From NCBI GenBank assembly GCA_027592755.1, contig JAQCLE010000008.1, positions 1 through 64,000 of the forward strand: 64,000 nt of DNA, read 5' to 3'. Positions 1 to 64,000 of this stretch are shown one piece after another. Origin of the DNA: Bacteroidota bacterium (GTDB lineage Bacteria > Bacteroidota > Bacteroidia > Cytophagales > Cyclobacteriaceae). Every line of letters begins with the position of its first letter. Position 1 is the first letter of the stretch. The translations under genes were made by a program, and so were the position numbers. A model generated the notes under the pieces. It was not told the origin of the DNA and searched no databases. It saw nothing but the letters and a program-made list of their open reading frames with translations.

Positions 1-63
1 CATTATCAAGCAGATGCACTCATTTTTTACCCCTTATAATCTCTAATTTCTAATTCACACAAC
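1..63. repeat. 63-nt direct repeat, left copy
   Basis: These 63 bases recur without a mismatch at 13826-13888 in the same orientation. The match begins at the first base of the window, so it may extend further left. The repeat ends 29 bases before the stop codon of the LacI-type gene. The right half is a TCTAATTTCTAATTC-like simple sequence related to short repeats elsewhere in this window. It could be a genomic duplication boundary, a recombination scar, or (if the window starts at a contig end) an assembly overlap. Confidence 0.9.
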
Positions 64-92
64 GGGTTACTCAATTGTATTTTTTCAAAGAA

Positions 93-1153
93 TTACCTTT
101 TTCTAAGTGATGACTCGCGGATGATTAATTCGGTCTTGAGAACGATTTCCTCTGATTTGACCATATGTTGATAATACGCTTTACGTTTCAGGACCTGTGA
201 TACAGCAATTTTACCCAAATCCATAGCCGAAAGAGCCACCGTAGATAGCGGTGGATCAATGATTGTTGAAAAAGGATCGTCGTTGGTGCCTACAATTGCC
301 AAATCGTTAGGGACATTGACTCCTCTTTTTTTAGCACATTGGATGGCACTTACTGCTGTGGTATCATTAGGACTATAAATACCATCAGGTGGTTCTGGAA
401 GATCAAGTAGATGTTGAGTTACCCTGTACCCGTCTTCGGAACTATCATTATCTGTATCAATTATCAACTCTTCACAGATTGGAATTCCATATTTTTTCAA
501 AGCTTCCAAGTACCCTCTTTTTCTTTCATGATAAACATTAACGTTCTGTGCCCCGGTAAAATGGGCGATCAGCTTACACCCCTGTTGTATTAAGTGCTCT
601 GTCGCCTTATAAGCAGCACCAAAATTGTCCACAGTCACCTTGTCAGAATCGAATTCTTTCGATACCCTATCGACAAAAACCAGTGGGACTCCCTTTCTTA
701 GAAATTGTTTGAAATGAGTAAAGTCAGTGGTTTCCATAGCAAGTGCGACCACTAAACCCTCTACACGGTTGGCAAAAAGAATCTTAGCGTCTGCAGCCTC
801 TTTTTGATAACTATCATAAGATTGGGTAATTAGTACGTTATACCCATTTTTATTAGCCTGCTGCTCAACGCCGCTTATAAGAGAAGAAATAAATGGTTTG
901 TTTACCGTTGAGACGATAATACCAATAGTATTAGTGCTATTCGTTCGAAGGTTTGATGCTACCATATTTGGTTGATAACCCCACTCTTTTGCGAGTGCTT
1001 TAACCAATAAGGCTGTCTTTTTACCAATGCCGCCATGATCCTGAAGAGCCCGGAAACAGTTGAAGGGGATACTTTCAATTCTTTGGCTAAATCATATATG
1101 GTTATTTCTTTCTTATTTTCATTGGGAGATCTATATCTACCGAATATAAACAA
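93..1153 (-). pseudogene. LacI-family transcriptional regulator, frameshifted
   Basis: The protein would repress or activate the neighbouring sugar genes in response to a sugar ligand. The N-terminal part carries a LacI helix-turn-helix (ITIYDLAKELKVSPSTVS), and the 304-residue remainder is a periplasmic-binding-like sensor domain (FVDRVSKEF, GIYSPNDTTAVSAIQ). The two parts are in different frames. Restoring one base near 1051-1053 gives STVSRALQDHGGIGKKTALL, the standard LacI continuation. A second missing A in the run at 1116-1119 would place an ATG (1120-1122) in frame and give MKNKKEIT, a typical start; as it stands only a TTG at 1153 opens the frame. Divergent from the susC remnant, the usual arrangement for a locus-specific regulator. 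Either a true pseudogene or sequence error; the lesions are all single-base losses. Confidence 0.85.
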
Positions 1154-1229
1154 TCGATTGCGTATGATTTTAAAAGGAATTTACTATAATTGGTCTTTGT
1201 ATTCAAAAATAATTAACTAAACAAATCTT

Positions 1230-1622
1230 ATGTTATTAAGAAAAATTACTTTCAATTCGTGATTTCTTCGTTGCTATGCTTAACCTTAAGCTTATCTTCT
1301 TTTGCACAGGAAAGAAGTGTTACAGGTAAAGTAGCAGCAGATGGAGAATCTCTTCCTGGAGTCAATGTCCTTATAGAGGGCACTTCTACAGGACTATTAC
1401 GGACTTCGATGGGAACTATCGAATTTCGGTGAGCGGCGATGACGCCGTATTAACGTTCTCGTACATCGGCTACAACACAGAGTCGGTCTCGGTAGGTAAC
1501 CGTTCGGTTATCGACATGTCATTAACGGCCGATGTAACACAGTTAACCGAACTTGTTGTAACAGCCCTGGGTATCGAAAAAGATTCAAGGACCCTGGGAT
1601 ATGCGACCACAACAGTTGGACA
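1230..1622 (+). pseudogene. SusC-type TonB-dependent receptor, 5' remnant
   Basis: Only the beginning of a SusC outer-membrane receptor is left: an ATG at 1230, a signal peptide ending SLSSFAQ, then a carboxypeptidase-regulatory-like domain (VTGKVAADGESLPGVNVLIE, then FSYIGY) and the start of the plug region (ELVVTALGIEKDSRTLGYA). The reading frame is broken twice, once near 1256 (AATTC where AATTTC would keep frame) and once near 1393 (GGACT where GGAACT would read GTITDFDGNYRIS). After GYATTTV the sequence runs straight into susD sequence, so roughly 900 residues of receptor are absent. It cannot make a functional transporter as it stands. Confidence 0.85.
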
Positions 1623-2119
1623 GAAAACGATTAGGAAGTCCTGAGGCTCCTAGCTTTATGGTCACCTACTCGCAAACCATGCTGATATATGCAGAAGCAA
1701 TCGTTCGTGGCTGGGTGACAGGCGACGATGATGCGGCCTATGAAGCTGGCATCAGAGGTCATATGGAGCAACTGGATGCATGGCCAGGCGATACTGAAGT
1801 GGCAGAAGCTGACATTGTTGCCTATATTGCTGGACAACCATTGCAAGCAGGAACCGAAATTGAGCAAATTAATAATCAGTACTGGGTTTCTTCATACCTC
1901 AATGGTCATGAAGCATGGGCTAACTTCAGAAGAAGTGGCTTCCCCGCAGTACCTCCTAATCCGTATCCTGGATCGGATTTGGTATCTGAAGATTTTATAC
2001 GGAGGCTCACTTATCCTGATTCTGAAAAAACAGTAAATGCAGATAAATTGGCTGCAGCTATTGGCAGACAGGGACCGGATATTCTTGATACCAGGGTATG
2101 GTGGGATGTAAAATTATAG
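1621..2119 (+). pseudogene. SusD-type lipoprotein, 3' remnant
   Basis: This is the C-terminal part of a SusD-like glycan-binding lipoprotein: KRLGSPEAP, then YSQTMLIYAEAIVRGW, a helical region with NNQYWVSSYLNGHEAWANFR, and the end YPDSEKTVN...DTRVWWD, the ordinary SusD terminus. The N-terminal lipoprotein signal and TPR region are missing. It is joined directly to the susC remnant, in a different frame, which is best explained by one deletion spanning the susC-susD boundary. An intrinsic terminator follows at 2142. About 165 of the usual 500-600 residues remain. Confidence 0.85.
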
Positions 2120-2141
2120 GATAGCATATTACCCTTGATAT

Positions 2142-2180
2142 AAACCAATCAGATGATAACACCATCTGATTGGTTTTTTT
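2142..2180 (+). terminator. Intrinsic terminator after susD remnant
   Basis: A perfect 14-bp stem (AAACCAATCAGATG at 2142-2155 with its complement at 2163-2176) with a 7-nt loop and a run of T residues to 2180. It ends the former susCD transcription unit. Confidence 0.9.
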
Positions 2181-2260
2181 CCACCGTATTTAATACTCCA
2201 GACAGCTCTCAACTTCGAATGGAAACATTGATGTAATGGGCTGGTAAAATCACACCAACC

Positions 2261-3685
2261 ATGATTGAAAATCTTGTTAACGATCCACTTTCCATATTAG
2301 CTGTTGGAATATTAGTCGTAGTTGGTGGGATAATTGGTCTCCGACTTCACGCATTTTTGGCTTTGCTCCTTGGGGCTTTTGTTGTTGCCATTTTGACTCC
2401 TGAAGCTGCAATAATATTATACGCAACCGGTAAAGGTGCCTCGCTAGGGGCTGCTCAAAATCTTGCCAGCCAAAAGGAGGGGATTCGCATCGCGACTGAA
2501 TTTGGAAATACATGTGGTAAAATTGGCATCCTGATCGCCATGGCTTCAATTATTGGTAAGACAATGTTGGAAAGTGGCGCAGCAGAAAAGATAGTAAGAT
2601 CTACCTTGAAAGTTACGGGTATTGGGAATGCACCGATTACTTTTCTGGGTAGTAGCTTTTTTATTGGTATTCCTGTTTTTTTTGATACCGTCTTCTATCT
2701 GATGGTTCCATTGGCCAAAGCCATGGCTATGCGGATCGGTAAGAATTATCTGCTTCTGATTTTATGTATTACAGCTGGTGCTGCCATGGCTAATTCGTTG
2801 GTTCCCCCGACTCCTGGTCCGCTGTTCCTGATCAGTGAAATGAACATTCCAATTGGTATGATGATGGTAGGCGGAACGTTGGTTGGATTGGTGACGATTG
2901 TTGCCGGTTATTTTTACGCCGCCTGGGCGAACAAAAAATGGCCAATTCCTTTAAGAGACTCTGCAGATGCCCCGTTGGAACAAATTAGAGAACTGTCCAA
3001 TAAAGATGAGAAGTCCCTTCCATCATTTTGGTCTTCACTTTTACCAATATTTATACCAATTGTATTGATTAGTGCCAATGCTTTTTTTAAAACTTTTAAT
3101 AATGAAGCGATATGGGTTTTAGATTTTTTCGGCGAAAAAAATATGGCGCTGGCGTTAGGAGCACTATCATCATTAATTCTTCTGGCTATTCAAAAAAAAG
3201 GTGATAAAAAAGGCCTTACTTCCTCAGTACAAACTGCCTTAATGAGTGCTGGCGTTATAATATTAATTACATCGGCCGGCGGGGCATTTGGAGCAATGCT
3301 TCAGCAAACGGGGATCAGTTTGAGAATTGGCGAGCTGACAAAAGACTATCAAATGGCATTGATTCCTTTGGCCTTTCTAATTACAGCAGTAGTGAGAACG
3401 GCACAAGGGTCTGCAACTGTAGCCATGATAACAGCATCTGGTATATTAGCGGGAATGGCTACTACAATATCATTGGAATACCACCAACTGTATATTGGGC
3501 TTGCAATTGCCTGCGGATCAAAACTTATCCCATGGATGAATGACAGCGGTTTCTGGATCGTATGTAAGATGAGTAACCTAACTGAAAAAGAGGCGCTTAA
3601 GACATTTTCACCCTTATTAATGATCATGGGGATAGTAGGGCTTATAGTAATTCTTATAGCCGCCAGTATTTTTCCTCTTGTTTAA
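2261..3685 (+). CDS. GntP-family gluconate/sugar-acid:H+ symporter
   Basis: An inner-membrane permease of 474 residues, with many hydrophobic segments across its whole length, in the size range of the GntP family (about 440-450) with a small excess in a hydrophilic loop near residues 225-250. Family features are the N-terminal block ILVVVGGIIGLRLHAFLALL, the segment EFGNTCGKIGILIAMASIIG, and the central SLVPPTPGPL motif. Known members carry gluconate, idonate, fructuronate or related sugar acids with protons. It starts at an ATG and is followed after 26 bases by a mannonate-dehydratase-like gene, which fits import of a uronate-derived acid. The exact substrate cannot be read from sequence. 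Confidence 0.9.
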   Translation: MIENLVNDPLSILAVGILVVVGGIIGLRLHAFLALLLGAFVVAILTPEAAIILYATGKGASLGAAQNLASQKEGIRIATEFGNTCGKIGILIAMASIIGKTMLESGAAEKIVRSTLKVTGIGNAPITFLGSSFFIGIPVFFDTVFYLMVPLAKAMAMRIGKNYLLLILCITAGAAMANSLVPPTPGPLFLISEMNIPIGMMMVGGTLVGLVTIVAGYFYAAWANKKWPIPLRDSADAPLEQIRELSNKDEKSLPSFWSSLLPIFIPIVLISANAFFKTFNNEAIWVLDFFGEKNMALALGALSSLILLAIQKKGDKKGLTSSVQTALMSAGVIILITSAGGAFGAMLQQTGISLRIGELTKDYQMALIPLAFLITAVVRTAQGSATVAMITASGILAGMATTISLEYHQLYIGLAIACGSKLIPWMNDSGFWIVCKMSNLTEKEALKTFSPLLMIMGIVGLIVILIAASIFPLV

Positions 3686-3711
3686 ATTTAACAGTTTTAA
3701 AACCTCAAAAA

Positions 3712-4875
3712 ATGAAAGATAATAAACATATAAATCGAAGAAAGGCAATCTCGTCTTTGATAAAAACCTCTCTTGGAACAACTGCAGTAGTTGGATCGAT
3801 GGGTTCGATTGTTACCGGGTGTGAATCAACAGATGGTAAAGAACAAACGAAACCTGATGTAAAACCTATGCTCATGAAGGTTGGATGCCAGCATGGCGGA
3901 ACTGGTAAAGAAAACCTGGAATTTCTGGCCAGACATGCAGTATTCAATATGGATGGGGGTTCACCTAAACTTATTGAAGGCGTTGGATGGGACTTGGATG
4001 ATTCAATGGCCAAAAGGGAAGCTTGTGAAAAATATGGAATAAGTTTGGATGCCTATCATTTACCACTCTCATCCGCAGGTATTGAAAACATTTCCACACC
4101 AAATATCATGCTGGGCAAAAGCCCTGAAAGAGATCGTGAAATTGAAATGATCCAGCAAATGATCTCAGTTGCAGGCAAAACAGGGGTCGGTACACTCAAC
4201 TATAATGCCATAATTCATGTGATATTGAGAACTGGTAGAACAGTTGACCCAAAACGAGGTAATGCATCTTATAGTACCTGGGATTATGAGGAAGCTGTGA
4301 AACGCAATGAGCCGAAAACCATTGCGGGTGATGTGTCTATTGATATGATATATGAACGGATTACCTATTTTCTTGATAGGGTACTTCCGGTTGCAGAGGA
4401 ATATAATGTTCGATTAGCAAATCACATTGCTGACCCTCCGGCGCCCGTCGGTTATCGCGGAATCACACGATGGAATAGCCCGGATGTATTTGAGGGTATC
4501 AAAAGATTTGCGCAGCTATATGACAGCCCGTCCCATGGATTTAACCTTTGCCTGGGATCCACCGCCGAGGGATTGAAGGATCCAAGAACAGAAATTTTGC
4601 CCATAATAAAATGGGTTGGAGAACGGAAGCAGATTTTCAACATCCATTTACGAAACATAAAAGGAGGATGGAATTATTTTCAGGAAGTGTATCCTGATAA
4701 CGGTGATATGGATTTCGCAGAAATCATCAGGGCATTGAAGAATGTCGGTTATGATAAAATGGTAATGCCTGATCACATACCTCAGCATGATGACCCTGCC
4801 AGTGGCCTGCAGGGCCATGCATTTGCATTCGGATACATTAAGGCACTTATTGATGTAATTGGGAAAGAAGTTTAA
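3712..4875 (+). CDS. Secreted mannonate dehydratase (UxuA)-like TIM-barrel protein
   Basis: 387 residues with a twin-arginine type N-terminus (NRRKAISSLI) followed by a hydrophobic stretch and a lipobox-like IVTGC, so the product is probably exported and lipid-anchored. The body resembles mannonate dehydratase/xylose-isomerase-like barrels: HIADPPAP resembles the UxuA HPDDPP segment, FNLCLGS the FxxCxGS segment, then IHLRNI, and MPDHIP near the C-terminus. UxuA normally acts in the cytoplasm, converting D-mannonate to 2-keto-3-deoxygluconate, so export is unusual and the reaction may differ. It follows the GntP gene and converges with the ThuA gene across a shared terminator. Confidence 0.75.
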   Translation: MKDNKHINRRKAISSLIKTSLGTTAVVGSMGSIVTGCESTDGKEQTKPDVKPMLMKVGCQHGGTGKENLEFLARHAVFNMDGGSPKLIEGVGWDLDDSMAKREACEKYGISLDAYHLPLSSAGIENISTPNIMLGKSPERDREIEMIQQMISVAGKTGVGTLNYNAIIHVILRTGRTVDPKRGNASYSTWDYEEAVKRNEPKTIAGDVSIDMIYERITYFLDRVLPVAEEYNVRLANHIADPPAPVGYRGITRWNSPDVFEGIKRFAQLYDSPSHGFNLCLGSTAEGLKDPRTEILPIIKWVGERKQIFNIHLRNIKGGWNYFQEVYPDNGDMDFAEIIRALKNVGYDKMVMPDHIPQHDDPASGLQGHAFAFGYIKALIDVIGKEV

Positions 4876-4891
4876 AAGACTTTGTACGTTC

Positions 4892-4921
4892 CAAACTACT
4901 GGAATCAATTCCGGTAGTTTG
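4892..4921. terminator. Bidirectional terminator hairpin
   Basis: Inverted repeat CAAACTACTGGAA (4892-4904) and TTCCGGTAGTTTG (4909-4921), 13 pairs with one G-T, loop of 4. It lies between two convergent genes and probably serves both strands. Confidence 0.75.
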
Positions 4922-4926
4922 CTGTT

Positions 4927-5760
4927 TTAGTCCAAAATAAGTTGAGTGGCAACCTTACTATAATCCAATTTAAGCTCCTCCTGGGTGACCCACTTGATTC
5001 CTCCCAAAATATGATTTTGAAAGGCTGGGTTATCATAATATTCGATCTTGTGTCCGAGAGAGGTATGCCATTGCCTACCACCATCAAACTCGTGACACCA
5101 GCTAATTGGAAAGTAGTTGCCGAAGACCTGCCCTGGATACTCATCTTTCTGTTCATCTTCAACAGTTCTAAGATCAGCAGCAAGAAGAACATTTATATCC
5201 GGATTTAAATGTTTGAGGTAATAACATTCATCTTCCCAGGCCCATACATCCGGTAAATGGGAAGTCGAGGGATTGTCGGAATCGATTCGCTTGATGTCAA
5301 AAGTTTGCCCTCCAGGGGCATGCCTGTAGAATGTCCCACCGACATTTTTCCAAAACCATGGCCATTGCCTTTCAGAACCGCATGCAGAGTGAATGGTTAC
5401 CAGCCTGCCTCCAGCTTGAATGTACCTTTGAAAGGCCAATTTTTGCTTGTCCGTATCAAAAGCCTCATTATTCGTGTTTGAAAAAACCAGGGCATCATAT
5501 CTTTTCAGGTTTCCCTCATTCATCACCTGAGGATCATTGGAAACGTCAACCACAAACCCGATTGAAGTTGCTTTTCCCTTAATCATTTCAATGCTTTTGG
5601 CTATGTTATCGTGCACGTAACCTTCTCCGTTTTTGGTATAGACCAATAATCTTTTCTCGCTTTGCACTTGCCTGGAGAATGAGAATAAGCTTGCGAGTGT
5701 CATTCCAACGATCAGAATAACTATTGTATTTTTCACATTTATCTTAGTTTGATTCGACAC
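4927..5760 (-). CDS. Secreted ThuA-like domain protein
   Basis: 277 residues. A hydrophobic N-terminal segment (about residues 11-28) looks like a signal peptide or anchor. The rest is a ThuA-like fold, related to class I glutamine amidotransferases: RLLVYTKNGEGYVHDNIAKS at the start of the domain, then YDALVFSNTN, RYIQAGGRLVTIHSA, HAPGGQTFDIKR, WAWEDECYYLKHL and PISWCHEFDGGRQWHTSLGH. Such proteins are common in Bacteroidetes sugar loci and are named after a trehalose-utilisation gene, but their reaction is largely unknown. Convergent with the mannonate-dehydratase-like gene. Confidence 0.85.
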   Translation of the reverse strand: MSNQTKINVKNTIVILIVGMTLASLFSFSRQVQSEKRLLVYTKNGEGYVHDNIAKSIEMIKGKATSIGFVVDVSNDPQVMNEGNLKRYDALVFSNTNNEAFDTDKQKLAFQRYIQAGGRLVTIHSACGSERQWPWFWKNVGGTFYRHAPGGQTFDIKRIDSDNPSTSHLPDVWAWEDECYYLKHLNPDINVLLAADLRTVEDEQKDEYPGQVFGNYFPISWCHEFDGGRQWHTSLGHKIEYYDNPAFQNHILGGIKWVTQEELKLDYSKVATQLILD

Positions 5761-5888
5761 ACTCTTAAATTATAAAAGTACAGATTCATTGTAACAATTA
5801 CCCTCTTTGCTTTAATATGATCGCCACATATCTACGGTTCCCAAAATTTGTGAGATTTAACGTTTCGTATAATTGAAAGCCATTTTTC

Positions 5889-5905
5889 CATGTTAAATTA
5901 ACATG
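5889..5905. promoter_or_regulatory. Perfect 17-nt palindrome upstream of phosphorylase gene
   Basis: CATGTTAAATTAACATG is an exact palindrome with 8-nt arms and one central base, ending 11 bases before the start codon of the phosphorylase gene. The position suits an operator that blocks initiation, or a small hairpin over the ribosome-binding region. No cognate regulator can be assigned. Confidence 0.4.
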
Positions 5906-5916
5906 AATGTTATCGA

Positions 5917-6693
5917 ATGAATATGCTTAATAAGCAGAAATATTATAGGGAACCATCTGTTTTCAGACCGGAAAATCTTCTACGAGAAGCAAGAAGGCAG
6001 AAATTGACCATGGATTGCAAGATCCCTGGTGTGTGCGTACTTGATCCTGATGGAGACATTGTAGATTTCCTGATCAAGTCTGGAAAGGCAACATTAAACA
6101 AATGCTGGTCTTGCTATCATACGCAAATGTATGAGTTTGATAATCAATGGATAAAGATTGGAATCATAGGTCGTGCTGTTGGCGCTTCATTTGCAGTTTT
6201 GTTGGCTGAACAAATGTTTGTCTCCGGGTGCGAATTACTCATCAGTATGACTTCTGCGGGCATTGTAACCCCCCCTCCAGAAGGTGCCAGGTTTATTTTA
6301 ATAGAAGAGGCACTAAGGGATGAGGGAACAAGTTACCACTACTTACCGCCAGATGAAACTGCGTCCATTGATACGGAACTGCTCAGTCAATTACAATCGC
6401 TGACTAGTAGAACAGACCTTGCTACTGCCATAGGAAACAGTTGGACCACCGATGCGCCATATCGTGAAACCAAAAGAGCAATTGAATATGCCAAAAGTAA
6501 AGGTATCACAGCTGTTGAAATGGAAGCCTCAGCTCTTTATGCTTTTGCCAAAGTTCGCAATAAACGCGTGGTCTGTTTTGCTCACCTTACCAACAACATG
6601 GCACAGGAGGGCGAAGATTTTGAAAAAGGAGTTGAGAGCGGAAGTCTTGATTCACTGGAAGTAATTTATCAGACAATTGCCTGTTTAATGTAA
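5917..6693 (+). CDS. Nucleoside phosphorylase family protein
   Basis: 258 residues of the PNP/UDP phosphorylase superfamily, which split nucleosides with phosphate to base and ribose-1-phosphate. Visible features are VGASFAVLLAEQMFVSGCELLISMTSAGIV (conserved domain core, given here as two adjacent blocks), the phrase GNSWTTDAPYRET, and AVEMEASALYAFA, the conserved glutamate-methionine-glutamate segment that contacts the ribose. ATG codons at 5917 and 5923 are both possible starts. The N-terminus (about 60 residues before the core) is longer than in short uridine phosphorylases. Its place in a sugar locus is unusual; it may act on another pentosyl compound. Confidence 0.8.
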   Translation: MNMLNKQKYYREPSVFRPENLLREARRQKLTMDCKIPGVCVLDPDGDIVDFLIKSGKATLNKCWSCYHTQMYEFDNQWIKIGIIGRAVGASFAVLLAEQMFVSGCELLISMTSAGIVTPPPEGARFILIEEALRDEGTSYHYLPPDETASIDTELLSQLQSLTSRTDLATAIGNSWTTDAPYRETKRAIEYAKSKGITAVEMEASALYAFAKVRNKRVVCFAHLTNNMAQEGEDFEKGVESGSLDSLEVIYQTIACLM

Positions 6694-6717
6694 AAAGGAT
6701 CCATTGTTTCAGATGGT

Positions 6718-7077
6718 CTAAAATGGATGATTTAGATTTTTGGCCTCAATATCACGAATTTCAGCCGCCAGGGTGACGGCCATATTCCTGACGATGGTTT
6801 CTATATTGCGGCGTCCATGTAATACGGTTGCTATGATTATTCCTTCTTTATTGGGTTGGTAAATGGCAAAATGCTGTTTTGTGGGGGCCATGTAAAATGG
6901 AAAGGAGCGATCATACCTTAACCTTCCTATTTCCGGTTTATTGGCGATTTTATTGAAAGTGTGGAAAAGATCATTCATGTAAGTATCGGTCTGATATTCT
7001 CCCCATTTTCTCAAAGAGTAGTCTTCAATATTTAGTAGGTCAATATTGGCACGCCTGGTGAGAAAAAATTTGGCCAT
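6718..7077 (-). CDS. ParE/RelE-family toxin
   Basis: 119 residues of the RelE/ParE toxin superfamily: KFFLTRRANIDLLNIEDYSL at the N-terminus, then YMNDLFHTFNKIANKPEIGR and HFAIYQPNKEGIIIATVLHG, in the usual order of alpha helices followed by a beta sheet. ParE members poison DNA gyrase, RelE members cleave mRNA; the closest look here is ParE because the partner is ParD-like. The start codon lies 3 bases after the antitoxin stop, so the two are co-translated. The C-terminal tail (about 20 residues past the core) is somewhat long. Confidence 0.85.
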   Translation of the reverse strand: MAKFFLTRRANIDLLNIEDYSLRKWGEYQTDTYMNDLFHTFNKIANKPEIGRLRYDRSFPFYMAPTKQHFAIYQPNKEGIIIATVLHGRRNIETIVRNMAVTLAAEIRDIEAKNLNHPF

Positions 7078-7080
7078 TCC

Positions 7081-7347
7081 CTATTTCCACCCCTCGGCCT
7101 CTTTCTGTATAAATAGCTCCTTGTCTTTTTTCCATTCGCCAGTTGATTGAAAAAAACGACCTCCATCGATGTCTTCAAAACCTTCGATTATAGCAGAATA
7201 TATATGCGACGCATCACTTTCCATATCCCGCCTTATAAGGGATCGGATATATTCGCTTGGTGTTTCAAATAAACCGTTCGATCCCACCATACGATCAACA
7301 TGTTCTGCCAAAGGTTTAGGTAATCGTGCATTCACCCTATCTGACAT
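7081..7347 (-). CDS. ParD-like ribbon-helix-helix antitoxin
   Basis: 88 residues starting at the ATG at 7347 (a longer upstream reading is possible but has no domain support). The N-terminus SDRVNARLPKPLAEHVDRMV followed by FETPSEYIRSLIRRDME is a ribbon-helix-helix DNA-binding domain, and the acidic C-terminal half would wrap the toxin. Such antitoxins neutralise the toxin and repress their own promoter. Upstream gene of the TA pair. Confidence 0.85.
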   Translation of the reverse strand: MSDRVNARLPKPLAEHVDRMVGSNGLFETPSEYIRSLIRRDMESDASHIYSAIIEGFEDIDGGRFFQSTGEWKKDKELFIQKEAEGWK

Positions 7348-7419
7348 GGCTTTTATTTTTTTGTTCCTATCGGTAAAAATACTAAATGTCGCAATAAATG
7401 TCAATCTTGTCGCCAACAG

Positions 7420-7448
7420 GGTGAGGGCTATAAATCTCAGCCCTCGCC
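7420..7448. other. Stem-loop between SDR and TA module
   Basis: GGTGAGGGCT (7420-7429) can pair with AGCCCTCGCC (7439-7448), 10 pairs including one G-T, loop of 9. It follows the SDR stop codon on the minus strand. There is no clear T run, so it may be a weak terminator or processing signal. Confidence 0.45.
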
Positions 7449-7485
7449 ATAAGTACTCTATTTCCAATGAATTATAAGTGAAGTA

Positions 7486-8253
7486 TTACAGTTTGGACTG
7501 GTTTACCAATTGTCCTCCATCTACGACAAGAAATTGGCCGGTTGTTGTAGGTGCATCTTCAATCAGATAGACGATGCTTTTGGCAATGTCTTCGGGCAAA
7601 GAGGTTCGGCCAATAATCGTTTGTTTTTCAATACTCTTTTTCACGGTTTCGTACCTGTCGCCAAGAAAACCCTTTGTCCATCTGCCCTGGATAAATCCGG
7701 GGCAGACCGCATTTACCCTTACTTCGGGAGCCAAAGCATGTGCCAGTGACAGCGTCATGGTTGATAGTGCTCCCTTGGAGGCTGCATAAGCGATTGAACT
7801 TCCAACCCCGGAAATGGCGCTGATGGAGGAAGTATTAACAATGCATCCTTTTACTGACTTGAGATAGGGCGCTGCATACTTCGACATTTGATAAGCTCCC
7901 ACTACGTTTACTTCGTACAAATCAAGAAAATCTTTTTTGGAAAGACCTTCAAGATTTCCATAATCACAAAATCTGGTCGTACCCGCGTTATTTACCAGCG
8001 CATCAAGCCGACCCCATCTTTTTATGGTTTGTGAAACCATATTTGCACTCTGTTCATCAGAGGACACATCAGCTTCAATAATCAGAAAATCGGCGCCGTT
8101 TGATTTACAAAGCTTGGCCGTGTCTTCAGCTTCTGTTTTGCTTCTAGAATAGTTAATAACTACATTCCAACCCCTCCGGGCCAGTAAAATCGCTGTAGCT
8201 GCTCCAACACCTGTAGCCGAGCCCGTGATAATTGCAACCTTAGAATTATTCAT
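7486..8253 (-). CDS. SDR-family NAD(P)-dependent oxidoreductase
   Basis: 255 residues of the classical short-chain dehydrogenase family. Rossmann motif TGSATGVG (about residues 10-17), the NNAG motif, and the catalytic Ser-Tyr-Lys set (Ser in NTSSISAIS, YAASK) are all present, with the C-terminal VVDGGQ typical of FabG/KduD-like members. In the context of kduI and a sugar-acid permease it could reduce a keto-uronate intermediate (the KduD step), but sequence alone does not separate this from FabG-like functions. Divergent from the aldolase gene at 8361. Confidence 0.85.
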   Translation of the reverse strand: MNNSKVAIITGSATGVGAATAILLARRGWNVVINYSRSKTEAEDTAKLCKSNGADFLIIEADVSSDEQSANMVSQTIKRWGRLDALVNNAGTTRFCDYGNLEGLSKKDFLDLYEVNVVGAYQMSKYAAPYLKSVKGCIVNTSSISAISGVGSSIAYAASKGALSTMTLSLAHALAPEVRVNAVCPGFIQGRWTKGFLGDRYETVKKSIEKQTIIGRTSLPEDIAKSIVYLIEDAPTTTGQFLVVDGGQLVNQSKL

Positions 8254-8360
8254 ATTACTAATTCTTTTAAGTATCTATTCGATCAAATTGACTAATGCCA
8301 AAATTGGAAAATATATTGACAATACCTTATCGTATTTTCGCATGAAACCTACACTTAAAT

Positions 8361-9287
8361 ATGAAATCCCACTTCCAATCCTACCCGGTAATGCTGACGC
8401 CATTTATAGTAAATGGCGAAATTGATTTTAATGCATTGAGGCAACTGGTGGAGTACTATGTAGCCACGGGGTCAACCGGCTTGTTTGCCAATTGTCTTTC
8501 GAGTGAAATGTTTCAGTTGACCGATGAAGAACGCATTCAGATTACAAAAACTGTAGTTGATCAGGTTAAGGGCAGGCAGAAGGTATTGTCAACCGGCACA
8601 TTTGGCTATGACCAGGAAAGGAATATTGATTTCATCAAAAGAATTCATGGAACAGGTACCTATGCAGTCATAATGAATTCAAACCAGCTGGCTATGCAGT
8701 CGGAATCTGATGAAGTATTGAAAAAGAACATGGACCAAATCCTAGCTTCGACTGGGGATATTCCCTTGGGAGTTTATGAATGTCCGGTTCCCTATAAGCG
8801 CCTTGTATCCCCACAATTGTTAGGATGGCTGGGACAAACGGGAAGGTTTGCTTTCCTGAAAGATACCTGTTGTAATCTCGATCAAATAAAACTTAAACTT
8901 CAGGCGGTTGAAGGAACACGACTTCAAATTTACAATGCCAATATTTCAACAGGTATGAGTTCAATACAATTTGGGGCTAAAGGTTTAGCATCTACAGCTT
9001 CAAATTTTTATCCCGAATTAATACAATATCTGGCTCAAAATCCAAACCTTGAGAATAAGGAATCCAATAAGATAAATACTTTTATAACCCTTATGGATTC
9101 ATTGATTCACGAGTATTATCCCATGTCAGCCAAGTATTTTATGCAATTAAGGGGGATGAAAATCAGTACATTGACCCGGACTCCTGTTGGCCATTTTACC
9201 CATCAGGATTTCGTGAAGTTTGATAAATTGTTTGAGGCATTTGGAATATTATCTGAAGAATTGGAAATTGAAGTTTACCGATTTTAG
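8361..9287 (+). CDS. DapA/NanA-family aldolase
   Basis: 308 residues of the dihydrodipicolinate synthase/N-acetylneuraminate lyase family, a cytoplasmic class I aldolase barrel. The Schiff-base lysine is Lys167 in AFLKDTC and the catalytic tyrosine is Tyr139 in GVYECPVPYK. The substrate loop reads STGLFANCLSSEM where DapA has a GTTGE segment, so it is unlikely to be lysine-biosynthetic DapA. It is followed 8 bases later by an SSS symporter and then by a sialidase-like gene, an arrangement suggesting a sialic acid or keto-deoxy-sugar acid as substrate; KDG-type cleavage is also possible given kduI nearby. Confidence 0.85.
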   Translation: MKSHFQSYPVMLTPFIVNGEIDFNALRQLVEYYVATGSTGLFANCLSSEMFQLTDEERIQITKTVVDQVKGRQKVLSTGTFGYDQERNIDFIKRIHGTGTYAVIMNSNQLAMQSESDEVLKKNMDQILASTGDIPLGVYECPVPYKRLVSPQLLGWLGQTGRFAFLKDTCCNLDQIKLKLQAVEGTRLQIYNANISTGMSSIQFGAKGLASTASNFYPELIQYLAQNPNLENKESNKINTFITLMDSLIHEYYPMSAKYFMQLRGMKISTLTRTPVGHFTHQDFVKFDKLFEAFGILSEELEIEVYRF

Positions 9288-9295
9288 TTCTTAAG

Positions 9296-10786
9296 GTGCA
9301 TGTCGTTGATTTAGTTGTTTTCTTACTCTACATGATAGGTGTCATCATGGTCGGCAGTTTGTTTTATCGTAAGAACAAAACTGTATCGGCATTTACATTA
9401 GGTGACAGTAAAATACCTGGTTGGGTTGTTACCATGTCTATTTTTGCCACTTTTGTTAGCAGTATTAGCTATTTGGCGCTTCCGGGCATTGCTTTTCAGG
9501 GAAATTGGAATCCGTTTATCTTTAGCCTTTCATTGCCAATTGCGGCATTGTTTGCCATAAAAGTGTTTGTTCCGTTATATCGAAGGATAAACAGCCCCTC
9601 GGCCTACACCTACCTGGAGCAACGGTTTGGACCATGGGCACGCGTTTACGCATCTACCATGTATCTTTTAACTCAATTGATGCGCATAGGCACTATTTTG
9701 TATTTGATGGCGCTTACGCTTAATGCGGTATTTGGATGGAACATAGCCATCACAATTGTTGTCACAGGCCTAGTAGTGGTGATTTATTCGACGCTTGGGG
9801 GAATTCAGGCGGTTGTTTGGACGGATGCCATCCATGGAATAATATTGATTACCGGAGCGATAGTCTGTGTCCTTTTTATTTTGTTCGACATGCCCGGGGG
9901 GCCTGGTCAGGCAATCAACATTGCCATTGAAAACAACAAGTTCAGTTTAGGAAGTTTTGGGTTTGATCTGTCACAACCAACTTTTTGGGTAGTGCTGGTT
10001 TACGGTATTTTCATCAACCTTCAGAATTTTGGAATTGACCAGAATTATGTTCAGCGCTATATGATAGCGAGTACAGAAAGAGAAGCTCAAAAATCAGCTT
10101 TTTGGGGTGGCATGTTGTACATCCCTGTATCGATGATTTTTCTGTTTATCGGCACCGCCTTGTTCGCCTATTACCAATCGGGAGCAGCCAATCTTCCTGT
10201 TGAATTGCAAGACATTGCCAAGAGTGACCGGGTATTCCCTTTTTTTATCGTCAGTCAGTTGCCTCGTGGTATTACGGGCTTACTGATCGCTTCTATTTTT
10301 GCAGCAGGCATGAGCACTATATCCACCAGCTACAACAGTGCATCTACTGTTTTTCTCACAGATTATTATGAGAAATATGTTAAAGTGGAAGTTTCTGACA
10401 AACAGAAAATGCGGGTTCTCTATACTTCATCTCTGATTATCAGCATTGTTGGAATCTGTGTTGGAATTGCCATGATCAATGTTAAAAGTGCTTTGGATGT
10501 CTGGTGGAAACTCGCTTCTGTTTTTAGTGGAGGAATGTTAGGACTGTTCCTGCTTGGAGTTTTTTCAAAACAAAAAAATGTCAATGGAGCTGTCCCGGGA
10601 GTGGCGGTTGGTTTGCTGGTAATTCTATGGTTGAGCTTTTCTAACCTGTTTTTGGGTGAGGATGCCATTGGGAATCAATTCCACACATATCTTACCATTG
10701 TATTTGGAACATCCGCTATATTTCTGGTAGGCTTTACAATTGGTATGTTCAGTGAAAATAAAAATCAATCGGATGAACTTCTTTAG
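9296..10786 (+). CDS. SSS-family sodium:solute symporter
   Basis: 496 residues with 12-14 predicted membrane spans. Family features include FATFVSSISYLALPG in the second helix region, YLEQRFGPWARVYAS, GGIQAVVWTDAIHGI and ASIFAAGMSTISTSYNSAST, the last two being well conserved in sodium:solute symporters. The open frame begins at a GTG (9296), since no in-frame ATG precedes the first helix. Placed between the aldolase and the sialidase-like gene, it probably imports the monosaccharide the aldolase cleaves. Its end overlaps the start of the next gene by 14 bases. Confidence 0.85.
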   Translation: MHVVDLVVFLLYMIGVIMVGSLFYRKNKTVSAFTLGDSKIPGWVVTMSIFATFVSSISYLALPGIAFQGNWNPFIFSLSLPIAALFAIKVFVPLYRRINSPSAYTYLEQRFGPWARVYASTMYLLTQLMRIGTILYLMALTLNAVFGWNIAITIVVTGLVVVIYSTLGGIQAVVWTDAIHGIILITGAIVCVLFILFDMPGGPGQAINIAIENNKFSLGSFGFDLSQPTFWVVLVYGIFINLQNFGIDQNYVQRYMIASTEREAQKSAFWGGMLYIPVSMIFLFIGTALFAYYQSGAANLPVELQDIAKSDRVFPFFIVSQLPRGITGLLIASIFAAGMSTISTSYNSASTVFLTDYYEKYVKVEVSDKQKMRVLYTSSLIISIVGICVGIAMINVKSALDVWWKLASVFSGGMLGLFLLGVFSKQKNVNGAVPGVAVGLLVILWLSFSNLFLGEDAIGNQFHTYLTIVFGTSAIFLVGFTIGMFSENKNQSDELL

Positions 10787-11912
10787 TCAAAAATCAAACA
10801 ACAGGTTGTTGGTTTTTCAACGCTTAATTCTCGGTTATTTATTTTTTGCTTCAGGATGGGCCTTGGCCCAGGACTTAGTCATTCCCGAGCTTGCCAAAGT
10901 AGGAGCGGGAGGCTTGCTGAAAAGTGAATTGATTTATGCATTGCATAACAAACCAACACCGCAATGTCATGCCTCAACTATTGAGGAAATTGATGGAGGA
11001 TTGATTGCTGCCTGGTTTGGTGGGAAACATGAGAAAAATCCTGATGTGGGAATATGGGTATCCCGGAATGTGACGGGGCGCTGGTCATCTCCAATTGAGG
11101 TTGCAAACGGAGTCCAAAACGAAGAATTGCGCTACCCTTGTTGGAACCCGGTACTTTTTCAACCAAAAGAGGGGCCTTTGTTGCTGTTTTATAAAGTCGG
11201 ACCAAGTCCTTCAGAGTGGTGGGGAATGCTGACTACTTCAGAAAATGATGGATTGACGTGGTCCGATCCGCGGAAATTAGGCAGAGGAATACATGGTGAC
11301 CTGTTAGGCCCGATTAAAAATAAACCGGTGCAGTTGGATAACGGAACTATAATATGCCCTACGAGCATTGAGTATGAAGATGAGCAAAACGATGATTTCT
11401 GGAGGGTATTTTTCGAAAGCACAACAGACAATGGCAAAACGTGGGAAGTGACCGATTACGTCAACGATGGGATTGAGTTTGATGCCATTCAGCCCAGCAT
11501 CATTTTCTACCCGGGAAATAAAATGCAGATTCTTTGCCGGACAAGACAAGATGTGATTGCTCAAAGCTGGTCAGCAGACATGGGTAAAACGTGGTCGAAG
11601 ATGACTGCCACGAGTCTTCCTAACCCGAGTGCAGGGACGGATGCAGTTACGTTGAAAGATGGGCGGCAACTCCTGGTGTACAACCATACTACTAATGACG
11701 GCCCGCAACCCAATGACAGGAATATGTTGAATCTGGCCATTTCAACTGATGGTGCTAATTGGAAGCCTGTTTTGACGCTTGAGAACAAACCAGCACGCTC
11801 CGGTTACTCCTACCCGGCGATCATCCAGGCTTCCGATGGATTGGTGCATATTACTTATACTTATCTCAGGGAATCAGTCAAGCATGTAGTGATTGACCCA
11901 AAAGAATTATAA
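10773..11912 (+). CDS. Secreted sialidase-like (BNR/Asp-box) protein
   Basis: The ATG at 10773 overlaps the symporter stop and gives a signal peptide ending GWALAQ; the mature part is a six-bladed propeller of the exo-sialidase type. Asp-box motifs are visible: SENDGLTWSDP, STTDNGKTWEV, SADMGKTWSKM and STDGANWKP. The N-terminal block IAAWFGGKHEKNPDVGIWVS is typical of the BNR-like family found in Bacteroidetes glycan loci. Classical sialidases need an arginine triad which I cannot assign with confidence, so the bond cut is uncertain. Last gene of the aldolase-symporter-hydrolase unit. Confidence 0.8.
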   Translation: MNFFSQKSNNRLLVFQRLILGYLFFASGWALAQDLVIPELAKVGAGGLLKSELIYALHNKPTPQCHASTIEEIDGGLIAAWFGGKHEKNPDVGIWVSRNVTGRWSSPIEVANGVQNEELRYPCWNPVLFQPKEGPLLLFYKVGPSPSEWWGMLTTSENDGLTWSDPRKLGRGIHGDLLGPIKNKPVQLDNGTIICPTSIEYEDEQNDDFWRVFFESTTDNGKTWEVTDYVNDGIEFDAIQPSIIFYPGNKMQILCRTRQDVIAQSWSADMGKTWSKMTATSLPNPSAGTDAVTLKDGRQLLVYNHTTNDGPQPNDRNMLNLAISTDGANWKPVLTLENKPARSGYSYPAIIQASDGLVHITYTYLRESVKHVVIDPKEL

Positions 11913-11948
11913 TTGGTTGAATTCAAAATTGCAATACTCAAAAAAAAC

Positions 11949-12062
11949 CGTCATTCTGAGGCTTAGGAGTGGTGTTAGGGTGGAAAGCCGTGAGAATCTC
12001 ATTTATTGGAGACTCTCACGCCATTTTTCTCGGCACATCCTCAAAAATGGCTCAGAGTGACG
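11949..12062. repeat. Imperfect palindromic intergenic repeat
   Basis: The outer arms are CGTCATTCTGAG (11949-11960) and CTCAGAGTGACG (12051-12062). Inner arms are GCCGTGAGAATCTC (11987-12000) and GAGACTCTCACGCC (12009-12022). The whole can fold as a long hairpin. This resembles dispersed palindromic repeats of the TCATTCTGAG...CTCAGAATGA type seen in many bacterial genomes. It lies between two convergent genes and may also help terminate both. Confidence 0.75.
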
Positions 12063-12091
12063 TTGTTAGCTTTTTTTGGATTTTGCAAGTG

Positions 12092-12928
12092 TCATAAAAT
12101 ACCCTTTAGATCAACAACATCCATGTCCGTGAACGCCTTGTTTTCGCCGGCCATGGCCCAAATGAAGTGATAATTACTGGTTGCGGCCCCTGCGTGAATA
12201 GACCACTCTGGAGAGATGATAGCTTGATTATTTCTTACAACGACATGACGTGTTTCATCGGGAGTTCCCATAAAGTGCATTACGACTTCGTTTTCATTGA
12301 GATCAAAATAGAAATAGGTTTCCATTCGTCGGTGATGGGTATGTGGAGGGAAAGTGTTCCAGATACTTCCTTTTTTCAATTCAGTGAAGCCCATCACCAA
12401 TTGACAACAGGGTAGGCAACCCTCATGTATGTATTGGTAGATTGTTCTTTCGTTGCAATTTGCTTTCGATCCCAGATCCACCTGGTTTGCATCAGTAATT
12501 TTCGCATGAGCTGCTGGAAGTTCCTTGTGGGCGGGGCAGGAGTTAGCATAGAATTGGGCTGGTGAAGTGGGGTCCTCACTTTCAAAGGATAATTTCTTAT
12601 AGCCTTTACCGATGTACACGCATTCCTTATTTCTCAAAATAAAGGTCTCCTTATCCGCAATGATTTTTCCAACACCACCGATGTTAATCACACCTAATTC
12701 TCGCCTTTCCAAAAAGTAGGATGCCTTGGTAACATCTTCGAATGAAGGAAGGGTGATTGCTTTGGTTGTTGGCACAATGCCAATTACCATCATGCGATCG
12801 TACATCGAGTACACTGCTTTGATACCACCAGGTTTCATAAGGCCATCAATGAGGAAATGGTCTCTTAACTCCTGAGTTGTATAGTTTTTGACATCGTTAG
12901 GATGGCATGAAAATCGGACTTCTGTCAT
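12092..12928 (-). CDS. kduI: 5-keto-4-deoxyuronate isomerase
   Basis: 278 residues, the full length of KduI, a cytoplasmic cupin-fold isomerase that converts 5-keto-4-deoxyuronate (from unsaturated uronic acids released by lyases) to 2,5-diketo-3-deoxygluconate. The metal ligands of the E. coli enzyme are conserved at the same positions: His196 and His198 in PPHTHHR, Glu203 in MET, and His245 in WSIHAG. It lies immediately downstream of a MadM-like carrier on the same strand (47-base gap). This is the clearest evidence that the locus handles lyase-derived unsaturated uronates. Confidence 0.95.
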   Translation of the reverse strand: MTEVRFSCHPNDVKNYTTQELRDHFLIDGLMKPGGIKAVYSMYDRMMVIGIVPTTKAITLPSFEDVTKASYFLERRELGVINIGGVGKIIADKETFILRNKECVYIGKGYKKLSFESEDPTSPAQFYANSCPAHKELPAAHAKITDANQVDLGSKANCNERTIYQYIHEGCLPCCQLVMGFTELKKGSIWNTFPPHTHHRRMETYFYFDLNENEVVMHFMGTPDETRHVVVRNNQAIISPEWSIHAGAATSNYHFIWAMAGENKAFTDMDVVDLKGIL

Positions 12929-12975
12929 AACTTATTTATTTAATATTAGAACACTTTTTATTAAATACTATGTGC

Positions 12976-13731
12976 TCAATCCAGGATAAAGACTACCAAA
13001 AGGTAAAATACAGATGGGCACAATAATACACCAATACCGGTATAGAAAGTGGCGGTTAGTGCTCCATAGGGTACCAATTTTGGGTCAGTGGCAGCAAGAC
13101 CTGCAGCCACGCCACTTGTTGTCCCGATCATCCCTCCAAAAATCATCGCTGTCCCGGGATTATCAAGTCCTATCTTTTTTGCCACAATTGGGGTGATTAT
13201 CGTTACAAAAATTGTCTTGATCACACCGGCTGCAATACTGATCGCGATCAAATCTGAAGAAGCACCAATGGCTGCGCCTGTAATTGGGCCAACAATGTAG
13301 GTACAGGCCCCAGCTCCTATTGTTGTAAAGCTTTTTGCATCCGTATACCCAAGAGCATATCCAATCAAACCCCCAACGAAGAAAGTGACGGTAACCCCAA
13401 TAATCAGGGATAAGGCACCGGCAATACCAGTTTTCCTGAGTTCTGATAAACTGGCGCCCATGGCCGTGGCCACAATGGTAAAATCACGGAGCATTGATCC
13501 ACCCAAAAGGGCCATACCGGTGAACACCGGACAATTGGCGATCCCTTTATCCTCTCCGAAGTAAGCGAATACCAGGGCAGCAATGATAGCAATGGCAACA
13601 CCCGGAATTCTTCTATTGAGGAGCCTTCTTGATATGAATTCTGCAACCAGCATCATAATCCCAACAACCAGGAAAGCCACGATTAGGCCATTCATATTGA
13701 ACAGGTTATCTAATATGTCAATGCCAATCAT
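12976..13731 (-). CDS. MadM-like carrier subunit without MadL
   Basis: 251 residues, almost entirely hydrophobic. The sequence follows the malonate carrier subunit MadM closely: GGSMLRDFTIVATAMG, FTTIGAGACTYIVGPITGAA, GASSDLIAISIAAG and VAAGLAATDPKLVPYGALTA, ending in a last helix. In the malonate system MadM works with the smaller membrane protein MadL; no MadL-like frame is found beside it. It is transcribed ahead of kduI, so its substrate here is more likely a uronate breakdown product or another carboxylate than malonate, but that is inference from position. Confidence 0.75.
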   Translation of the reverse strand: MIGIDILDNLFNMNGLIVAFLVVGIMMLVAEFISRRLLNRRIPGVAIAIIAALVFAYFGEDKGIANCPVFTGMALLGGSMLRDFTIVATAMGASLSELRKTGIAGALSLIIGVTVTFFVGGLIGYALGYTDAKSFTTIGAGACTYIVGPITGAAIGASSDLIAISIAAGVIKTIFVTIITPIVAKKIGLDNPGTAMIFGGMIGTTSGVAAGLAATDPKLVPYGALTATFYTGIGVLLCPSVFYLLVVFILD

Positions 13732-13825
13732 TCGATTTGATGGTTTGAAAGATTCTATCGAAATTGCTTTTAATATTGTGCATTTGCTATATGAGTTTAT
13801 TGTTTGTTTTCACTCTTAATATACT

Positions 13826-13888
13826 CATTATCAAGCAGATGCACTCATTTTTTACCCCTTATAATCTCTAATTTCTAATTCACACAAC
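13826..13888. repeat. 63-nt direct repeat, right copy
   Basis: Identical to bases 1-63. It ends 20 bases before the first usable start codon of the sulfatase; the sulfatase frame is open back into the last bases of the repeat with no ATG, so the repeat junction may have replaced the natural 5' end of that gene. Confidence 0.9.
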
Positions 13889-13908
13889 TGTTTAAGATAT
13901 ATAAATTA

Positions 13909-15429
13909 TTGATCTATCTGATACTGGCCATAATATCCGTGCTGGCATCCTGTTCTCAAACAAGAGAGCCTGACCGACCTAATATCCTGTTTTGCATCTC
14001 AGACGACCAAACCTGGGTTCACACTTCATTTGGAGGTGAAAAAGCAATAACGACGCCTGCCTTTGATCGGATTGCAAGTGAAGGTATATATTTCAATAAT
14101 GCCTTTTCCGCATCTCCATCCTGCTCACCTTCCCGGGGGGCTATCATTACCGGACAGGAAATGTGGAGGTTGGGAGAAGCGGCACAACTTTTCAGTGCAG
14201 TACCCAAAGAACTGGAAGAAATTAGCTTCCCTTTATTGCTAAAGAAGAGTGGTTATCGGATTGGATACACTCAAAAAGGTTGGGCTCCAAATGATTTTAA
14301 AGTACATGGTTGGGTGCAGAATCCTCTGGGAGAGACGTACAACACGCACCAGCTTTCAGCACCAACAAGCGGGATCGTAGCGAATGACTATGCGGCCAAC
14401 TTTGAGCGTTTTCTTGATGCCCGTGTCGATGACGAGCCATTTTTCTTTTGGTTCGGCAGCTCTGAACCTCATCGTGCCTTTGAGGCAAATTCCGGATCAG
14501 AAAACGGTGTGGATCTTTCCAAAGTTCGGGTACCTGGGTTCCTGCCAGATGTTCCCGAAATCAGAAACGATATTGCCGATTACTTGTATGAAATAAAATG
14601 GATAGACAATCATCTAGGAAAGATGATTGCGACGCTTGAAGAAAAGGGACTGCTTGAAAATACCATTATCATAGTGACCAGCGACAACGGGATGGCCTTT
14701 CCAAGCGCTAAAAACAACATGTACGAATATGGTTTACACATGCCTTTGGCCATTCGCTGGCCTGGTGGTATTGACGCTGGCGGGAGAATCGTAGAAGACT
14801 TAATCAGTCTGACAGACCTGGCGCCAACCCTGCTAAAGTGCGCCGGAGTAGAAGTGCCGGAAGCAATGACCGGCAGAAGCATGTTGGATATTTTCAATGC
14901 CTCGACGGATCGACAGGACGACGAAAAAAGGCAATTTGTTTTTGCCGGAAAAGAACGTCATACAGTCTGTAGAGAAGGAGACTTATCTTACCCACAGCGG
15001 TCTGTAAGGGATATGCAATTCCTTTACATTCGTAATCTTGAGCCGGACAGGTGGCCAGCTGGCTCACCAACAGATAAATCGGCACATGGCTGGCTTTATG
15101 GAGACATTGATGCGTCACCCAGCCAGGACTATCTTTTCGGTCATTATGACGATCCCGATATTAGGGAGTTTTCTGTAATGGCCATGGCTAAACGTCCCTA
15201 CGAAGAATTTTATGATGTGATCAAAGATCCTTTTTGCATGACAAACCTTATTGCTGACCAGAATTTCGCCAATGATCGAGAAAGATTATCAGAAGCCCTT
15301 GATGATTACCTGATTGAAACGGAGGATCCTAAATCTTTGACTGGAAAATCCATTTGGGATGACTTCCCTTATTATTTTAATAACCCGGAAGGAGTGGTGC
15401 CCTATAGTAATTTAGTTATTAACGAATAG
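13909..15429 (+). CDS. Family S1 sulfatase, lipoprotein
   Basis: 506 residues from a TTG start; no ATG exists upstream in frame before a stop. The N-terminus is a lipoprotein signal (SVLASC). The sulfatase active-site signature CSPSR lies at residues 72-76, its cysteine being the one converted to formylglycine; metal-binding aspartates are in SDDQTW near residue 32 and in TSDNGMAF. The overall pattern resembles heparan N-sulfatase-like S1 members, which act on sulfated polysaccharides in the periplasm or at the surface. Followed after 17 bases by the GH-like gene, so the two are probably co-transcribed. Confidence 0.9.
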   Translation: MIYLILAIISVLASCSQTREPDRPNILFCISDDQTWVHTSFGGEKAITTPAFDRIASEGIYFNNAFSASPSCSPSRGAIITGQEMWRLGEAAQLFSAVPKELEEISFPLLLKKSGYRIGYTQKGWAPNDFKVHGWVQNPLGETYNTHQLSAPTSGIVANDYAANFERFLDARVDDEPFFFWFGSSEPHRAFEANSGSENGVDLSKVRVPGFLPDVPEIRNDIADYLYEIKWIDNHLGKMIATLEEKGLLENTIIIVTSDNGMAFPSAKNNMYEYGLHMPLAIRWPGGIDAGGRIVEDLISLTDLAPTLLKCAGVEVPEAMTGRSMLDIFNASTDRQDDEKRQFVFAGKERHTVCREGDLSYPQRSVRDMQFLYIRNLEPDRWPAGSPTDKSAHGWLYGDIDASPSQDYLFGHYDDPDIREFSVMAMAKRPYEEFYDVIKDPFCMTNLIADQNFANDRERLSEALDDYLIETEDPKSLTGKSIWDDFPYYFNNPEGVVPYSNLVINE

Positions 15430-15446
15430 ATCAAAAGTCTGAAATA

Positions 15447-17144
15447 ATGAATCGTATTAAAATCTTACTGTCTCTTATCCTGACGATTTTTTATATGGGA
15501 AGCGTAGTGGTTGCCCAATTCGGGCCCATTGGATATGATTTTGGTGATCCCTACATAGAATTTAACAACCTCAGATTTGCGGTGCGTCTATCCACAGAAA
15601 GCAATATTTATTGTCCCGATAAAAGCAGCGTTGTGATATCAACCCCATCGCCAGACCAAATAGTGGTCTCCTCCAAGGTATTATCATCAGCTGGAGGGCA
15701 GCTAACTATAAATGGTTACCTCGAAATGACAATTACAAAGGTCGGTAATAATCGAATGTCGGTATCCACCAAAGGATCACATCCCACTGAAATTGCTAAA
15801 ACTATCCAGGTATTGGTCAAGGGGATTGATGTGAAATCATTCGTATCAGAATACCATCAAGCCAAAGGCGTCAATGAATTTGTAAAAAAGGACATAATGG
15901 TCAGCTATCCCTCAAGGAGTGCCACAATGCCGCTCGTATTTATTACCACGCCGACGGAAGAGTGGTTTGTACTATCAAAAGACAAAGAGTTACGCCGTAA
16001 AGCATTTGCCTGTTCTTATGATCATTTGACAAAAGAACCCGTTGTGCTACTCAGTCATGATGAAGATGCCAGGAAACGCTTGAAGTATATAGAATCTCCG
16101 GACTGGATAATTGGCTCTGGTGAAACAAGACTTAATGTTGTTGAAGAAAGGTGTGAGGATTTAGAAAAGAATTTCAATTTAATCCCATACAAAGAAAAAG
16201 CTGATATAAAATGGATTGATGAATTGAAAGTAGTCTCATTTTTTCATGGTATCCACTGGACCGGCCATATGTTCAATACCTATGAGCAAATAGGAGATCA
16301 GATAGAATGGATTTGCGAAACAGTCGATGGAAAAAATGTTTTGGCATTTTTGCCAGCATGGGATGGTCGATATTATGGTACCTATCCGGAGCACAAACCG
16401 GATGAACGTATGGGCGGCGAAGAGGGCCTTAAGAAATTGGTGGAGCGATCACACAAATTGGGTGCAAAAGTGGTACTGATGTTGGGTGGTCCGAACTTGT
16501 CCACTTTTAAGTTTTTAAAAGAAAACGACATGATGGATGCAGCATTGAAAGGTGCTGATGGATATCCTCAGGTTCAAAATTGGCTGGATTGGAATATCGA
16601 TCTCTCAATCGAAACAATGGGGCTGATCATGAATTTTGGAAATCCTAAATATCGGGATTACATGATCAATAAAACGTCAGAACTATTCGATGATTTTGAT
16701 GTTGATGGTGTTTTTCTTGATGGTGCACTGCGCTGGGACAATAGCCCCGATTACTCTTCGTATGAAGGATTGATAGAATATACATCAAGGCTCCGCCGAA
16801 AGCATCCATCAAAAATGTTGATGGGCGAAGATGGCTATGATGTGATTTACGGCTTGTTCGATATGTTTCACACTTCAGGAGGACCTATGGGTCTGGAAAA
16901 CTTCATGTTGAGGTATGCACGTCAATTTTATTATCTGTCATATCCTGCTGAGAATGGAAGTGCAGGTGTCCATGAAATTGGGTGGTCCAATGATTCACCA
17001 ACAATTATTAACGCCCAACCGGATTTCACAATCCCGACTATCTCAATGCTCAACGGCATCATCGATACTCATGGAGAAACAATTAAGAAAAAATTAATTG
17101 AATATAAAAAATGGAGGCTTAAAGAAACCCCAATAATGGATTAG
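15447..17144 (+). CDS. Secreted TIM-barrel glycoside-hydrolase-like protein, function unknown
   Basis: 565 residues with a signal peptide (about residues 1-23, ending VVVAQ). An N-terminal beta-rich region of about 200 residues precedes a barrel-like region: VVSFFHGIHWTGHMF, VLAFLPAWDGRYYGTYPEH, LGAKVVLMLGGPNLS, DFDVDGVFLDGALRWDN and MLMGEDGYDVIYGLFDMFHT. The acidic residues in GVFLDGA and MGEDGYD are placed like catalytic acids of GH barrels at the ends of strands. I cannot assign a known family. Located between sulfatase and GH127, so it likely acts on the same glycan. Confidence 0.65.
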   Translation: MNRIKILLSLILTIFYMGSVVVAQFGPIGYDFGDPYIEFNNLRFAVRLSTESNIYCPDKSSVVISTPSPDQIVVSSKVLSSAGGQLTINGYLEMTITKVGNNRMSVSTKGSHPTEIAKTIQVLVKGIDVKSFVSEYHQAKGVNEFVKKDIMVSYPSRSATMPLVFITTPTEEWFVLSKDKELRRKAFACSYDHLTKEPVVLLSHDEDARKRLKYIESPDWIIGSGETRLNVVEERCEDLEKNFNLIPYKEKADIKWIDELKVVSFFHGIHWTGHMFNTYEQIGDQIEWICETVDGKNVLAFLPAWDGRYYGTYPEHKPDERMGGEEGLKKLVERSHKLGAKVVLMLGGPNLSTFKFLKENDMMDAALKGADGYPQVQNWLDWNIDLSIETMGLIMNFGNPKYRDYMINKTSELFDDFDVDGVFLDGALRWDNSPDYSSYEGLIEYTSRLRRKHPSKMLMGEDGYDVIYGLFDMFHTSGGPMGLENFMLRYARQFYYLSYPAENGSAGVHEIGWSNDSPTIINAQPDFTIPTISMLNGIIDTHGETIKKKLIEYKKWRLKETPIMD

Positions 17145-17274
17145 AGGACAATTTTAGGAGTATGAAGTACGAAATCAATTGTAAAATGCACTGATAAGGA
17201 GATGAATGATTAAATTGTCTCTTTGTACTTAAAAATGTTTTCTATTTTAAATCAGATTAATCCTCCGTTTCCCT

Positions 17275-19242
17275 ATGTCTTTATCTTTAGAACGAATGCC
17301 TTACCGAAGTTTACTACTGGTAATTCTTTATTTCACTGCCTGTACACCTAATCAGATCACTGAGGTTAAATCACAAAAAGATGATCCAGCTTTCGATTAT
17401 CCAATAAAGCCAGTGGTCTTTACTGAAGTCTATATTAATGATAATTTTTGGGCACCACGATTGGCGACTAATCGTAGCGTGACCATACCTTATAATTTTA
17501 AAAAAAGTGAAGAAACTGGTCGAATAAGAAACTTTGCAATAGCTGGAGGATTGGAGGAAGGTGAATTTGAAGGAATTTTTTTTAATGACTCCGACGTTTT
17601 TAAGATCATTGAAGGAGCCAGTTATTCACTTCAAGTATATGACGATTCTGAGTTGGAAAATTATCTGGATGATTTAATTATCAAAATAGCTGCTGCTCAG
17701 GAAGAAGATGGCTATTTGTACACAAATCGAACAATTGACCCATCAAAAGCTACAGATGGAGGGGGTAAGGCAAGATGGACAAATTTGAAAGTACACCATG
17801 AACTTTACAATGTCGGTCATATGTATGAAGCTGCCGTAGCACATTTTCAAGCAACCGGTAAGCGAAGCCTTTTAGATGTGGCGATTAAAAATGCAGACCT
17901 GATCAACGAGGTATTTGGTTCTGGAAAGAATATGGGTGTTCCCGGCCACCAGGAAATAGAAATTGGTCTGGTTAAGTTGTATCGGGTGACGGGCCAGTTA
18001 AAATACCTGGACCTTGCCAAATTCTTTGTTGATCAACGTGGGAATCAGGAAGGGCATGACCTCTATGGTGCATACGCACAAGATCACGTTCCATTGGCTG
18101 AACAGGAGGAGGCTGTTGGTCATTCAGTCAGGGCGTGTTATTACTATGCCGGCGCAACAGATGTTGCAGCATTAACTGGAGAAACAGCCTATGATGGGGC
18201 TTTGGATAAGATATGGAAAGATATAGTCCATGAGAAAATATATCTCACTGGTGGAATTGGTGCCGAACCCAAGCATGAAGGATTTGGCCCCGATTATGAA
18301 TTGCCCAATGAGACGGCTTACACAGAAACCTGTGCTGCAATCGCATTGATGCTCTGGAATCATCGCATGTATTTGAGGAGCGGAGAAGTCAAATACATGG
18401 ATGTCTTTGAAAGAACCTTATACAATGGTTTTTTGGCAGGTGTTTCTTTTGAAGGCAATACATTCTTTTATCCTAATCCTCTTGAGGTCGATGGTGTTTC
18501 CAAATTTAATCAGGGAGTCTGCGGTAGGTCACCATGGTTTGATTGCTCTTGTTGCCCTGTCAATGTTGTGCGGATATTACCTTCCTTACCAGGATATATT
18601 TATGCAACAAAAGGCGCAAATGTTTACGTCAATCTTTATTTAGGAAATAGCGCTGAAATAGAAATTGGAGATCAAAAACTTGAACTATCTCAAATCACGA
18701 ATTATCCATGGGACGGTAAGGTTGAAATCTTAATTGAAAATGAAAAAAATGTTGAAGCTGGTTTTAAATTGAGAGTTCCCGGATGGGTTCGTAATGAAGT
18801 TATGGATGGAGACCTTTATAAATTTGTTGATGGTCAAAATCCGGAAGTAGCAGCTTTTGTGAATGGTGAGCCAATTGAAATGAATTCAGATGATGAATAT
18901 ATTTCGATAAATTCCAGAGGATGGGAAAAGGGGGATAAAATAGAATTACAATTTGATATGCCAGTTAGGAAGGTTGTTAGTCATCAATTAGTTGAAGCCA
19001 ATACGGGTAAAATGGCTATTGAGAGAGGCCCGCTAGTCTATTGTGCGGAAGCGGTAGATAATCCAAATGGTGTTCTGAATCTCACCATATCCGAGAACGA
19101 CATGATGAATTTTCAATTTGACGAGGACTTATTCGGTGGAACTGGAAAAATAACAAGTGACAAAGGACTAACAGTGATACCGTATTACGCCTGGGCACAT
19201 CGGGAAATGGGTGAGATGGCAGTGTGGTTGGCGGGAAAATAG
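17275..19242 (+). CDS. GH127 (DUF1680) glycoside hydrolase, lipoprotein
   Basis: 655 residues with a lipoprotein signal (YFTAC); ATGs at 17275 and 17296 are both possible, the second giving a shorter signal. It matches the beta-L-arabinofuranosidase GH127 group: a six-hairpin alpha barrel with LKVHHELYNVGHMYEAAVAH, GVPGHQEIEIGLVKLYRVTG, HSVRACYYYAGATD, NETAYTETCAAIALMLWNHR and the cysteine cluster WFDCSCCPVNV. The glutamate in TAYTETCA and the cysteines of TETC and CSCC would form the zinc-bound active site known in the family. Secreted, so it would trim side chains outside the cytoplasm. Confidence 0.9.
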   Translation: MSLSLERMPYRSLLLVILYFTACTPNQITEVKSQKDDPAFDYPIKPVVFTEVYINDNFWAPRLATNRSVTIPYNFKKSEETGRIRNFAIAGGLEEGEFEGIFFNDSDVFKIIEGASYSLQVYDDSELENYLDDLIIKIAAAQEEDGYLYTNRTIDPSKATDGGGKARWTNLKVHHELYNVGHMYEAAVAHFQATGKRSLLDVAIKNADLINEVFGSGKNMGVPGHQEIEIGLVKLYRVTGQLKYLDLAKFFVDQRGNQEGHDLYGAYAQDHVPLAEQEEAVGHSVRACYYYAGATDVAALTGETAYDGALDKIWKDIVHEKIYLTGGIGAEPKHEGFGPDYELPNETAYTETCAAIALMLWNHRMYLRSGEVKYMDVFERTLYNGFLAGVSFEGNTFFYPNPLEVDGVSKFNQGVCGRSPWFDCSCCPVNVVRILPSLPGYIYATKGANVYVNLYLGNSAEIEIGDQKLELSQITNYPWDGKVEILIENEKNVEAGFKLRVPGWVRNEVMDGDLYKFVDGQNPEVAAFVNGEPIEMNSDDEYISINSRGWEKGDKIELQFDMPVRKVVSHQLVEANTGKMAIERGPLVYCAEAVDNPNGVLNLTISENDMMNFQFDEDLFGGTGKITSDKGLTVIPYYAWAHREMGEMAVWLAGK

Positions 19243-19424
19243 GTATGGCACCGGTTAAATCAGATGATAACTTTTTCTTAGTCACTGGCTTAATCGGATT
19301 TAGTCACGACTTCATAGTCTCGTAATTCTAATGACCATAATCATATCATTCCGGCATTAAGATTATAATTTACAGCTCAACTAATTTGTTTTTTAACTCG
19401 CTTATCGAATATTGTGAAACACTC

Positions 19425-20531
19425 ATGGCTAAAAAAAACAAGCGATTATTAATTACTACAGGTGGCGGCGACTGCCCCGGATTAAATGCTGTGATCAGAG
19501 GCCTTTGCAAACGAGCACAGCATGAAGGTGGTTGGACAATTTTGGGGAGTGTTGAAGCTTATACCGGGGTATTGAAAGATCCCATTGAAGTTGTTGAACT
19601 TACCAATGAAAAAATTGCCGGAATTCATGTAAAAGGCGGCACTATTCTCAGGAGCACGACCAAGGGTGGACCTTTCACCTGGCCGGTCCTCAATCCCGAT
19701 GGCACATGGGTAGCAGTCGACCGTTCTGATGAATTGATCAAGCGATTGAAGGATTTGAAAATAGATGCTGTAGTAAGTATTGGAGGTGATGGATCTCAAA
19801 AAATTTCCCAAAAACTTTTTGAAAAAGGAGTAAATATTGTAGGTGTTCCCAAGACCATTGACAATGACCTCTCGTCGACAGATTTCTCATTTGGTTTTCA
19901 GACCGCAGTTCAGATCGCAACTGATAGTTTTGACAAGATTGTCACCACCTCAGAGAGTCACAATCGGGTTATTATTATTGAAGTGATGGGCAGGAATGCC
20001 GGCTGGATTGCATTGTACACCGCGGTGGCAGGAGGAGCGGAAGTCTGCCTGATACCTGAAATTCCCTATGACATCAATGAGGTAGTACGCCGGATTGAAA
20101 ACCGGTACGTCAATGGTAGGGGATTTGCAAACATCGTGGTGGCGGAAGGAGCCAGACCAGTGGAAGGAACAGTGGTTGCCAGGAAAAGTGACGAAACCGG
20201 TTATGAGAACCTTCGGTTGGGTGGTATCGCCCACCAACTTACACATCAAATGAAAGGGGCCGGTTGCAAGGCAGATATTCGGGAAGCTGTGCTGGGCCAT
20301 GTTCAAAGGGGAGGTTCACCCAATGCTTTCGACCGTGTATTAGCGCTGCAATTTGGTGTAAAAGCTTTTGAAATGGTTCTTGCCAAAGAATTCGGTAAGT
20401 TGGTGACCTATAAGAACAATGACATCGTAACGGTTCCGATTAAGAATGCCATTGCTAAATATAATTATGTAAACCCGAAATCCTATCTGGTCAAAGCGGC
20501 AAAAGGATTGGGCATCTCTTTTGGTAACTGA
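19425..20531 (+). CDS. pfkA: 6-phosphofructokinase
   Basis: 368 residues from the ATG at 19425 (MAKKNKRLL); an upstream frame extension lacks domain support. It catalyses phosphorylation of fructose-6-phosphate. Motifs: TTGGGDCPGLNAVI for the phosphoryl donor, GGDGS at residues 120-124, PKTIDND at 142-148 with the catalytic Asp, MGRNAGW and GHVQRGGSP. The GGDGS glycine is the ATP-type residue, while the lysine in PKTIDND is the residue usual in pyrophosphate-dependent enzymes; this combination occurs in group III enzymes. Located between two hydrolase genes and followed closely by GH9, so perhaps part of the same unit. Confidence 0.9.
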   Translation: MAKKNKRLLITTGGGDCPGLNAVIRGLCKRAQHEGGWTILGSVEAYTGVLKDPIEVVELTNEKIAGIHVKGGTILRSTTKGGPFTWPVLNPDGTWVAVDRSDELIKRLKDLKIDAVVSIGGDGSQKISQKLFEKGVNIVGVPKTIDNDLSSTDFSFGFQTAVQIATDSFDKIVTTSESHNRVIIIEVMGRNAGWIALYTAVAGGAEVCLIPEIPYDINEVVRRIENRYVNGRGFANIVVAEGARPVEGTVVARKSDETGYENLRLGGIAHQLTHQMKGAGCKADIREAVLGHVQRGGSPNAFDRVLALQFGVKAFEMVLAKEFGKLVTYKNNDIVTVPIKNAIAKYNYVNPKSYLVKAAKGLGISFGN

Positions 20532-20569
20532 GTTTGTTAACATTTCTTCATGTAATTTTTAAAGCCAAT

Positions 20570-22978
20570 ATGAGCACACCTGTACAAAAACAATTCATGA
20601 AGTCCGCCATCTTACTGGTGATGATAACTTTATTGACCAGTTTGGTTTTTGGTCAGGACAAAACACTTCTTAAGCAGCTGGAACAGAGCCGATTTCTAAG
20701 GAGCGTGATGGAGGTGGATTCCAATGATGCGGGAATGACAAGATGGGTAAAAAAGGAGGTGGAACAGTCCAGGATATTACCACTGGCTGAGGATTTTTAT
20801 GCTTTAAAAACCAAGGGTCCTGGCACCATAGAAATAGATCATGACATAGCAAGATCAAAGAGTGGAAGTGTACTGTTGGAAACACCCGCATCACTTGGCG
20901 TCAAAAATCCCAGCAACCGCAGTTATGCTTCTGCTGAAATGATCAGGCCTTTAAAGGGCGAAGATCTTAGAGGATTTAATCGTTTTTCGGTATGGGTATA
21001 TGCTGATACACCTGGTTTCTATTCTGTTTTTGTCGGCTCTACCTTATACAACGAAGGCGAGCATATTATGCCCACACCCGGAAGATTCGAAGGCCAACAT
21101 TTTGTAACTGTATATCCCCATAAATGGCAGCAGATAATCTGGGAAATTCCTGACCTATACCGCGACTCAGTGACTGGTTTTTCTGTTCATTTGATGCTTG
21201 GCGGTTCTCCAATGGGGGCTTCCGACAGGATGAAATTGTACATAGACGACATGCGAATTGAGAAGGTTGTAGCAGAGAACAGCAGAGGATTCAACTTAAG
21301 GAACAATGCAATTGCATATAGTCACAGTGGTTATAAGTTGGGTTCAAGAAAACAGGCATTGGTGCAGAAAATAGCGAATCCCAAATTTCAGCTTATTAAC
21401 GAAAAAAATAAGATCGTATTTACAGGAGAGGGCATAAAATTGGATAGCGGTTTTGTTCAACTGGATTTCAGCAGTTTTAATACGGAAGGATATTATACAC
21501 TAAAAATAGACAACAGGGTAACCAAACCTTTTGCAATAGGAGATGAGGCCTGGCTGGCTACAGCTTGGCGAACACTGAATTTTTTCTTTGCAGAAAGATG
21601 TGCCTATGATCAACCTGGGATACACCAGGCATGTCATCAGGATGTGGTTTGTGTCCATCCTGATGGTCGCCGAATTCCAGTGAATGGAGGCTGGCACGAT
21701 GCTGCCGATCTTACACAGGGTGTTGGTAATACCGCACGTGGTGGAATGGCTATGCTGGAGTTGGCCAAAGCGGTTCAGGATAAAAACGTAAAACTGTATG
21801 AGCGTCTTTTGGAAGAAGCCAGATGGGTTTTGAACTGGATCATGCAGACACGTTTTGGAGATGGCTACCGGGATGGTGGGTTAATCATTGGTATTTGGAC
21901 CGATAACATTACTGGTACCAAAGATGACATAGAAACGAAAGCTACAAATAATCCATTCAACAATTTTATCGCCGCTTCTTATTGTGCCATGGCGGTTCCA
22001 TTGTACCAAAATGAGGATCCGGTATTTGCACGCTGGTGCCGTAACAGTGCCATTGAAGATTTCAAATTTGCCAATGAGATGTTGGGCATGTTTGTAACCA
22101 ATAAGAACGAAGTAGAATTGTATTCACATGCATTGGTATCAGCCATGATATTATACCGAATCACCCAAGAACAATCCTACCTGGATTGGGCCGTACAATA
22201 TGCCAATGTAGTAATGGACTGTCAACAAAAGGAAAGACGTAATGAATGGGCTGTACCATTGCATGGCTTCTTTTATGAATCACGAAAAAAGGAGCGGATT
22301 CTTGAATTTTTCCACCGGAGCAATGAGGAACTCATGGTACAGGGATTAAGTATGTTGCTTACTTATGCACCTAATCACAGAAATGCTCCTGACTGGAAAG
22401 CATCTTGCCTGGCATACGCCGATTACCTTCATGACATTTCAAAAATGATCAGCCCATATGGCATTCTTCCTGCCGCCGTATATGAATTAAATAACGCTGA
22501 CTTCTCAGGTATTTATCACGAAGGTGATAGAGTAGGTATGCCTTCAATGGAAGAATACAATGCCCAGGTCCAAAACGGTATTCCGCTGTCAGAAAAGTTT
22601 TACCTGCGCCGTTTCCCGGTGGCTTACCAGTTTCGCGGATTCCATGGCGTGCTTTTGGGTAAGGCAAAAGCTGCATTTATGCTATCAAGTATACTGAAAG
22701 ACAAGAACTTAAAAGATATTGCAACACGGCAACTGGAATATATTGTTGGCTATAATCCATTCGCCATAAGTACAATTTATGGAGATGGATATGACTATCC
22801 TCCGCTATATGGAGCTTATGCAGGAGATGTGGTTGGAGCCGTGCCTGTAGGAATTGAAACTTTTGAAAATGACGATGAGCCTTATATGCCCATGCAGGTA
22901 AACGCAACCTATAAGGAAATATGGACACATACCACAGCGGGTACCATTTGGTCACTTGCCATGTTGTTTAAGGATTAA
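20570..22978 (+). CDS. GH9-family glycoside hydrolase with N-terminal beta-sandwich
   Basis: 802 residues from the ATG at 20570, 38 bases after the phosphofructokinase stop. A signal peptide ends LVFGQ. Residues of about 20-240 form a beta-rich carbohydrate-binding-like module; an Ig-like CelD_N domain follows (YSHSGYKLGSRKQALVQ), and then a GH9 barrel: VNGGWHDAADLTQG carries the catalytic base aspartate region (usually DAGD), and the C-terminus has IVGYNPFAISTIYGDG and FENDDEPYM. GH9 enzymes mostly cut beta-glucans or glucosaminides. The DAGD-to-DAAD change still keeps both aspartates. Confidence 0.85.
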   Translation: MSTPVQKQFMKSAILLVMITLLTSLVFGQDKTLLKQLEQSRFLRSVMEVDSNDAGMTRWVKKEVEQSRILPLAEDFYALKTKGPGTIEIDHDIARSKSGSVLLETPASLGVKNPSNRSYASAEMIRPLKGEDLRGFNRFSVWVYADTPGFYSVFVGSTLYNEGEHIMPTPGRFEGQHFVTVYPHKWQQIIWEIPDLYRDSVTGFSVHLMLGGSPMGASDRMKLYIDDMRIEKVVAENSRGFNLRNNAIAYSHSGYKLGSRKQALVQKIANPKFQLINEKNKIVFTGEGIKLDSGFVQLDFSSFNTEGYYTLKIDNRVTKPFAIGDEAWLATAWRTLNFFFAERCAYDQPGIHQACHQDVVCVHPDGRRIPVNGGWHDAADLTQGVGNTARGGMAMLELAKAVQDKNVKLYERLLEEARWVLNWIMQTRFGDGYRDGGLIIGIWTDNITGTKDDIETKATNNPFNNFIAASYCAMAVPLYQNEDPVFARWCRNSAIEDFKFANEMLGMFVTNKNEVELYSHALVSAMILYRITQEQSYLDWAVQYANVVMDCQQKERRNEWAVPLHGFFYESRKKERILEFFHRSNEELMVQGLSMLLTYAPNHRNAPDWKASCLAYADYLHDISKMISPYGILPAAVYELNNADFSGIYHEGDRVGMPSMEEYNAQVQNGIPLSEKFYLRRFPVAYQFRGFHGVLLGKAKAAFMLSSILKDKNLKDIATRQLEYIVGYNPFAISTIYGDGYDYPPLYGAYAGDVVGAVPVGIETFENDDEPYMPMQVNATYKEIWTHTTAGTIWSLAMLFKD

Positions 22979-23051
22979 GGTTTATAGATAATTCTGTCAA
23001 GTTGGTTGTGATAATACGACCGAGGTGATTCCCGGATATTGGCATTTTCAT

Positions 23052-23549
23052 TTAAAACCAATCCTCACGTCTTATCATTTCTTGTTGCGCTTCTGGTAAA
23101 TCTTTCATTTTAGTTCGTAACCATTTGCGGAAATCCTGGGTAATGGCATCGTTCCACTGACTGTCAATTTCACCACCTGTATAAACCCCTTCTCTCAATC
23201 GCATATGCCCAAATTGATCCCTGAGTCGTGTCCATTCTGATGATTCAACGACTACAAGAGCGAGATGAGCTGGAACAAATATAACACCCTCTCTAAGACC
23301 AAGAACAACGTCTCCAGGCATTACTGCTGCACGCCCAATCACAATTGGCGTATTGTACCCAATAATCATGGTTTTATCATAGGTGGTTGAGGTTGAAGGA
23401 TCCCAATTTCGATTAAAAACAGTGAAATCTTCGAGTTCCAATATGCCGGCAAGGTCACGGACTCCACCCCAGATAACACAACCTGTACCCGTTTTTTGTG
23501 AGATCACCAAGACTCTATAAGAATGCCTGGGCCGGTCCTTATAATGCAA
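23052..23549 (-). pseudogene. RraA-family protein, N-terminally truncated
   Basis: 165 residues that match the C-terminal half of the long RraA-like proteins found in sugar loci: GTGCVIWGGVRDLAGI, then VIGRAAVMPGDVVLGLREGV with IFVPAHLA, RLRDQFGHMRLREGVYTGGE and DSQWNDAI. The family's N-terminal half (about 130 residues before the GxV-WGG-RD core) is missing, and only 64 bases separate this frame from the divergent cyclase gene, so it is not hidden upstream. The family includes RNase E inhibitors and 4-hydroxy-4-methyl-2-oxoglutarate aldolases. Most probably a remnant. Confidence 0.7.
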
Positions 23550-23613
23550 ATGATACCCATTAACCTGTGATTGTCTAATTTAGCTATATTCCTTTCACTT
23601 ACCTACAGCACCT

Positions 23614-24654
23614 ATGAAACCATTTACCAAATTGAGGTTACGAAATGTATCCATGGTTGTTGTGTTGGGTATATTTTTCGGACTGGCCTATAATCATGCC
23701 TACTATCCTCACCGGTTGATTGAATACCTTGAAGCTGCTTCTGTCGGATTTTTTTGTGGTCTTTTAATTGGTTCACTGGAGGAATTCAAGCTTCGGGAGA
23801 TATTGACTAGAATCGCATTCCTTCAGGCGTTGATTGTCAGAACAATACTCTATTCCATAATCATCAGCTTAATTCTCACTGCGGTTCTTTCTATTGAAAT
23901 AAGCATGGAAATGGAAATTTCCTACATTGAAACCTTTACCATCTACTTGACTGGACCTGACTTTCAAAGGGATTTAGTGTTCAGCCTGTTGATGGTTTCA
24001 GCAATTCTATTTATAGTCCAAATAATTCAACTATTCGGGCTCTCGAATTTTACGAGACTGATAATAGGCACCTATCATAGACCCAAGGAGGTTTCTAGAA
24101 TCTTTTTGTTTGTTGATTTGAAGGATTCCACTTCAATTGCTGAAAAGTTAAATAATGAAAAATACAGCAATTTTATCAAAGACTATTTCTATTACATTTC
24201 GGATGCTATCACGCTGTATGGTGGCGAGGTTTATCAATATGTAGGAGACGAGATTGTGGTGACCTGGCCCGCAAAAGCCAATGACTCAAGAAGCATAATG
24301 TGTTTCTTTGAAATGAAAAAGATCATTTATCAAAATCAAAACTACTTCGAAAAGAAGTATGGACTCATACCAGATTTTAAGGCTGGTCTTCACTATGGCA
24401 AGGTGATAGTTACTGAGGTGGGTAAGATTAAAAAGGAAATTGTCTACCATGGTGATGTGATCAATACTGCCTCACGCATTGAAGGTAAATGTAATGAGCT
24501 GGATCAGACCTTATTGGCTTCCTCGCCAGTGATAGAATTCATTGCTCCTCAAAATGATTTCCAGGTTCTGAAGAAGGGTAATATATACCTCAAAGGCAAG
24601 TCTGATGAGCTCGCCCTTTTTGGAGTCATGCCAATATCATCATCTCTTTATTGA
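23614..24654 (+). CDS. Membrane-anchored class III nucleotide cyclase
   Basis: 346 residues: an N-terminal half with about four membrane spans (residues 12-150), then a cytoplasmic class III cyclase domain making cAMP or cGMP. Metal-binding aspartates are visible in FLFVDLKDST and in YVGDEIVV; the transition-state Asn and Arg lie in GDVINTASRIEG. The residues that usually choose ATP (Lys in KxxGD, Asp or Thr in DVWGD/TAIGD) are replaced here by Gln (QYVGD) and Val (VYHGD), so substrate is uncertain. It is unrelated in function to the sugar genes around it and may regulate them through a cyclic nucleotide. Confidence 0.85.
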   Translation: MKPFTKLRLRNVSMVVVLGIFFGLAYNHAYYPHRLIEYLEAASVGFFCGLLIGSLEEFKLREILTRIAFLQALIVRTILYSIIISLILTAVLSIEISMEMEISYIETFTIYLTGPDFQRDLVFSLLMVSAILFIVQIIQLFGLSNFTRLIIGTYHRPKEVSRIFLFVDLKDSTSIAEKLNNEKYSNFIKDYFYYISDAITLYGGEVYQYVGDEIVVTWPAKANDSRSIMCFFEMKKIIYQNQNYFEKKYGLIPDFKAGLHYGKVIVTEVGKIKKEIVYHGDVINTASRIEGKCNELDQTLLASSPVIEFIAPQNDFQVLKKGNIYLKGKSDELALFGVMPISSSLY

Positions 24655-24726
24655 ACCATAAGAACTGCGGCTATTTTTTATCTTTATATATCAATTTTAT
24701 AACAGTTAATAAATCAATTTAAGAGG

Positions 24727-27057
24727 ATGAATAGTCCGAAAAAAAGCAATCGTATAACTAGGCTTGAGTTTTTAAAAAATTCAGGCCTTCTAGCAACAGG
24801 AATAACGCTTCTGCCAGGTTTTGTGAGGGCAAATCCTGGAGACGAGAAGCATATTGCAGCAGAAATATCAGACTACCAAATTGTTGTACCTATCCAGGTC
24901 GATGCACTGGAGAAACAGGCTGGACAACAGCTTCAGCAATATTTATCCAAAATAGCTGGATCAGAAGTTCCTGTTGTCGCCGAAAGCGAATTCAAAGGCA
25001 AAAAGGCCATCTACATTGGAAAAACTGATTACGCAAAAGCACAGAAAGTTGATTTTACAAAGATCCAGGGAGATGGGTATACCTATAAGTCTGCCGGCAA
25101 TAATCTAATTATAGCCGGTGGTAATAAAAAGGGTGTTCTTTATGGCGTTTACGATTTCCTTGAAGGAATAGGCTTCAGGAAATTGGCACCTGATTACGTG
25201 AACGTCCCCAAAGCAAAAGACATTAATCTGGCGCAAATGGATAGGACATTCACCCCGTCAATCACTTATCGCACAACAACTTACGGCCAGATGGGTGATC
25301 AGGAATATTCCGATTGGAACAAGCTTTCATCAAGAAGCCACTGGGGATTATTTGTCCATACGTTCACTACGCTGATGCCTCCTCAGCAATACGGACAAAG
25401 CCATCCGGAGTACTATTCCCTGATAAATGGTGTACGACAGCCGGCTACGCAATTGTGCTTATCAAACCAGGAAGTTGCGGATGTACTGATAGCCAACCTG
25501 AAAAAGAAGATCGCAGAGAAATCTGATGCTATGTATTGGTCCGTTAGTCAGAATGATAACGATCGGTATTGTCAGTGTGATAATTGTAATGCACTAAATG
25601 AAAAATACGGTGGTGTTCCAAGCGGTTCTGTTATTTATTTCACTAATAAAGTGGCTAAGGCGATTCCCGATAGAATTATTTCAACACTTGCCTACTGGTA
25701 TTCTCGCAAAGCACCACAGAATATAAAAATCGAGCCCAATGTCAATATCATGCTCTGTAATATCGAGAGCAGGAGACAGGCTCCTGTTTATGAAACTGAT
25801 CCGGCGTTTTCAAAGGATTTGAAGGATTGGGGTGCCTTGACAAATGATATCCTGATCTGGGATTATAATATTCAGTTTACCAATTTCTTTGGTCCATTTC
25901 CAAACCTTTACACATTAAAGCCAAACATTAAGTTTTATACAAACAACCATGTGAATGCTTTATTTATGCAGGCAAATAACGAACCTGCCGCTGAAATGTC
26001 ATTATTACGTGCCTATCTGATTAGTAAGCTGATGTGGAAACCAGATGATGACGAAAAAGTAATCATTGATGAGTTTCTGAATGGTTATTACAGCGCTGCG
26101 GGCCCATACATTCGCCAATACATCGATAGCATGCATCAGTCTCTGGTAAAAAGTGGCATGCAGCTAAATATTTTTGGGGATACTATTGATGCAAAAGAAG
26201 CATACCTATCGGCTGAGATGATGTCTCAATATAAGCAGCTATTTGATAGTGCCGAAAAAGCGATAAGCAATGACCCTGAACTGTTGAGACGCGTGCAGGT
26301 AGCCCGTTTACCTATTATGTATGCCGCAATACAGATAGGCAGAACCGAAATTGATACACCGAGAAGTTTGTATCAACGAAATGGTAATGGTGTAGTAGTG
26401 GGTAAACCTGAAATGAAAGCCCTGGTAAATACGTTTGTTGAATACTGCATGCGTGAAAACGTTAAGCTTTTGAGGGAGAGAAGCGGGAGTCCGGAGCATT
26501 TCCAGGCAGCTTACAACCGGATTTTTACCAATATGGAGAAAACGCCTAAGGTTAAATCTTTTAGGAAAACGATCACACCAATCACCAATCCCGCTACCAG
26601 GTCTAAGGGCGTAGACGGGCTGACCGACGGGATTTTTGCATCCTACGAATCCTGGCAGTCGCCTGATGCCAACTGGGTTTATTATACCGGAAATCACATG
26701 GATTTTGTACTTGATCTTGGAGAAGTGATGCCGGTTAGTTCTGTAAATATGGATTTTCTTAATCCTCAGGCTCAACCCGATTGGCATTTAATGTCATTAC
26801 CTCAATATGTGAGTTATGCAACATCGGTGGATGGAGAAAATTACAGTGACCCTATTCAGATTGATAACCCGAATAACCCAAATCCGGTAGAAAATCCCGA
26901 AATCAGTAAAATTTCAATCCATTCGTTTATAACAGATCTCAATGGTGCTGCACGTTACATAAAAGTTCATGCAGAAAGTCTGTTAGCGACACCTTCGTGG
27001 CATATCCGTGCAGGACAGCCGATTTCTATCTATACAGATCAGATTGTGGTAAGCTAA
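24727..27057 (+). CDS. DUF4838 domain protein with C-terminal discoidin-like domain
   Basis: 776 residues with an export signal (LEFLKNSGLLATGITLLPGF). The region of about residues 45-165 resembles the N-terminal domain of alpha-glucuronidases and GH20-type enzymes (AGQQLQQYLSKIAGSEVPVV, GVLYGVYDFLEGIGFRKLAP). The DUF4838 core follows, with SVSQNDNDRYCQCDNCNALN, a cysteine pattern conserved in the group, and ILIWDYNIQFTNFFGPFPN. About residues 630-775 look like an F5/8 type C carbohydrate-binding domain. Probably a secreted glycosidase; the activity of DUF4838 proteins is not established. An intrinsic terminator follows. Confidence 0.8.
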   Translation: MNSPKKSNRITRLEFLKNSGLLATGITLLPGFVRANPGDEKHIAAEISDYQIVVPIQVDALEKQAGQQLQQYLSKIAGSEVPVVAESEFKGKKAIYIGKTDYAKAQKVDFTKIQGDGYTYKSAGNNLIIAGGNKKGVLYGVYDFLEGIGFRKLAPDYVNVPKAKDINLAQMDRTFTPSITYRTTTYGQMGDQEYSDWNKLSSRSHWGLFVHTFTTLMPPQQYGQSHPEYYSLINGVRQPATQLCLSNQEVADVLIANLKKKIAEKSDAMYWSVSQNDNDRYCQCDNCNALNEKYGGVPSGSVIYFTNKVAKAIPDRIISTLAYWYSRKAPQNIKIEPNVNIMLCNIESRRQAPVYETDPAFSKDLKDWGALTNDILIWDYNIQFTNFFGPFPNLYTLKPNIKFYTNNHVNALFMQANNEPAAEMSLLRAYLISKLMWKPDDDEKVIIDEFLNGYYSAAGPYIRQYIDSMHQSLVKSGMQLNIFGDTIDAKEAYLSAEMMSQYKQLFDSAEKAISNDPELLRRVQVARLPIMYAAIQIGRTEIDTPRSLYQRNGNGVVVGKPEMKALVNTFVEYCMRENVKLLRERSGSPEHFQAAYNRIFTNMEKTPKVKSFRKTITPITNPATRSKGVDGLTDGIFASYESWQSPDANWVYYTGNHMDFVLDLGEVMPVSSVNMDFLNPQAQPDWHLMSLPQYVSYATSVDGENYSDPIQIDNPNNPNPVENPEISKISIHSFITDLNGAARYIKVHAESLLATPSWHIRAGQPISIYTDQIVVS

Positions 27058-27100
27058 ACGCGAAAATTGATATAAAATAAAAGCATTCTGGTAAAAGAAA

Positions 27101-27146
27101 CCCTCAGAAAGTCTGTGATTTTGACAATTCTGAGGGCTTTTTTTTT
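27101..27146 (+). terminator. Intrinsic terminator of DUF4838 gene
   Basis: CCCTCAGAA (27101-27109) pairs with TTCTGAGGG (27128-27136), followed by nine T residues (27138-27146). The chromosomal sequence left of the integration region ends about here. Confidence 0.85.
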
Positions 27147-27154
27147 AACTGTGG

Positions 27155-27167
27155 TGATCCCTCTGGG
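27155..27167 (-). other. tRNA-Lys 3'-end copy, leftmost att-like scar
   Basis: TGATCCCTCTGGG is identical to the last 13 bases (in reverse orientation) of tRNA-Lys at 36778-36790 and has the same direction. The 70 bases that follow are similar to those after the copy at 34658, so the element ends are homologous. It marks the likely original left junction of integrated elements. Confidence 0.65.
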
Positions 27168-27228
27168 ATCTGAATCACAATTTGTATCTTATTGATAATC
27201 TATTGATTGCAAGAAATATTTAAAAATG

Positions 27229-27247
27229 GGAACAACATTGGTACAAC
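27229..27247. repeat. Paired 8-mer direct repeat (arm-site-like), copy 1
   Basis: GGAACAAC and GGTACAAC, start to start 11 bases. About 75 bases inward of the scar at 27155. The same paired pattern occurs at 34516, 34732 and 36624. Integrase arm-type binding sites have this kind of arrangement; the assignment is inference. The stretch 27248-27495 otherwise holds only a short open fragment. Confidence 0.6.
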
Positions 27248-27348
27248 TTTTTTGACTGCTATTGACTTGATCTGATAAACAACCACCACAAGTTAGTAGA
27301 GATTATTTTTTACCTAAAAGAGAGTCACAACCATTGACTTTCAATTAA

Positions 27349-27459
27349 TATATTAAAAAAGAGGAATTGCTGGAAGCTTTGAAGAAAGTTCAACCAGAAG
27401 AGTGTATCAGTACCATAAAAGTTGAGAAAAAAAGTAAACCAATTGATAAACAATATTGA
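27349..27459 (+). pseudogene. Short coding remnant, unidentified
   Basis: A 36-codon open stretch (KKEELLEALKKVQPEECI and then a lysine-rich end) that reads like the C-terminus of a helical protein but has no start codon and no recognisable family. It lies next to the arm-like repeats and may be debris of a mobile-element gene. Chance cannot be excluded. Confidence 0.25.
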
Positions 27460-27495
27460 TGATCAATCTGAAGTCTTTCATAATCTCTGTTTGTA

Positions 27496-28437
27496 CTATC
27501 CCAATGACTTATGTCTCTTTTTAAAAGGTTTGGGATGAAATAGATACTCTTTTATCGTTTTAGGCTGTGATTCGCTAGTCAACCCTACTTTTGGAAACTC
27601 ATTGTGCACAGGTAAACAAATAGTTTTAAAAAGAATATCCCAAATTGGAAAGAACGCAGCAAAGTTCTTATCATAATGATGTGGTTCGATTGAGTGGTGA
27701 ATCCTGTGATAATAATTATCAGCAAAAAACAGTCTTAGGGAGCCAAGACTAATTTTTGAATTCATGTGAATAAATTGCCCGTAGGCCGCATAAAATGAAG
27801 AAAGAAGAGCAATTTGAGGAGTATCAATTTTAATAAGAATTGCCAGGGGAAGAATTATAAAAGGAATCCGGAAGAGTTCCTCTGATAAATGATGGTATGA
27901 CACGATGGAATTCAGATTTACGATGGAATGATGAGTTTTATGAAATTCCCAAAAAAATGAAACAGTGTGTTGCATACGGTGAAACCAATAATAAAAAAAA
28001 TCAAAAATCAGCAATGCCAGTACTATGAGAAAAATGTTTATCAAAAGAGGGTTAATAATTGAGTTGGCACTCAGGTTTTCGAAAGAGAGATTGATAATAG
28101 AACCGATGTCAAAATAATTTAAAGCTCCTTTAGAAATAAAACTAAAGAAGTAATTGGCCTGTAAAGAAATTATCCAAAAAAGAATTCCAAGCTTGTGATC
28201 TTGACTGGTTTTGTCATTCGGAACCACAAGCTCCATCAGGAATAATGGTAATACCGCGAAAGTAAAACTGACATAATTCACTAAATTGTTTTTTAAAAAA
28301 TCAGAAATTTCAATAGTGGTTAAACCGTCAATAAACCACAACTTTATTCGCATGCTTAACTCTATTAGCAGGATCAATATTATTATGCCAATAAATAGAA
28401 AAACATAATTCTGTTTTGGTAAAAGTATTTTTTTCAT
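27496..28437 (-). CDS. Sterol desaturase/fatty acid hydroxylase superfamily membrane protein
   Basis: 313 residues with several membrane spans. The histidine clusters of the di-iron fatty-acid-hydroxylase superfamily are present: HRMQH (near residue 170), HKTHHS, and HRIHHS with EPHHYDKN, so the active centre looks intact. Members hydroxylate or desaturate lipids such as sterols, carotenoids, or sphingolipid acyl chains; the substrate is unknown. It is the only minus-strand gene of the integrated region and stands alone between the left scar and cassette 1. Confidence 0.85.
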   Translation of the reverse strand: MKKILLPKQNYVFLFIGIIILILLIELSMRIKLWFIDGLTTIEISDFLKNNLVNYVSFTFAVLPLFLMELVVPNDKTSQDHKLGILFWIISLQANYFFSFISKGALNYFDIGSIINLSFENLSANSIINPLLINIFLIVLALLIFDFFYYWFHRMQHTVSFFWEFHKTHHSIVNLNSIVSYHHLSEELFRIPFIILPLAILIKIDTPQIALLSSFYAAYGQFIHMNSKISLGSLRLFFADNYYHRIHHSIEPHHYDKNFAAFFPIWDILFKTICLPVHNEFPKVGLTSESQPKTIKEYLFHPKPFKKRHKSLG

Positions 28438-28678
28438 GCGAACAATATTTGTTAGTAAACCGCCACCTCCTTGTATCGATCTTCCAGAATACCGATTTTA
28501 ATTTAGTTAAGTTTCCTGTACTGCCCTGCCGGGTAGAGACGTAAAAACTTTCTCTTTGCCTTCGAGAGAATCGTAAAACGGCCTTTTGATCACCAATTTA
28601 ACCTGCCCAATAAGCCCTGATGGTTGCAATAGGTGATACAATGATGTTTGGATGATTTGATCATCTGATCAATAATCA

Positions 28679-28722
28679 CCAAATTTCGTAGCTGGAATTA
28701 TGAAATTATCATGGAACATGCA
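28679..28722 (+). repeat. Cassette-flanking element L, copy 1
   Basis: A 44-nt core (CCAAATTTCGTAGCTGGAAT then TATGAAATT, ending CATGCA) that matches the copy at 35766-35809 at 36 of 44 positions without gaps; similarity extends about 30 bases leftwards to 28651. It is also an imperfect inverted copy of the R elements. It lies about 150 bases before the first gene of cassette 1. The rest of the 434-base gap 28438-28871 shows no other clear feature. Confidence 0.7.
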
Positions 28723-28871
28723 GGTGGGTAATTGGCATACAATAAAATGACCTAAGCTTCAAATCATCCTATTCAGATGCTGTGAGAAAAGGGCAAATAA
28801 AGTTTAGAAAGACGAAACAAAATATTGAGAAAAGTTGGAATTTACTGGTCCGATAACTGGTAAGGCTACAG

Positions 28872-31800
28872 ATGGAGAATATTTTATTCTATATACACAA
28901 TAGCAGATGCTTTCTTTTACCAACATTATTTGTGGCAATGATAGGTTGTCAAAATAAACCAACCCCTAACTATTCAAGTGGTGCAACACCTCCGGATGAA
29001 ACAGTATCCACTTTTGAATTGCGTGAAGGGTTTAAAATAGAATTATTGGCATCCGAACCCCTAATTTCAGATCCAGTGGATATGGAGATAGATGAATATG
29101 GAAACCTATATGTCGTAGAAATGCATGGTTATCCCCTGGACAAAAGTGGCGTAGGAAACGTAAAGCTATTGAAAGATACGGATGGAGATGGAAAGATGGA
29201 TAAGAGTACTGTATATGCAGAGAATCTAATATGGCCATTCGGTATTATCCGCTGGAAAAAAGGCATCTTAATAGCAGATGCTCCGAATGTATTGTATCTG
29301 GAAGACAGGGATGAGGACGGTTATGCAGAAATTAGAGATACCGTTATTACGGGGTTTGCTTTTTCTAATGCTCAAATGAATATAGGCAATCCGGTATACG
29401 GCATAGACAATTGGATTTACCTTACTTCCGAATCAGGGGGTACTCAACGGGTATTTGAAAACGAGTTTGGAAATCTAGGGGGTGATGTACATTTCCCCAA
29501 TAATGGCGATGCTCCTGTTTTACCCTTAGTCGGTAGGGGTCGTACCGTACGGTTTAAACCTGACCAATATATGATGGAACTTACTTCTGGCTCAACGCAG
29601 TTTGGAAGGACATTCGATGTATGGGGGCATCACATACTTGCCAATAATTCAAATCATATTTATCATGAAGTCATAGCGGCAACTTATCTGGCGCGCAATC
29701 ATGATTTACCAGTTTCTAGTAGTATCCAAACCTTATCGAATCACGGGTCTGAGGTGTACTCGATTTCGAAAAATTCCAGCAAACAACTCATGACAAGTGA
29801 AGGGGTTTTTACTTCGGCCTGTGGTATCACTGCTTATCATGGTGGGGCTTTTCCTCCACCTTATGACGGGAACGTTCATTTTGTGGCCGAACCAGTAAGT
29901 AACCTGGTTCATGCTGATTTGTTAGAGGATGTTGGAGTAAGCTTCAGTGCAGCTCGAATAGGGAATAGCAAATCTGAATTCCTTGCTTCTACAGACTCTT
30001 GGTTTCGCCCTGTTAATATGTATGTCGGACCTGATGGTGCTTTGTATGTGATAGATTATTACCGACAAATCATTGAGCATCCGGAATGGATGTCGGAAGA
30101 AGCAAGAACAGCCGGCGACCTTTATAATGGTAATGATATGGGAAGAATCTATCGAATTACCCCTACAAATGGTCCAGCTGATAGTTGGACAAAAGGCCTT
30201 GCCCTGGGAGATAATAGTGGCAAAGAACTTGTACAATATCTTTCGAATAAAAATAGTTGGTGGAGATTTAATGCACAGCGCCTACTCATTGACCGGAAGG
30301 ATAAAAATGTAAAGGCTCAGCTGGAAGAAATGGCAAAGAAATCTACCAACCCTTTGGGCAGGCTCCATTCATTGTGGACGTTAGATGGGTTAGATTCGTT
30401 AGATCCATCTTTAATTCTGTTTGCGTTAAAAGATTCTGTAGCTGGTATTCGTGAAAATGCTATTCGGTTAGCTGAAAAGTATCTTTCACGTTCTCCAGAA
30501 ATGATCTCATCACTTTTTTCGCTCAAAAATGATCCTGACCCAAAAGTCCGTTTTCAACTGTTATGTACTTTGGGTTTTATTAATACTCCCAATTCAGAAC
30601 AAATCAGAAAAACGCTCTTATTTCAGGACTTGCAGGATCCATGGGTGCAAATTGCTGCCTTATCGGCCAGCTCCTTCCAGGCAGGGGATTTACTAGAAGA
30701 AACCTTGGCCAACTTTGATCAAAAAAAAGATGTTCATGCTTCTCTTGTTGAGCGATTGACCAATATCATTGGACTAAATGGAGATTCAAAGTCCATTAGT
30801 AACCTTATTAGAAAATCCACGCACCCCAATCAACTAAAATTAGAGGGGTGGGAAACAGCGGTTCTAAACGGATTGGCAGATGGAATTGAAAGACGAAAAG
30901 GAGATTTGGGCACATTGGAAGAGGAGCAAAATCTCTTGATTCGACTTTACTTTGAGAGCCCTTCTGCCACACATCGCAATGCTTTATTAGGTATGCTAGG
31001 TGTAATAGGCATGCCGGGGTCATCCAAATTGAAACCAACGATGGCAAAAGTGCTGTGTATGGCTAAAAATCAGGGTATTTCAACAGAACAAAGGGTAATG
31101 GCAATACAATTTATTGCCCTAGCCGAACCTTCTCCCCACGCTTCTTTTTTAAAACACCTAATTGTACCCCAAGAAGAACATCCCATACAATTGGCAGCAC
31201 TTAGTGCCTTAGGTCAAATACCGGATCAAACCATGAGCGATTATATGTTGGAACAATGGCATCAACTCACCCCTGAAATGCGCAGTGCAACGATCAATAT
31301 GCTGCTTGATTCTCAGGATCGGGCAGAGATTCTTCTGTATGCCATTGAAGATGGCAGGATTCAGAAATCCAATCTCAATTTTAGCCAGAAAATTCAGTTT
31401 ATGAACAAACAAAGGAAAGATCTCCTGGACAGGGCACGTTCTCTCTTCGCTATTGGCAATGCAGGGAAAGTAAGGGAAGATTATGAGGAGGTTCTCCATT
31501 TAAAAGGAAAAATAGAAAACGGAAAGGATATCTTTTCAAGAAATTGTGCACTATGTCACCAGGTCAGAGGCGAATTGGGAAATGCATTGGGTCCTGATCT
31601 GGGCACGGTCTATAATTGGAAACCAGAAGGGATAATAACTCATATACTTGAACCAAATTTGGCCATTACATTGGGATATGGCCTTTGGGAGGTTCAGCTT
31701 AGTAGTGGAAAATCCTTTCAAGGGATAATTTCGAGTGAAACTTCAACGGCCATTACCCTAAAAAACATAGGGAACCAAGAGCATACTATAAGTCGTGGTG

Positions 31801-31916
31801 AAATAAAAACTTTGAAATCACTTGATGTATCTGCTATGCCAGAAGGTTTTGAGAACAATATAAGTAAACAAGAGATGGCAGATTTGATTGTGTTTTTAAC
31901 GCAAAAGAACAACTGA
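28872..31916 (+). CDS. PVC-type haem-binding lipoprotein with propeller, HEAT repeats and cytochrome c domain
   Basis: 1014 residues. A lipoprotein signal ends AMIGC. Residues of about 50-450 form a soluble-dehydrogenase-like propeller (REGFKIELLASEPLISDPVD, KDTDGDGKMD, GPDGALYVIDYYRQIIEHP). The middle third is a set of helical HEAT-like repeats. Near residue 890 the motif CALCH binds haem c, within a cytochrome c domain containing GPDLG. Such proteins are abundant in Planctomycetes and Bacteroidetes and are thought to oxidise sugars or polyols and pass electrons to cytochrome; the substrate is unknown. 34 bases separate it from the ceramidase-like gene, so the pair is probably an operon. Confidence 0.85.
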   Translation: MENILFYIHNSRCFLLPTLFVAMIGCQNKPTPNYSSGATPPDETVSTFELREGFKIELLASEPLISDPVDMEIDEYGNLYVVEMHGYPLDKSGVGNVKLLKDTDGDGKMDKSTVYAENLIWPFGIIRWKKGILIADAPNVLYLEDRDEDGYAEIRDTVITGFAFSNAQMNIGNPVYGIDNWIYLTSESGGTQRVFENEFGNLGGDVHFPNNGDAPVLPLVGRGRTVRFKPDQYMMELTSGSTQFGRTFDVWGHHILANNSNHIYHEVIAATYLARNHDLPVSSSIQTLSNHGSEVYSISKNSSKQLMTSEGVFTSACGITAYHGGAFPPPYDGNVHFVAEPVSNLVHADLLEDVGVSFSAARIGNSKSEFLASTDSWFRPVNMYVGPDGALYVIDYYRQIIEHPEWMSEEARTAGDLYNGNDMGRIYRITPTNGPADSWTKGLALGDNSGKELVQYLSNKNSWWRFNAQRLLIDRKDKNVKAQLEEMAKKSTNPLGRLHSLWTLDGLDSLDPSLILFALKDSVAGIRENAIRLAEKYLSRSPEMISSLFSLKNDPDPKVRFQLLCTLGFINTPNSEQIRKTLLFQDLQDPWVQIAALSASSFQAGDLLEETLANFDQKKDVHASLVERLTNIIGLNGDSKSISNLIRKSTHPNQLKLEGWETAVLNGLADGIERRKGDLGTLEEEQNLLIRLYFESPSATHRNALLGMLGVIGMPGSSKLKPTMAKVLCMAKNQGISTEQRVMAIQFIALAEPSPHASFLKHLIVPQEEHPIQLAALSALGQIPDQTMSDYMLEQWHQLTPEMRSATINMLLDSQDRAEILLYAIEDGRIQKSNLNFSQKIQFMNKQRKDLLDRARSLFAIGNAGKVREDYEEVLHLKGKIENGKDIFSRNCALCHQVRGELGNALGPDLGTVYNWKPEGIITHILEPNLAITLGYGLWEVQLSSGKSFQGIISSETSTAITLKNIGNQEHTISRGEIKTLKSLDVSAMPEGFENNISKQEMADLIVFLTQKNN

Positions 31917-31950
31917 TAAACACCAGATAAGTCATCTAGACCATAATAAA

Positions 31951-33819
31951 ATGAAACATCTATTTAAGAAAAAACCTGAAACTCCCTCAAGAGCGTACTT
32001 TTTCAATGAATTACCCTGGTTAAGTATTTTCTCATTAACGATACTCACCTTTATGTTTGGTTCAATATCCTATGCTCAAACCAATCGGGATATTATAGAA
32101 GGGCAGATGGAAGTAGGTGTGGCAAGAATAGACATAACCCCCGATAGCCCCATTCGCCTGGCTGGATATGGAGCGCGGAGTAACAAAGAGACGGAGAAGA
32201 TAATCCATCGACTGGAAGCAAAGGCATTGGCATTCGGCAGCGACGCACAAGAACCTTCTATCTTGATTACAGTAGACCTGTTAGGAATTCCCGGGCATAT
32301 TACTTCCATTCTGGCTGAAAGCCTATCCAAAAAAGTAGGTATTGATGCATCAAGAATTGCCATTTGTGCATCACATACACACGGTGCTCCGGAAGTAGGT
32401 AATGCAATTAATATTCTCATGTATAGGGAAGGGGGCATATATGGTGACTCGTTGCTTGCCCGGGATCATCTTGCACACCTTTCACAATATACCGAGCAAT
32501 TAAAGCAAAAGTTGGAACAGGTGTCACTGGAGGCTTTAAAGAATCGCATACCCGCTAATGTAGCTTGGGGTCAAGGGCAGGTTGGGTTTGCTAAAAATCG
32601 TCGTACTCCGGGAGGGCCAGTAGATGTTGCTTTACCCATACTCCGGATACAACGTTCAGACGGAACCTTGCTTGCAGTTCTGGTAAATTATGCGTGCCAT
32701 GGCACAACCCTCAGCGGTATAAGCGAAATAAATGGGGACTGGATAAGTGAGGCTAAAAAGGCCATAGAAGCAAGGCACCCGGAAGCAGTGGCAATGGTTG
32801 CTATCGGGTGTGGTGCTGATGCGAATCCCCATCTAAGAGGGGAATTGGAACACATGGAGCTTCACGGGAAAGAAATAGCCGATCAGGTTGACAAATTGCT
32901 GACAGCACAACTACAGCCCTTGACAGTTCCACCTGTTGCACAGATCAAAAGGGTAACCCTGCCTTTTGCGCATGTACCAACAGTACAGGAATTGATTCAG
33001 CAAAGTTATGATTCCACAGTGGTAGGGTACTGTGCCCGACTGGCCCTTGACCGGATTGCAAGAGGAATAAGCCTACCATCCGGAGTGTCTTATCCGGTAC
33101 AAGTCTGGACATTTGGTGATAAAATGGCCATGGTCAATTTACCAGGAGAGGTCGTCGTTGATTATTCTTTAAGATTGAAAGAAGAACTGGGAGCAGAAGT
33201 TTTATGGATCAATGCTTATGCGAATGACGCACCTAGCTATATTTCTTCCAGGCGTGTGCTCGCTGAAGGTGGCTATGAACCGGTATCTAGCATGTATTAT
33301 TATGATAAACTTTCACCTTATAAGCCCGAAATAGAAGATATAATCGTACAAGCGGTACATGATCTGTTGCCCACTAATTTTAAACTCCAAAGAGCGCCCA
33401 TAAATGAACAGAAGCTGGTCGAGGTTAATCCAGATGGAGTTCTTTTGCTTCTTGCTGAACACGCTAAAGGTATTGGGCCAGAAATAAAATATATGCCTGA
33501 GTGGAAAGCATTTGGATGGTTTACCACAGCAGATCGAGCAGAATGGGAGGTAAAAGTGAACAATAAGGGAATGTATAATGTCTATCTAGAATGGTCGGTT
33601 GCAGATAATAGTGCCGGCAAGGCTATTTCCTTTGAAGTGGATAAAAAAAGGACGGTCAGTAAAGTAGAGAGAACAGGATCATGGTTTACCTATAGAACTG
33701 AAAAAATTGGTGAGATCTGGTTAAAAAAAGGCACACAGAAAATGGTATTTCGATCCGGCTCACATACGGAAAAAGGTGCCATGCTGGACTTGAGAAAAAT
33801 AGTATTGAAACCACAATGA
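31951..33819 (+). CDS. Neutral ceramidase-like hydrolase, secreted
   Basis: 622 residues with an N-terminal hydrophobic signal (about residues 24-42, ending SYAQ). The N-terminal neutral/alkaline ceramidase domain is clear: GVARIDITPDSPIRLAGYG, ASHTHGAP (zinc-binding histidines), NYACHGTTLSG and GCGADANPH. The last 120 residues form a beta-sandwich that resembles a carbohydrate-binding or PA14-like module (WEVKVNNKGMYNVYLEWSVA). True ceramidases cut the amide of ceramide; many bacterial relatives sit in glycan loci and may have other substrates. Second gene of cassette 1. Confidence 0.8.
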   Translation: MKHLFKKKPETPSRAYFFNELPWLSIFSLTILTFMFGSISYAQTNRDIIEGQMEVGVARIDITPDSPIRLAGYGARSNKETEKIIHRLEAKALAFGSDAQEPSILITVDLLGIPGHITSILAESLSKKVGIDASRIAICASHTHGAPEVGNAINILMYREGGIYGDSLLARDHLAHLSQYTEQLKQKLEQVSLEALKNRIPANVAWGQGQVGFAKNRRTPGGPVDVALPILRIQRSDGTLLAVLVNYACHGTTLSGISEINGDWISEAKKAIEARHPEAVAMVAIGCGADANPHLRGELEHMELHGKEIADQVDKLLTAQLQPLTVPPVAQIKRVTLPFAHVPTVQELIQQSYDSTVVGYCARLALDRIARGISLPSGVSYPVQVWTFGDKMAMVNLPGEVVVDYSLRLKEELGAEVLWINAYANDAPSYISSRRVLAEGGYEPVSSMYYYDKLSPYKPEIEDIIVQAVHDLLPTNFKLQRAPINEQKLVEVNPDGVLLLLAEHAKGIGPEIKYMPEWKAFGWFTTADRAEWEVKVNNKGMYNVYLEWSVADNSAGKAISFEVDKKRTVSKVERTGSWFTYRTEKIGEIWLKKGTQKMVFRSGSHTEKGAMLDLRKIVLKPQ

Positions 33820-33859
33820 GCAGCTCGGTAGCAGCTGCCGTGATAGTAAGATGAGGTGC

Positions 33860-33955
33860 ACATTACAAAAAGCATTTCATAATTAGAGTACCCATACTTG
33901 GGAGATTGGGCGATTCTTTGAATTGAAAGCCTATTTTAGGACAATATTGACTAAA
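33860..33955 (+). repeat. Cassette-flanking element R, copy 1
   Basis: Downstream boundary of cassette 1. It shares ATTTCATAATTAGAGT and GACAATATTGACTAAA blocks with the copies at 35491 and 36491, and carries a small central hairpin CCCA-tact-TGGG (33891-33902). The left half is similar to the reverse complement of the L elements. Confidence 0.65.
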
Positions 33956-33986
33956 TACTTGAAGGCCTGAGGGTACAAACCGCATC

Positions 33987-34016
33987 AGATTCAACCTCTT
34001 ATCGTGATCTTCTGGG
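33987..34016 (-). other. Degenerate tRNA-Lys 3'-end scar
   Basis: AGATTCAACCTCTTATCG at 33987-34004 differs by one base from 36760-36777 beside the tRNA, and the next 12 bases (TGATCTTCTGGG) are a decayed copy of the tRNA 3' end. A partial GGGTACAA immediately to the left suggests that about 120 bases of the usual element end are deleted here. Confidence 0.55.
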
Positions 34017-34213
34017 AAACAGAACTGATCTTGATATCACAATTGAATGTAACAATTGGCACCACCAATGAGTAAAGCTATCATGACCCATGATCAAAGA
34101 AATGATAGTTCCGACGGAAGTAATAATCGGGTGGACTAGGGCAATTTACTATTATCGATATTTCCTGAATAAGAATATTGGTCTATTGCCGACACTTCTT
34201 TTTAGTATTTGCG

Positions 34214-34403
34214 CTATGATACCTTTTTAGTTAAAGACAGATTGATCACTATTGCCATAAGTAGCCAAATAATAAAAGTTTCCCCGTTCGTCATTTCATA
34301 AGAGGAACCCGCCAATCTGGCGGCTCCTAAAAAAATGTAAACAATGACAGGTGATAAAAGCAGGCTAATTGCAAGAAAAGTGAATCGATTTTTTATAATC
34401 CAT
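34214..34403 (-). pseudogene. Small membrane protein frame, start uncertain
   Basis: About 60 residues read on the minus strand: NRFTFLAISLLLSPVIVYIF, then GAARLAGSSYEMTNGE and TFIIWLLMAIVINLSL with a basic end, i.e. two membrane helices joined by a short loop. The only ATG (34401-34403) is out of frame by one base at a run of six A residues. Restoring the run gives a start MDYKNRF. It fills most of the gap between the scars at 34005 and 34658. Not a recognised family. Confidence 0.4.
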
Positions 34404-34515
34404 AAGTGACTTATTTAATTGATTAAAACAATAACTCAAGTTAATCAAACCACCTAACATATCCTCTAATTCCATTTATCCTCTGGTGGGTCACGAATCA
34501 TAAAAAAATTCACGT

Positions 34516-34534
34516 GGTACAACATAGGTACAAC
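34516..34534. repeat. Paired 8-mer direct repeat (arm-site-like), copy 2
   Basis: Two GGTACAAC units with starts 11 bases apart, followed by a TTTATGACC block as in the other copies. It lies about 125 bases left of the scar at 34658, the same order (repeat then scar) as at the tRNA itself. Confidence 0.6.
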
Positions 34535-34657
34535 TTTTATGACCTTAATTGACTGGAGGTGAAAACACCTGACTTGTGAGAATTTCTCTTGAGGATTGAT
34601 TTTCAACAGGATACGTATCAAAACAGGTCAAACCTGTTAAGACTTGACCTCTAAATG

Positions 34658-34670
34658 TGATCCCTCTAGG
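34658..34670 (-). other. tRNA-Lys 3'-end copy, internal att-like scar
   Basis: TGATCCCTCTAGG matches the tRNA-Lys end at 36778 with one mismatch, same orientation. Just left of it AGGTCAAACC...GACTTGACCT is a copy of the tRNA-Lys terminator hairpin (compare 36745-36770). This looks like a displaced attachment site from an earlier integration. Confidence 0.65.
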
Positions 34671-34731
34671 ATCACAACCATCACTTTTAACATTTTGATT
34701 GTCAATTGGTTGGAACGATCTTAAAATTAGG

Positions 34732-34750
34732 GGTACAACTTTGGTACAAC
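34732..34750. repeat. Paired 8-mer direct repeat (arm-site-like), copy 3
   Basis: GGTACAAC twice at an 11-base register, about 75 bases right of the scar at 34658. Spacing and following block (TATTTTGAC, then CTTGATAT) agree with the copy at 36624, and the position relative to the scar agrees with copy 1. Confidence 0.65.
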
Positions 34751-34813
34751 TATTTTGACGTTATTTGATCGATTCTGACTTGATATGACACAATACCTTC
34801 AGCTATCCATAAA

Positions 34814-34860
34814 AATCATAATTATGTAGTCAGAATTATGAAATTGACGTGGAATATGCA
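34814..34860 (+). repeat. Cassette-flanking element L, copy 2
   Basis: Shares GTAGTCAGAATTATGAAATT and GACGTGGAATATGCA with the other L copies. It stands 82 bases upstream of the antitoxin gene. The left extension seen in copies 1 and 3 is not recognisable here. Confidence 0.65.
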
Positions 34861-34942
34861 CCGTACAGGTTGAAACTATATGTATGAACATTGTGTTGTA
34901 TTGTATATATTTGTACCATATTGGTACATAAAACAATAAGTT

Positions 34943-35194
34943 ATGTTAGTGATAAGCAGCAGGGAATTTAGACAGAACCAGAAGAAATACTTTGAAAGAG
35001 TAGATAAAGGAGAGCACGTTATTGTTCAAAGAGCGAAAGACAAAGCTTATGCTTTAACTCCTATAAGTGAGGATGATATGTATTTCAATGCTGAAATGGT
35101 GGATAAAATCAAGCAGAGTATTTTAGAAGCTCAACAAGGAGAAGTTCGAAAGGTATCTACATCTATGGAGATAAGTGATCTATTAGGTCTATGA
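34943..35194 (+). CDS. YefM/Phd-family antitoxin
   Basis: 83 residues. The N-terminal Phd/YefM fold (VISSREFRQNQKKYFERVDK, then GEHVIVQR) binds DNA, and the C-terminal acidic helix (DKIKQSILEAQQGE) would neutralise the toxin. Such antitoxins repress their operon together with the toxin. The stop codon overlaps the toxin start by 4 bases (35191-35194). The pair forms cassette 2 of the integrated region. Confidence 0.9.
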   Translation: MLVISSREFRQNQKKYFERVDKGEHVIVQRAKDKAYALTPISEDDMYFNAEMVDKIKQSILEAQQGEVRKVSTSMEISDLLGL

Positions 35195-35469
35195 GTTACA
35201 CCTTATATTTTTCTAAAACTGCCTTAAAAGATATCGAAAAGCATAAGAAATCAGGAGATAAGCCTACACTTAAGAAAATCGAAAAACTGCTTAATGAGCT
35301 AATGGAGCATCCCATAACAGGAACTGGACAACCTGAAATGCTAAAACATGATTTAGCAGGCTTGTACTCTCGTAGAATCAATAAAAAACACAGATTGGTT
35401 TACTCCATTAACGAACAAATCGTTACGGTATATTTGTTGAGTGCCTGGTCTCATTATGGAGATAAATAA
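35191..35469 (+). CDS. YoeB-family toxin (mRNA endonuclease)
   Basis: 92 residues, the full length of the Txe/YoeB group. Key segments are TLYFSKTALKDIEKHKKSG, GTGQPEMLKHDLAGLYSRRI and the C-terminal HRLVYSI...LSAWSHY, with the His-Tyr end that forms the ribosome-dependent RNase centre. It cleaves mRNA at the ribosome when free. Translationally coupled to its antitoxin. TA pairs are common stabilising cargo of mobile elements. Confidence 0.9.
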   Translation: MSYTLYFSKTALKDIEKHKKSGDKPTLKKIEKLLNELMEHPITGTGQPEMLKHDLAGLYSRRINKKHRLVYSINEQIVTVYLLSAWSHYGDK

Positions 35470-35490
35470 TCCCACCGCACTAGCTCCCCA

Positions 35491-35580
35491 GTGGACATTA
35501 CGAATGAATTTCATAATTAGCACTACGAAATTTCGTAGTTGACCATTTCTATCGAATGAGAGTCTATTTTTGACCTTTTT
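35491..35580 (+). repeat. Cassette-flanking element R, copy 2
   Basis: Begins 22 bases after the toxin stop with ACATTACGAATGAATTTCAT, followed by a perfect 18-nt palindrome ACTACGAAATTTCGTAGT (35522-35539) and GAATGAGAGTCTATTTTTGACC. Its reverse complement resembles the L elements, especially copy 1. The following 185 bases up to L copy 3 contain no gene and no scar that I can see. Confidence 0.7.
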
Positions 35581-35765
35581 CTGGATAACCAACGATATCT
35601 TCGATAAGAATAACAGAATGTTGTGAAAGAGATTGATAACACTTCAGAAGATGCTCTAATGATGTTCTGAGAGAGTAATGATTACAGATTAATCAATACG
35701 TATTGGTTTTGAAGAGTCTTTTAGAAGTCATTAAAAGGAAGATTTGATTCATTAATCAATAATTA

Positions 35766-35809
35766 CCAAATTCCGTAGTCGGAATTATGAAATTGACTTG
35801 GAGTATGCA
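35766..35809 (+). repeat. Cassette-flanking element L, copy 3
   Basis: CCAAATTCCGTAGTCGGAAT, TATGAAATTGAC, and the end GAGTATGCA; 36 of 44 bases match L copy 1, with further similarity to the left (GATTTGAT, ATCAATAAT). It lies 56 bases before the gene of cassette 3. Confidence 0.7.
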
Positions 35810-35865
35810 GCCGACAGCAGACCCACTGTCATATATTAGATATGCCATTAACCAAATAAAAAATT

Positions 35866-36396
35866 ATGGATTTAGGAATTGGCTCCAGGGTAATAAACAA
35901 AGAGTTTGGTGTGGGAGTAGTAATACAGTCGACAACTCAAGATTTGGTGATCACCTTTGTTAATCACGGTGTTATAGAAATCAATAAAGCAGAAGCTGAG
36001 GATAACTTGGAAATTTTGGAAGAGGTGGAATCACCCCGAGATCTGGTAAGTATGGAGCAGATTGAAGAAACACTCTATAGCATTGTAAGTCGAATTTCCG
36101 ATCAATTGGAACGGGTCAAGATTGGAGAAAAGTGGCATGGAGGTCATATAATACTTCAGCCGGGCAATCCTGACCTTAAACCCTATGAACTGCCAATTGA
36201 CAACTTTTTCCACAAGATAGTATTAGTACGTGACCGCCTTAGAGTAATGGAACAGCGCATTAACAGTTCAAATCTATCCAATGATGAAAAGGTCAATCTA
36301 CAGCAATACATTACAAGAATTTATGGGAGCCTGACATCATTTAATGTGCTTTTCAAGGAAAGGGAAGATGGTTTTATGGGAACCGGAGCGCAATGA
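35866..36396 (+). CDS. Unknown protein with CarD/Tudor-like N-terminus
   Basis: 176 residues, soluble. Residues of about 3-45 (GIGSRVINKEFGVGVVIQST, then VITFVNHGVIEINKA) look like a small beta barrel of the CarD/KOW/Tudor type. The rest is helical, with coiled-coil-like segments at about 60-80 and 125-165. No signal, no catalytic motif. It is the only gene of cassette 3, between L copy 3 and R copy 3, and adjoins tRNA-Lys. I do not recognise the family; interaction with nucleic acid or RNA polymerase is possible from the N-terminal fold only. Confidence 0.6.
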   Translation: MDLGIGSRVINKEFGVGVVIQSTTQDLVITFVNHGVIEINKAEAEDNLEILEEVESPRDLVSMEQIEETLYSIVSRISDQLERVKIGEKWHGGHIILQPGNPDLKPYELPIDNFFHKIVLVRDRLRVMEQRINSSNLSNDEKVNLQQYITRIYGSLTSFNVLFKEREDGFMGTGAQ

Positions 36397-36490
36397 AGGA
36401 CTATTTTGCTCTTTTGTCAAAATAAACCAATCATCTTTGACACAATTACGAATTCATTACGTAACGGTGTCACAGCCGGCAGTGCACGCT

Positions 36491-36590
36491 GCAGATTACG
36501 AATGAATTTCACAATTGGAGTTCCCAAATTTGGGAGATTCATCGATTACTTCAAATGAGAGGCTATTTTAGTGACAATATTGACTAAACA
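36491..36590 (+). repeat. Cassette-flanking element R, copy 3
   Basis: GATTACGAATGAATTTCACA, then a perfect 14-nt palindrome TCCCAAATTTGGGA (36522-36535), then CAAATGAGAGGCTATTTTAG and GACAATATTGACTAAA. It closes cassette 3 and is the best preserved R copy. Confidence 0.7.
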
Positions 36591-36623
36591 TGTAAAAGAA
36601 TATATGCACCGGGTATTACTAAG

Positions 36624-36642
36624 GGTACAACTTTGGTATAAC
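36624..36642. repeat. Paired 8-mer direct repeat (arm-site-like), copy 4
   Basis: GGTACAAC and GGTATAAC, 11-base register, about 135 bases from the tRNA-Lys 3' end. Nearly identical to copy 3 across 25 bases. Confidence 0.65.
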
Positions 36643-36738
36643 AATTTTGACCAGATTTGCATTTATCCTGATATTGGCTTGATACTATAAAGTGAGGGTA
36701 TTTTGAATATTGGATTGACAATCAATACATTAGGGAAT

Positions 36739-36770
36739 AAAAAAAGGTCAAATCCATTTAGATTCAACCT
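36739..36770 (-). terminator. Intrinsic terminator of tRNA-Lys
   Basis: On the minus strand AGGTTGAATC pairs with GATTTGACCT (two G-T pairs), followed by seven T residues. Located 7 bases after the tRNA end. Confidence 0.8.
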
Positions 36771-36777
36771 CTTTTCG

Positions 36778-36850
36778 TGATCCCTCTGGGGCTCGAACCC
36801 AGGACCCACGCCTTAAAAGGGCGTTGCTCTACCAACTGAGCTAAGGAATC
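36778..36850 (-). tRNA. tRNA-Lys(TTT)
   Basis: 73 nt. Acceptor GATTCCT pairs with AGGGATC; D arm GCTCAGTTGGTAGAGC; anticodon stem ACGCC/GGCGT with loop CTTTTAA, anticodon TTT; T arm CTGGG-TTCGAGC-CCCAG; discriminator A, no encoded CCA. Its 3' end is the sequence repeated at 27155, 34005 and 34658, so it acts as the attachment site of the region to its left. Confidence 0.95.
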
Positions 36851-36915
36851 ATTTCAGGAAACTTGGCGATTCGAGAATCGTTGCCTTAAATTTGAGTGTG
36901 CAAATGTAGGTGGCC

Positions 36916-37659
36916 ATGAATAAAAACCAAAAGCAAACTCTTGCTTTTAAACTCAGTGTTGCTTTAATAGCAATACAATTTTTTTTATGTACTTCAACTG
37001 CATTTTCTGAAGGCACCATTGATCACGCTGATTCCCTTTTTAAGGCAGGTAAATTCACCGAATCATTTAAGGTATATGAATCCGTACTCGCTTATGGTAA
37101 TTACTCCACAGAAATGTTAATTAGAATGGCCTATATAAAAGAAGGGCTTGGTGATTATAGCAACGCATTGTACTTCCTCAATCTTTATTATGATAAAACC
37201 TCTGATAAAAGAGTATGGTCGAAAATGCAGGAACTGGCAGATGAGAATGATTTGATAGGGTATAATTACGGTGATGTTGATTTTCTACTCAATTTCTACA
37301 GGCAGTACAGACAATACATTTTGCTTGTACTGGCTATTTTCTCCATTATTCTCATGGTAGGAATTCTAAAGAAAAGAATACCAAAAGAGCCACGACCCGT
37401 CACAATGGGAATAGTAAACATATTGGTGCTTTTAGCTCTTTTTACGTTGATGAATTTTTCAGCACCGAGCCCAAAAGGGATTATAACCGGGAATGACACT
37501 TACCTCATGTCTGGGCCATCATCTGGTGCAGAGGTGATTGATATTTTGCAGAAGGGTCACCGCGTTGATGTTTTGGAGGATCATGAAATTTGGATCAAAA
37601 TTATTTGGGAAAATAAAGAAGTCTACATTAGGAAGTCTAAAATCAGACAACTGGGATAA
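36916..37659 (+). CDS. BatE-like TPR protein with SH3-like end
   Basis: 247 residues from the ATG at 36916 (a GTG two codons earlier is possible). Signal peptide to about residue 30, TPR-like repeats at about 35-95 (ADSLFKAGKFTESFKVYESV, then AYIKEGLGDYSNALYFLNLY), two membrane helices near 130-150 and 160-185, and a bacterial SH3-like domain at the end (YLMSGPSSGAEVIDILQKGH). This is the layout of BatE proteins of the Bacteroides aerotolerance system, although no other bat gene is nearby. Confidence 0.75.
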   Translation: MNKNQKQTLAFKLSVALIAIQFFLCTSTAFSEGTIDHADSLFKAGKFTESFKVYESVLAYGNYSTEMLIRMAYIKEGLGDYSNALYFLNLYYDKTSDKRVWSKMQELADENDLIGYNYGDVDFLLNFYRQYRQYILLVLAIFSIILMVGILKKRIPKEPRPVTMGIVNILVLLALFTLMNFSAPSPKGIITGNDTYLMSGPSSGAEVIDILQKGHRVDVLEDHEIWIKIIWENKEVYIRKSKIRQLG

Positions 37660-37874
37660 ATATAGTAATGAACTCTTAGGCAATTAAGAATGCATTCTTG
37701 ATGCAAATGTATGTTCTGACTATCTTGGTATTAAGAATGTACTAATTCATTCCATCTGGAATAAAAATTGACACGGAGGTTCATCATTTCTCTCTTCTTT
37801 ATCTGTCCTGTTTGACATCATTTGTTAATGCGGTAAAAAGCAAAGACAACAAATAGGCATCCAGGCTCAAAAAC

Positions 37875-39424
37875 TTGAGGAGATGGATGAGAAATAAATC
37901 CAGGTTTTTCTCCAACATCAGCCATGATCTAAGAACACCTTTGACTCTGCTGTCTGGATACACGCATCAGATTAAAAACGATGTCACTTCCATTTTATCA
38001 CCGAAAATGGCAATGAACCTGACGCGCATTGAAAGTAATATCGAGACGTTAAAACACATGTCCTATGAAATTAGAGATCTTATTCTCCTGGAAGGAGGAA
38101 AGCTGAAGCTGAAACTTGAGGTTATTGAGATCAATACCTACCTGCGAAATTTGGTCAACATGTTTGCTTCTACAGCGGAGGAAAAGGATATGGAATTGAT
38201 ATATTCTTCTGATTTAAAGGCAGAATTGAAAGTGCATATTGACAGGTTAAAATTCAACCAGTTAATCTACAACCTACTTTCCAATGGGTTTAAATACTCT
38301 CCGCCCGGGAGCCGTGTATCCGTACATCTTAACAATCAGGTAACAATGTTCAGATTTCAGTTGCCGATACAGGGAAGGGAATCCATCAGGAACACCTTAA
38401 ATTAATTTTTGACAGATACTATCAAACACCGGATAATGATTACAATACCCAGGAAGGGTTTGGTATTGGTCTGGCACTGGTAAAGGAGCTTGTTAATTTG
38501 CATGACGGAAGCACAACCGTAGATAGTAAGCTGGGATTTGGAACACAATTCACGATTCAACTACCGCTCAATTGGAATCAATTTGCTATTGATGAAAGCG
38601 CAGGCGCGGGACCTCTTGATTTTGAACATATCTCAGAAAACCAATATGAAAATGACAGCAGTATTGTTCCAATTAATGATGGCAGGGCCATTGTGATGGT
38701 GGTTGACGACCACCCGGAAGTCAGGGAATATATATGCAGTGTCATTGAGGACTCTTATTCAATAATCAGAGCTTCAAATGGACGGGATGCACTTGAAAAA
38801 CTGATCAAGTCAAAAGTAGACTTAATCATAACCGATCTCATGATGCCCTGGCTCGATGGCTTTGGGCTGATTGAGAAACTTGGGCAGGATGAAACACTGC
38901 GAAACATACCCATAATGGTCGTGTCGGCCAGAACTTCGGAAGAAGACAAATTAAAAGTTCTTGACCAGGGAGTCAACGATTTCATTAGTAAACCATTCGA
39001 TCCCGATGAATTAATAAAAAGGGTTGAGAATATCATCTCGAAAAAATCCACTGACACGAGTGATTTATGGCAAACCATCATTTCACAAAAAGAAGTTGTT
39101 GGGAGTATGAGGACCAGTATTGTTAAAAAAGTAAACAACCATATTATTAAACGAATTGATGACCCCACATTATGTGTAAATGATCTTGCCGAAGAAATTT
39201 GTGCCAGTGAAAGAAAAACCTATCGACTGATCAAGGAACTAACATCATTTACACCCCTGGATTATATCAAGTCCATTCGATTCCAATATGCCAAAGGATT
39301 AATAGACGCAAAAAAGGTGAGGTCTGTAAGCGAAGCTGCCAGGGCCATAGGCATCCGCAATGCAACATTGTTTTCAAATCAGTACGAAAAGAAATTCGGC
39401 AGGAGACCAATAAAAACGGGTTAA
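37875..39424 (+). pseudogene. Hybrid histidine kinase/response regulator/AraC regulator, broken
   Basis: Domains in order: HisKA dimerisation with the phospho-acceptor histidine (FFSNISHDLRTPLTLL), HATPase (LIYNLLSNGFKYSPPGSRVS, later GFGIGLALVKELV), receiver (VVDDHPEVREYI, phospho-Asp in LIITDLMMPW, Lys in FISKPFDPDE) and AraC helix-turn-helix. The ATPase domain is split: losing one G near 38340 (CAGG for CAGGG) shifts frame, and restoring it gives NNVQISVADTGKG. A second lesion near 37893 cuts the link to an upstream fragment (IGIQAQKLEEMDEK), and the sensor/membrane part is absent. The receiver-AraC part (38498-39424) is still an open frame and might be made. Confidence 0.8.
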
Positions 39425-39442
39425 AATTCCGATTCTTTTACT

Positions 39443-39727
39443 TCAATGTTCATGATCAGCATGCTCTGATTCGTCTGCTGTCAAAAGTTCCAGGTCCATA
39501 CCACATTTGGAACATTTGTCTCCTTTAATACCTGTTACCTCAGGATGCATGGAACACGCATAGACCGTTGCCTCAGATGAACCTTCTATCATTTCACCCT
39601 GAGCTTCTCCATCGGTATGTTGGTGTGTTGCTTCTTTGTTCTGATCACCACCGCAACTCGTCAGGTACATAGAACCCGTGCATAGAATGAATGTTGATAC
39701 CGCCATTGTTATGAGTGTCTTTTTCAT
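39443..39727 (-). CDS. Secreted heavy-metal-binding domain lipoprotein
   Basis: 94 residues from the ATG at 39727. Lipoprotein signal ending YLTSC, a His/Glu-rich linker (HQHTDGEAQGE), then the heavy-metal-binding motif YACSMHPEV...DKCSKCGMDLE, and a His-rich tail. The same motif occurs in the CusB-like and CopA proteins nearby. It may capture or pass on copper or silver in the periplasm. First gene downstream of the efflux cluster, 62 bases past the CusB-like gene. Confidence 0.8.
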   Translation of the reverse strand: MKKTLITMAVSTFILCTGSMYLTSCGGDQNKEATHQHTDGEAQGEMIEGSSEATVYACSMHPEVTGIKGDKCSKCGMDLELLTADESEHADHEH

Positions 39728-39789
39728 AGTTGTTGATTTAAAATATTTAAAATTATTTAATAATTTATTTTTCTTCATCCCGGCTATTA

Positions 39790-41088
39790 TTAGTTCATAC
39801 TTCCGTTGTCATGGGCCATGGGTAATAGTGCCCCTTCCGGGTTCATCATACTCGGTTTGCCAGCTAGTTGGGCTGCAGCATCAATGCTAAATGTTCCATT
39901 TACTGCTATTTCTTCACCGTCTTGTAATCCATCTTCAACAATAAAGTTGTCTCCCAAAGCCGGGCCAAGCGTTACCTCCCGCATCAGAAAGCTAACTCCC
40001 CTGTCAGAGGAAGACTTGACGTAGACCACCGATCGTTTTCCTGTCCACATCACCGCAGTTTTCGGGACAACAATTCCATTTGATTTTCCTTGCAGTTTGG
40101 TTTCTACCGTTCCGGATGCAAACATTTCCGGCTTAAGCCTTAGGCCTCTATTGGGAACTTCTATTCTCGCACTGACTACCCTTGTTCTTGAGTTTAAAAC
40201 CGGGTCGAGATATGAAATTATTCCCTCAAATGTTTCTCCTGGAAGAGACTGGATTGTGAACGAAACATTATCTCCCTTTTTTATCCATGGTAAATCAGAC
40301 TCATACACATCGAACTCTACCCAAACCTTTGAGAGATTGGCAATTTCGAATAGGATATTACCCATTTGAACGTGGTCACCCTGAGCTACATTCCGTTTTA
40401 AAACGAAACCAGGATGATGGGCTCGGATTTTTACATTAGTTGTGGGCTGATCACTTACTTCCATCAACATAATTTCGGATTCGGCAATTTTCCAATTTTC
40501 CAGTTTCTTCCTGGCGCTGTAATAAAGCGCAGGATTAACATCCCTATCCTGATAGGCCAATTGTAATTCTTGTTGTGCGGTCACTAATTCTGGTGAGTAA
40601 ACTTCAGCCAATAGCTGTCCTTTCGATATTTGCTCTCCGGTGAAATTAATACTCAACTTCTCAATCCGTCCATGAAAATGTGCCGGTATTTTGCTGATTA
40701 ATGTTTCATCGACTTGTACTTTGCCATTTAGATGGATGGATTTCAGAGGTTCCATTTTTCCAATCACCGCCGTTTGTACACTGGCCAATTTTATGGCAGT
40801 GGGCGACATGCTTATCGCCTTTGGGTTGAGTTTACTGTCCTTACTATCAAGAGGTATCAAAGTCATCCCGCAAATAGGACAGCTACCAGGTTCGTTCAAA
40901 CGGATTTGAGGGTGCATGGCACAGGTCCAAATGCTTGTCAGGTCGCTTTCACCAGCCATTTCCATTGAGTGTTGATGTTCATCAATTGGTTTAGAATCCG
41001 AAGGACTCCTGAAAATGAGCCAGCCGAATAAGAAGCCTATAGTTAAAGTAAGCATGGCTATGATTATTGTATTGCTATATGTTTTCAT
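39790..41088 (-). CDS. cusB: CusB-type periplasmic adaptor of RND metal efflux
   Basis: 432 residues. One N-terminal membrane anchor (residues 8-28), a heavy-metal-binding domain (WTCAMHPQI...GSCPICGMTLIP) and the membrane-fusion-protein body: barrel-sandwich (KIPAHFHGRIEKLSINFTGE), helical hairpin (VTAQQELQLAYQDRD), and beta barrel (NVSFTIQSLPGETFEGIISY). It would bridge the CusA pump and the TolC channel and collect metal ions. The gap to the TolC gene is one base, so the genes are co-transcribed. Confidence 0.85.
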   Translation of the reverse strand: MKTYSNTIIIAMLTLTIGFLFGWLIFRSPSDSKPIDEHQHSMEMAGESDLTSIWTCAMHPQIRLNEPGSCPICGMTLIPLDSKDSKLNPKAISMSPTAIKLASVQTAVIGKMEPLKSIHLNGKVQVDETLISKIPAHFHGRIEKLSINFTGEQISKGQLLAEVYSPELVTAQQELQLAYQDRDVNPALYYSARKKLENWKIAESEIMLMEVSDQPTTNVKIRAHHPGFVLKRNVAQGDHVQMGNILFEIANLSKVWVEFDVYESDLPWIKKGDNVSFTIQSLPGETFEGIISYLDPVLNSRTRVVSARIEVPNRGLRLKPEMFASGTVETKLQGKSNGIVVPKTAVMWTGKRSVVYVKSSSDRGVSFLMREVTLGPALGDNFIVEDGLQDGEEIAVNGTFSIDAAAQLAGKPSMMNPEGALLPMAHDNGSMN

Positions 41089-41089
41089 C

Positions 41090-42346
41090 TTAATATGTTT
41101 TAGCGGTTAAATAATTGAGTTTGGCAAGTGCATTCTGATATTGGACTTCTGCTGAGGCTTTCATTTTTTCATATTTCAGGAGTTGTTGCTGCATATTCAA
41201 CACTTCTTCGAATTCCTCTCCTGAATTTCCATACTCAGTAAATAAGAGGCTTAGAATTCGATTTGATTCCTTAGTCTGCTGGTCATAAAGGCTGATTAAT
41301 TCCATTTGTTGTTGAATTTCGAACCAGGTCATTTCATAGCTTGACAGGAGTGTGTTCGCATATTCATCCTTTTGTAAGGAATAACTTTCCTGCATCAATT
41401 GTTCTTCTTTTATTGAGGCCTTGTACTTACCTCTGAAAATTGGTATGCTCATCGAAAATGTTGGCATGAAGGCGTTCTTTCCGTTATCCGCAGGTGGTGC
41501 TACAGCAGGGCCAAGATCGGTCCATTCTCCCACAACAATATAATCAAGGCCAAAGCCTAATTTCGGTAGACCTTGTTTGAAGGCAGCTCTTTCATCGGCT
41601 TCACTGGCCTTCATTCTTAAATCCAATGCTTCCAAAGCAGGATTGCCGAAAAGCAAGGAGTCTTTTCTGAAATTATCTGTAACATTATCCACAAGCAGCG
41701 AATCTGGAACTTGAACCACTTCCTCCTCATTTCTATTGAGAAGTGTGTTGAATGTAGTAATCAGAGGTTTTCCCTTTTTATTTAAGATACTAAGATTAGT
41801 TTGGGCATCTTTCAGCATAATATCAACCCTGAGGACATCTACCATTGTTCCGGTTCCATTTTCGAATTTTATGGTTGCAATTATTTTATAAGATTCAAGG
41901 ATTTCAATGTTTTGCTTTTCAATCTGTGTCCATTGGTTGAGTTCGTATAAAGGATAATAAGCTGAGGCCACCTGATAAAAAACTCTGTTGCGGGTATCCA
42001 TAAAAGATTGATACTTGGCTTCGGCCCTTAATGTCGCAGCATCTCCCTGTGTTTTAAGAGTGCCAAACCAGGGGAACATCTGGGTCAATGATAGTCTTGC
42101 CCTTTGTGGGCCAACGCGTGTTTCTACAGGAGATATAAAGTAACCAAATGAAAATGTTGGGTCTGCCAAAGTGCTAACCTTAGGTACTTGTTGCAGTGCT
42201 ACTTCAAATTCCTTGTACCTGGCCTGCAGACCTGGATTGTTCTCCGCAGCTACTTTGAAGTAATCATCGAGGGACTGGGCATGTGTTACGGAGGTTAGAA
42301 GATAGAGGATAGATGATAGAATGATCCAGAATAGGCTTCTAACCAT
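41090..42346 (-). CDS. TolC-family outer membrane efflux protein
   Basis: 418 residues from the ATG at 42346, which gives a clean signal peptide (VRSLFWIILSSILYLLTS...HAQ). The rest is a TolC/OEP channel: two long helical repeats with FKVAAENNPGLQARYKEFEV and YANTLLSSYEMTWFEIQQQ. An ATG at 42406 would add 20 residues encoded wholly by simple repeats (LEVKGLEVRG); I consider that unlikely. The signal peptide itself is encoded by the same TATCCTC/CTAACTTC repeat family (42298-42345). Third member of the Cus-like efflux complex. Confidence 0.8.
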   Translation of the reverse strand: MVRSLFWIILSSILYLLTSVTHAQSLDDYFKVAAENNPGLQARYKEFEVALQQVPKVSTLADPTFSFGYFISPVETRVGPQRARLSLTQMFPWFGTLKTQGDAATLRAEAKYQSFMDTRNRVFYQVASAYYPLYELNQWTQIEKQNIEILESYKIIATIKFENGTGTMVDVLRVDIMLKDAQTNLSILNKKGKPLITTFNTLLNRNEEEVVQVPDSLLVDNVTDNFRKDSLLFGNPALEALDLRMKASEADERAAFKQGLPKLGFGLDYIVVGEWTDLGPAVAPPADNGKNAFMPTFSMSIPIFRGKYKASIKEEQLMQESYSLQKDEYANTLLSSYEMTWFEIQQQMELISLYDQQTKESNRILSLLFTEYGNSGEEFEEVLNMQQQLLKYEKMKASAEVQYQNALAKLNYLTAKTY

Positions 42347-42401
42347 TAACCCTCTAACTTCTATCCCTCTAACTTCTAACCCTTTAACCTCTAATCTATT
42401 T
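42298..42401. repeat. Simple-repeat array left of S23 gene
   Basis: Units of AGAAGATAGAGGATAGATGA type (42298-42330) and CTAACTTCTATCCCTCTAAC type (42352-42400). It overlaps the start of the TolC gene and the stop of the S23 gene. The GATAGAG units are the inverse of those right of the S23 gene, so the S23 gene is bounded by inverted simple repeats. Confidence 0.75.
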
Positions 42402-42764
42402 CCCATGGCTTTTCCAATTTTGATGTAGTTTGTTGAGCATCTTTCCAATTTGATCAAGTTCATCTGCATATAGATCATACACCTGCTGCTCAATGTACTT
42501 GCATCTCAAAGCGAATTCAAGCCAGTTTTCGGTTTCAGAGCAGGAACCCAAGGAGTGTATGAGGTGTTGTTTGAAAACAGATTCATAACTTCGTTTGGCC
42601 CACCCTTCACTGATATTGGCACTAATCGATCTTGATGAACGTGTGATCTGGGAAGTCAACGAATAAATCTCTTCTTTCGGGAATTCTCGACTCATCCAAA
42701 AAATATCCATAGCTATTTTGAAAGATCGTTTGTACACCTCCAAATCTTTATATGACTGTATCAT
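42396..42764 (-). CDS. Four-helix-bundle (S23-type) protein
   Basis: 122 residues, the size of the S23/IVP four-helix-bundle family first found as open frames inside 23S rRNA intervening sequences and related to the accessory protein of diversity-generating retroelements. Motifs: SYKDLEVYKRSFKIAMDIFW, the core SLTSQITRSSRSISANISEG, and SEFVFKQ-like helix three (here SYESVFKQHLIHSLGSCSET). Function unknown, possibly nucleic-acid binding. It interrupts the metal efflux operon between tolC and cusA and is bounded by simple repeats on both sides, as is the second copy at 57612. It appears to be an inserted cassette. Confidence 0.85.
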   Translation of the reverse strand: MIQSYKDLEVYKRSFKIAMDIFWMSREFPKEEIYSLTSQITRSSRSISANISEGWAKRSYESVFKQHLIHSLGSCSETENWLEFALRCKYIEQQVYDLYADELDQIGKMLNKLHQNWKSHGK

Positions 42765-42766
42765 TT

Positions 42767-42844
42767 CTATCCTCTATCCTCTATCCTCTATCCTCTACCC
42801 TCTATCCTCCATCCTCTATCCTCTATCCTCTATCCTCTATCCTC
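42767..42844. repeat. TATCCTC tandem array (about 11 copies of 7 nt)
   Basis: A 7-base period runs for about 78 bases with two or three single-base variants. It begins 2 bases before the S23 start codon and supplies the last seven or so codons of cusA (RIEDRG and stop). Length variation here would change the CusA tail. Confidence 0.9.
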
Positions 42845-45800
42845 AGTTTTCTTTCTTCCCTTAAACTGTATAATACCGGAACTATGAATATGCTCACCAA
42901 CGCAAAAGACATTCCTCCAAAGGATGGAATGGCCATTGGGATCATGATATCAGCACCACCTCCGGTAGAGGTGAGCACTGGGAGTAATGCTATCATGGTA
43001 GTAGCGACAGTCATAAGAGCCGGTCTAATTCTTCTCAAGCCTGCTTCAATCACGGCATCCCGAATCTCTTTCCGTGAACTGGGTTTGTTCTGCTTAAAGC
43101 GCTGATCAAGGTAAGTGGCAATCAATACACCATCGTCAGTGGCAATACCAAATAATGCAATAAAACCTACCCAAACTGCCACGCTCAAATTGATGGTATG
43201 CATTTGGAACAGGTCACGGAAGTTCGTTTCGAATATTGAGAAATTGGCAAACCAATTCTGCCCATATAACCAAAGCATCAGAAAACCACCACTGAAGGCC
43301 ATGGCAATGCCAGTAAACACCATTAGTGAAGTTGAGACTGAGCTAAACTGGAAGTATAGAATCAGAAAAACGATCGCCAATACCAAAGGGACAATAATGG
43401 CAAGCCGTTTCTCAGCCCTGACCTGGTTTTCATAGCTTCCTGAAAATTTATAGCTGATTCCTGCCGGAACTGTTAAATCTCCTGAGTCAATTCTTTGTTG
43501 AATAGCCTCCTGGGCTGCATTTACGACACTTACTTCCGAATAATCCACTTGTTTATCGAAAAGAACAAATCCGACTAAAAACGTGTCTTCGCTCTTGATG
43601 GCCTGTGGCCCACGAACGTATTCAAAATCGACAACCTGACTAATGGGTATCTGAGCCCCTACTGGTGTGGGAATTAGAATTTTACTGATTGATTCTGGGT
43701 CATCCCGGAGTTCACGAGGGTAACGCACCCTGACTGGAAAGCGCTCCCTGCCCTCTACTGTAGATGTAATTTTCATCCCGCCAATAGCCGTTTCAATGGT
43801 TTGTTGAACTTCTTCAACACTTAACCCATAGCGTGAAATTTCATTCCTGTTAATGTTCAGATGAAGGTATGGTTTACCCACAATCTGGTCGGCAAATACT
43901 GCTTCTGCTTTGACAGATGGGACATTTTTGAGGATTTCTTCCAATTGAAATCCGAATTGTTCAATGGTCTGCAGGTTTGGACCAAAGACCTTAATACCCA
44001 TTGGTGCCCGCATTCCAGTTTGCAACATGATCAGCCGTGTTTCAATGGGCTGAAGCTTGGGAGCCGAAGTGACACCTGGTATTTTGGTTACTTGTACGAT
44101 TTCATCCCATATATCATCAGGAGACTGGATATGTGAACGCCAGTTGCGATAATAATTGCCGTTGGGATCAGTAACCAGGTAATCCTCGATTGAAGTAATA
44201 TCGAACTCCGGGGCTACAGATATCAGAGCCCGGAAATTAGAAGTCTGTCGTATTGTATCTTTCCCATCATAAACCCACATTTTATTCTTATCCAGCTTCC
44301 AACTTCTATCTTCTAATTTCTTTCCATCAAGTAAATAGTGCCCGTCATCATCCACCTTAAACCTCATTTTCCAGCCCTTCTCATTAAGCATATACTCAGG
44401 CTTGTAATTGATTAGGTTTTCATACATCGAAATCGGGGCGGGGTCCAATGCTGACTCTACCCTTCCTAGTTTTCCAACAGCGAGCTTTACTTCCGGGATG
44501 TTGGCTAACAGCATATCCAATTGACCCAGCACTTTACGATTATATTCAAGACCGGAGTGCGGCATGGAAGTTGGCATCAGCAGGAAACTTCCTTCGTTGA
44601 GTGAAGGCATGAATTCTTTGCCCACTCCGGGCAATGATTCCTCTAAACCAGACCAAGCTTTGGTGTTGCGAAGATCCAGGCCTATACCGTTAAATCCCGT
44701 AGCCACAAATCCGAAAATAGTATTAAAGCCAAGCCAGATACTTGCTCCGAATAAGATTAAAATTGTGGGAATAGATAGAAATGTTGCCTTGTGATTGAGA
44801 CACCATTTTAATATGGATTTATAGTAATGTTCTAAAAGATTAAAAACTCCTAAAATAAATCCTACTATTAAAGCCACGAATATCACATTCTGAAAAAGAC
44901 TTTTACTTGCGCCCAGTGGTAACCAGTACTTAGCCAGGAGCCAAACCACTCCTATGATTACTATGATTATATCCGAGTAATCGATGATCCAATTTCCTGT
45001 TTTTATGATGCGTTGCTTTATAGATGTCTCTGTTTCATCTAACTTCTCATTTCTAACTTCTAACTTCTTTAACCTCTCAATTCTCCAACTTCGAACATTC
45101 TTCAATACCCCCACCACTCCAAATGCTAACAGCATCATTCCCGCCCATATTTGACTAAAAAAGAGACAAACAATCCCAATTGGTAGCATGGAAATATTAA
45201 ACCATTTGGCCACAGATTTGGTTTTGATTTTAACCCCAAAAAACAGATGTGACAGTGTCGGTAAAATAAACAATGAAACAATAAGTGCAGCGATTAAGGC
45301 AAAGGTCTTTGTGAATGCAAGGGGACCGAACAGTTTCCCCTCAGCGGCTTGCATTGTAAATACCGGGATAAAACTTACGATGGTAGTTGATACCGCGGTA
45401 ACGATGGCCGAACTGACTTCAGATGAGCCATTATAAATGGTGTCAATAAGTTTTTGCTTTGGCGGTGCTTCATCGATGTGTTTGAGGATGTTCTCTGAAA
45501 GGATTATGCCTAAATCTACCATCGTACCTATGGCTATAGCGATCCCTGATAAGGCTACAATATTGGCATCTACCCCAAAATAACGCATCGCTATAAACAC
45601 CATCAGGACGGCGATTGGTAATAAGCTTGAGATGAGAATGGATGCCCGAAGATTATAGACCATCATGATTACGACAAGAATGGTAATCAAAATTTCCAAC
45701 GACAGAGCTTCTTCCAATGTGCCTAATGTTTCATAAATGAGTTCAGAACGATCGTAGAATGGTACAATCGTTAGCTGGCTTTCAATTCCATTTGTGAGGG

Positions 45801-46803
45801 TCTTTTTGGGGAGACCAGAGCTAATCTCTTTTATCTTGTCTTTTACATTATTAATCACATGCAGAGGATTAGCTCCATAGCGAGCTACAACCACGCCACC
45901 CACTACTTCAGCGCCACCTTTATCCAACAAACCTCTGCGTGTGGCAGGGCCCAAACTGACAGATGCTATTTCTTTTATACGAATGGGAACATTATCCTGA
46001 ACGGCAACTACCGCTTTTTCAATATCTTCTACTGACTTGATGTACCCCAGGCCACGCACCAGGTATTCTGCCTGGTTGATTTCAATGGTTTTGGCTCCCA
46101 CGTCTCTGTTGGACTTTAGAACGGCTTGCATCACCCTGTGAAGTGGAATATCATAAGCTTTGAGGGCATCTGGGTTTACATCGATTTGGTACTCTTGAAT
46201 AAACCCGCCGATGGAAGCAACTTCTGAAACACCTTCCGTAGCATTCAATCCATACTTCACATAGAAATCCTGAACGGTACGAATTTCATGTAAATCCCAG
46301 CCACCTGTGGGGTTTCCTTCCTTATCCCGACCTTCAATTGTATACCAATATACCTGCCCTAACGCAGTAGCATCGGGTCCAAGGGCCGGTTGTACTCCTT
46401 CAGGTAAAAGACTTGATGGCAAGGAGCTAAGCTTTTCCAGAATCCTTGAGCGTGACCAATAGAATTCAATTTCTTCTGAGAAGATGATATAAATACTCGA
46501 AAAGCCGAAAATAGACGAGCTCCTAATTGATTTCACTCCCGGAATACCCAGAAGATAGGTCGTGAGAGGATAGGAAATTTGGTCCTCAATATCTTGTGGC
46601 GACCGTCCAGGCCATGGCGTAAATACAATCTGTTGGTTTTCTCCAATATCCGGGATGGCATCAACAGGCACCGGATCGCGTGGAAGCCAGTCCATACTCC
46701 AGCTAAAAGGCGCCGTGGATACTCCCCAACCCATAAATATGAGTATCAACAACCCGGTCACGAGTTTATTCTCTAGAAAGTATTTAATCAGTTTATTAAG
46801 CAT
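42823..46803 (-). CDS. cusA: CusA-type RND metal efflux pump, long form
   Basis: 1326 residues against about 1050 for E. coli CusA. RND signatures include PVDAIPDIGENQQIVFTPWP, GIAIAIGTMVDLGIILSENI in helix 4, and GFIALFGIATDDGVLIATYL in helix 10. The extra length is a central hydrophobic insertion (about residues 540-690, several more helices) and a periplasmic insertion (about 790-880), both known in Bacteroidetes relatives. Two linkers in those insertions (RLKKLEVRNEKLDET at 45050 region; KKLEDRSWKLDKN at 44300 region) are encoded by the same simple repeats found between genes. It exports Cu(I)/Ag(I) or a similar ion with CusB and TolC. Confidence 0.9.
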   Translation of the reverse strand: MLNKLIKYFLENKLVTGLLILIFMGWGVSTAPFSWSMDWLPRDPVPVDAIPDIGENQQIVFTPWPGRSPQDIEDQISYPLTTYLLGIPGVKSIRSSSIFGFSSIYIIFSEEIEFYWSRSRILEKLSSLPSSLLPEGVQPALGPDATALGQVYWYTIEGRDKEGNPTGGWDLHEIRTVQDFYVKYGLNATEGVSEVASIGGFIQEYQIDVNPDALKAYDIPLHRVMQAVLKSNRDVGAKTIEINQAEYLVRGLGYIKSVEDIEKAVVAVQDNVPIRIKEIASVSLGPATRRGLLDKGGAEVVGGVVVARYGANPLHVINNVKDKIKEISSGLPKKTLTNGIESQLTIVPFYDRSELIYETLGTLEEALSLEILITILVVIMMVYNLRASILISSLLPIAVLMVFIAMRYFGVDANIVALSGIAIAIGTMVDLGIILSENILKHIDEAPPKQKLIDTIYNGSSEVSSAIVTAVSTTIVSFIPVFTMQAAEGKLFGPLAFTKTFALIAALIVSLFILPTLSHLFFGVKIKTKSVAKWFNISMLPIGIVCLFFSQIWAGMMLLAFGVVGVLKNVRSWRIERLKKLEVRNEKLDETETSIKQRIIKTGNWIIDYSDIIIVIIGVVWLLAKYWLPLGASKSLFQNVIFVALIVGFILGVFNLLEHYYKSILKWCLNHKATFLSIPTILILFGASIWLGFNTIFGFVATGFNGIGLDLRNTKAWSGLEESLPGVGKEFMPSLNEGSFLLMPTSMPHSGLEYNRKVLGQLDMLLANIPEVKLAVGKLGRVESALDPAPISMYENLINYKPEYMLNEKGWKMRFKVDDDGHYLLDGKKLEDRSWKLDKNKMWVYDGKDTIRQTSNFRALISVAPEFDITSIEDYLVTDPNGNYYRNWRSHIQSPDDIWDEIVQVTKIPGVTSAPKLQPIETRLIMLQTGMRAPMGIKVFGPNLQTIEQFGFQLEEILKNVPSVKAEAVFADQIVGKPYLHLNINRNEISRYGLSVEEVQQTIETAIGGMKITSTVEGRERFPVRVRYPRELRDDPESISKILIPTPVGAQIPISQVVDFEYVRGPQAIKSEDTFLVGFVLFDKQVDYSEVSVVNAAQEAIQQRIDSGDLTVPAGISYKFSGSYENQVRAEKRLAIIVPLVLAIVFLILYFQFSSVSTSLMVFTGIAMAFSGGFLMLWLYGQNWFANFSIFETNFRDLFQMHTINLSVAVWVGFIALFGIATDDGVLIATYLDQRFKQNKPSSRKEIRDAVIEAGLRRIRPALMTVATTMIALLPVLTSTGGGADIMIPMAIPSFGGMSFALVSIFIVPVLYSLREERKLRIEDRG

Positions 46804-46903
46804 AATTTTTGGTCTTTACAGAATCTTTATGTGGTATAGATTCATGCTATCCTGTAATAAAAGGATAGCAATTGCCCTGATTCGGGGCATTGTAAGACCA
46901 GTG

Positions 46904-47281
46904 CTAAATAAGAAAAGACTGAATTCGAATGTAGATATCCGATTCAGATGGAGGATGGGATCTTAAAGTGAGTTGTGAATTTTCAAACCCTAGATAATAA
47001 TCCAAACGAAAGCCAGAGACCTCGAAAATATCAATTACATCGGAGGCAAACGGAGGATTCAGTTTGAAATCAAAGGCTTGAAGCTGGAAATCATCTTTTA
47101 TAGAGAAATTCTCGGTTTCATTGTGGCAGCATCCCTCTGGCATCTCATCAGCACCGCAATTTGGCTCAGTATTTATAGCCGTGCTTCTTAGGATATTGCC
47201 ACAATAATGTTTAGTTACTGAAACTCCTATGGTAGAGAACAGGATTAGAGCTATCGTTAGTATTTGAGCTATTCTTCTCAC
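46904..47281 (-). CDS. HYC_CC_PP family protein
   Basis: 125 residues. Signal peptide to about residue 20, then the family's three landmarks in order: KHYCGN, EGCCHNE and LNPPFAS. The Cys/His positions suggest metal binding outside the cytoplasm. The family is largely restricted to Bacteroidetes and usually lies next to metal efflux genes, as here between cusA and copA. Reaction unknown. Confidence 0.85.
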   Translation of the reverse strand: MRRIAQILTIALILFSTIGVSVTKHYCGNILRSTAINTEPNCGADEMPEGCCHNETENFSIKDDFQLQAFDFKLNPPFASDVIDIFEVSGFRLDYYLGFENSQLTLRSHPPSESDIYIRIQSFLI

Positions 47282-47445
47282 CCTTTCTTTGTGATGAATT
47301 ATTGAAACCGAACAAATATACGATATAGTATAGTTGTAAGTTGTGCAAGATTTTGTTTAAAATGTGCAAAATTCTGCACAACTAACTGAGGTGTATCGTC
47401 CTGGAAAAATATTCGTTGAATACTGCGTTATGCATCATCATTCAT

Positions 47446-49782
47446 TTAAACCCTTAATCTTAAGGCATTTAGTATTACTGAAACTGAACTAAAACTCATG
47501 GCTGCAGCCGCCAGCATTGGGCTTAATAACAAACCAAATACCGGAAAAAAAATACCGGCAGCTACAGGGACACCAATAGAATTATATATGAAAGCAAAAA
47601 ACAGGTTTTGACGGATGTTTTTCATTACGTCCCTGCTAAGTCTTCTGGCATTTACAATTCCCTGGAGATTTCCCTTAACAAGAGTAATCCTGGCGCTTTC
47701 GATGGCAATATCAGTCCCCGTACCCATAGCGATACCAACGTCGGCCTGAGTGAGCGCTGGGGCATCATTAATACCATCACCTGCCATAGCCACCTTCGAA
47801 TTTTGAGATTGAAGTTCTTTAACGAAGTTAAATTTATCCTCAGGCAGGCAATTGGCTCTGAAGTCATCCAATTTTAATTCTTCAGCAACAGCCCTGGCGG
47901 TGTTTTCGTTGTCGCCGGTAAGCATAATGACCTTAAGCCCCATTGCCTGCAATTGGCGGATCGCCTCAGGAGAAGTTTCTTTAATTTGATCAGCTACACT
48001 CACTGCTCCGGCCAACTTATCGCCAATGACTAAATACATGACTGTTTGACCCAACTTTTGCAATGCTTCCATTTCTTTCAAATAGTCATCGGAGACTACA
48101 ACTTTCAGTTCTTCAACCAGCTTTTGATTACCCATGGCAATCAAATCATTGTTGATCCTGCCTTTCACGCCTTTACCGGTGATCGATTCAAATTCAGTTA
48201 CTTCCCTTAATTTGAGTCCCTTTTCTTTTGCCCCCTTAACAATCGCTTCTGCCAGGGGATGTTCACTGTGATTATCAATAGATGCAGCAAATAACAAGAC
48301 CTCGTCTTCAGATAAATCGCCAAAAGACATTGCCCTTTTAAATGAAGGCTTTCCTTCCGTTATGGTTCCGGTTTTATCGATTAGAAGGGTGTCAATTTTC
48401 TCCATTGACTCGATGGCTTCTGCATCCTTTACCAAGACACCTTGTTTAGCCCCTCTTCCGGTTCCCACAATGATAGACATCGGTGTGGCCAGCCCTAATG
48501 CGCAAGGACATGCTATGATTAATACAGAGACAGCATTTACAAAAGCATATACCAGGGCGGGCTCCGGTCCAAAGAAATTCCATATTAGAAATGTTGCTAC
48601 CGATGATCCAACAATGATTGGGACAAAGTATTTGGCAATGGTATCTGCCAGCTTTTGAATGGGGGCTCTTGAGCGGCTGGCCTTATTAACGAGATCTATT
48701 ATTTGAGCCAATAAGGTATCGCTGCCAATCTTGAGCGCCTTCATTTCGAAAGATCCAGTGCCGTTGATGGTACCCGCGGTTACATTGTCATTTTCCTGCT
48801 TTTCAACAGGAATCGGTTCGCCGGTGATCATACTCTCATCTACAATGCTTTTACCCTTCGTGACAGCTCCATCAACCGGTATTTTGTCTCCGGGTTTTAT
48901 TTTAATGATGTCCTGAACCTGAATGTCTTCGACGGCAATTTTAATTTCCACTCCATCTCTTAATACTAAGGCCTCAGGTGGCACGAGGTTGAGTAGTTCT
49001 TTGATGGCAGAATTGGTTTGTTGATGTGCCCTGAGCTCCATCACTTGTCCAATAAGCACCAGGGTAAGAATGACAGTAGCAGCTTCGAAATACAGATGAA
49101 CCTGACCATTCATCTTAAACTCATCTGGGAATAACTGTGGAAAAAGTAGAGCGACAACGCTAAATCCATAAGCCGCACCCACACCCAGGGAAATGAGCGT
49201 CCACATATTTGGTGACCACCTTCTTACAGAAGAATAGCCACGTTTGAAGAACTCCCCACTTGAATACAATAGTACAGGCGTGGACAAAATGAATTGAATC
49301 CAACCCCAAAGCCTGGGACTGGCAATTTCATTCAAGGGTAGGCCAATTAGCTCACCCATCGAAATGATGAAAACTGGCACCGTAAACAAAACGGCTACCC
49401 AAAACCTTTTTAACATCTTTTTATAGGATTGATCTTCCTGGTCATCGCTTATTTCAATATTTTTGGGTAAGAGGTCCATGCCGCAAATAGGACAGCTACC
49501 TGGTTTGTCCTGAACAATCTCAGGGTGCATCGGACATGTGTATTCTTTCTTTTTGGATTGTAATGACTCCTGCTTGACCAGGTGCATGCCACATACTGGA
49601 CAATTACCTGGCTCATTATATGTTTTAGTGCCTTCACATTGCATGGGGCAATAGTATTTGCCTGCGGGAGCATTAGTTTTTTCAATCTTTCCTTCGTCAG
49701 AATGTCCATCATTGTGACAACAACTGTGTTGTTCCGAAGTTGTTTGATGGTTTTGCTCGGCGTCTTTTTGTGCGGTTTCCAT
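47446..49782 (-). CDS. copA: Copper-translocating P-type ATPase
   Basis: 778 residues. The N-terminus has a Cys/His cluster (SCCHNDGHSDE) and two heavy-metal-binding domains (YYCPMQCEG...GMHLV and YTCPMHPEI...GMDLLP) in place of the usual HMA domains. P1B-ATPase signatures: CPC in ACPCALGLATP, phosphorylated Asp in DKTGTITEG, SEHPLAEAI, GDGINDAPAL, and eight predicted helices. It pumps Cu(I) or Ag(I) out of the cytoplasm. The HMA-AraC regulator is encoded immediately upstream on the same strand. Confidence 0.93.
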   Translation of the reverse strand: METAQKDAEQNHQTTSEQHSCCHNDGHSDEGKIEKTNAPAGKYYCPMQCEGTKTYNEPGNCPVCGMHLVKQESLQSKKKEYTCPMHPEIVQDKPGSCPICGMDLLPKNIEISDDQEDQSYKKMLKRFWVAVLFTVPVFIISMGELIGLPLNEIASPRLWGWIQFILSTPVLLYSSGEFFKRGYSSVRRWSPNMWTLISLGVGAAYGFSVVALLFPQLFPDEFKMNGQVHLYFEAATVILTLVLIGQVMELRAHQQTNSAIKELLNLVPPEALVLRDGVEIKIAVEDIQVQDIIKIKPGDKIPVDGAVTKGKSIVDESMITGEPIPVEKQENDNVTAGTINGTGSFEMKALKIGSDTLLAQIIDLVNKASRSRAPIQKLADTIAKYFVPIIVGSSVATFLIWNFFGPEPALVYAFVNAVSVLIIACPCALGLATPMSIIVGTGRGAKQGVLVKDAEAIESMEKIDTLLIDKTGTITEGKPSFKRAMSFGDLSEDEVLLFAASIDNHSEHPLAEAIVKGAKEKGLKLREVTEFESITGKGVKGRINNDLIAMGNQKLVEELKVVVSDDYLKEMEALQKLGQTVMYLVIGDKLAGAVSVADQIKETSPEAIRQLQAMGLKVIMLTGDNENTARAVAEELKLDDFRANCLPEDKFNFVKELQSQNSKVAMAGDGINDAPALTQADVGIAMGTGTDIAIESARITLVKGNLQGIVNARRLSRDVMKNIRQNLFFAFIYNSIGVPVAAGIFFPVFGLLLSPMLAAAAMSFSSVSVILNALRLRV

Positions 49783-49866
49783 AAGGAGTATGTTCTATCA
49801 CCAAATATACTACGAGGGGTTCCTCAAAGTTTTATACAATCTTCGTTACGTTTTATATGATTGTTG

Positions 49867-50436
49867 CTACACTTCATCAAGAGGCTTCCTCATGTTAGCT
49901 TGAGTTTTCTTGAATTGAGAAGGAGTCATTCCTATCGATTTTTTGAATTGATTAGAGAGATGTTGCACACTGCTATAATTCAGTTTGTAAGCAATTTTAC
50001 TCAGCGACAATTCATCATAAATAAGAAGTTCTTTCACTCTTTCCAGTTTTTGAAGGATGATAAAACGCTCAATTGTGATCCCCTCTACAGAAGAAAAGAG
50101 GGTGCTTAACGAATGGTAATTTTTGCCAATCTCTTGTTCAAGATAAGTTGAATAATTGACATTTAGAGGTTCCTTCTGATAAAGAATCTGCTTTAAAAGT
50201 AAATTCTTTATTTGCTCAATGAACTGGCTATTCTTTTGCTCCAAAAGTTCAAAACCACGTTTTTTAAGAGCATCACGTATCGATGATTTTTGTTCATCAC
50301 TGATCTCTGATTCAAGATTCACCATTCCCAATTGAATTGACTTGATTGGTATCTGTGCCAGATTAAATTCTTCCTCAACTGCTTCAATGCAACGCTGACA
50401 AACCATGTTTTTGATATAAAGCGTTTGTGGGCTCAT
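49867..50436 (-). CDS. HMA-domain AraC-type transcriptional regulator
   Basis: 189 residues. The N-terminal 70 residues form a ferredoxin-like HMA domain with the metal site MVCQRCIEA. The C-terminal 100 residues are an AraC DNA-binding domain (LSLSKIAYKLNYSSVQHLSN, then QFKKSIGMTPSQFKK). It likely senses copper directly and controls the downstream copA and perhaps the efflux genes. Fusion of a small HMA domain to AraC is common in Bacteroidetes near copper genes. 84 bases lie between it and copA. Confidence 0.88.
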   Translation of the reverse strand: MSPQTLYIKNMVCQRCIEAVEEEFNLAQIPIKSIQLGMVNLESEISDEQKSSIRDALKKRGFELLEQKNSQFIEQIKNLLLKQILYQKEPLNVNYSTYLEQEIGKNYHSLSTLFSSVEGITIERFIILQKLERVKELLIYDELSLSKIAYKLNYSSVQHLSNQFKKSIGMTPSQFKKTQANMRKPLDEV

Positions 50437-50492
50437 AAGGTCATATTAGAAGAGGAAATCTCCAAATATTTTGTCATACGGTGAATCCAGGC

Positions 50493-51269
50493 TTATTGAG
50501 CCAGCCAACCACCATCAATAGCGATTCCGGCGCCAGTCACAAAGCTGGAAGCTGGGCTTGACAAAAACAATGCCAGTGCTCCTATCTCATGAAGTTCACC
50601 CCATCGTCCCATTGGGATTTTCGATAGAAATTCTTTGAATTTCACCGGATCGTTGGTTAACGGAAGATTCATTTCTGTCGCAAATGGCCCTGGCAGCATT
50701 GCATTAACTGTAATATTTTCTTTAGCCACTTCGAGGGCAAGGGCTCTTGTTAGGTTGATAATCGCCCCTTTACTTGTCGCATATGGAGTACGATCAGCCA
50801 TGGCAACGTTAGAGAAGATAGAGCCAATATTTACAATCCTGCCATAGCCATTTTTCTTCATTATTGGAACAACCGCTTTACAGGTTAGCCATGATCCACT
50901 CACATTGATTTCAATCACTCGATTGAAGTCTTCAAGTGAAACGTCTTCTATAGAGCCACGGACATTGATGCCTGCTGAATTAACCAAGATGTCGATTTTT
51001 CCAAATTCAGCCTCCGTTACTGCCACGGCAGCGTTTACCAGAGCTTTATTAGACACATCACATTCAAAGGAAATGCATTTAACTGGATAGGCATCGGTAA
51101 TAATTTTTTGTGCGATTTGATTCTGCGTCATATCACGAGCTGCGATTGCAATGTTGGCACCGGCTTCTGCCAGGGCTTGGCAAATTTCAATTCCTAATCC
51201 ACGATTACCTCCTACGACAAGCGCTGATTGTCCACTAAGTTTAAATTGATTTAGGATGCTTACTGCCAT
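50493..51269 (-). CDS. SDR oxidoreductase, gluconate 5-dehydrogenase/KduD-like
   Basis: 258 residues. Rossmann motif GGNRGLG, NSAG, catalytic Ser (NIGSIFS) and Tyr-Lys (YATSK) are present; FKLSGQSALVVGGNRGLG and EVAKENITVNAMLPGPFATE fit the gluconate 5-dehydrogenase/2-deoxygluconate dehydrogenase branch. Might provide the KduD step missing near kduI, but it is 37 kb away and next to an MFS transporter. Transcribed with the same polarity as that transporter. Confidence 0.85.
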   Translation of the reverse strand: MAVSILNQFKLSGQSALVVGGNRGLGIEICQALAEAGANIAIAARDMTQNQIAQKIITDAYPVKCISFECDVSNKALVNAAVAVTEAEFGKIDILVNSAGINVRGSIEDVSLEDFNRVIEINVSGSWLTCKAVVPIMKKNGYGRIVNIGSIFSNVAMADRTPYATSKGAIINLTRALALEVAKENITVNAMLPGPFATEMNLPLTNDPVKFKEFLSKIPMGRWGELHEIGALALFLSSPASSFVTGAGIAIDGGWLAQ

Positions 51270-51383
51270 AATTATCGACGTTGATTATTGGTTTTGAGCC
51301 TGTAAGATATTAGATCAATCCCTTAAACGGAATATCTAACCTGTTAAATTGATAAAAGACGGAATGATATAGATGGATGGTGC

Positions 51384-52634
51384 TCAGGGAAGGGGCTCCA
51401 CCACAGTCTCAAGGATATTTTCGGTATTAGATACCGACGGTTCACCTTGCATTTGATTTGTCTCTGGAATAAATTTCCAAACTACCAAAGCCATAGATAC
51501 TACCGCCAGCGAACCAAGTAAAGTGTTGCCACCATAACCCATGCTGGCATAAAGTGGCCCAGATACTGCGGAACCTAATCCCATACCCAGCTGGCCAATT
51601 GAAATGCTTAGACACATCAGTTTTCCCCTTGAGTGATCGGAAGCTACCTCAGAAACAAGCGCTTGAAATGGAACCATCCGTCCGGAAACAACGAGCATTA
51701 CAAAGAAGAAGAAGGTATAAGTGGTTATTGATATATCAGTTATTGCTGTTATAGTTGCCAGCATAGCCACTGCAAGGGCAAAGCTTGATACAATGATGAT
51801 TGTTTTTCTTCCTTTTTTATCTGAGATCCTACCTGCTATAGGTCCGGCGATTACCATTGCCACACCACCAACAAGAAATATGAGTGCAATGTCATTGCCC
51901 GTGGCCCCTAATGTTTCAAGCCATGTGGGGAAATAAACCACGAAAGAACTCATACCCAGAAACATCAACATATAACCAACGGCAACTGAGCGGTAAACCG
52001 GCTTGCGAAGCATTTTAAGATAGTCCGTCAGTACAGATGGAATCGTGAGTTTGTCTTTTGAAAAAACTACGTTCGGTTGAGGCACATATAACCAAACCAA
52101 AACGAAAGTAAAGGCCATGGTGGCACAGAAAAAGAGAAAAGGAGCATCAAATCCATACCTGTCAGCTAACAAAGTTCCAAGTGGTATTCCAGCTATCTGG
52201 CCTACCGCACTACCTGTCATTGCAATCCCATTGGCCCATCCTCTTCTCTTTTTAGGGAACCGGTCTCCGATATACGCAACACAACTTCCGGTGAGAACAC
52301 CGCCAGCGGCCCCCGCTAATGCCCTTACAATGAGCATTGAAGTGTAATCAAAAGCTAATAAGTGGAGCGCAAGGCTGACGGTCATAACCCCGCTGCCCCA
52401 AAGAAGGATTTTTCGTCTTCCTATTTTATCTGAAATAGGACCAATAATCAGAGCGAAGACAGCCAAGGCAATGGCGTAAGATGTTATGAGCGTTCCTCTC
52501 AAACCTTCAGCGATATTTAGTTCTTCGCCTATTACGGATAAGATTGGCACAACAATAAAAAACTGGCTACTTGAGGAAAACATTAGCAGCCATAGCGCCG
52601 CGAGAATTAAAATGTTTTGGGATTTTTCTTGCAT
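51384..52634 (-). CDS. MFS transporter, drug/arabinose-efflux-like
   Basis: 416 residues with twelve predicted helices. The MFS loop motif GPISDKIGRRKILLWGSGVM lies between helices 2 and 3 and its counterpart GRISDKKGRKTIIIVSSFAL between helices 8 and 9. The family exports drugs or sugars, or imports metabolites, with protons; no substrate can be given. The gene directly precedes the SDR at 50493 on the same strand. Confidence 0.88.
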   Translation of the reverse strand: MQEKSQNILILAALWLLMFSSSSQFFIVVPILSVIGEELNIAEGLRGTLITSYAIALAVFALIIGPISDKIGRRKILLWGSGVMTVSLALHLLAFDYTSMLIVRALAGAAGGVLTGSCVAYIGDRFPKKRRGWANGIAMTGSAVGQIAGIPLGTLLADRYGFDAPFLFFCATMAFTFVLVWLYVPQPNVVFSKDKLTIPSVLTDYLKMLRKPVYRSVAVGYMLMFLGMSSFVVYFPTWLETLGATGNDIALIFLVGGVAMVIAGPIAGRISDKKGRKTIIIVSSFALAVAMLATITAITDISITTYTFFFFVMLVVSGRMVPFQALVSEVASDHSRGKLMCLSISIGQLGMGLGSAVSGPLYASMGYGGNTLLGSLAVVSMALVVWKFIPETNQMQGEPSVSNTENILETVVEPLP

Positions 52635-52791
52635 CAGATTTTAGTGCACTATGACCTTCTACGGTTAAGGACTAAAAAAGGTCGTCAATTTGGACAAATG
52701 GTTGGATTATTATGGAAAAAAACATTTTACACGCCAAAGATTAACGATTCGGTAACACCAGCCTGCTTAGATTTAAGGTTTGAAGAAAAAG

Positions 52792-53424
52792 ATGAATAAA
52801 CATAAATCATGGTTTCCTGAAGTACTTGGTTATTGCAATTCCCTTGAGTTGGAATTTGACCTGATTACAGAAGCGAGGAAAATTGAATTGCAGAAAATCC
52901 GGGATCATATTGTTGGCAAGATGAAAAGTGGCCAGGAAACCAGCCTGACTGTTATATGTACCCATAATTCAAGAAGAAGTCATTGTGGACAAATCTGGCT
53001 TCAGGTTGCTTCTGATTTTTATGGAATCGAAAACATTAAGACATTTTCCGGTGGAACAGAAGCAACGGCCTTTCACCAAAATGCGGTCGATGCTTTGAAG
53101 CGGACAGGATTTCAGGAAGCTCATGAACCGGGGGATAATCCCAGCTACAAATTGTCATACGCCTCTGGAAAAACGATTGAATGTTTCTCGAAAAGGTTTG
53201 ACCACGCCGTAAACCCATCTGATAATTTTGCGGCGATTATGGTGTGCAATGACGCTGCCGAAGCCTGCCCCTTTGTGCCTGGTGCTGAAAAGCGTTTTGT
53301 CCTGCCCTATGATGATCCCAAGGAATTTGATGATACTGATATGATGAAAGCTAAATATGACGAGCGATGGCGCCAGATAGCCAGAGAGATGTTTTATATT
53401 GTGAAAGATGTTGTTGGTTCTTAA
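52792..53424 (+). CDS. Arsenate-reductase/low-molecular-weight phosphatase-like protein
   Basis: 210 residues from the ATG at 52792. The P-loop CTHNSRRSHCGQ matches the CX5R(S) signature of LMW tyrosine phosphatases and thioredoxin-coupled arsenate reductases. Two cysteines near the C-terminal third (MVCNDAAEACPFVPGA) are placed like the redox pair of ArsC, and a phosphatase-type Asp lies in PYDDPKEF. Annotated relatives in Bacteroidetes are called protein-tyrosine-phosphatase; detoxification of arsenate fits the metal-resistance neighbourhood. Divergent from the MFS gene. Confidence 0.8.
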   Translation: MNKHKSWFPEVLGYCNSLELEFDLITEARKIELQKIRDHIVGKMKSGQETSLTVICTHNSRRSHCGQIWLQVASDFYGIENIKTFSGGTEATAFHQNAVDALKRTGFQEAHEPGDNPSYKLSYASGKTIECFSKRFDHAVNPSDNFAAIMVCNDAAEACPFVPGAEKRFVLPYDDPKEFDDTDMMKAKYDERWRQIAREMFYIVKDVVGS

Positions 53425-53487
53425 AAAGTGTCAGACCAAGAACCGTCCCGAAATCACAGTAAAGAAACATGGGACACCATATTCACT

Positions 53488-55035
53488 TTACAGCTGTCGT
53501 AAAAGGTTGTTGATCGATACCCTATCCTCTATCTGCCTTTTCAATTCGGGAATCGAAATACGTTCCTGAAGCATGGTGTCACGATTTCTTAAAGTGACGG
53601 TATCATCCTCCAGGGTTTGGTGATCTACTGTGATGCAGTAGGGGGTTCCGATGGCATCATGTCGCCTGTAGCGCTTTCCAATGGAGTCTTTTGCCTCATA
53701 TTGTGCCTGGAAGTCGAATTTCAATTTATCCATTATTTCCCGGGCTTTTTCAGGGAGTCCATCTTTGTTAATTAGTGGTAGAACTCCCACTTTAATTGGA
53801 GCAAGCGCATAAGGTATTTTTAGAACAGTTCGTTCACTGCCATCTTCCAGCGTTTCATCGGTATAGGAACTGGATAAAACCGCAAGGAACATTCTGTCCA
53901 AACCAATGGAAGTTTCTATTACATATGGAACATAACTTTCATTGTCATCACTATCGAAATAGTGGAGCTTTTTACCCGAGTGCTCTTCATGACTTTTCAG
54001 ATCAAAATCAGTCCTTGAGTGGATACCTTCCAATTCCTTAAATCCAATAGGGAAGTTGAATTCAATATCACAAGCGGCATTGGCATAATGCGCGAGATTG
54101 AGATGATCATGGAAACGGTAATTTTCTTCGGCAATACCAAGATTTTTATGCCATTTGAGTCTTGTTTGCTTCCATTGCTCATACCACTCAAGCTCTTCGC
54201 CGGGTTTGACGAAAAACTGCATTTCCATTTGCTCGAACTCCCTCATCCGAAAAATAAATTGTCGGGCGATGATCTCATTTCTGAAGGCTTTACCAATTTG
54301 TGCGATGCCAAAAGGGAGCTTCATTCTACCGCTTTTCTGAACGTTCAGGAAATTAACGAAGATTCCTTGAGCGGTTTCCGGCCTCAGGTAGATGGTGTTG
54401 GCGCCCTCTGCTGAAGCGCCCAATTCAGTGGAAAACATAAGATTGAACTGCCGGACATCCGTCCAGTTCCTGGATCCCGAAACAGGACAAGCAATTTCCA
54501 ATTCCTCAATGAGGGCTTTTACATCTGCAAAGTCCTTTTCCTCTGTCGCCTTTTTGAGCCGTGCATTGGTGGCATCAATTTTTTTCTTGTAATCAACTAC
54601 CCGCTGGTTGGTAGTTAGAAATTGTTCCCTATCAAAGCTGTCACCAAAGCGCTTGAAAGCTTTCTCAGCCTCTTTTTCAATTTTGGATTCTATTTTAGCA
54701 ATTGCTTCTTCAATAAGCGTATCCGCCCTGTACCGTTTCTTGGAATCTTTGTTATCAATTAACGGATCATTGAAAGCATCCACATGGCCGGAGGCCTTCC
54801 AGGTGGTGGGGTGCATAAAGATGGCAGCATCAATGCCAACAATGTTTTCATTCATTTGCACCATCGCCTTCCACCAGTACTCTTTGATGTTATTCTTCAG
54901 TTGGACACCATTCTGACCATAGTCATAGGTAGCACTCAAGCCATCATAGATTTCACTGGAAGGAAAAATAAAGCCATACTCCTTGGCATGGGCTATTGTA
55001 TGTTTAAGGGGATTACTTTCGTCGATTTTTGCCAT
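53488..55035 (-). CDS. glyS: Glycyl-tRNA synthetase (dimeric type)
   Basis: 515 residues from the ATG at 55035 (a non-ATG extension of 7 codons is unlikely). This is the alpha2 class II glycyl-tRNA synthetase: FIFPSSEIYDGLSATYDYGQ, NLMFSTELG, motif 2 region FRNEIIARQFIFRMREFEQM, motif 3 in ETSIGLDRMFLAVL, and the C-terminal anticodon-binding domain (IKVGVLPLINKDGLPEKARE). It charges tRNA-Gly in the cytoplasm. Essential housekeeping gene. Confidence 0.95.
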   Translation of the reverse strand: MAKIDESNPLKHTIAHAKEYGFIFPSSEIYDGLSATYDYGQNGVQLKNNIKEYWWKAMVQMNENIVGIDAAIFMHPTTWKASGHVDAFNDPLIDNKDSKKRYRADTLIEEAIAKIESKIEKEAEKAFKRFGDSFDREQFLTTNQRVVDYKKKIDATNARLKKATEEKDFADVKALIEELEIACPVSGSRNWTDVRQFNLMFSTELGASAEGANTIYLRPETAQGIFVNFLNVQKSGRMKLPFGIAQIGKAFRNEIIARQFIFRMREFEQMEMQFFVKPGEELEWYEQWKQTRLKWHKNLGIAEENYRFHDHLNLAHYANAACDIEFNFPIGFKELEGIHSRTDFDLKSHEEHSGKKLHYFDSDDNESYVPYVIETSIGLDRMFLAVLSSSYTDETLEDGSERTVLKIPYALAPIKVGVLPLINKDGLPEKAREIMDKLKFDFQAQYEAKDSIGKRYRRHDAIGTPYCITVDHQTLEDDTVTLRNRDTMLQERISIPELKRQIEDRVSINNLLRQL

Positions 55036-55139
55036 AAGGCGCAAAGATAAAAGCAATATTTTCTCAGGGGAAAGAAATGATGAAATGGATAAAAGCGTGG
55101 GTATTATTGGTTTTTAAGCTATTTATTTTGCTTTAACAT

Positions 55140-55172
55140 GAAAAAAGCCTCAAATCAAAGATTAGAGGCCTT
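55140..55172 (-). terminator. Terminator downstream of tRNA-like gene
   Basis: GCCTC-A-AATC (55147-55156) pairs with GATT-A-GAGGC (55160-55169); on the minus strand the stem is followed by six or more T residues. It lies 31 bases past the encoded CCA of the tRNA-like gene and before glyS. Confidence 0.75.
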
Positions 55173-55202
55173 TCCAAATAAACAACATTAACCCAAAAAT
55201 GA

Positions 55203-55337
55203 TGGCTGTAGGGGAAGGATTCGAACCTCCACGAAGCGGTTAGCCCCAATCCTGGCCGTAAAAGCCGGGATCGGGATTTATCCCTTATCTTCACCCCCGA
55301 GAGAGGAGGGCATGTCTGCCAATTTCAACACCCTACA
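55203..55337 (-). tRNA. Atypical 132-nt Leu-like tRNA with CTC anticodon
   Basis: Acceptor TGTAGGG pairs perfectly with CCCTACA, followed by G73 and an encoded CCA. The D region (TTGAAATTGGCAGAC) is close to that of tRNA-Leu at 62605. Anticodon stem CCCTC/GGGGG with loop CTCTCTC reads CTC (a glutamate codon) although the body is class II. T arm GGAGG-TTCGAAT-CCTTC. About 62 bases separate anticodon and T stems and can fold into a branched arm (GAAG/CTTC base, GGGA-TAAA-TCCC hairpin, and a long hairpin with GATCCCGGC and GCCAGGATT). The encoded CCA contrasts with the other two tRNAs here. A terminator follows. Could be an orphan tRNA, tRNA-like regulator or decayed tRNA. Confidence 0.7.
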
Positions 55338-55430
55338 GTTTAGTTTTGTCCATTTGACAGATCAAAAGTAATGCCCATACTGTTTTGTTAAAAATATTTT
55401 AATAATTTTGGCAAAAGTTTCGATCTCATC

Positions 55431-55446
55431 TAACGATTCGTCGTTA
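55431..55446. promoter_or_regulatory. Palindrome upstream of Lrp gene
   Basis: TAACGATTCGTCGTTA: 6-base inverted arms around four bases, 33 bases ahead of the lrp-type ATG. Lrp/AsnC proteins commonly regulate themselves, so an autoregulatory operator is plausible. Confidence 0.45.
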
Positions 55447-55479
55447 TATTTATAATTCGTCATATAATTTTACCACCAA

Positions 55480-55956
55480 ATGAGCAAAAATTATGAAATT
55501 GATAATGTCGATTTGAAGATTTTAAGCCTTCTGATGGACGATGCCAAGATTCCTTACACGGAAATCGCCAAAAAAGTCTATGTTTCTGGCGGAACCGTGC
55601 ATGTGAGAATGAAAAAGCTTGAGGAAATGGGCGTAGTTACCGGTACAACGCTAAATATGGACTACTCCAAGCTAGGTTATGATGTTACCTGCTTTATGGG
55701 AATCTTTTTACAAAAAAGTAGTTTATATGATGAAGTGGTTGAAAAGCTCAGGGTGGTCCCTGAAATAGTAAAAATTCATTATACAACTGGCAATTACAAT
55801 ATTTTCATAAAGATCCACTGTCGTGATACACGTCATCTAAGAGAGGTTCTCCATGATAAGATCCAGAAAGTAGACGGAATCGAAAGGACAGAAACATTTA
55901 TTTCCCTTGAAGAAAGCCTTAACAGGCATATCCAACTGATGCCTGAGCAGAAGTAG
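55480..55956 (+). CDS. Lrp/AsnC-family transcriptional regulator
   Basis: 158 residues. N-terminal helix-turn-helix (YTEIAKKVYVSGGTVHVRMK) and C-terminal effector-binding RAM domain (VTCFMGIFLQ, VVPEIVKIHYTTGNYNIFIK). Such proteins form ring-shaped multimers that sense amino acids and regulate metabolism. Monocistronic, with a palindromic site upstream. Confidence 0.9.
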   Translation: MSKNYEIDNVDLKILSLLMDDAKIPYTEIAKKVYVSGGTVHVRMKKLEEMGVVTGTTLNMDYSKLGYDVTCFMGIFLQKSSLYDEVVEKLRVVPEIVKIHYTTGNYNIFIKIHCRDTRHLREVLHDKIQKVDGIERTETFISLEESLNRHIQLMPEQK

Positions 55957-56098
55957 TTAGGCCTTGAACGGAGTTAATCGTCATCACGTTATTTCATTGC
56001 TGCTCATGGCATTAATATGACGATTTGTTAAAAAAACTGACGAAAAAGCCAGTTGATGCAACCTTATTCCACGTAATTAGTTTTACATTTGAGCTTAA

Positions 56099-56113
56099 TT
56101 AGAATTATTCTAA
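56099..56113. promoter_or_regulatory. 7-1-7 Fur/PerR-type box before suf operon
   Basis: TTAGAATTATTCTAA is a perfect 7-1-7 palindrome, the same layout as PerR and Fur boxes (TTATAATNATTATAA). It lies 10 bases upstream of the sufB ATG. Just before it TACATTTG (56084-56091) matches the Bacteroidetes -7 element TAnnTTTG, so the box would cover the transcription start. Confidence 0.6.
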
Positions 56114-56123
56114 ATAAGGATGC

Positions 56124-57569
56124 ATGAGCAAAGATGCCGCAATACTTGATCAGATAACTTCTTCTGAATATAAATATGGTTTTGAGTCAAATATTGATTC
56201 AGAATCGGCGCCAATGGGCCTTAATGAGGAGACCGTCAGGTTTATTTCTGCCAAGAAAGAAGAACCTGAGTGGTTACTGGAATGGCGTCTTAAAGCTTAC
56301 CGCCATTGGCTTACACTAAAGGAACCCACATGGGCTAACATTAAGCATCCTCCAATAGATTATCAGGGCATAATATATTATTCAGCACCCAAGAAGAAGA
56401 TTACACTCGATAGCCTGGATGATGTTGATCCCGAATTGAGGGAAACATTTAAGAAACTGGGGATTTCATTAGATGAGCAGAAACGATTAACGGGAGTAGC
56501 GGTGGATGCGGTGCTTGACAGTGTATCTGTTGCCACTACTTTCAAAGACAAATTGGGTGAACTGGGAATCATATTCTGTTCCTTCAGCGAGGCTGTAAAA
56601 GAACACCCGGATTTGATAAAAAAATACCTTGGTAGTGTTGTCCCTATTAACGATAACTATTTTTCCGCATTGAATTCAGCTGTATTTAGTGATGGTTCTT
56701 TCTGTTACATCCCCAAAGGCGTTAGATGCCCCATGGAGTTGTCAACATACTTTAGGATTAATGCAGCGAATACCGGGCAATTTGAGAGAACTTTGATAAT
56801 AGCCGATGAGGGATCCTACGTAAGTTACCTTGAGGGCTGCACCGCTCCCATGCGTGATGAAAATCAACTTCATGCAGCGGTGGTGGAAATCTTTGCTGCA
56901 AAAGATGCAGAAGTTAAATATTCAACGGTTCAGAACTGGTACCCAGGCAGCAAAGAGGGCAAAGGAGGTATTTACAATTTTGTCACCAAGCGAGGAATAT
57001 GCTCAGGGGATAATGCAAAAATTTCGTGGACACAGGTTGAAACTGGCTCGGCTATTACCTGGAAGTATCCAAGCTGTATATTAAAAGGAAACAACAGCAT
57101 CGGAGAGTTTTACTCTGTGGCAGTGACCAATAACTATCAACAGGCCGATACAGGTACCAAAATGATCCACATCGGAAAAAACACCAAGAGTCGGATTGTT
57201 TCGAAAGGTATCTCAGCTGGAAAAAGCCAGAATAGTTACAGAGGTCAGGTACGGGTGATGAGAAAAGCCGAAAATGCAAGAAACTATTCTCAGTGCGATT
57301 CTTTATTAATGGGTGATCAGTGCGGTGCACATACGTTTCCTTACATTGATATAGACAATAAATCTGCTCATGTAGAGCACGAGGCTACAACTTCTAAAAT
57401 TGGTGAGGATCAGATTTTCTACTGTAATCAGAGAGGTATTGCTACCGAAGATGCCGTGGCACTTATCGTGAATGGTTATGCCAAAGAAGTGTTGAATCAA
57501 CTTCCAATGGAGTTTGCAGTTGAGGCCCAAAAACTTCTTGCGCTGACGCTTGAAGGAAGCGTTGGGTAA
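56124..57569 (+). CDS. sufB: Fe-S assembly scaffold protein SufB
   Basis: 481 residues, the usual length. SufB forms the SufBC2D scaffold on which iron-sulfur clusters are built in the cytoplasm. Conserved segments: [40 protein letters not shown] (with the functional cysteine), [20 protein letters not shown] and the C-terminal [20 protein letters not shown] with RGIATEDA. First gene of the suf operon, which is then interrupted by an S23 gene. Confidence 0.95.
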
Positions 57570-57580
57570 GAAAATGTTAA

Positions 57581-57602
57581 TTGTTTCTTGTTCCGTGTTT
57601 CT
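57581..57602. repeat. Repeat left of second S23 gene
   Basis: TTGTTTCTTGTTCCGTGTTT plus CT, essentially the inverse of the GAAACA-rich run at 58006-58038 on the other side of the S23 gene. It sits 10 bases after the sufB stop. Confidence 0.7.
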
Positions 57603-57611
57603 AATTCTAAG

Positions 57612-58004
57612 ATGGCGACGATAAGAAAATTTGAAGACATTGAAGCTTGGCAAGAGGCAAGGGAACTTTCGAAGATGATCTATAAAGTGACAAGTAATGG
57701 GCAAGCAGCAAAAGATTTCGGGCTACGAGATCAGATAAGGAGATCATCTGGTTCTGTTATGGACAATATTGCTGAAGGTTTTGACAGAGGGGGAAATAAA
57801 GAGTTCATTCATTTCTTATCAATAGCCAGAGGTTCGGCAGGAGAAGTAAGATCTCAATTGTGCAGAATGCATGATCAATCCTATATTGATAAGAATGAGT
57901 TTGATGTAATGAATGAAATGGCAGTAAAAATTAGTAACCAAATCAGCGGTTTGATGAATTACCTCTCCAAAAGTGATTTTAGTGGGTTAAAATTCAAACG
58001 GTAG
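57612..58004 (+). CDS. Four-helix-bundle (S23-type) protein, in suf operon
   Basis: 130 residues from the ATG at 57612. Same family as the gene at 42396 (IRKFEDIEAWQEARELSKMI; core GLRDQIRRSSGSVMDNIAEG; FIHFLSIARGSAGEVRSQLC), but clearly diverged from it. No role in Fe-S assembly is known for this family. It splits sufB from sufC in an otherwise compact operon and is bounded by inverted GTTTCTTGTTTC-like runs, so it looks like an insertion that keeps downstream expression. Confidence 0.88.
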   Translation: MATIRKFEDIEAWQEARELSKMIYKVTSNGQAAKDFGLRDQIRRSSGSVMDNIAEGFDRGGNKEFIHFLSIARGSAGEVRSQLCRMHDQSYIDKNEFDVMNEMAVKISNQISGLMNYLSKSDFSGLKFKR

Positions 58005-58005
58005 T

Positions 58006-58038
58006 AACAAGAAACAAGAAACCAGAAACCAGAAACAC
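58006..58038. repeat. Repeat right of second S23 gene
   Basis: A run of AACAAGAAACAAGAAACC and CAGAAACCAGAAACAC units, 1 base after the S23 stop and ending 4 bases before the sufC ATG. It displaces any original sufC ribosome-binding site; A/G-rich repeats may serve instead. Confidence 0.75.
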
Positions 58039-58042
58039 TATA

Positions 58043-58798
58043 ATGTTAAGTATTAAAAATTTAAGGGCATCGATTGATGGGAACGAGATTCTAAAGGGTA
58101 TAAACCTGGAGGTGAAAGCTGGTGAAGTTCACGCAATTATGGGACCAAATGGTTCCGGTAAGAGCACATTGGCCTCAGTATTAGCGGGTAGGGAGGAATA
58201 TGATGTTAATAGTGGTACAATAGAATATCTGGGACGGGACTTGATGGAAATGAATCCGGAAGAAAGAGCCAGAGAGGGAGTATTCCTTGCATTTCAATAT
58301 CCGGTTGAGATTCCGGGAGTAAGTACAACTAATTTTTTAAAGACAGCACTCAATCAAATCAGAGAACATCGTGGTGAAGAAAGATTGGATGCGGTTTCAT
58401 TTCTTACGCTTATGAAAGAAAAGATGAAGCTGGTTGAATTAGATCAAACACTTATCAGCAGATCTTTGAATGAAGGATTTTCCGGTGGTGAGAAAAAAAG
58501 GAATGAAATTTTTCAAATGGCCATGCTGGAACCAAAACTAGCAATACTTGACGAAACAGATTCGGGTTTAGATATTGACGCTCTTAAAATCGTAGCGAAT
58601 GGCGTGAACAAATTAAAGTCTTCCGATAACGCAACAATAGTAGTAACCCATTACCAAAGACTCCTGGATTATATAATACCGGATTTTGTTCATGTATTGA
58701 TGAATGGGAAGTTTGTAAAGTCAGGGGGTAAGGAACTGGCTTATAAACTAGAGGAACTGGGATATGACTGGATAAAGGAAGAACAAGCTTTGGTGTAA
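58043..58798 (+). CDS. sufC: Fe-S assembly ATPase SufC
   Basis: 251 residues, an ABC-type ATPase without membrane partner. Walker A GPNGSGKST, Q-loop LAFQYPVEIPG, signature FSGGEKKRNE, Walker B LAILDETDSGLD and the His of VVTHYQRL. It powers the SufBCD scaffold. Its start follows the repeat run directly. The gap to sufD is 12 bases. Confidence 0.95.
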   Translation: MLSIKNLRASIDGNEILKGINLEVKAGEVHAIMGPNGSGKSTLASVLAGREEYDVNSGTIEYLGRDLMEMNPEERAREGVFLAFQYPVEIPGVSTTNFLKTALNQIREHRGEERLDAVSFLTLMKEKMKLVELDQTLISRSLNEGFSGGEKKRNEIFQMAMLEPKLAILDETDSGLDIDALKIVANGVNKLKSSDNATIVVTHYQRLLDYIIPDFVHVLMNGKFVKSGGKELAYKLEELGYDWIKEEQALV

Positions 58799-58810
58799 TG
58801 CAATAGTTCA

Positions 58811-60124
58811 ATGGGGAAAAAATTAAACGAAATTTTCGCATCACAATTTCAGTCATTTGAAAACCGGCTGAATGGTGAGAAACAAATGCCTGTTCATAAA
58901 CTTCGAAAAGATGCCTTTGAAGCACTTCAAAGTACTGGCCTCCCGGATAATAAAAATGAGGAATATAGATTTACTCGTTTGACAACACTTCTTGAGAGGT
59001 CATTCAATCTGAGTCAGCAAAATCCCGAACAATCTTTGACGAAAGATCAAATTGATGGTCGCATGATGAAAGATATCGATGGATCGTCTTTGGTTTTTCT
59101 AAATGGTGTTTATTCAAAAGAACAATCAGTAATTGCCTCCGAGCATCAGGATATAACTATAGACAGTCTCCAGGATGCAATTAAATATGATTCTGAGTGT
59201 TTTGAGCACTATTTCAACAAAACAAAATCATATGGAAATGACGGATTCTTATCATGGAACACCGCATTTACTGAAACCGGCGTTAAAATATCGGTTGAAT
59301 CTAATAGGACATATGAGAAACCCATTGTTCTGAATTTTATAACTGATGCAACGGGACAACAATTTATAGGCAACCCCAGGATATTGATTCAAATAGGAGA
59401 AAATAGTGAAATCACCTTCTTGGAGAATTTTAAAACCATTGGGGATTTTCCTGCCTTTAATAATCTTGCGCTTGAGATTATTTCAGAAAAAGCCTCGAGG
59501 GTTAAGTACATCAAAATTCAGGATGATGGCGATAACACCATCCATATGAGCAATTCGATGGTATATCAGACCGACGCTTGTAACGTCTCGATGTTTGCTT
59601 TCACTTTCAGTGGGAAGATGGTAAGAAACAATTTGAATGTTGTTGTGGACGGTGAGGGCTGCGAGGCGAATATGTACGGATTGTATTTGCTCAACGGAAC
59701 AACGCATGCTGACAACCATACGGTTGTAGATCATAGAAAGCCAAATTCAGTAAGTAATGAGCTCTATAAGGGTATATTGGATGATAAGTCCAGAGGAGTC
59801 TTTAATGGAAAAATTTATGTTCGTCAACTGGCTCAGAAAACCAATGCCTTTCAATCTAATAACAACATTTTGCTTTCTAATGATGCCACAATAAATACCA
59901 AACCTCAACTCGAAATTTGGGCCGATGATGTGAAGTGTTCTCATGGTTGCACCACAGGTCAACTTGATGATGAGCAGTTATTTTACCTGAGATCCCGGGG
60001 AATTGACAAGGATCGAGCAATTGGCATTTTATTACAAGCTTTTGCAAATGATATTTTTGATAAGACCCCGGTGAAAGAATTGAGGAGTTATTTGGAAGAA
60101 ATAGTAATGGATAGGTTGAATTAA
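58811..60124 (+). CDS. sufD: Fe-S assembly protein SufD
   Basis: 437 residues, SufB paralogue and partner in the SufBC2D complex, likely involved in iron entry. The C-terminal beta-helix region shows DDKSRGVFNGKIYVRQLAQK, AFQSNNNILLSNDATINTKP, LEIWADDVKCSHGCTTGQLD and LRSRGIDKDRA, all typical. The N-terminal 120 residues are helical and more variable, as usual. Followed after 13 bases by sufS. Confidence 0.95.
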   Translation: MGKKLNEIFASQFQSFENRLNGEKQMPVHKLRKDAFEALQSTGLPDNKNEEYRFTRLTTLLERSFNLSQQNPEQSLTKDQIDGRMMKDIDGSSLVFLNGVYSKEQSVIASEHQDITIDSLQDAIKYDSECFEHYFNKTKSYGNDGFLSWNTAFTETGVKISVESNRTYEKPIVLNFITDATGQQFIGNPRILIQIGENSEITFLENFKTIGDFPAFNNLALEIISEKASRVKYIKIQDDGDNTIHMSNSMVYQTDACNVSMFAFTFSGKMVRNNLNVVVDGEGCEANMYGLYLLNGTTHADNHTVVDHRKPNSVSNELYKGILDDKSRGVFNGKIYVRQLAQKTNAFQSNNNILLSNDATINTKPQLEIWADDVKCSHGCTTGQLDDEQLFYLRSRGIDKDRAIGILLQAFANDIFDKTPVKELRSYLEEIVMDRLN

Positions 60125-60137
60125 CAATGATTTTAGA

Positions 60138-61370
60138 ATGATTCAGGCATCAGTTTTAGATATAAAAGAGATTCGAACACAGTTTCCTATACTTCAGGAA
60201 GAAGTGAATGGCAAAAGATTGGTTTATTTTGACAATGCAGCCACCACCCAAAAACCTAATGCTGTTCTGAAGGCATTGGAAGAGTATTATCATCACAAGA
60301 ATGCCAACATACATCGTGGAATTCATACCCTGGCAGAAAAGGCTACCACTGCTTTTGAGGAGACACGCAAAAGGGTCAAATCATTTATTAATGCGACCGA
60401 AGCTGAGGAAATAATATTCACTAAAGGAACAACTGAAAGCATTAATCTGGTTGCATCCAGCTATGGCAGAAAATTCCTCAAGGCTGGCGATGAAGTCATT
60501 ATTTCCACCATGGAGCATCATTCCAATATTGTTCCGTGGCAAATGATATGCGAAGAAAAAGGAGCTATCCTGAAGGTTATTCCTGTCAATGACAATGGTG
60601 AACTTTTATTGGAAGAATACGAAAACCTGTTATCTGAAAAGACCAGGATTGTTTCGGTAGTTTATGCCTCGAATTCACTGGGCACAATTAATCCGGTTAA
60701 GACCATCATAAAAAAGGCACATGAATATAGCGCTGTGGTACTCTTAGACGGAGCACAGGCCACAGCGCATCTCGATATTGACGTGCAGGACTTGGATGCT
60801 GATTTCTATGCACTTTCTGCCCATAAAATGTATGGACCAACAGGTGTTGGTGTCCTTTATGGCAAAAGGGACCTGCTCGAGAAAATGCCGCCTTATCAAG
60901 GTGGAGGTGAAATGATAAAGGATGTATCTTTTGAAAAAACTACCTATAATGATATACCTTATAAATTTGAGGCTGGCACACCCAATATTGCGGATGTTGT
61001 AGGTTTTAAATATGCAATGGATTTTGTTGATGAAATTGGAAAGCCGAATATTCATGCGCATGAAATGGCGGTATATGATTATGCTGTGGAGAAGATGGAG
61101 GAGATACCCGGGTTTCAACCCGTTGGCATTGCACTTAAAAAAGTAAGCGTTTTATCTTTTTTGATTGATGGGATACATCCATTTGATATTGGTCAGATGC
61201 TTGATGCACGAGGTGTTGCCGTAAGAACGGGACATCATTGCACACAACCTTTAATGGACCGGTATGGCATTGAAGGAACTGCAAGAGCATCTTTTTCGAT
61301 TTATAATACAAAGGATGAGGTTGATGTGATGGTTGATGCCCTTAAGCGAATCATTAATTTTATTAAATAA
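60138..61370 (+). CDS. sufS: Cysteine desulfurase SufS
   Basis: 410 residues, a PLP-dependent group II cysteine desulfurase that takes sulfur from cysteine. YFDNAATTQKPNAVLKALEE at the start, STMEHHSNIVPWQ near residue 120, PLP lysine in LSAHKMYGPTG (near 229), and the catalytic cysteine in RTGHHCTQPLM (near 367). The last base of the stop codon is the first base of the sufE start, giving tight translational coupling. Confidence 0.95.
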   Translation: MIQASVLDIKEIRTQFPILQEEVNGKRLVYFDNAATTQKPNAVLKALEEYYHHKNANIHRGIHTLAEKATTAFEETRKRVKSFINATEAEEIIFTKGTTESINLVASSYGRKFLKAGDEVIISTMEHHSNIVPWQMICEEKGAILKVIPVNDNGELLLEEYENLLSEKTRIVSVVYASNSLGTINPVKTIIKKAHEYSAVVLLDGAQATAHLDIDVQDLDADFYALSAHKMYGPTGVGVLYGKRDLLEKMPPYQGGGEMIKDVSFEKTTYNDIPYKFEAGTPNIADVVGFKYAMDFVDEIGKPNIHAHEMAVYDYAVEKMEEIPGFQPVGIALKKVSVLSFLIDGIHPFDIGQMLDARGVAVRTGHHCTQPLMDRYGIEGTARASFSIYNTKDEVDVMVDALKRIINFIK

Positions 61371-61804
61371 TGGCCACTACTGAAGCGCAAGATCAGATTA
61401 TTGAGGAGTTTGCCATTTTGGATGGTGATCAGGAGATGATGAATTTTTACATCGTGGAGCTTGGGCAAAAAATGGAATTATTAGGCGAAGAGTACATGAT
61501 TGATGACAATCTCGTTAAGGGATGCCAGTCAAAAGTTTGGCTAAAATCTGAATTGACAGGGGATAAGGTAAAGTATTTGGCGGATAGCAATACAGCAATT
61601 ACCAAAGGACTTGTGAGCTTGCTCATCAGGGTTTTTTCAGGGCAAACTCCGGAAGATATAATCAGTACTGAAATATATTTTCCAGAGAAGATAGGAATGT
61701 CAAGATTCATAGGTACTCAGCGTTCAAATGGTTTCCTGGCAATGATCAAGCAAATGAAGCTGGAAGCAATAGCTTACCGGGTGGTTTTAGAAAACCAAAA
61801 TTGA
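61370..61804 (+). CDS. sufE: Sulfur acceptor SufE
   Basis: 144 residues. SufE accepts the persulfide sulfur from SufS; its acceptor cysteine is in LVKGCQSKVWL (near residue 50). AFGRLG-like end is replaced by FIGTQRSNGFLAMIKQMK, normal for this group. Overlaps sufS by one base. Confidence 0.93.
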   Translation: MATTEAQDQIIEEFAILDGDQEMMNFYIVELGQKMELLGEEYMIDDNLVKGCQSKVWLKSELTGDKVKYLADSNTAITKGLVSLLIRVFSGQTPEDIISTEIYFPEKIGMSRFIGTQRSNGFLAMIKQMKLEAIAYRVVLENQN

Positions 61805-61812
61805 ATTCAGCA

Positions 61813-62139
61813 ATGGAGATAACAGAAGAAAAAACATTGGAATTGAAGGATAAGATAGTTAACGCAATCAAAACAGTATTTGATCCAGAAATTCCTGTTG
61901 ATGTTTATGAACTGGGATTGATTTATGAAATAAATGTTTTGCCTGTCAACAACGTAGAAATAGTAATGACGTTAACTTCACCATCATGTCCATCGGCAGA
62001 GGCAATCCCGAACGAAATTGAGCAAAGTGTTAGAAGTATTGATGAAGTGAATGATGTTCATATTGAATTAACGTTTGATCCGCCCTATGCGCCGGATATG
62101 ATGTCTGAAGCTGCCAAACTTGAGCTTGGCTTTATGTAA
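61813..62139 (+). CDS. MIP18/DUF59 Fe-S assembly protein (SufT-like)
   Basis: 108 residues from the ATG at 61813, 8 bases after the sufE stop (a TTG four codons earlier overlaps sufE). The MIP18 motif IKTVFDPEIPVDVYELGLIY and LTSPSCPSAEAIP (conserved cysteine) are present, with FDPPYAPDMMSEAA at the end. Members help deliver or mature Fe-S clusters. Part of the suf operon. Confidence 0.9.
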   Translation: MEITEEKTLELKDKIVNAIKTVFDPEIPVDVYELGLIYEINVLPVNNVEIVMTLTSPSCPSAEAIPNEIEQSVRSIDEVNDVHIELTFDPPYAPDMMSEAAKLELGFM

Positions 62140-62170
62140 TAATTATTGATAACTATTAAACTTATAAAAA

Positions 62171-62587
62171 ATGTATCCTGAAGAATTAGTTGCACCAATG
62201 CGAACGGAACTTACTTCCGTTGGTTTTACAGAGTTTAAAACGGCACAAGAGGTTGAAGATCATTTGGAAAACCATAGAGGAACGACTTTGATCGTAATCA
62301 ATTCGGTATGTGGTTGCGCTGCTGGAGCTGCAAGACCCGGCGTGGTGGCCGCTGTTAAGCACAGTGACAAAAAGCCTGATACCCTTGCAACCGTTTTTGC
62401 GGGAGCCGATATTGAAGCTGTCGCAAAAACCAGGGAATATCACGCTCCATATCCGCCATCATCCCCATCAATTGCCTTGTTTAAGGATGGTGAATTGGTC
62501 CATATGGTTGAGCGTCATCATATTGAGGGAAGACCGGCTGAGCTAATCGCAAATCATTTAGTACAGGTTTTCGAAGAATATTGCTAA
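62171..62587 (+). CDS. BrxA/BrxB-family bacilliredoxin
   Basis: 138 residues. The CGC motif is in NSVCGCAAGAARPGV (Cys47 and Cys49). Bacilliredoxins have a thioredoxin-like fold and reduce mixed disulfides with low-molecular-weight thiols. The other typical segments, YHAPYPPSSPSIALFKDG and MVERHHIEGR, are present. Last gene of the suf region, 31 bases after the MIP18 gene; a redox role next to Fe-S assembly is reasonable. Confidence 0.9.
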   Translation: MYPEELVAPMRTELTSVGFTEFKTAQEVEDHLENHRGTTLIVINSVCGCAAGAARPGVVAAVKHSDKKPDTLATVFAGADIEAVAKTREYHAPYPPSSPSIALFKDGELVHMVERHHIEGRPAELIANHLVQVFEEYC

Positions 62588-62604
62588 ATAGCAAGTTCTT
62601 CCTT

Positions 62605-62686
62605 GCGCATGTGGTGAAATTGGTAGACACGCTGTCTTCAGGAGGCAGTGCTTTCGGGTGTGGAGGTTCGAGTCCTCTCATGCGCA
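62605..62686 (+). tRNA. tRNA-Leu(CAG)
   Basis: 82 nt class II tRNA. Acceptor GCGCATG/CATGCGC, D arm GTGAAATTGGTAGAC, anticodon stem CTGTC/GGCAG with loop TTCAGGA (anticodon CAG), variable arm TGCTTTCGGGTG, T arm GGAGG-TTCGAGT-CCTCT, discriminator A, no encoded CCA. Confidence 0.95.
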
Positions 62687-62704
62687 CAGAATTTTTCCCT
62701 GATA

Positions 62705-63874
62705 TTAATCAATAAGGTTGAACAAACGACTCCATCGGATTTTCCTGAAGCTAAATGCGCTTTGTTCTGAGTCTACTGAGAGCCAAATGAACAAGGCTTT
62801 TCCGACTACGTGATTTTCTGGAACAAAACCCCAAAAACGAGAGTCAAGAGAGTTGTGTCTATTGTCACCCATCATAAAGTAATAATTTTGTTTGAAGGTA
62901 TATTCACTTACTTCTTGTCCGTCGATAAGTAATTTAAAGTCCTCAACGGTTACGTCGACATTATCCTCATAATCCCGGATTGTTGAGGTATACTTGATGA
63001 TATTCATCGAATCCATTTGAATAGTCATGCCTTTGGCCGGAATGATAAGGGGGCCAAAGAAGTCTTTGTTCCAATCAATATAATCTGACTTTGGGAAGAT
63101 GTCTCTTTCGGAATAATCCTCTGGCGATTTAAGCAGGGCAATCGCAGGAATAAAATTAAGAGTTTGCAATTTTTTTATGGTTTCTGGCCGCGTTTGAATG
63201 ATGTAAGCCAAATCAAGTCCTTCAAAATCTCCTAGCGGAATACTATTCTGAGATAATATCCGATCGATCATTCTTGAATCATGATAGGGGTGAACCTCAC
63301 CTAATGAAATATCATATTGTTGAAAGAATCGATCTGGCAGGGGTTCCCTTGAACCAATAAGGTAACTAAGTTCCATGTCAATGGGGTTCTCCATAGCCTC
63401 ACCGTTAACGTATACCTGTGTGTCATAAACCTGGAGTGTGTCGCCACCTATTGCCACACATCTTTTGATATAGTGTGTTTTTAAATCGAGTGGCAGATCA
63501 GGGTCATCGGCTGGATAATTGAAAACAACAACGTCGTTTCTTTCTACGTCTGAAATTCCTGGTAAACGATACTGTGGTAGTTGTATCCAGTCGAGATAGG
63601 ATGGCAATTCGGTAAGCCAGATTTTTCCATGAGTGAGCGGCACCTGAAGTGGAGTTTTTGGAGTTCTTGAACCATAACTTATTTTACTAACAAAAAGATA
63701 ATCACCTACCAGCAGAGATTTCTCCATTGAAGGCGTTGGAATTGTAAATGCCTCCATGAAAATCCAACGGATTAACGTGGCGGCAACAACCGCGAAAACT
63801 ATTGCATCCCACCACTCCTGTAATGCCGATTTCTTTCCCTTGGGTTCTTTTTTCTTAAAAAAATCAAATTTCAT
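62705..63874 (-). CDS. lepB: Signal peptidase I
   Basis: 389 residues, the enlarged Bacteroidetes form. One N-terminal membrane segment (about 23-45), catalytic serine in TIPTPSMEKSLLVGDY (near residue 50), catalytic lysine in YIKRCVAIGGDTLQ (near 138), and the box E segment FMMGDNRHNSLDSRFWGFVP at about 335-355. The insertion between about 150 and 300 is usual in this phylum. It removes signal peptides from exported proteins at the inner membrane. The gap to the dapB-like gene is 62 bases, same strand. Confidence 0.93.
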   Translation of the reverse strand: MKFDFFKKKEPKGKKSALQEWWDAIVFAVVAATLIRWIFMEAFTIPTPSMEKSLLVGDYLFVSKISYGSRTPKTPLQVPLTHGKIWLTELPSYLDWIQLPQYRLPGISDVERNDVVVFNYPADDPDLPLDLKTHYIKRCVAIGGDTLQVYDTQVYVNGEAMENPIDMELSYLIGSREPLPDRFFQQYDISLGEVHPYHDSRMIDRILSQNSIPLGDFEGLDLAYIIQTRPETIKKLQTLNFIPAIALLKSPEDYSERDIFPKSDYIDWNKDFFGPLIIPAKGMTIQMDSMNIIKYTSTIRDYEDNVDVTVEDFKLLIDGQEVSEYTFKQNYYFMMGDNRHNSLDSRFWGFVPENHVVGKALFIWLSVDSEQSAFSFRKIRWSRLFNLID

Positions 63875-63936
63875 TCTATACTATTTAAAAAAGAGTCGCA
63901 AAAATATGTGATTATAAACTCAAACATGTAGGGTAA

Positions 63937-64000
63937 CTATAATCCAAGGAAATCATCCATTGTAAATACCCCTTTTTTATCTCTAAGCCATTCGGCAACT
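63937..64000 (-). CDS. dapB: Probable dapB, 3' end only
   Basis: The last 20 codons read VAEWLRDKKGVFTMDDFLGL before a TAG, which resembles the C-terminus of 4-hydroxy-tetrahydrodipicolinate reductase (lysine/diaminopimelate synthesis). dapB next to lepB is a usual order in Cytophagales. The rest lies outside the window. Confidence 0.6.
   Translation of the reverse strand, partial: VAEWLRDKKGVFTMDDFLGL

Follow-up and report, generated by a model that had tools for sequence, protein, structure and literature searches.

In staphylococci, a non-proteinogenic tRNA-Gly serves cell-wall bridges. The RNA described here would likewise be an aminoacyl carrier outside translation, with a different amino acid, body and partner. 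A second point of comparison is the indirect synthesis of asparagine by AspRS and GatCAB on tRNA-Asn, as in Deinococcus, Thermus and Bdellovibrio (PMC4206432, excerpt). The likeness lies in GatCAB together with the U1-A72 pair, and in genomes that also have AsnRS, often GlnRS, and from which asparagine synthetases are often missing (PMC4206432, excerpt). However, the carrier here is a separate, apparently non-decoding, tRNA-Leu-like molecule with an Asp-type loop and, unlike in the indirect systems, no archaeal-type second AspRS was seen in the source genome, i.e. the genome to which our locus belongs. According to the same excerpt, AsnRS, GlnRS and GatCAB occur together in 67 of 547 bacterial genera, and Bacteroidetes are among the groups that combine all three with no asparagine synthetase. 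One table row of PMC3927822 (excerpt) places 12 of 14 Bacteroidetes genomes in its last column, taken here as GlnRS without gatCAB. Finally, tmRNA shares tRNA-like ends with our RNA, and some phages carry both, but our RNA, unlike tmRNA, has an anticodon-like arm, and a coding part was not found in it. We found no description of such an RNA among the titles and abstract openings listed by searches of the open-access literature.

Structure, distribution and transcription signals of the RNA

The gene was studied in a window of 64,000 nt, which is the whole stretch of DNA analysed (Table 1). ARAGORN made no call at 55203-55337 and found no tmRNA in the 64-kb window, and the Rfam tRNA model (RF00005) at gathering score made no call at these positions either. 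A permissive Rfam scan of 55050-55450 gave no match near a family cut-off, the best tRNA-type match being tRNA-Sec (17.1 bits, cut-off 47). A tRNA-Sec identity was rejected on this score, on an acceptor of 7 bp instead of 8 and on the absence of the UCA anticodon. A tmRNA was rejected as well, given the anticodon-like arm of the aligned members, the coding part that was not found and the negative ARAGORN search. The molecule nevertheless has canonical elongator tRNA features, namely the 7-bp acceptor, the 5-bp T arm and the CCA maturation signature.

Several elements of the original prediction were recovered on the minus strand: the Leu-like body, the perfect acceptor (UGUAGGG/CCCUACA, 7 bp), the canonical T arm, the encoded CCA and a terminator hairpin with a T run after the gene. 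The announced length of 132 nt holds without the CCA. The first pair of the D stem is U-U in the source copy. Between the pseudo-anticodon stem and the T stem lie 63 nt (55231-55293), close to the predicted 62 or so; on the other hand, the comparative structure is one long arm and not the multi-branched arm proposed. By ORF reading, the gene is flanked by glyS on one side and by a divergent Lrp/AsnC-type regulator, followed by the suf operon, on the other. In the source and in relatives (L033, L034, L044, L046 and L049), an Lrp-type regulator and the suf operon often stand divergent to one of the copies, and an acyl-CoA-ligase-like gene comes next in several relatives, where the source locus has glyS (also by ORF reading).

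Table 1. Coordinates, within the window, of the tRNA-like gene, its structural elements and its transcription signals.
Feature	Position	Strand	Description
tRNA-like RNA gene	55203..55337	minus	135 nt with encoded CCA, 132 nt without
Acceptor stem, 5' strand UGUAGGG	55331..55337	minus	U1 = 55337; partner 55207-55213
Acceptor stem, 3' strand CCCUACA	55207..55213	minus	cells paired 100%, 36 sequences
G73 discriminator and encoded CCA	55203..55206	minus	G73 = 55206, CCA = 55205-55203
D arm	55312..55328	minus	3-bp stem, 91.7% of cells paired; Leu-type loop with GGCAG
Pseudo-anticodon arm CCCUC-CUCUCUC-GGGGG	55294..55310	minus	loop 55299-55305; loop consensus YNNUCYC; stem covaries
Long variable arm	55233..55292	minus	V1 stem 55289-55292/55233-55236; V1 99.3% of cells paired, compensatory changes
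Variable-arm internal loop	55277-55282 / 55240-55243	minus	V2 hairpin 55244-55276
T arm GGAGG-UUCGAAU-CCUUC	55214..55230	minus	cells paired 100%; canonical
Promoter -7-like element TACTTTTG (TANNTTTG)	55363..55370	minus	25 nt upstream
Intrinsic terminator GCCTC...GAGGC and T run	55141..55169	minus	read directly

A covariance model (R1) was built from 36 sequences, the source copy included, with a structure set by hand. It matches 55202-55337 with 127.1 bits, whereas ordinary tRNA genes reach at most about 63 bits. In the 36-row alignment, which was obtained by BLAST, 95.9% of the cells are paired and 13 of the 30 pairs show two-sided changes; sliding the partners left at most 57.7% of the cells paired and at most 5 pairs with two-sided changes. 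This alignment omits 5 of the 41 copies extracted, one being chimeric (L028 1088-1245) and the others near-duplicates of a neighbour. The 40 distinct rows found by the covariance model (41 rows in all) are paired in 95.2% of cells, with two-sided changes in 19 of 30 pairs, in an alignment fitted to the structure. The thermodynamic fold of the source sequence alone is not significant (z -1.4), so that the structural evidence is comparative. The RNA is thus a real, conserved tRNA-like family. Among the odd copies (L028:1088-1245 and L118:915-1056), one has the 5' half of its acceptor replaced and one has an insertion in the T arm.

From its base outwards, the variable arm consists of the 4-bp V1 stem, a helix of 2-3 bp, an internal loop NANAAA/CUAA and the variable hairpin V2. 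V1 occurs as GGAG/CUCC, GAAG/CUUC, GAGG/CCUC and GGGG/CCCC, while A-N-AAA and CUAA of the internal loop are nearly invariant. V2 varies in length; several short ones close with GNRA loops (by reading), and many long ones contain GGGUUGACCAC or a close variant (50 of 168 distinct genomic members and 57 of 61 distinct viral members). Both the base of the arm (one U before, GU after the variable stem) and the D loop are of the tRNA-Leu type, as compared with the tRNA-Leu of the source genome, from which the RNA differs by G73 instead of A73, U1-A72, C20, the YNNUCYC loop and a mostly much longer arm. Inspection ruled out an intron-bearing tRNA, since the pseudo-anticodon loop is followed at once by the 3' half of its stem. 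A substrate of SerRS, weighed for G73 and the long arm, was set aside since the arm base is of the Leu type (one nucleotide before, two after). Palindromes are not enriched overall in the variable arms of genomic members: those of at least 6 nt occur in 76 of 168 (shuffled 91) and those of at least 8 nt in 40 of 168 (shuffled 31, maximum 43). GAGCTC-type palindromes recur in these arms. Tandem copies within one genome may differ in arm type (L005, L028, L074, L084, L133). The arm type AAAGTCCAGCCTTTGGCG.CC is nearly identical in L005, L028 and L084, and resembles conserved isoforms.

BLAST found relatives of the RNA in 43 of 59 related genomes, and whole-genome searches with the covariance model also gave 43 positives, with members of at least 84 bits. 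Inspection added two genomes, i.e. G050, with a short-armed copy split at contig ends, and G048, with an 80-nt form devoid of the long arm (69.9 bits); the latter makes the score gap with ordinary tRNAs (up to about 63 bits) imperfect. The RNA is therefore present in 45 of 59 relatives, with transcription signals, which bears out conservation in sister species, one half of the check on which the original prediction had been staked. Calls of absence, in the relatives as in the phylum sample below, are provisional, as filters were strict, only some candidates were scored and short forms may be missed. No copy was found in the one other genome of the source genus (G001; 740 contigs, 91% complete). 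When the phylum was sampled evenly, the RNA was present at E 1e-15 or better in 40 of 395 genomes; they belong to the source's own family and order, to families f22, f23 and f26 of its class and, outside the class, to family f66. Named genomes scanned with a pattern gave at least 118 stretches, and among the 80 matches listed, 79 titles are Bacteroidota (by reading) and one is unassigned. Named carriers include Hymenobacter, Spirosoma, Dyadobacter, Algoriphagus, Pontibacter, Saprospiraceae and Chitinophaga. Many genomes have two to five copies, some in tandem.

The source copy has no clear -33 element, and the motif TANNTTTG upstream of it is what we take to be the Bacteroidota -7 element. Of 166 distinct genomic copies, 89 have this motif in the 70 nt upstream (shuffled mean 7.4, maximum 16), and 41 genomic copies have TTG at the right distance from it (shuffled mean 0.6). 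Terminator-like hairpins follow within 150 nt in 99 of 167 genomic copies (shuffled 1-4). These signals are rare at phage copies, as expected of genes within longer transcripts: 4 of 60 have the motif (shuffled mean 1.9), 3 of 60 the motif with TTG (shuffled 0.13) and 1 of 59 a terminator. Given the transcription signals that the RNA carries, its transcription is predicted.

Anticodon-like loop and identity bases

The loop reads Y-N-N-U-C-Y-C in 229 of 229 distinct members. Although two of our alignments were picked with a pattern that contains the loop, the two others were obtained by BLAST (36 rows) or by the covariance model (41 rows) without selection by the loop, and their distinct rows are all YNNUCYC too. 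The loop stays constant while its stem varies (CCCUC/GAGGG, CCGUC/GACGG, CCGCC/GGCGG, CCCGC/GCGGG, CUAGC/GCUAG in G048, and CCAUC/GAUGG and CUACC/GGUAG in phages). Among the 229 members, position 33 is U in 192, G in 19, C in 12 and A in 6; position 34 is G in 207, A in 12, C in 9, the source copy included, and U in 1; position 37 is U in 222 and C in 7. The combination of U33 and a purine at 37 that decoding calls for is thus found in no member. With position 37 never a purine and position 33 free, the RNA should not decode, and it probably cannot read codons. The Glu codon first assigned to this anticodon is accordingly not supported: position 34 can be any base, 37 is always a pyrimidine and a Glu anticodon is not conserved. 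For the same bases, the suggested orthogonal tRNA is unlikely in the decoding sense.

The bases of the molecule point to other partners. The main aspartate determinants are G73, G34, U35, C36 and C38, and the amidation of Asp-tRNA-Asn is permitted by U1-A72 and blocked by G1-C72 and U20a (PMC9976931, excerpt). U35, C36 and C38 are present in 229 of 229 members; G73, C74 and G2-C71 in 228 of 228, and U1-A72 in 225 of 228, the counts at the 3' end omitting one cut viral copy (L230) and identical bodies being counted once. Position 20a is A in 224 members and G in 5, never U. The AspRS identity bases G73, U35, C36 and C38 are therefore all present, G1-C72 being replaced by U1-A72, and so are the bases of a GatCAB substrate. 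As background, G73 in place of A73 means no leucylation.

In the source genome, 31 of 31 tRNA genes listed (30 of the 37 Rfam tRNA matches, L298-L327, plus the window) encode C74 straight after the discriminator, which makes C74 a CCA signature shared with the RNA. The full CCA is encoded in 19 of 228 members; the 31 listed tRNA genes rarely encode it. Among them, U1-A72 and G73 are combined only in tRNA-Asn, and the tRNA-Asp loop is CUGUCAC. By these bases, the RNA joins a loop of Asp type to an acceptor end of Asn type, within a Leu-like body. Asp identity together with U1-A72 predicted a tie to GatCAB, which we then tested via GatB.

Co-occurrence with GatB and with asparagine synthetases

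The presence of GatCAB was scored by GatB alone (TIGR00133). GatB is absent from 7 of the 59 relatives, all 7 without the RNA; it is present in 45 of 45 relatives with the RNA versus 7 of 14 without (Fisher P = 1e-5, phylogeny ignored). Within family f1 the figures are 31 of 31 versus 2 of 6 (P = 2e-4, phylogeny ignored) and, among relatives with GlnRS, in which GatCAB seems dispensable, 25 of 25 versus 1 of 7. In the phylum sample, GatB matches were found in 332 of 395 genomes (313 over the cut-off), including 40 of 40 genomes with the RNA, while 0 of 63 genomes without GatB have the RNA. Of the 41 GatB-positive genomes listed that belong to the class or are closer still, 37 are positive for the RNA by score and G048 on inspection, which makes 38; the exceptions are G099, G210 and G257. 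In genomes outside the class, GatB often occurs where the RNA does not, and most GatB-positive genomes there gave none. Both states are found inside families f1, f22 and f23, so that more than one loss coincides.

The source genome has bacterial-type AspRS, AsnRS and GlnRS together with GatB; GatCAB therefore looks unneeded there for charging. By contrast with GatB, GlnRS alone shows no association with the RNA (25 of 43 vs. 7 of 16; P = 0.39, before G048 and G050 were counted as positive). Neither the 322 loci fetched nor the 80 viral loci have a relative of gatB, aspS, asnS or glnS next to the RNA. An extra AspRS-like paralogue was considered and rejected: class IIb synthetase matches number about 3 per genome, with or without the RNA.

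As for asparagine synthesis, the source genome has no AsnA match and no match over the cut-off of the asparagine synthase B model. It has six AsnB-like matches; the five examined are all below that cut-off, the best at 352 of 499 bits. By ORF reading, their neighbours resemble genes for polysaccharide or acyl synthesis. We defined a dedicated asparagine synthetase as AsnA (G045 being counted, at 289.5 vs. a cut-off of 292.8 bits) or AsnB over the cut-off. Such an enzyme is found in 7 of 45 relatives with the RNA and 7 of 14 without (P = 0.014, a weak test that ignores phylogeny), and in 5 of the 7 relatives without GatB. In total, 52 of 59 relatives have either the RNA with GatB or a dedicated synthetase, and 7 have neither (G001, G008, G037, G038, G042, G049 and G057). 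AsnA alone shows no association with the RNA (P = 0.44, before G048 and G050 were counted as positive). However, the looser AsnB model TIGR01536 is passed in 53 of 59 relatives, so that a hidden asparagine synthetase is possible.

Phage copies and proposed role

Our pattern matches 91 viral stretches. Among the 80 viral loci listed, 79 give a member of at least 75 bits (one cut at a contig end) and the remaining one a 47-nt fragment only. At the 7 viral loci whose neighbours were searched, the families found include terminase, DNA polymerase, helicase, exonuclease, PhoH and ThyX, among others of phage type. ARAGORN finds a tRNA or a tmRNA in 49 of these 80 loci, and a tmRNA in 12 (hand count); one locus (L206) has 25 tRNAs, with tRNA-Asp and tRNA-Asn among them, and a tmRNA. 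The annotated phages and annotated plasmids that were queried gave no match to the RNA. With a looser pattern, which contains the loop, we found short phage forms, 87-110 nt long, whose variable arm is plain and has no internal loop. Since these forms and G048 lack the long arm, the conserved core consists of the acceptor end, the D and T arms and the loop. In 5 of 13 short-form phage loci submitted, ARAGORN names the RNA tRNA-Asp; in all, six short forms (five viral ones and G048) are called tRNA-Asp gtc or atc.

Phage segments after GACCAC contain a self-complementary stretch of at least 6 nt in 38 of 45 distinct cases (shuffled mean 10, maximum 18), as do 3 of 3 further distinct segments. 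The stretches span 6-12 nt, and 23 of 45 segments have one of at least 10 nt (shuffled mean 0.5). The palindromes are of 21 different sequences, e.g. GCGCGC, GCATGC, GCTAGCTAGC, GCCGGCCGGC and TCCTGCAGGA, 20 of them centred 5-8 nt past GACCAC. They are not enriched in host members (at least 6 nt in 5 of 44, shuffled mean 9; at least 8 nt in 4 of 44, shuffled mean 2.3). The same self-complementarity in differing sequences argues for RNA-RNA pairing of two copies. The phage RNAs may thus dimerise via their loops, related phages not being independent cases; the palindromes could possibly act at the DNA level instead. Some phage D loops have an extra hairpin or palindrome (L183, of 20 nt, L194, L217, L219, L242, L246). 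Another phage RNA that resembles tRNA-Leu, AGTCAGGTGGCGAAATTGGTAGACGC...CAGGTTCGAATCCTGTCCTGACTAC, whose middle is variable and which shows no clear anticodon arm, was seen at L192:7679-7830 and 6139-6262, L197:4907-5053 and L256:3000-3092 and 3170-3302, in two copies on some contigs.

We propose, with about even confidence, that the RNA is a dedicated non-decoding tRNA-like carrier on which AspRS and GatCAB make asparagine. The ordinary AspRS would charge it with aspartate, which GatCAB would amidate to asparagine on the RNA. The pyrimidine at position 37 and the free position 33 would keep the product off Asp codons, where asparagine would be a mistranslation. Asparagine would then be released or transferred, most simply into a free pool for AsnRS in bacteria without a dedicated synthetase; we know of no enzyme that releases asparagine from such a carrier. 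Phages would carry the RNA beside their tRNAs and tmRNA to sustain the supply of asparagine. The main weakness of this proposal is that position 34 is A, C or U instead of G in 22 of 229 members, the source copy (C34) included. The lack of the G1-C72 of bacterial tRNA-Asp also counts against it, and the AsnB-like proteins over the TIGR01536 cut-off could make asparagine.

The same identity elements and link to GatB would be expected of an uncharged scaffold or cofactor of an AspRS/GatCAB complex (transamidosome), held by the long arm. The size and conservation of this arm, with its nearly invariant internal loop, agree with such a role, and the self-complementary phage loops suggest oligomers. 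However, 228 of 228 members keep the C74 maturation signature, which speaks for a functional 3' end, and the long arm is absent from the short phage forms and G048; we consider a scaffold unlikely.

The RNA could also be a carrier of the same kind charged by GluRS, GatCAB then making glutamine. The C34 and U34 variants (source, L274 and others) match tRNA-Glu, a phage tRNA-Glu loop, CUUUCAC (L242:9491-9567), also has U35, C36 and C38, and some bacterial AspRS make Glu-tRNA (PMC6523644, excerpt). This reading is nevertheless improbable in view of G34 in 207 of 229 members and of GlnRS, already present in 25 relatives with the RNA. Glutamine is, moreover, made by glutamine synthetase.

Equally improbable is a decoy, i.e. 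a tRNA mimic that would soak up an anticodon nuclease or a modifying enzyme and that phages would carry to counter host defence. Its presence in phage tRNA arrays, its multiple tandem copies and its resemblance to an anticodon loop, the target of such enzymes, would fit, but the core of the host loop is invariant, unlike in an arms race, and the clustered neighbours of 20 partly annotated contexts held no recurrent candidate for a partner gene. A decoy does not predict the link to GatB. The regulator or aminoacylation sink of the original prediction may still apply, without predicting this link either.

We give little credit to a regulatory RNA without aminoacyl chemistry, acting on the ribosome (like tmRNA or in hibernation) or otherwise. 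The tmRNA at 12 of 80 viral loci is in keeping with it; yet the GatB link would be unexplained, and a conserved reading frame would find no place in an arm whose length varies freely. A true tRNA-Asp that decodes and merely has an unusual arm, as the ARAGORN calls of the six short forms would have it, is very improbable given Y37 in 229 of 229 members, a base other than U33 in 37 of 229, any base at position 34 and a canonical tRNA-Asp coexisting in the source genome and in several phages. Lastly, a decayed tRNA or an attachment-site relic, as once suggested and as non-recognition by tRNA finders might indicate, is refuted for all practical purposes by the conservation of the whole molecule in 45 of 59 relatives, by covariation and by the enrichment of promoters and terminators.

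What stands of the original prediction is a conserved RNA related to tRNA-Leu with a role beyond ordinary decoding, as supported by its conservation, its covariation and its YNNUCYC loop. The family is widespread, with long forms missed by the standard tRNA finder and some short ones perhaps named tRNA-Asp. It bears on the puzzle of why GatCAB is kept despite AsnRS and GlnRS (PMC4206432, excerpt). More tentatively, and with less than even confidence, it could be the first tRNA devoted solely to amino-acid biosynthesis, an Asp-to-Asn carrier that would replace asparagine synthetase in much of Bacteroidota and that phages would have taken up, as a homodimer with palindromic loops. If the carrier proposal is true, tRNAs can be dedicated metabolic carriers, the catalogues of tRNAs and of phage tRNAs have to be corrected, and asparagine auxotrophy in Bacteroidota may be wrongly predicted from gene content.
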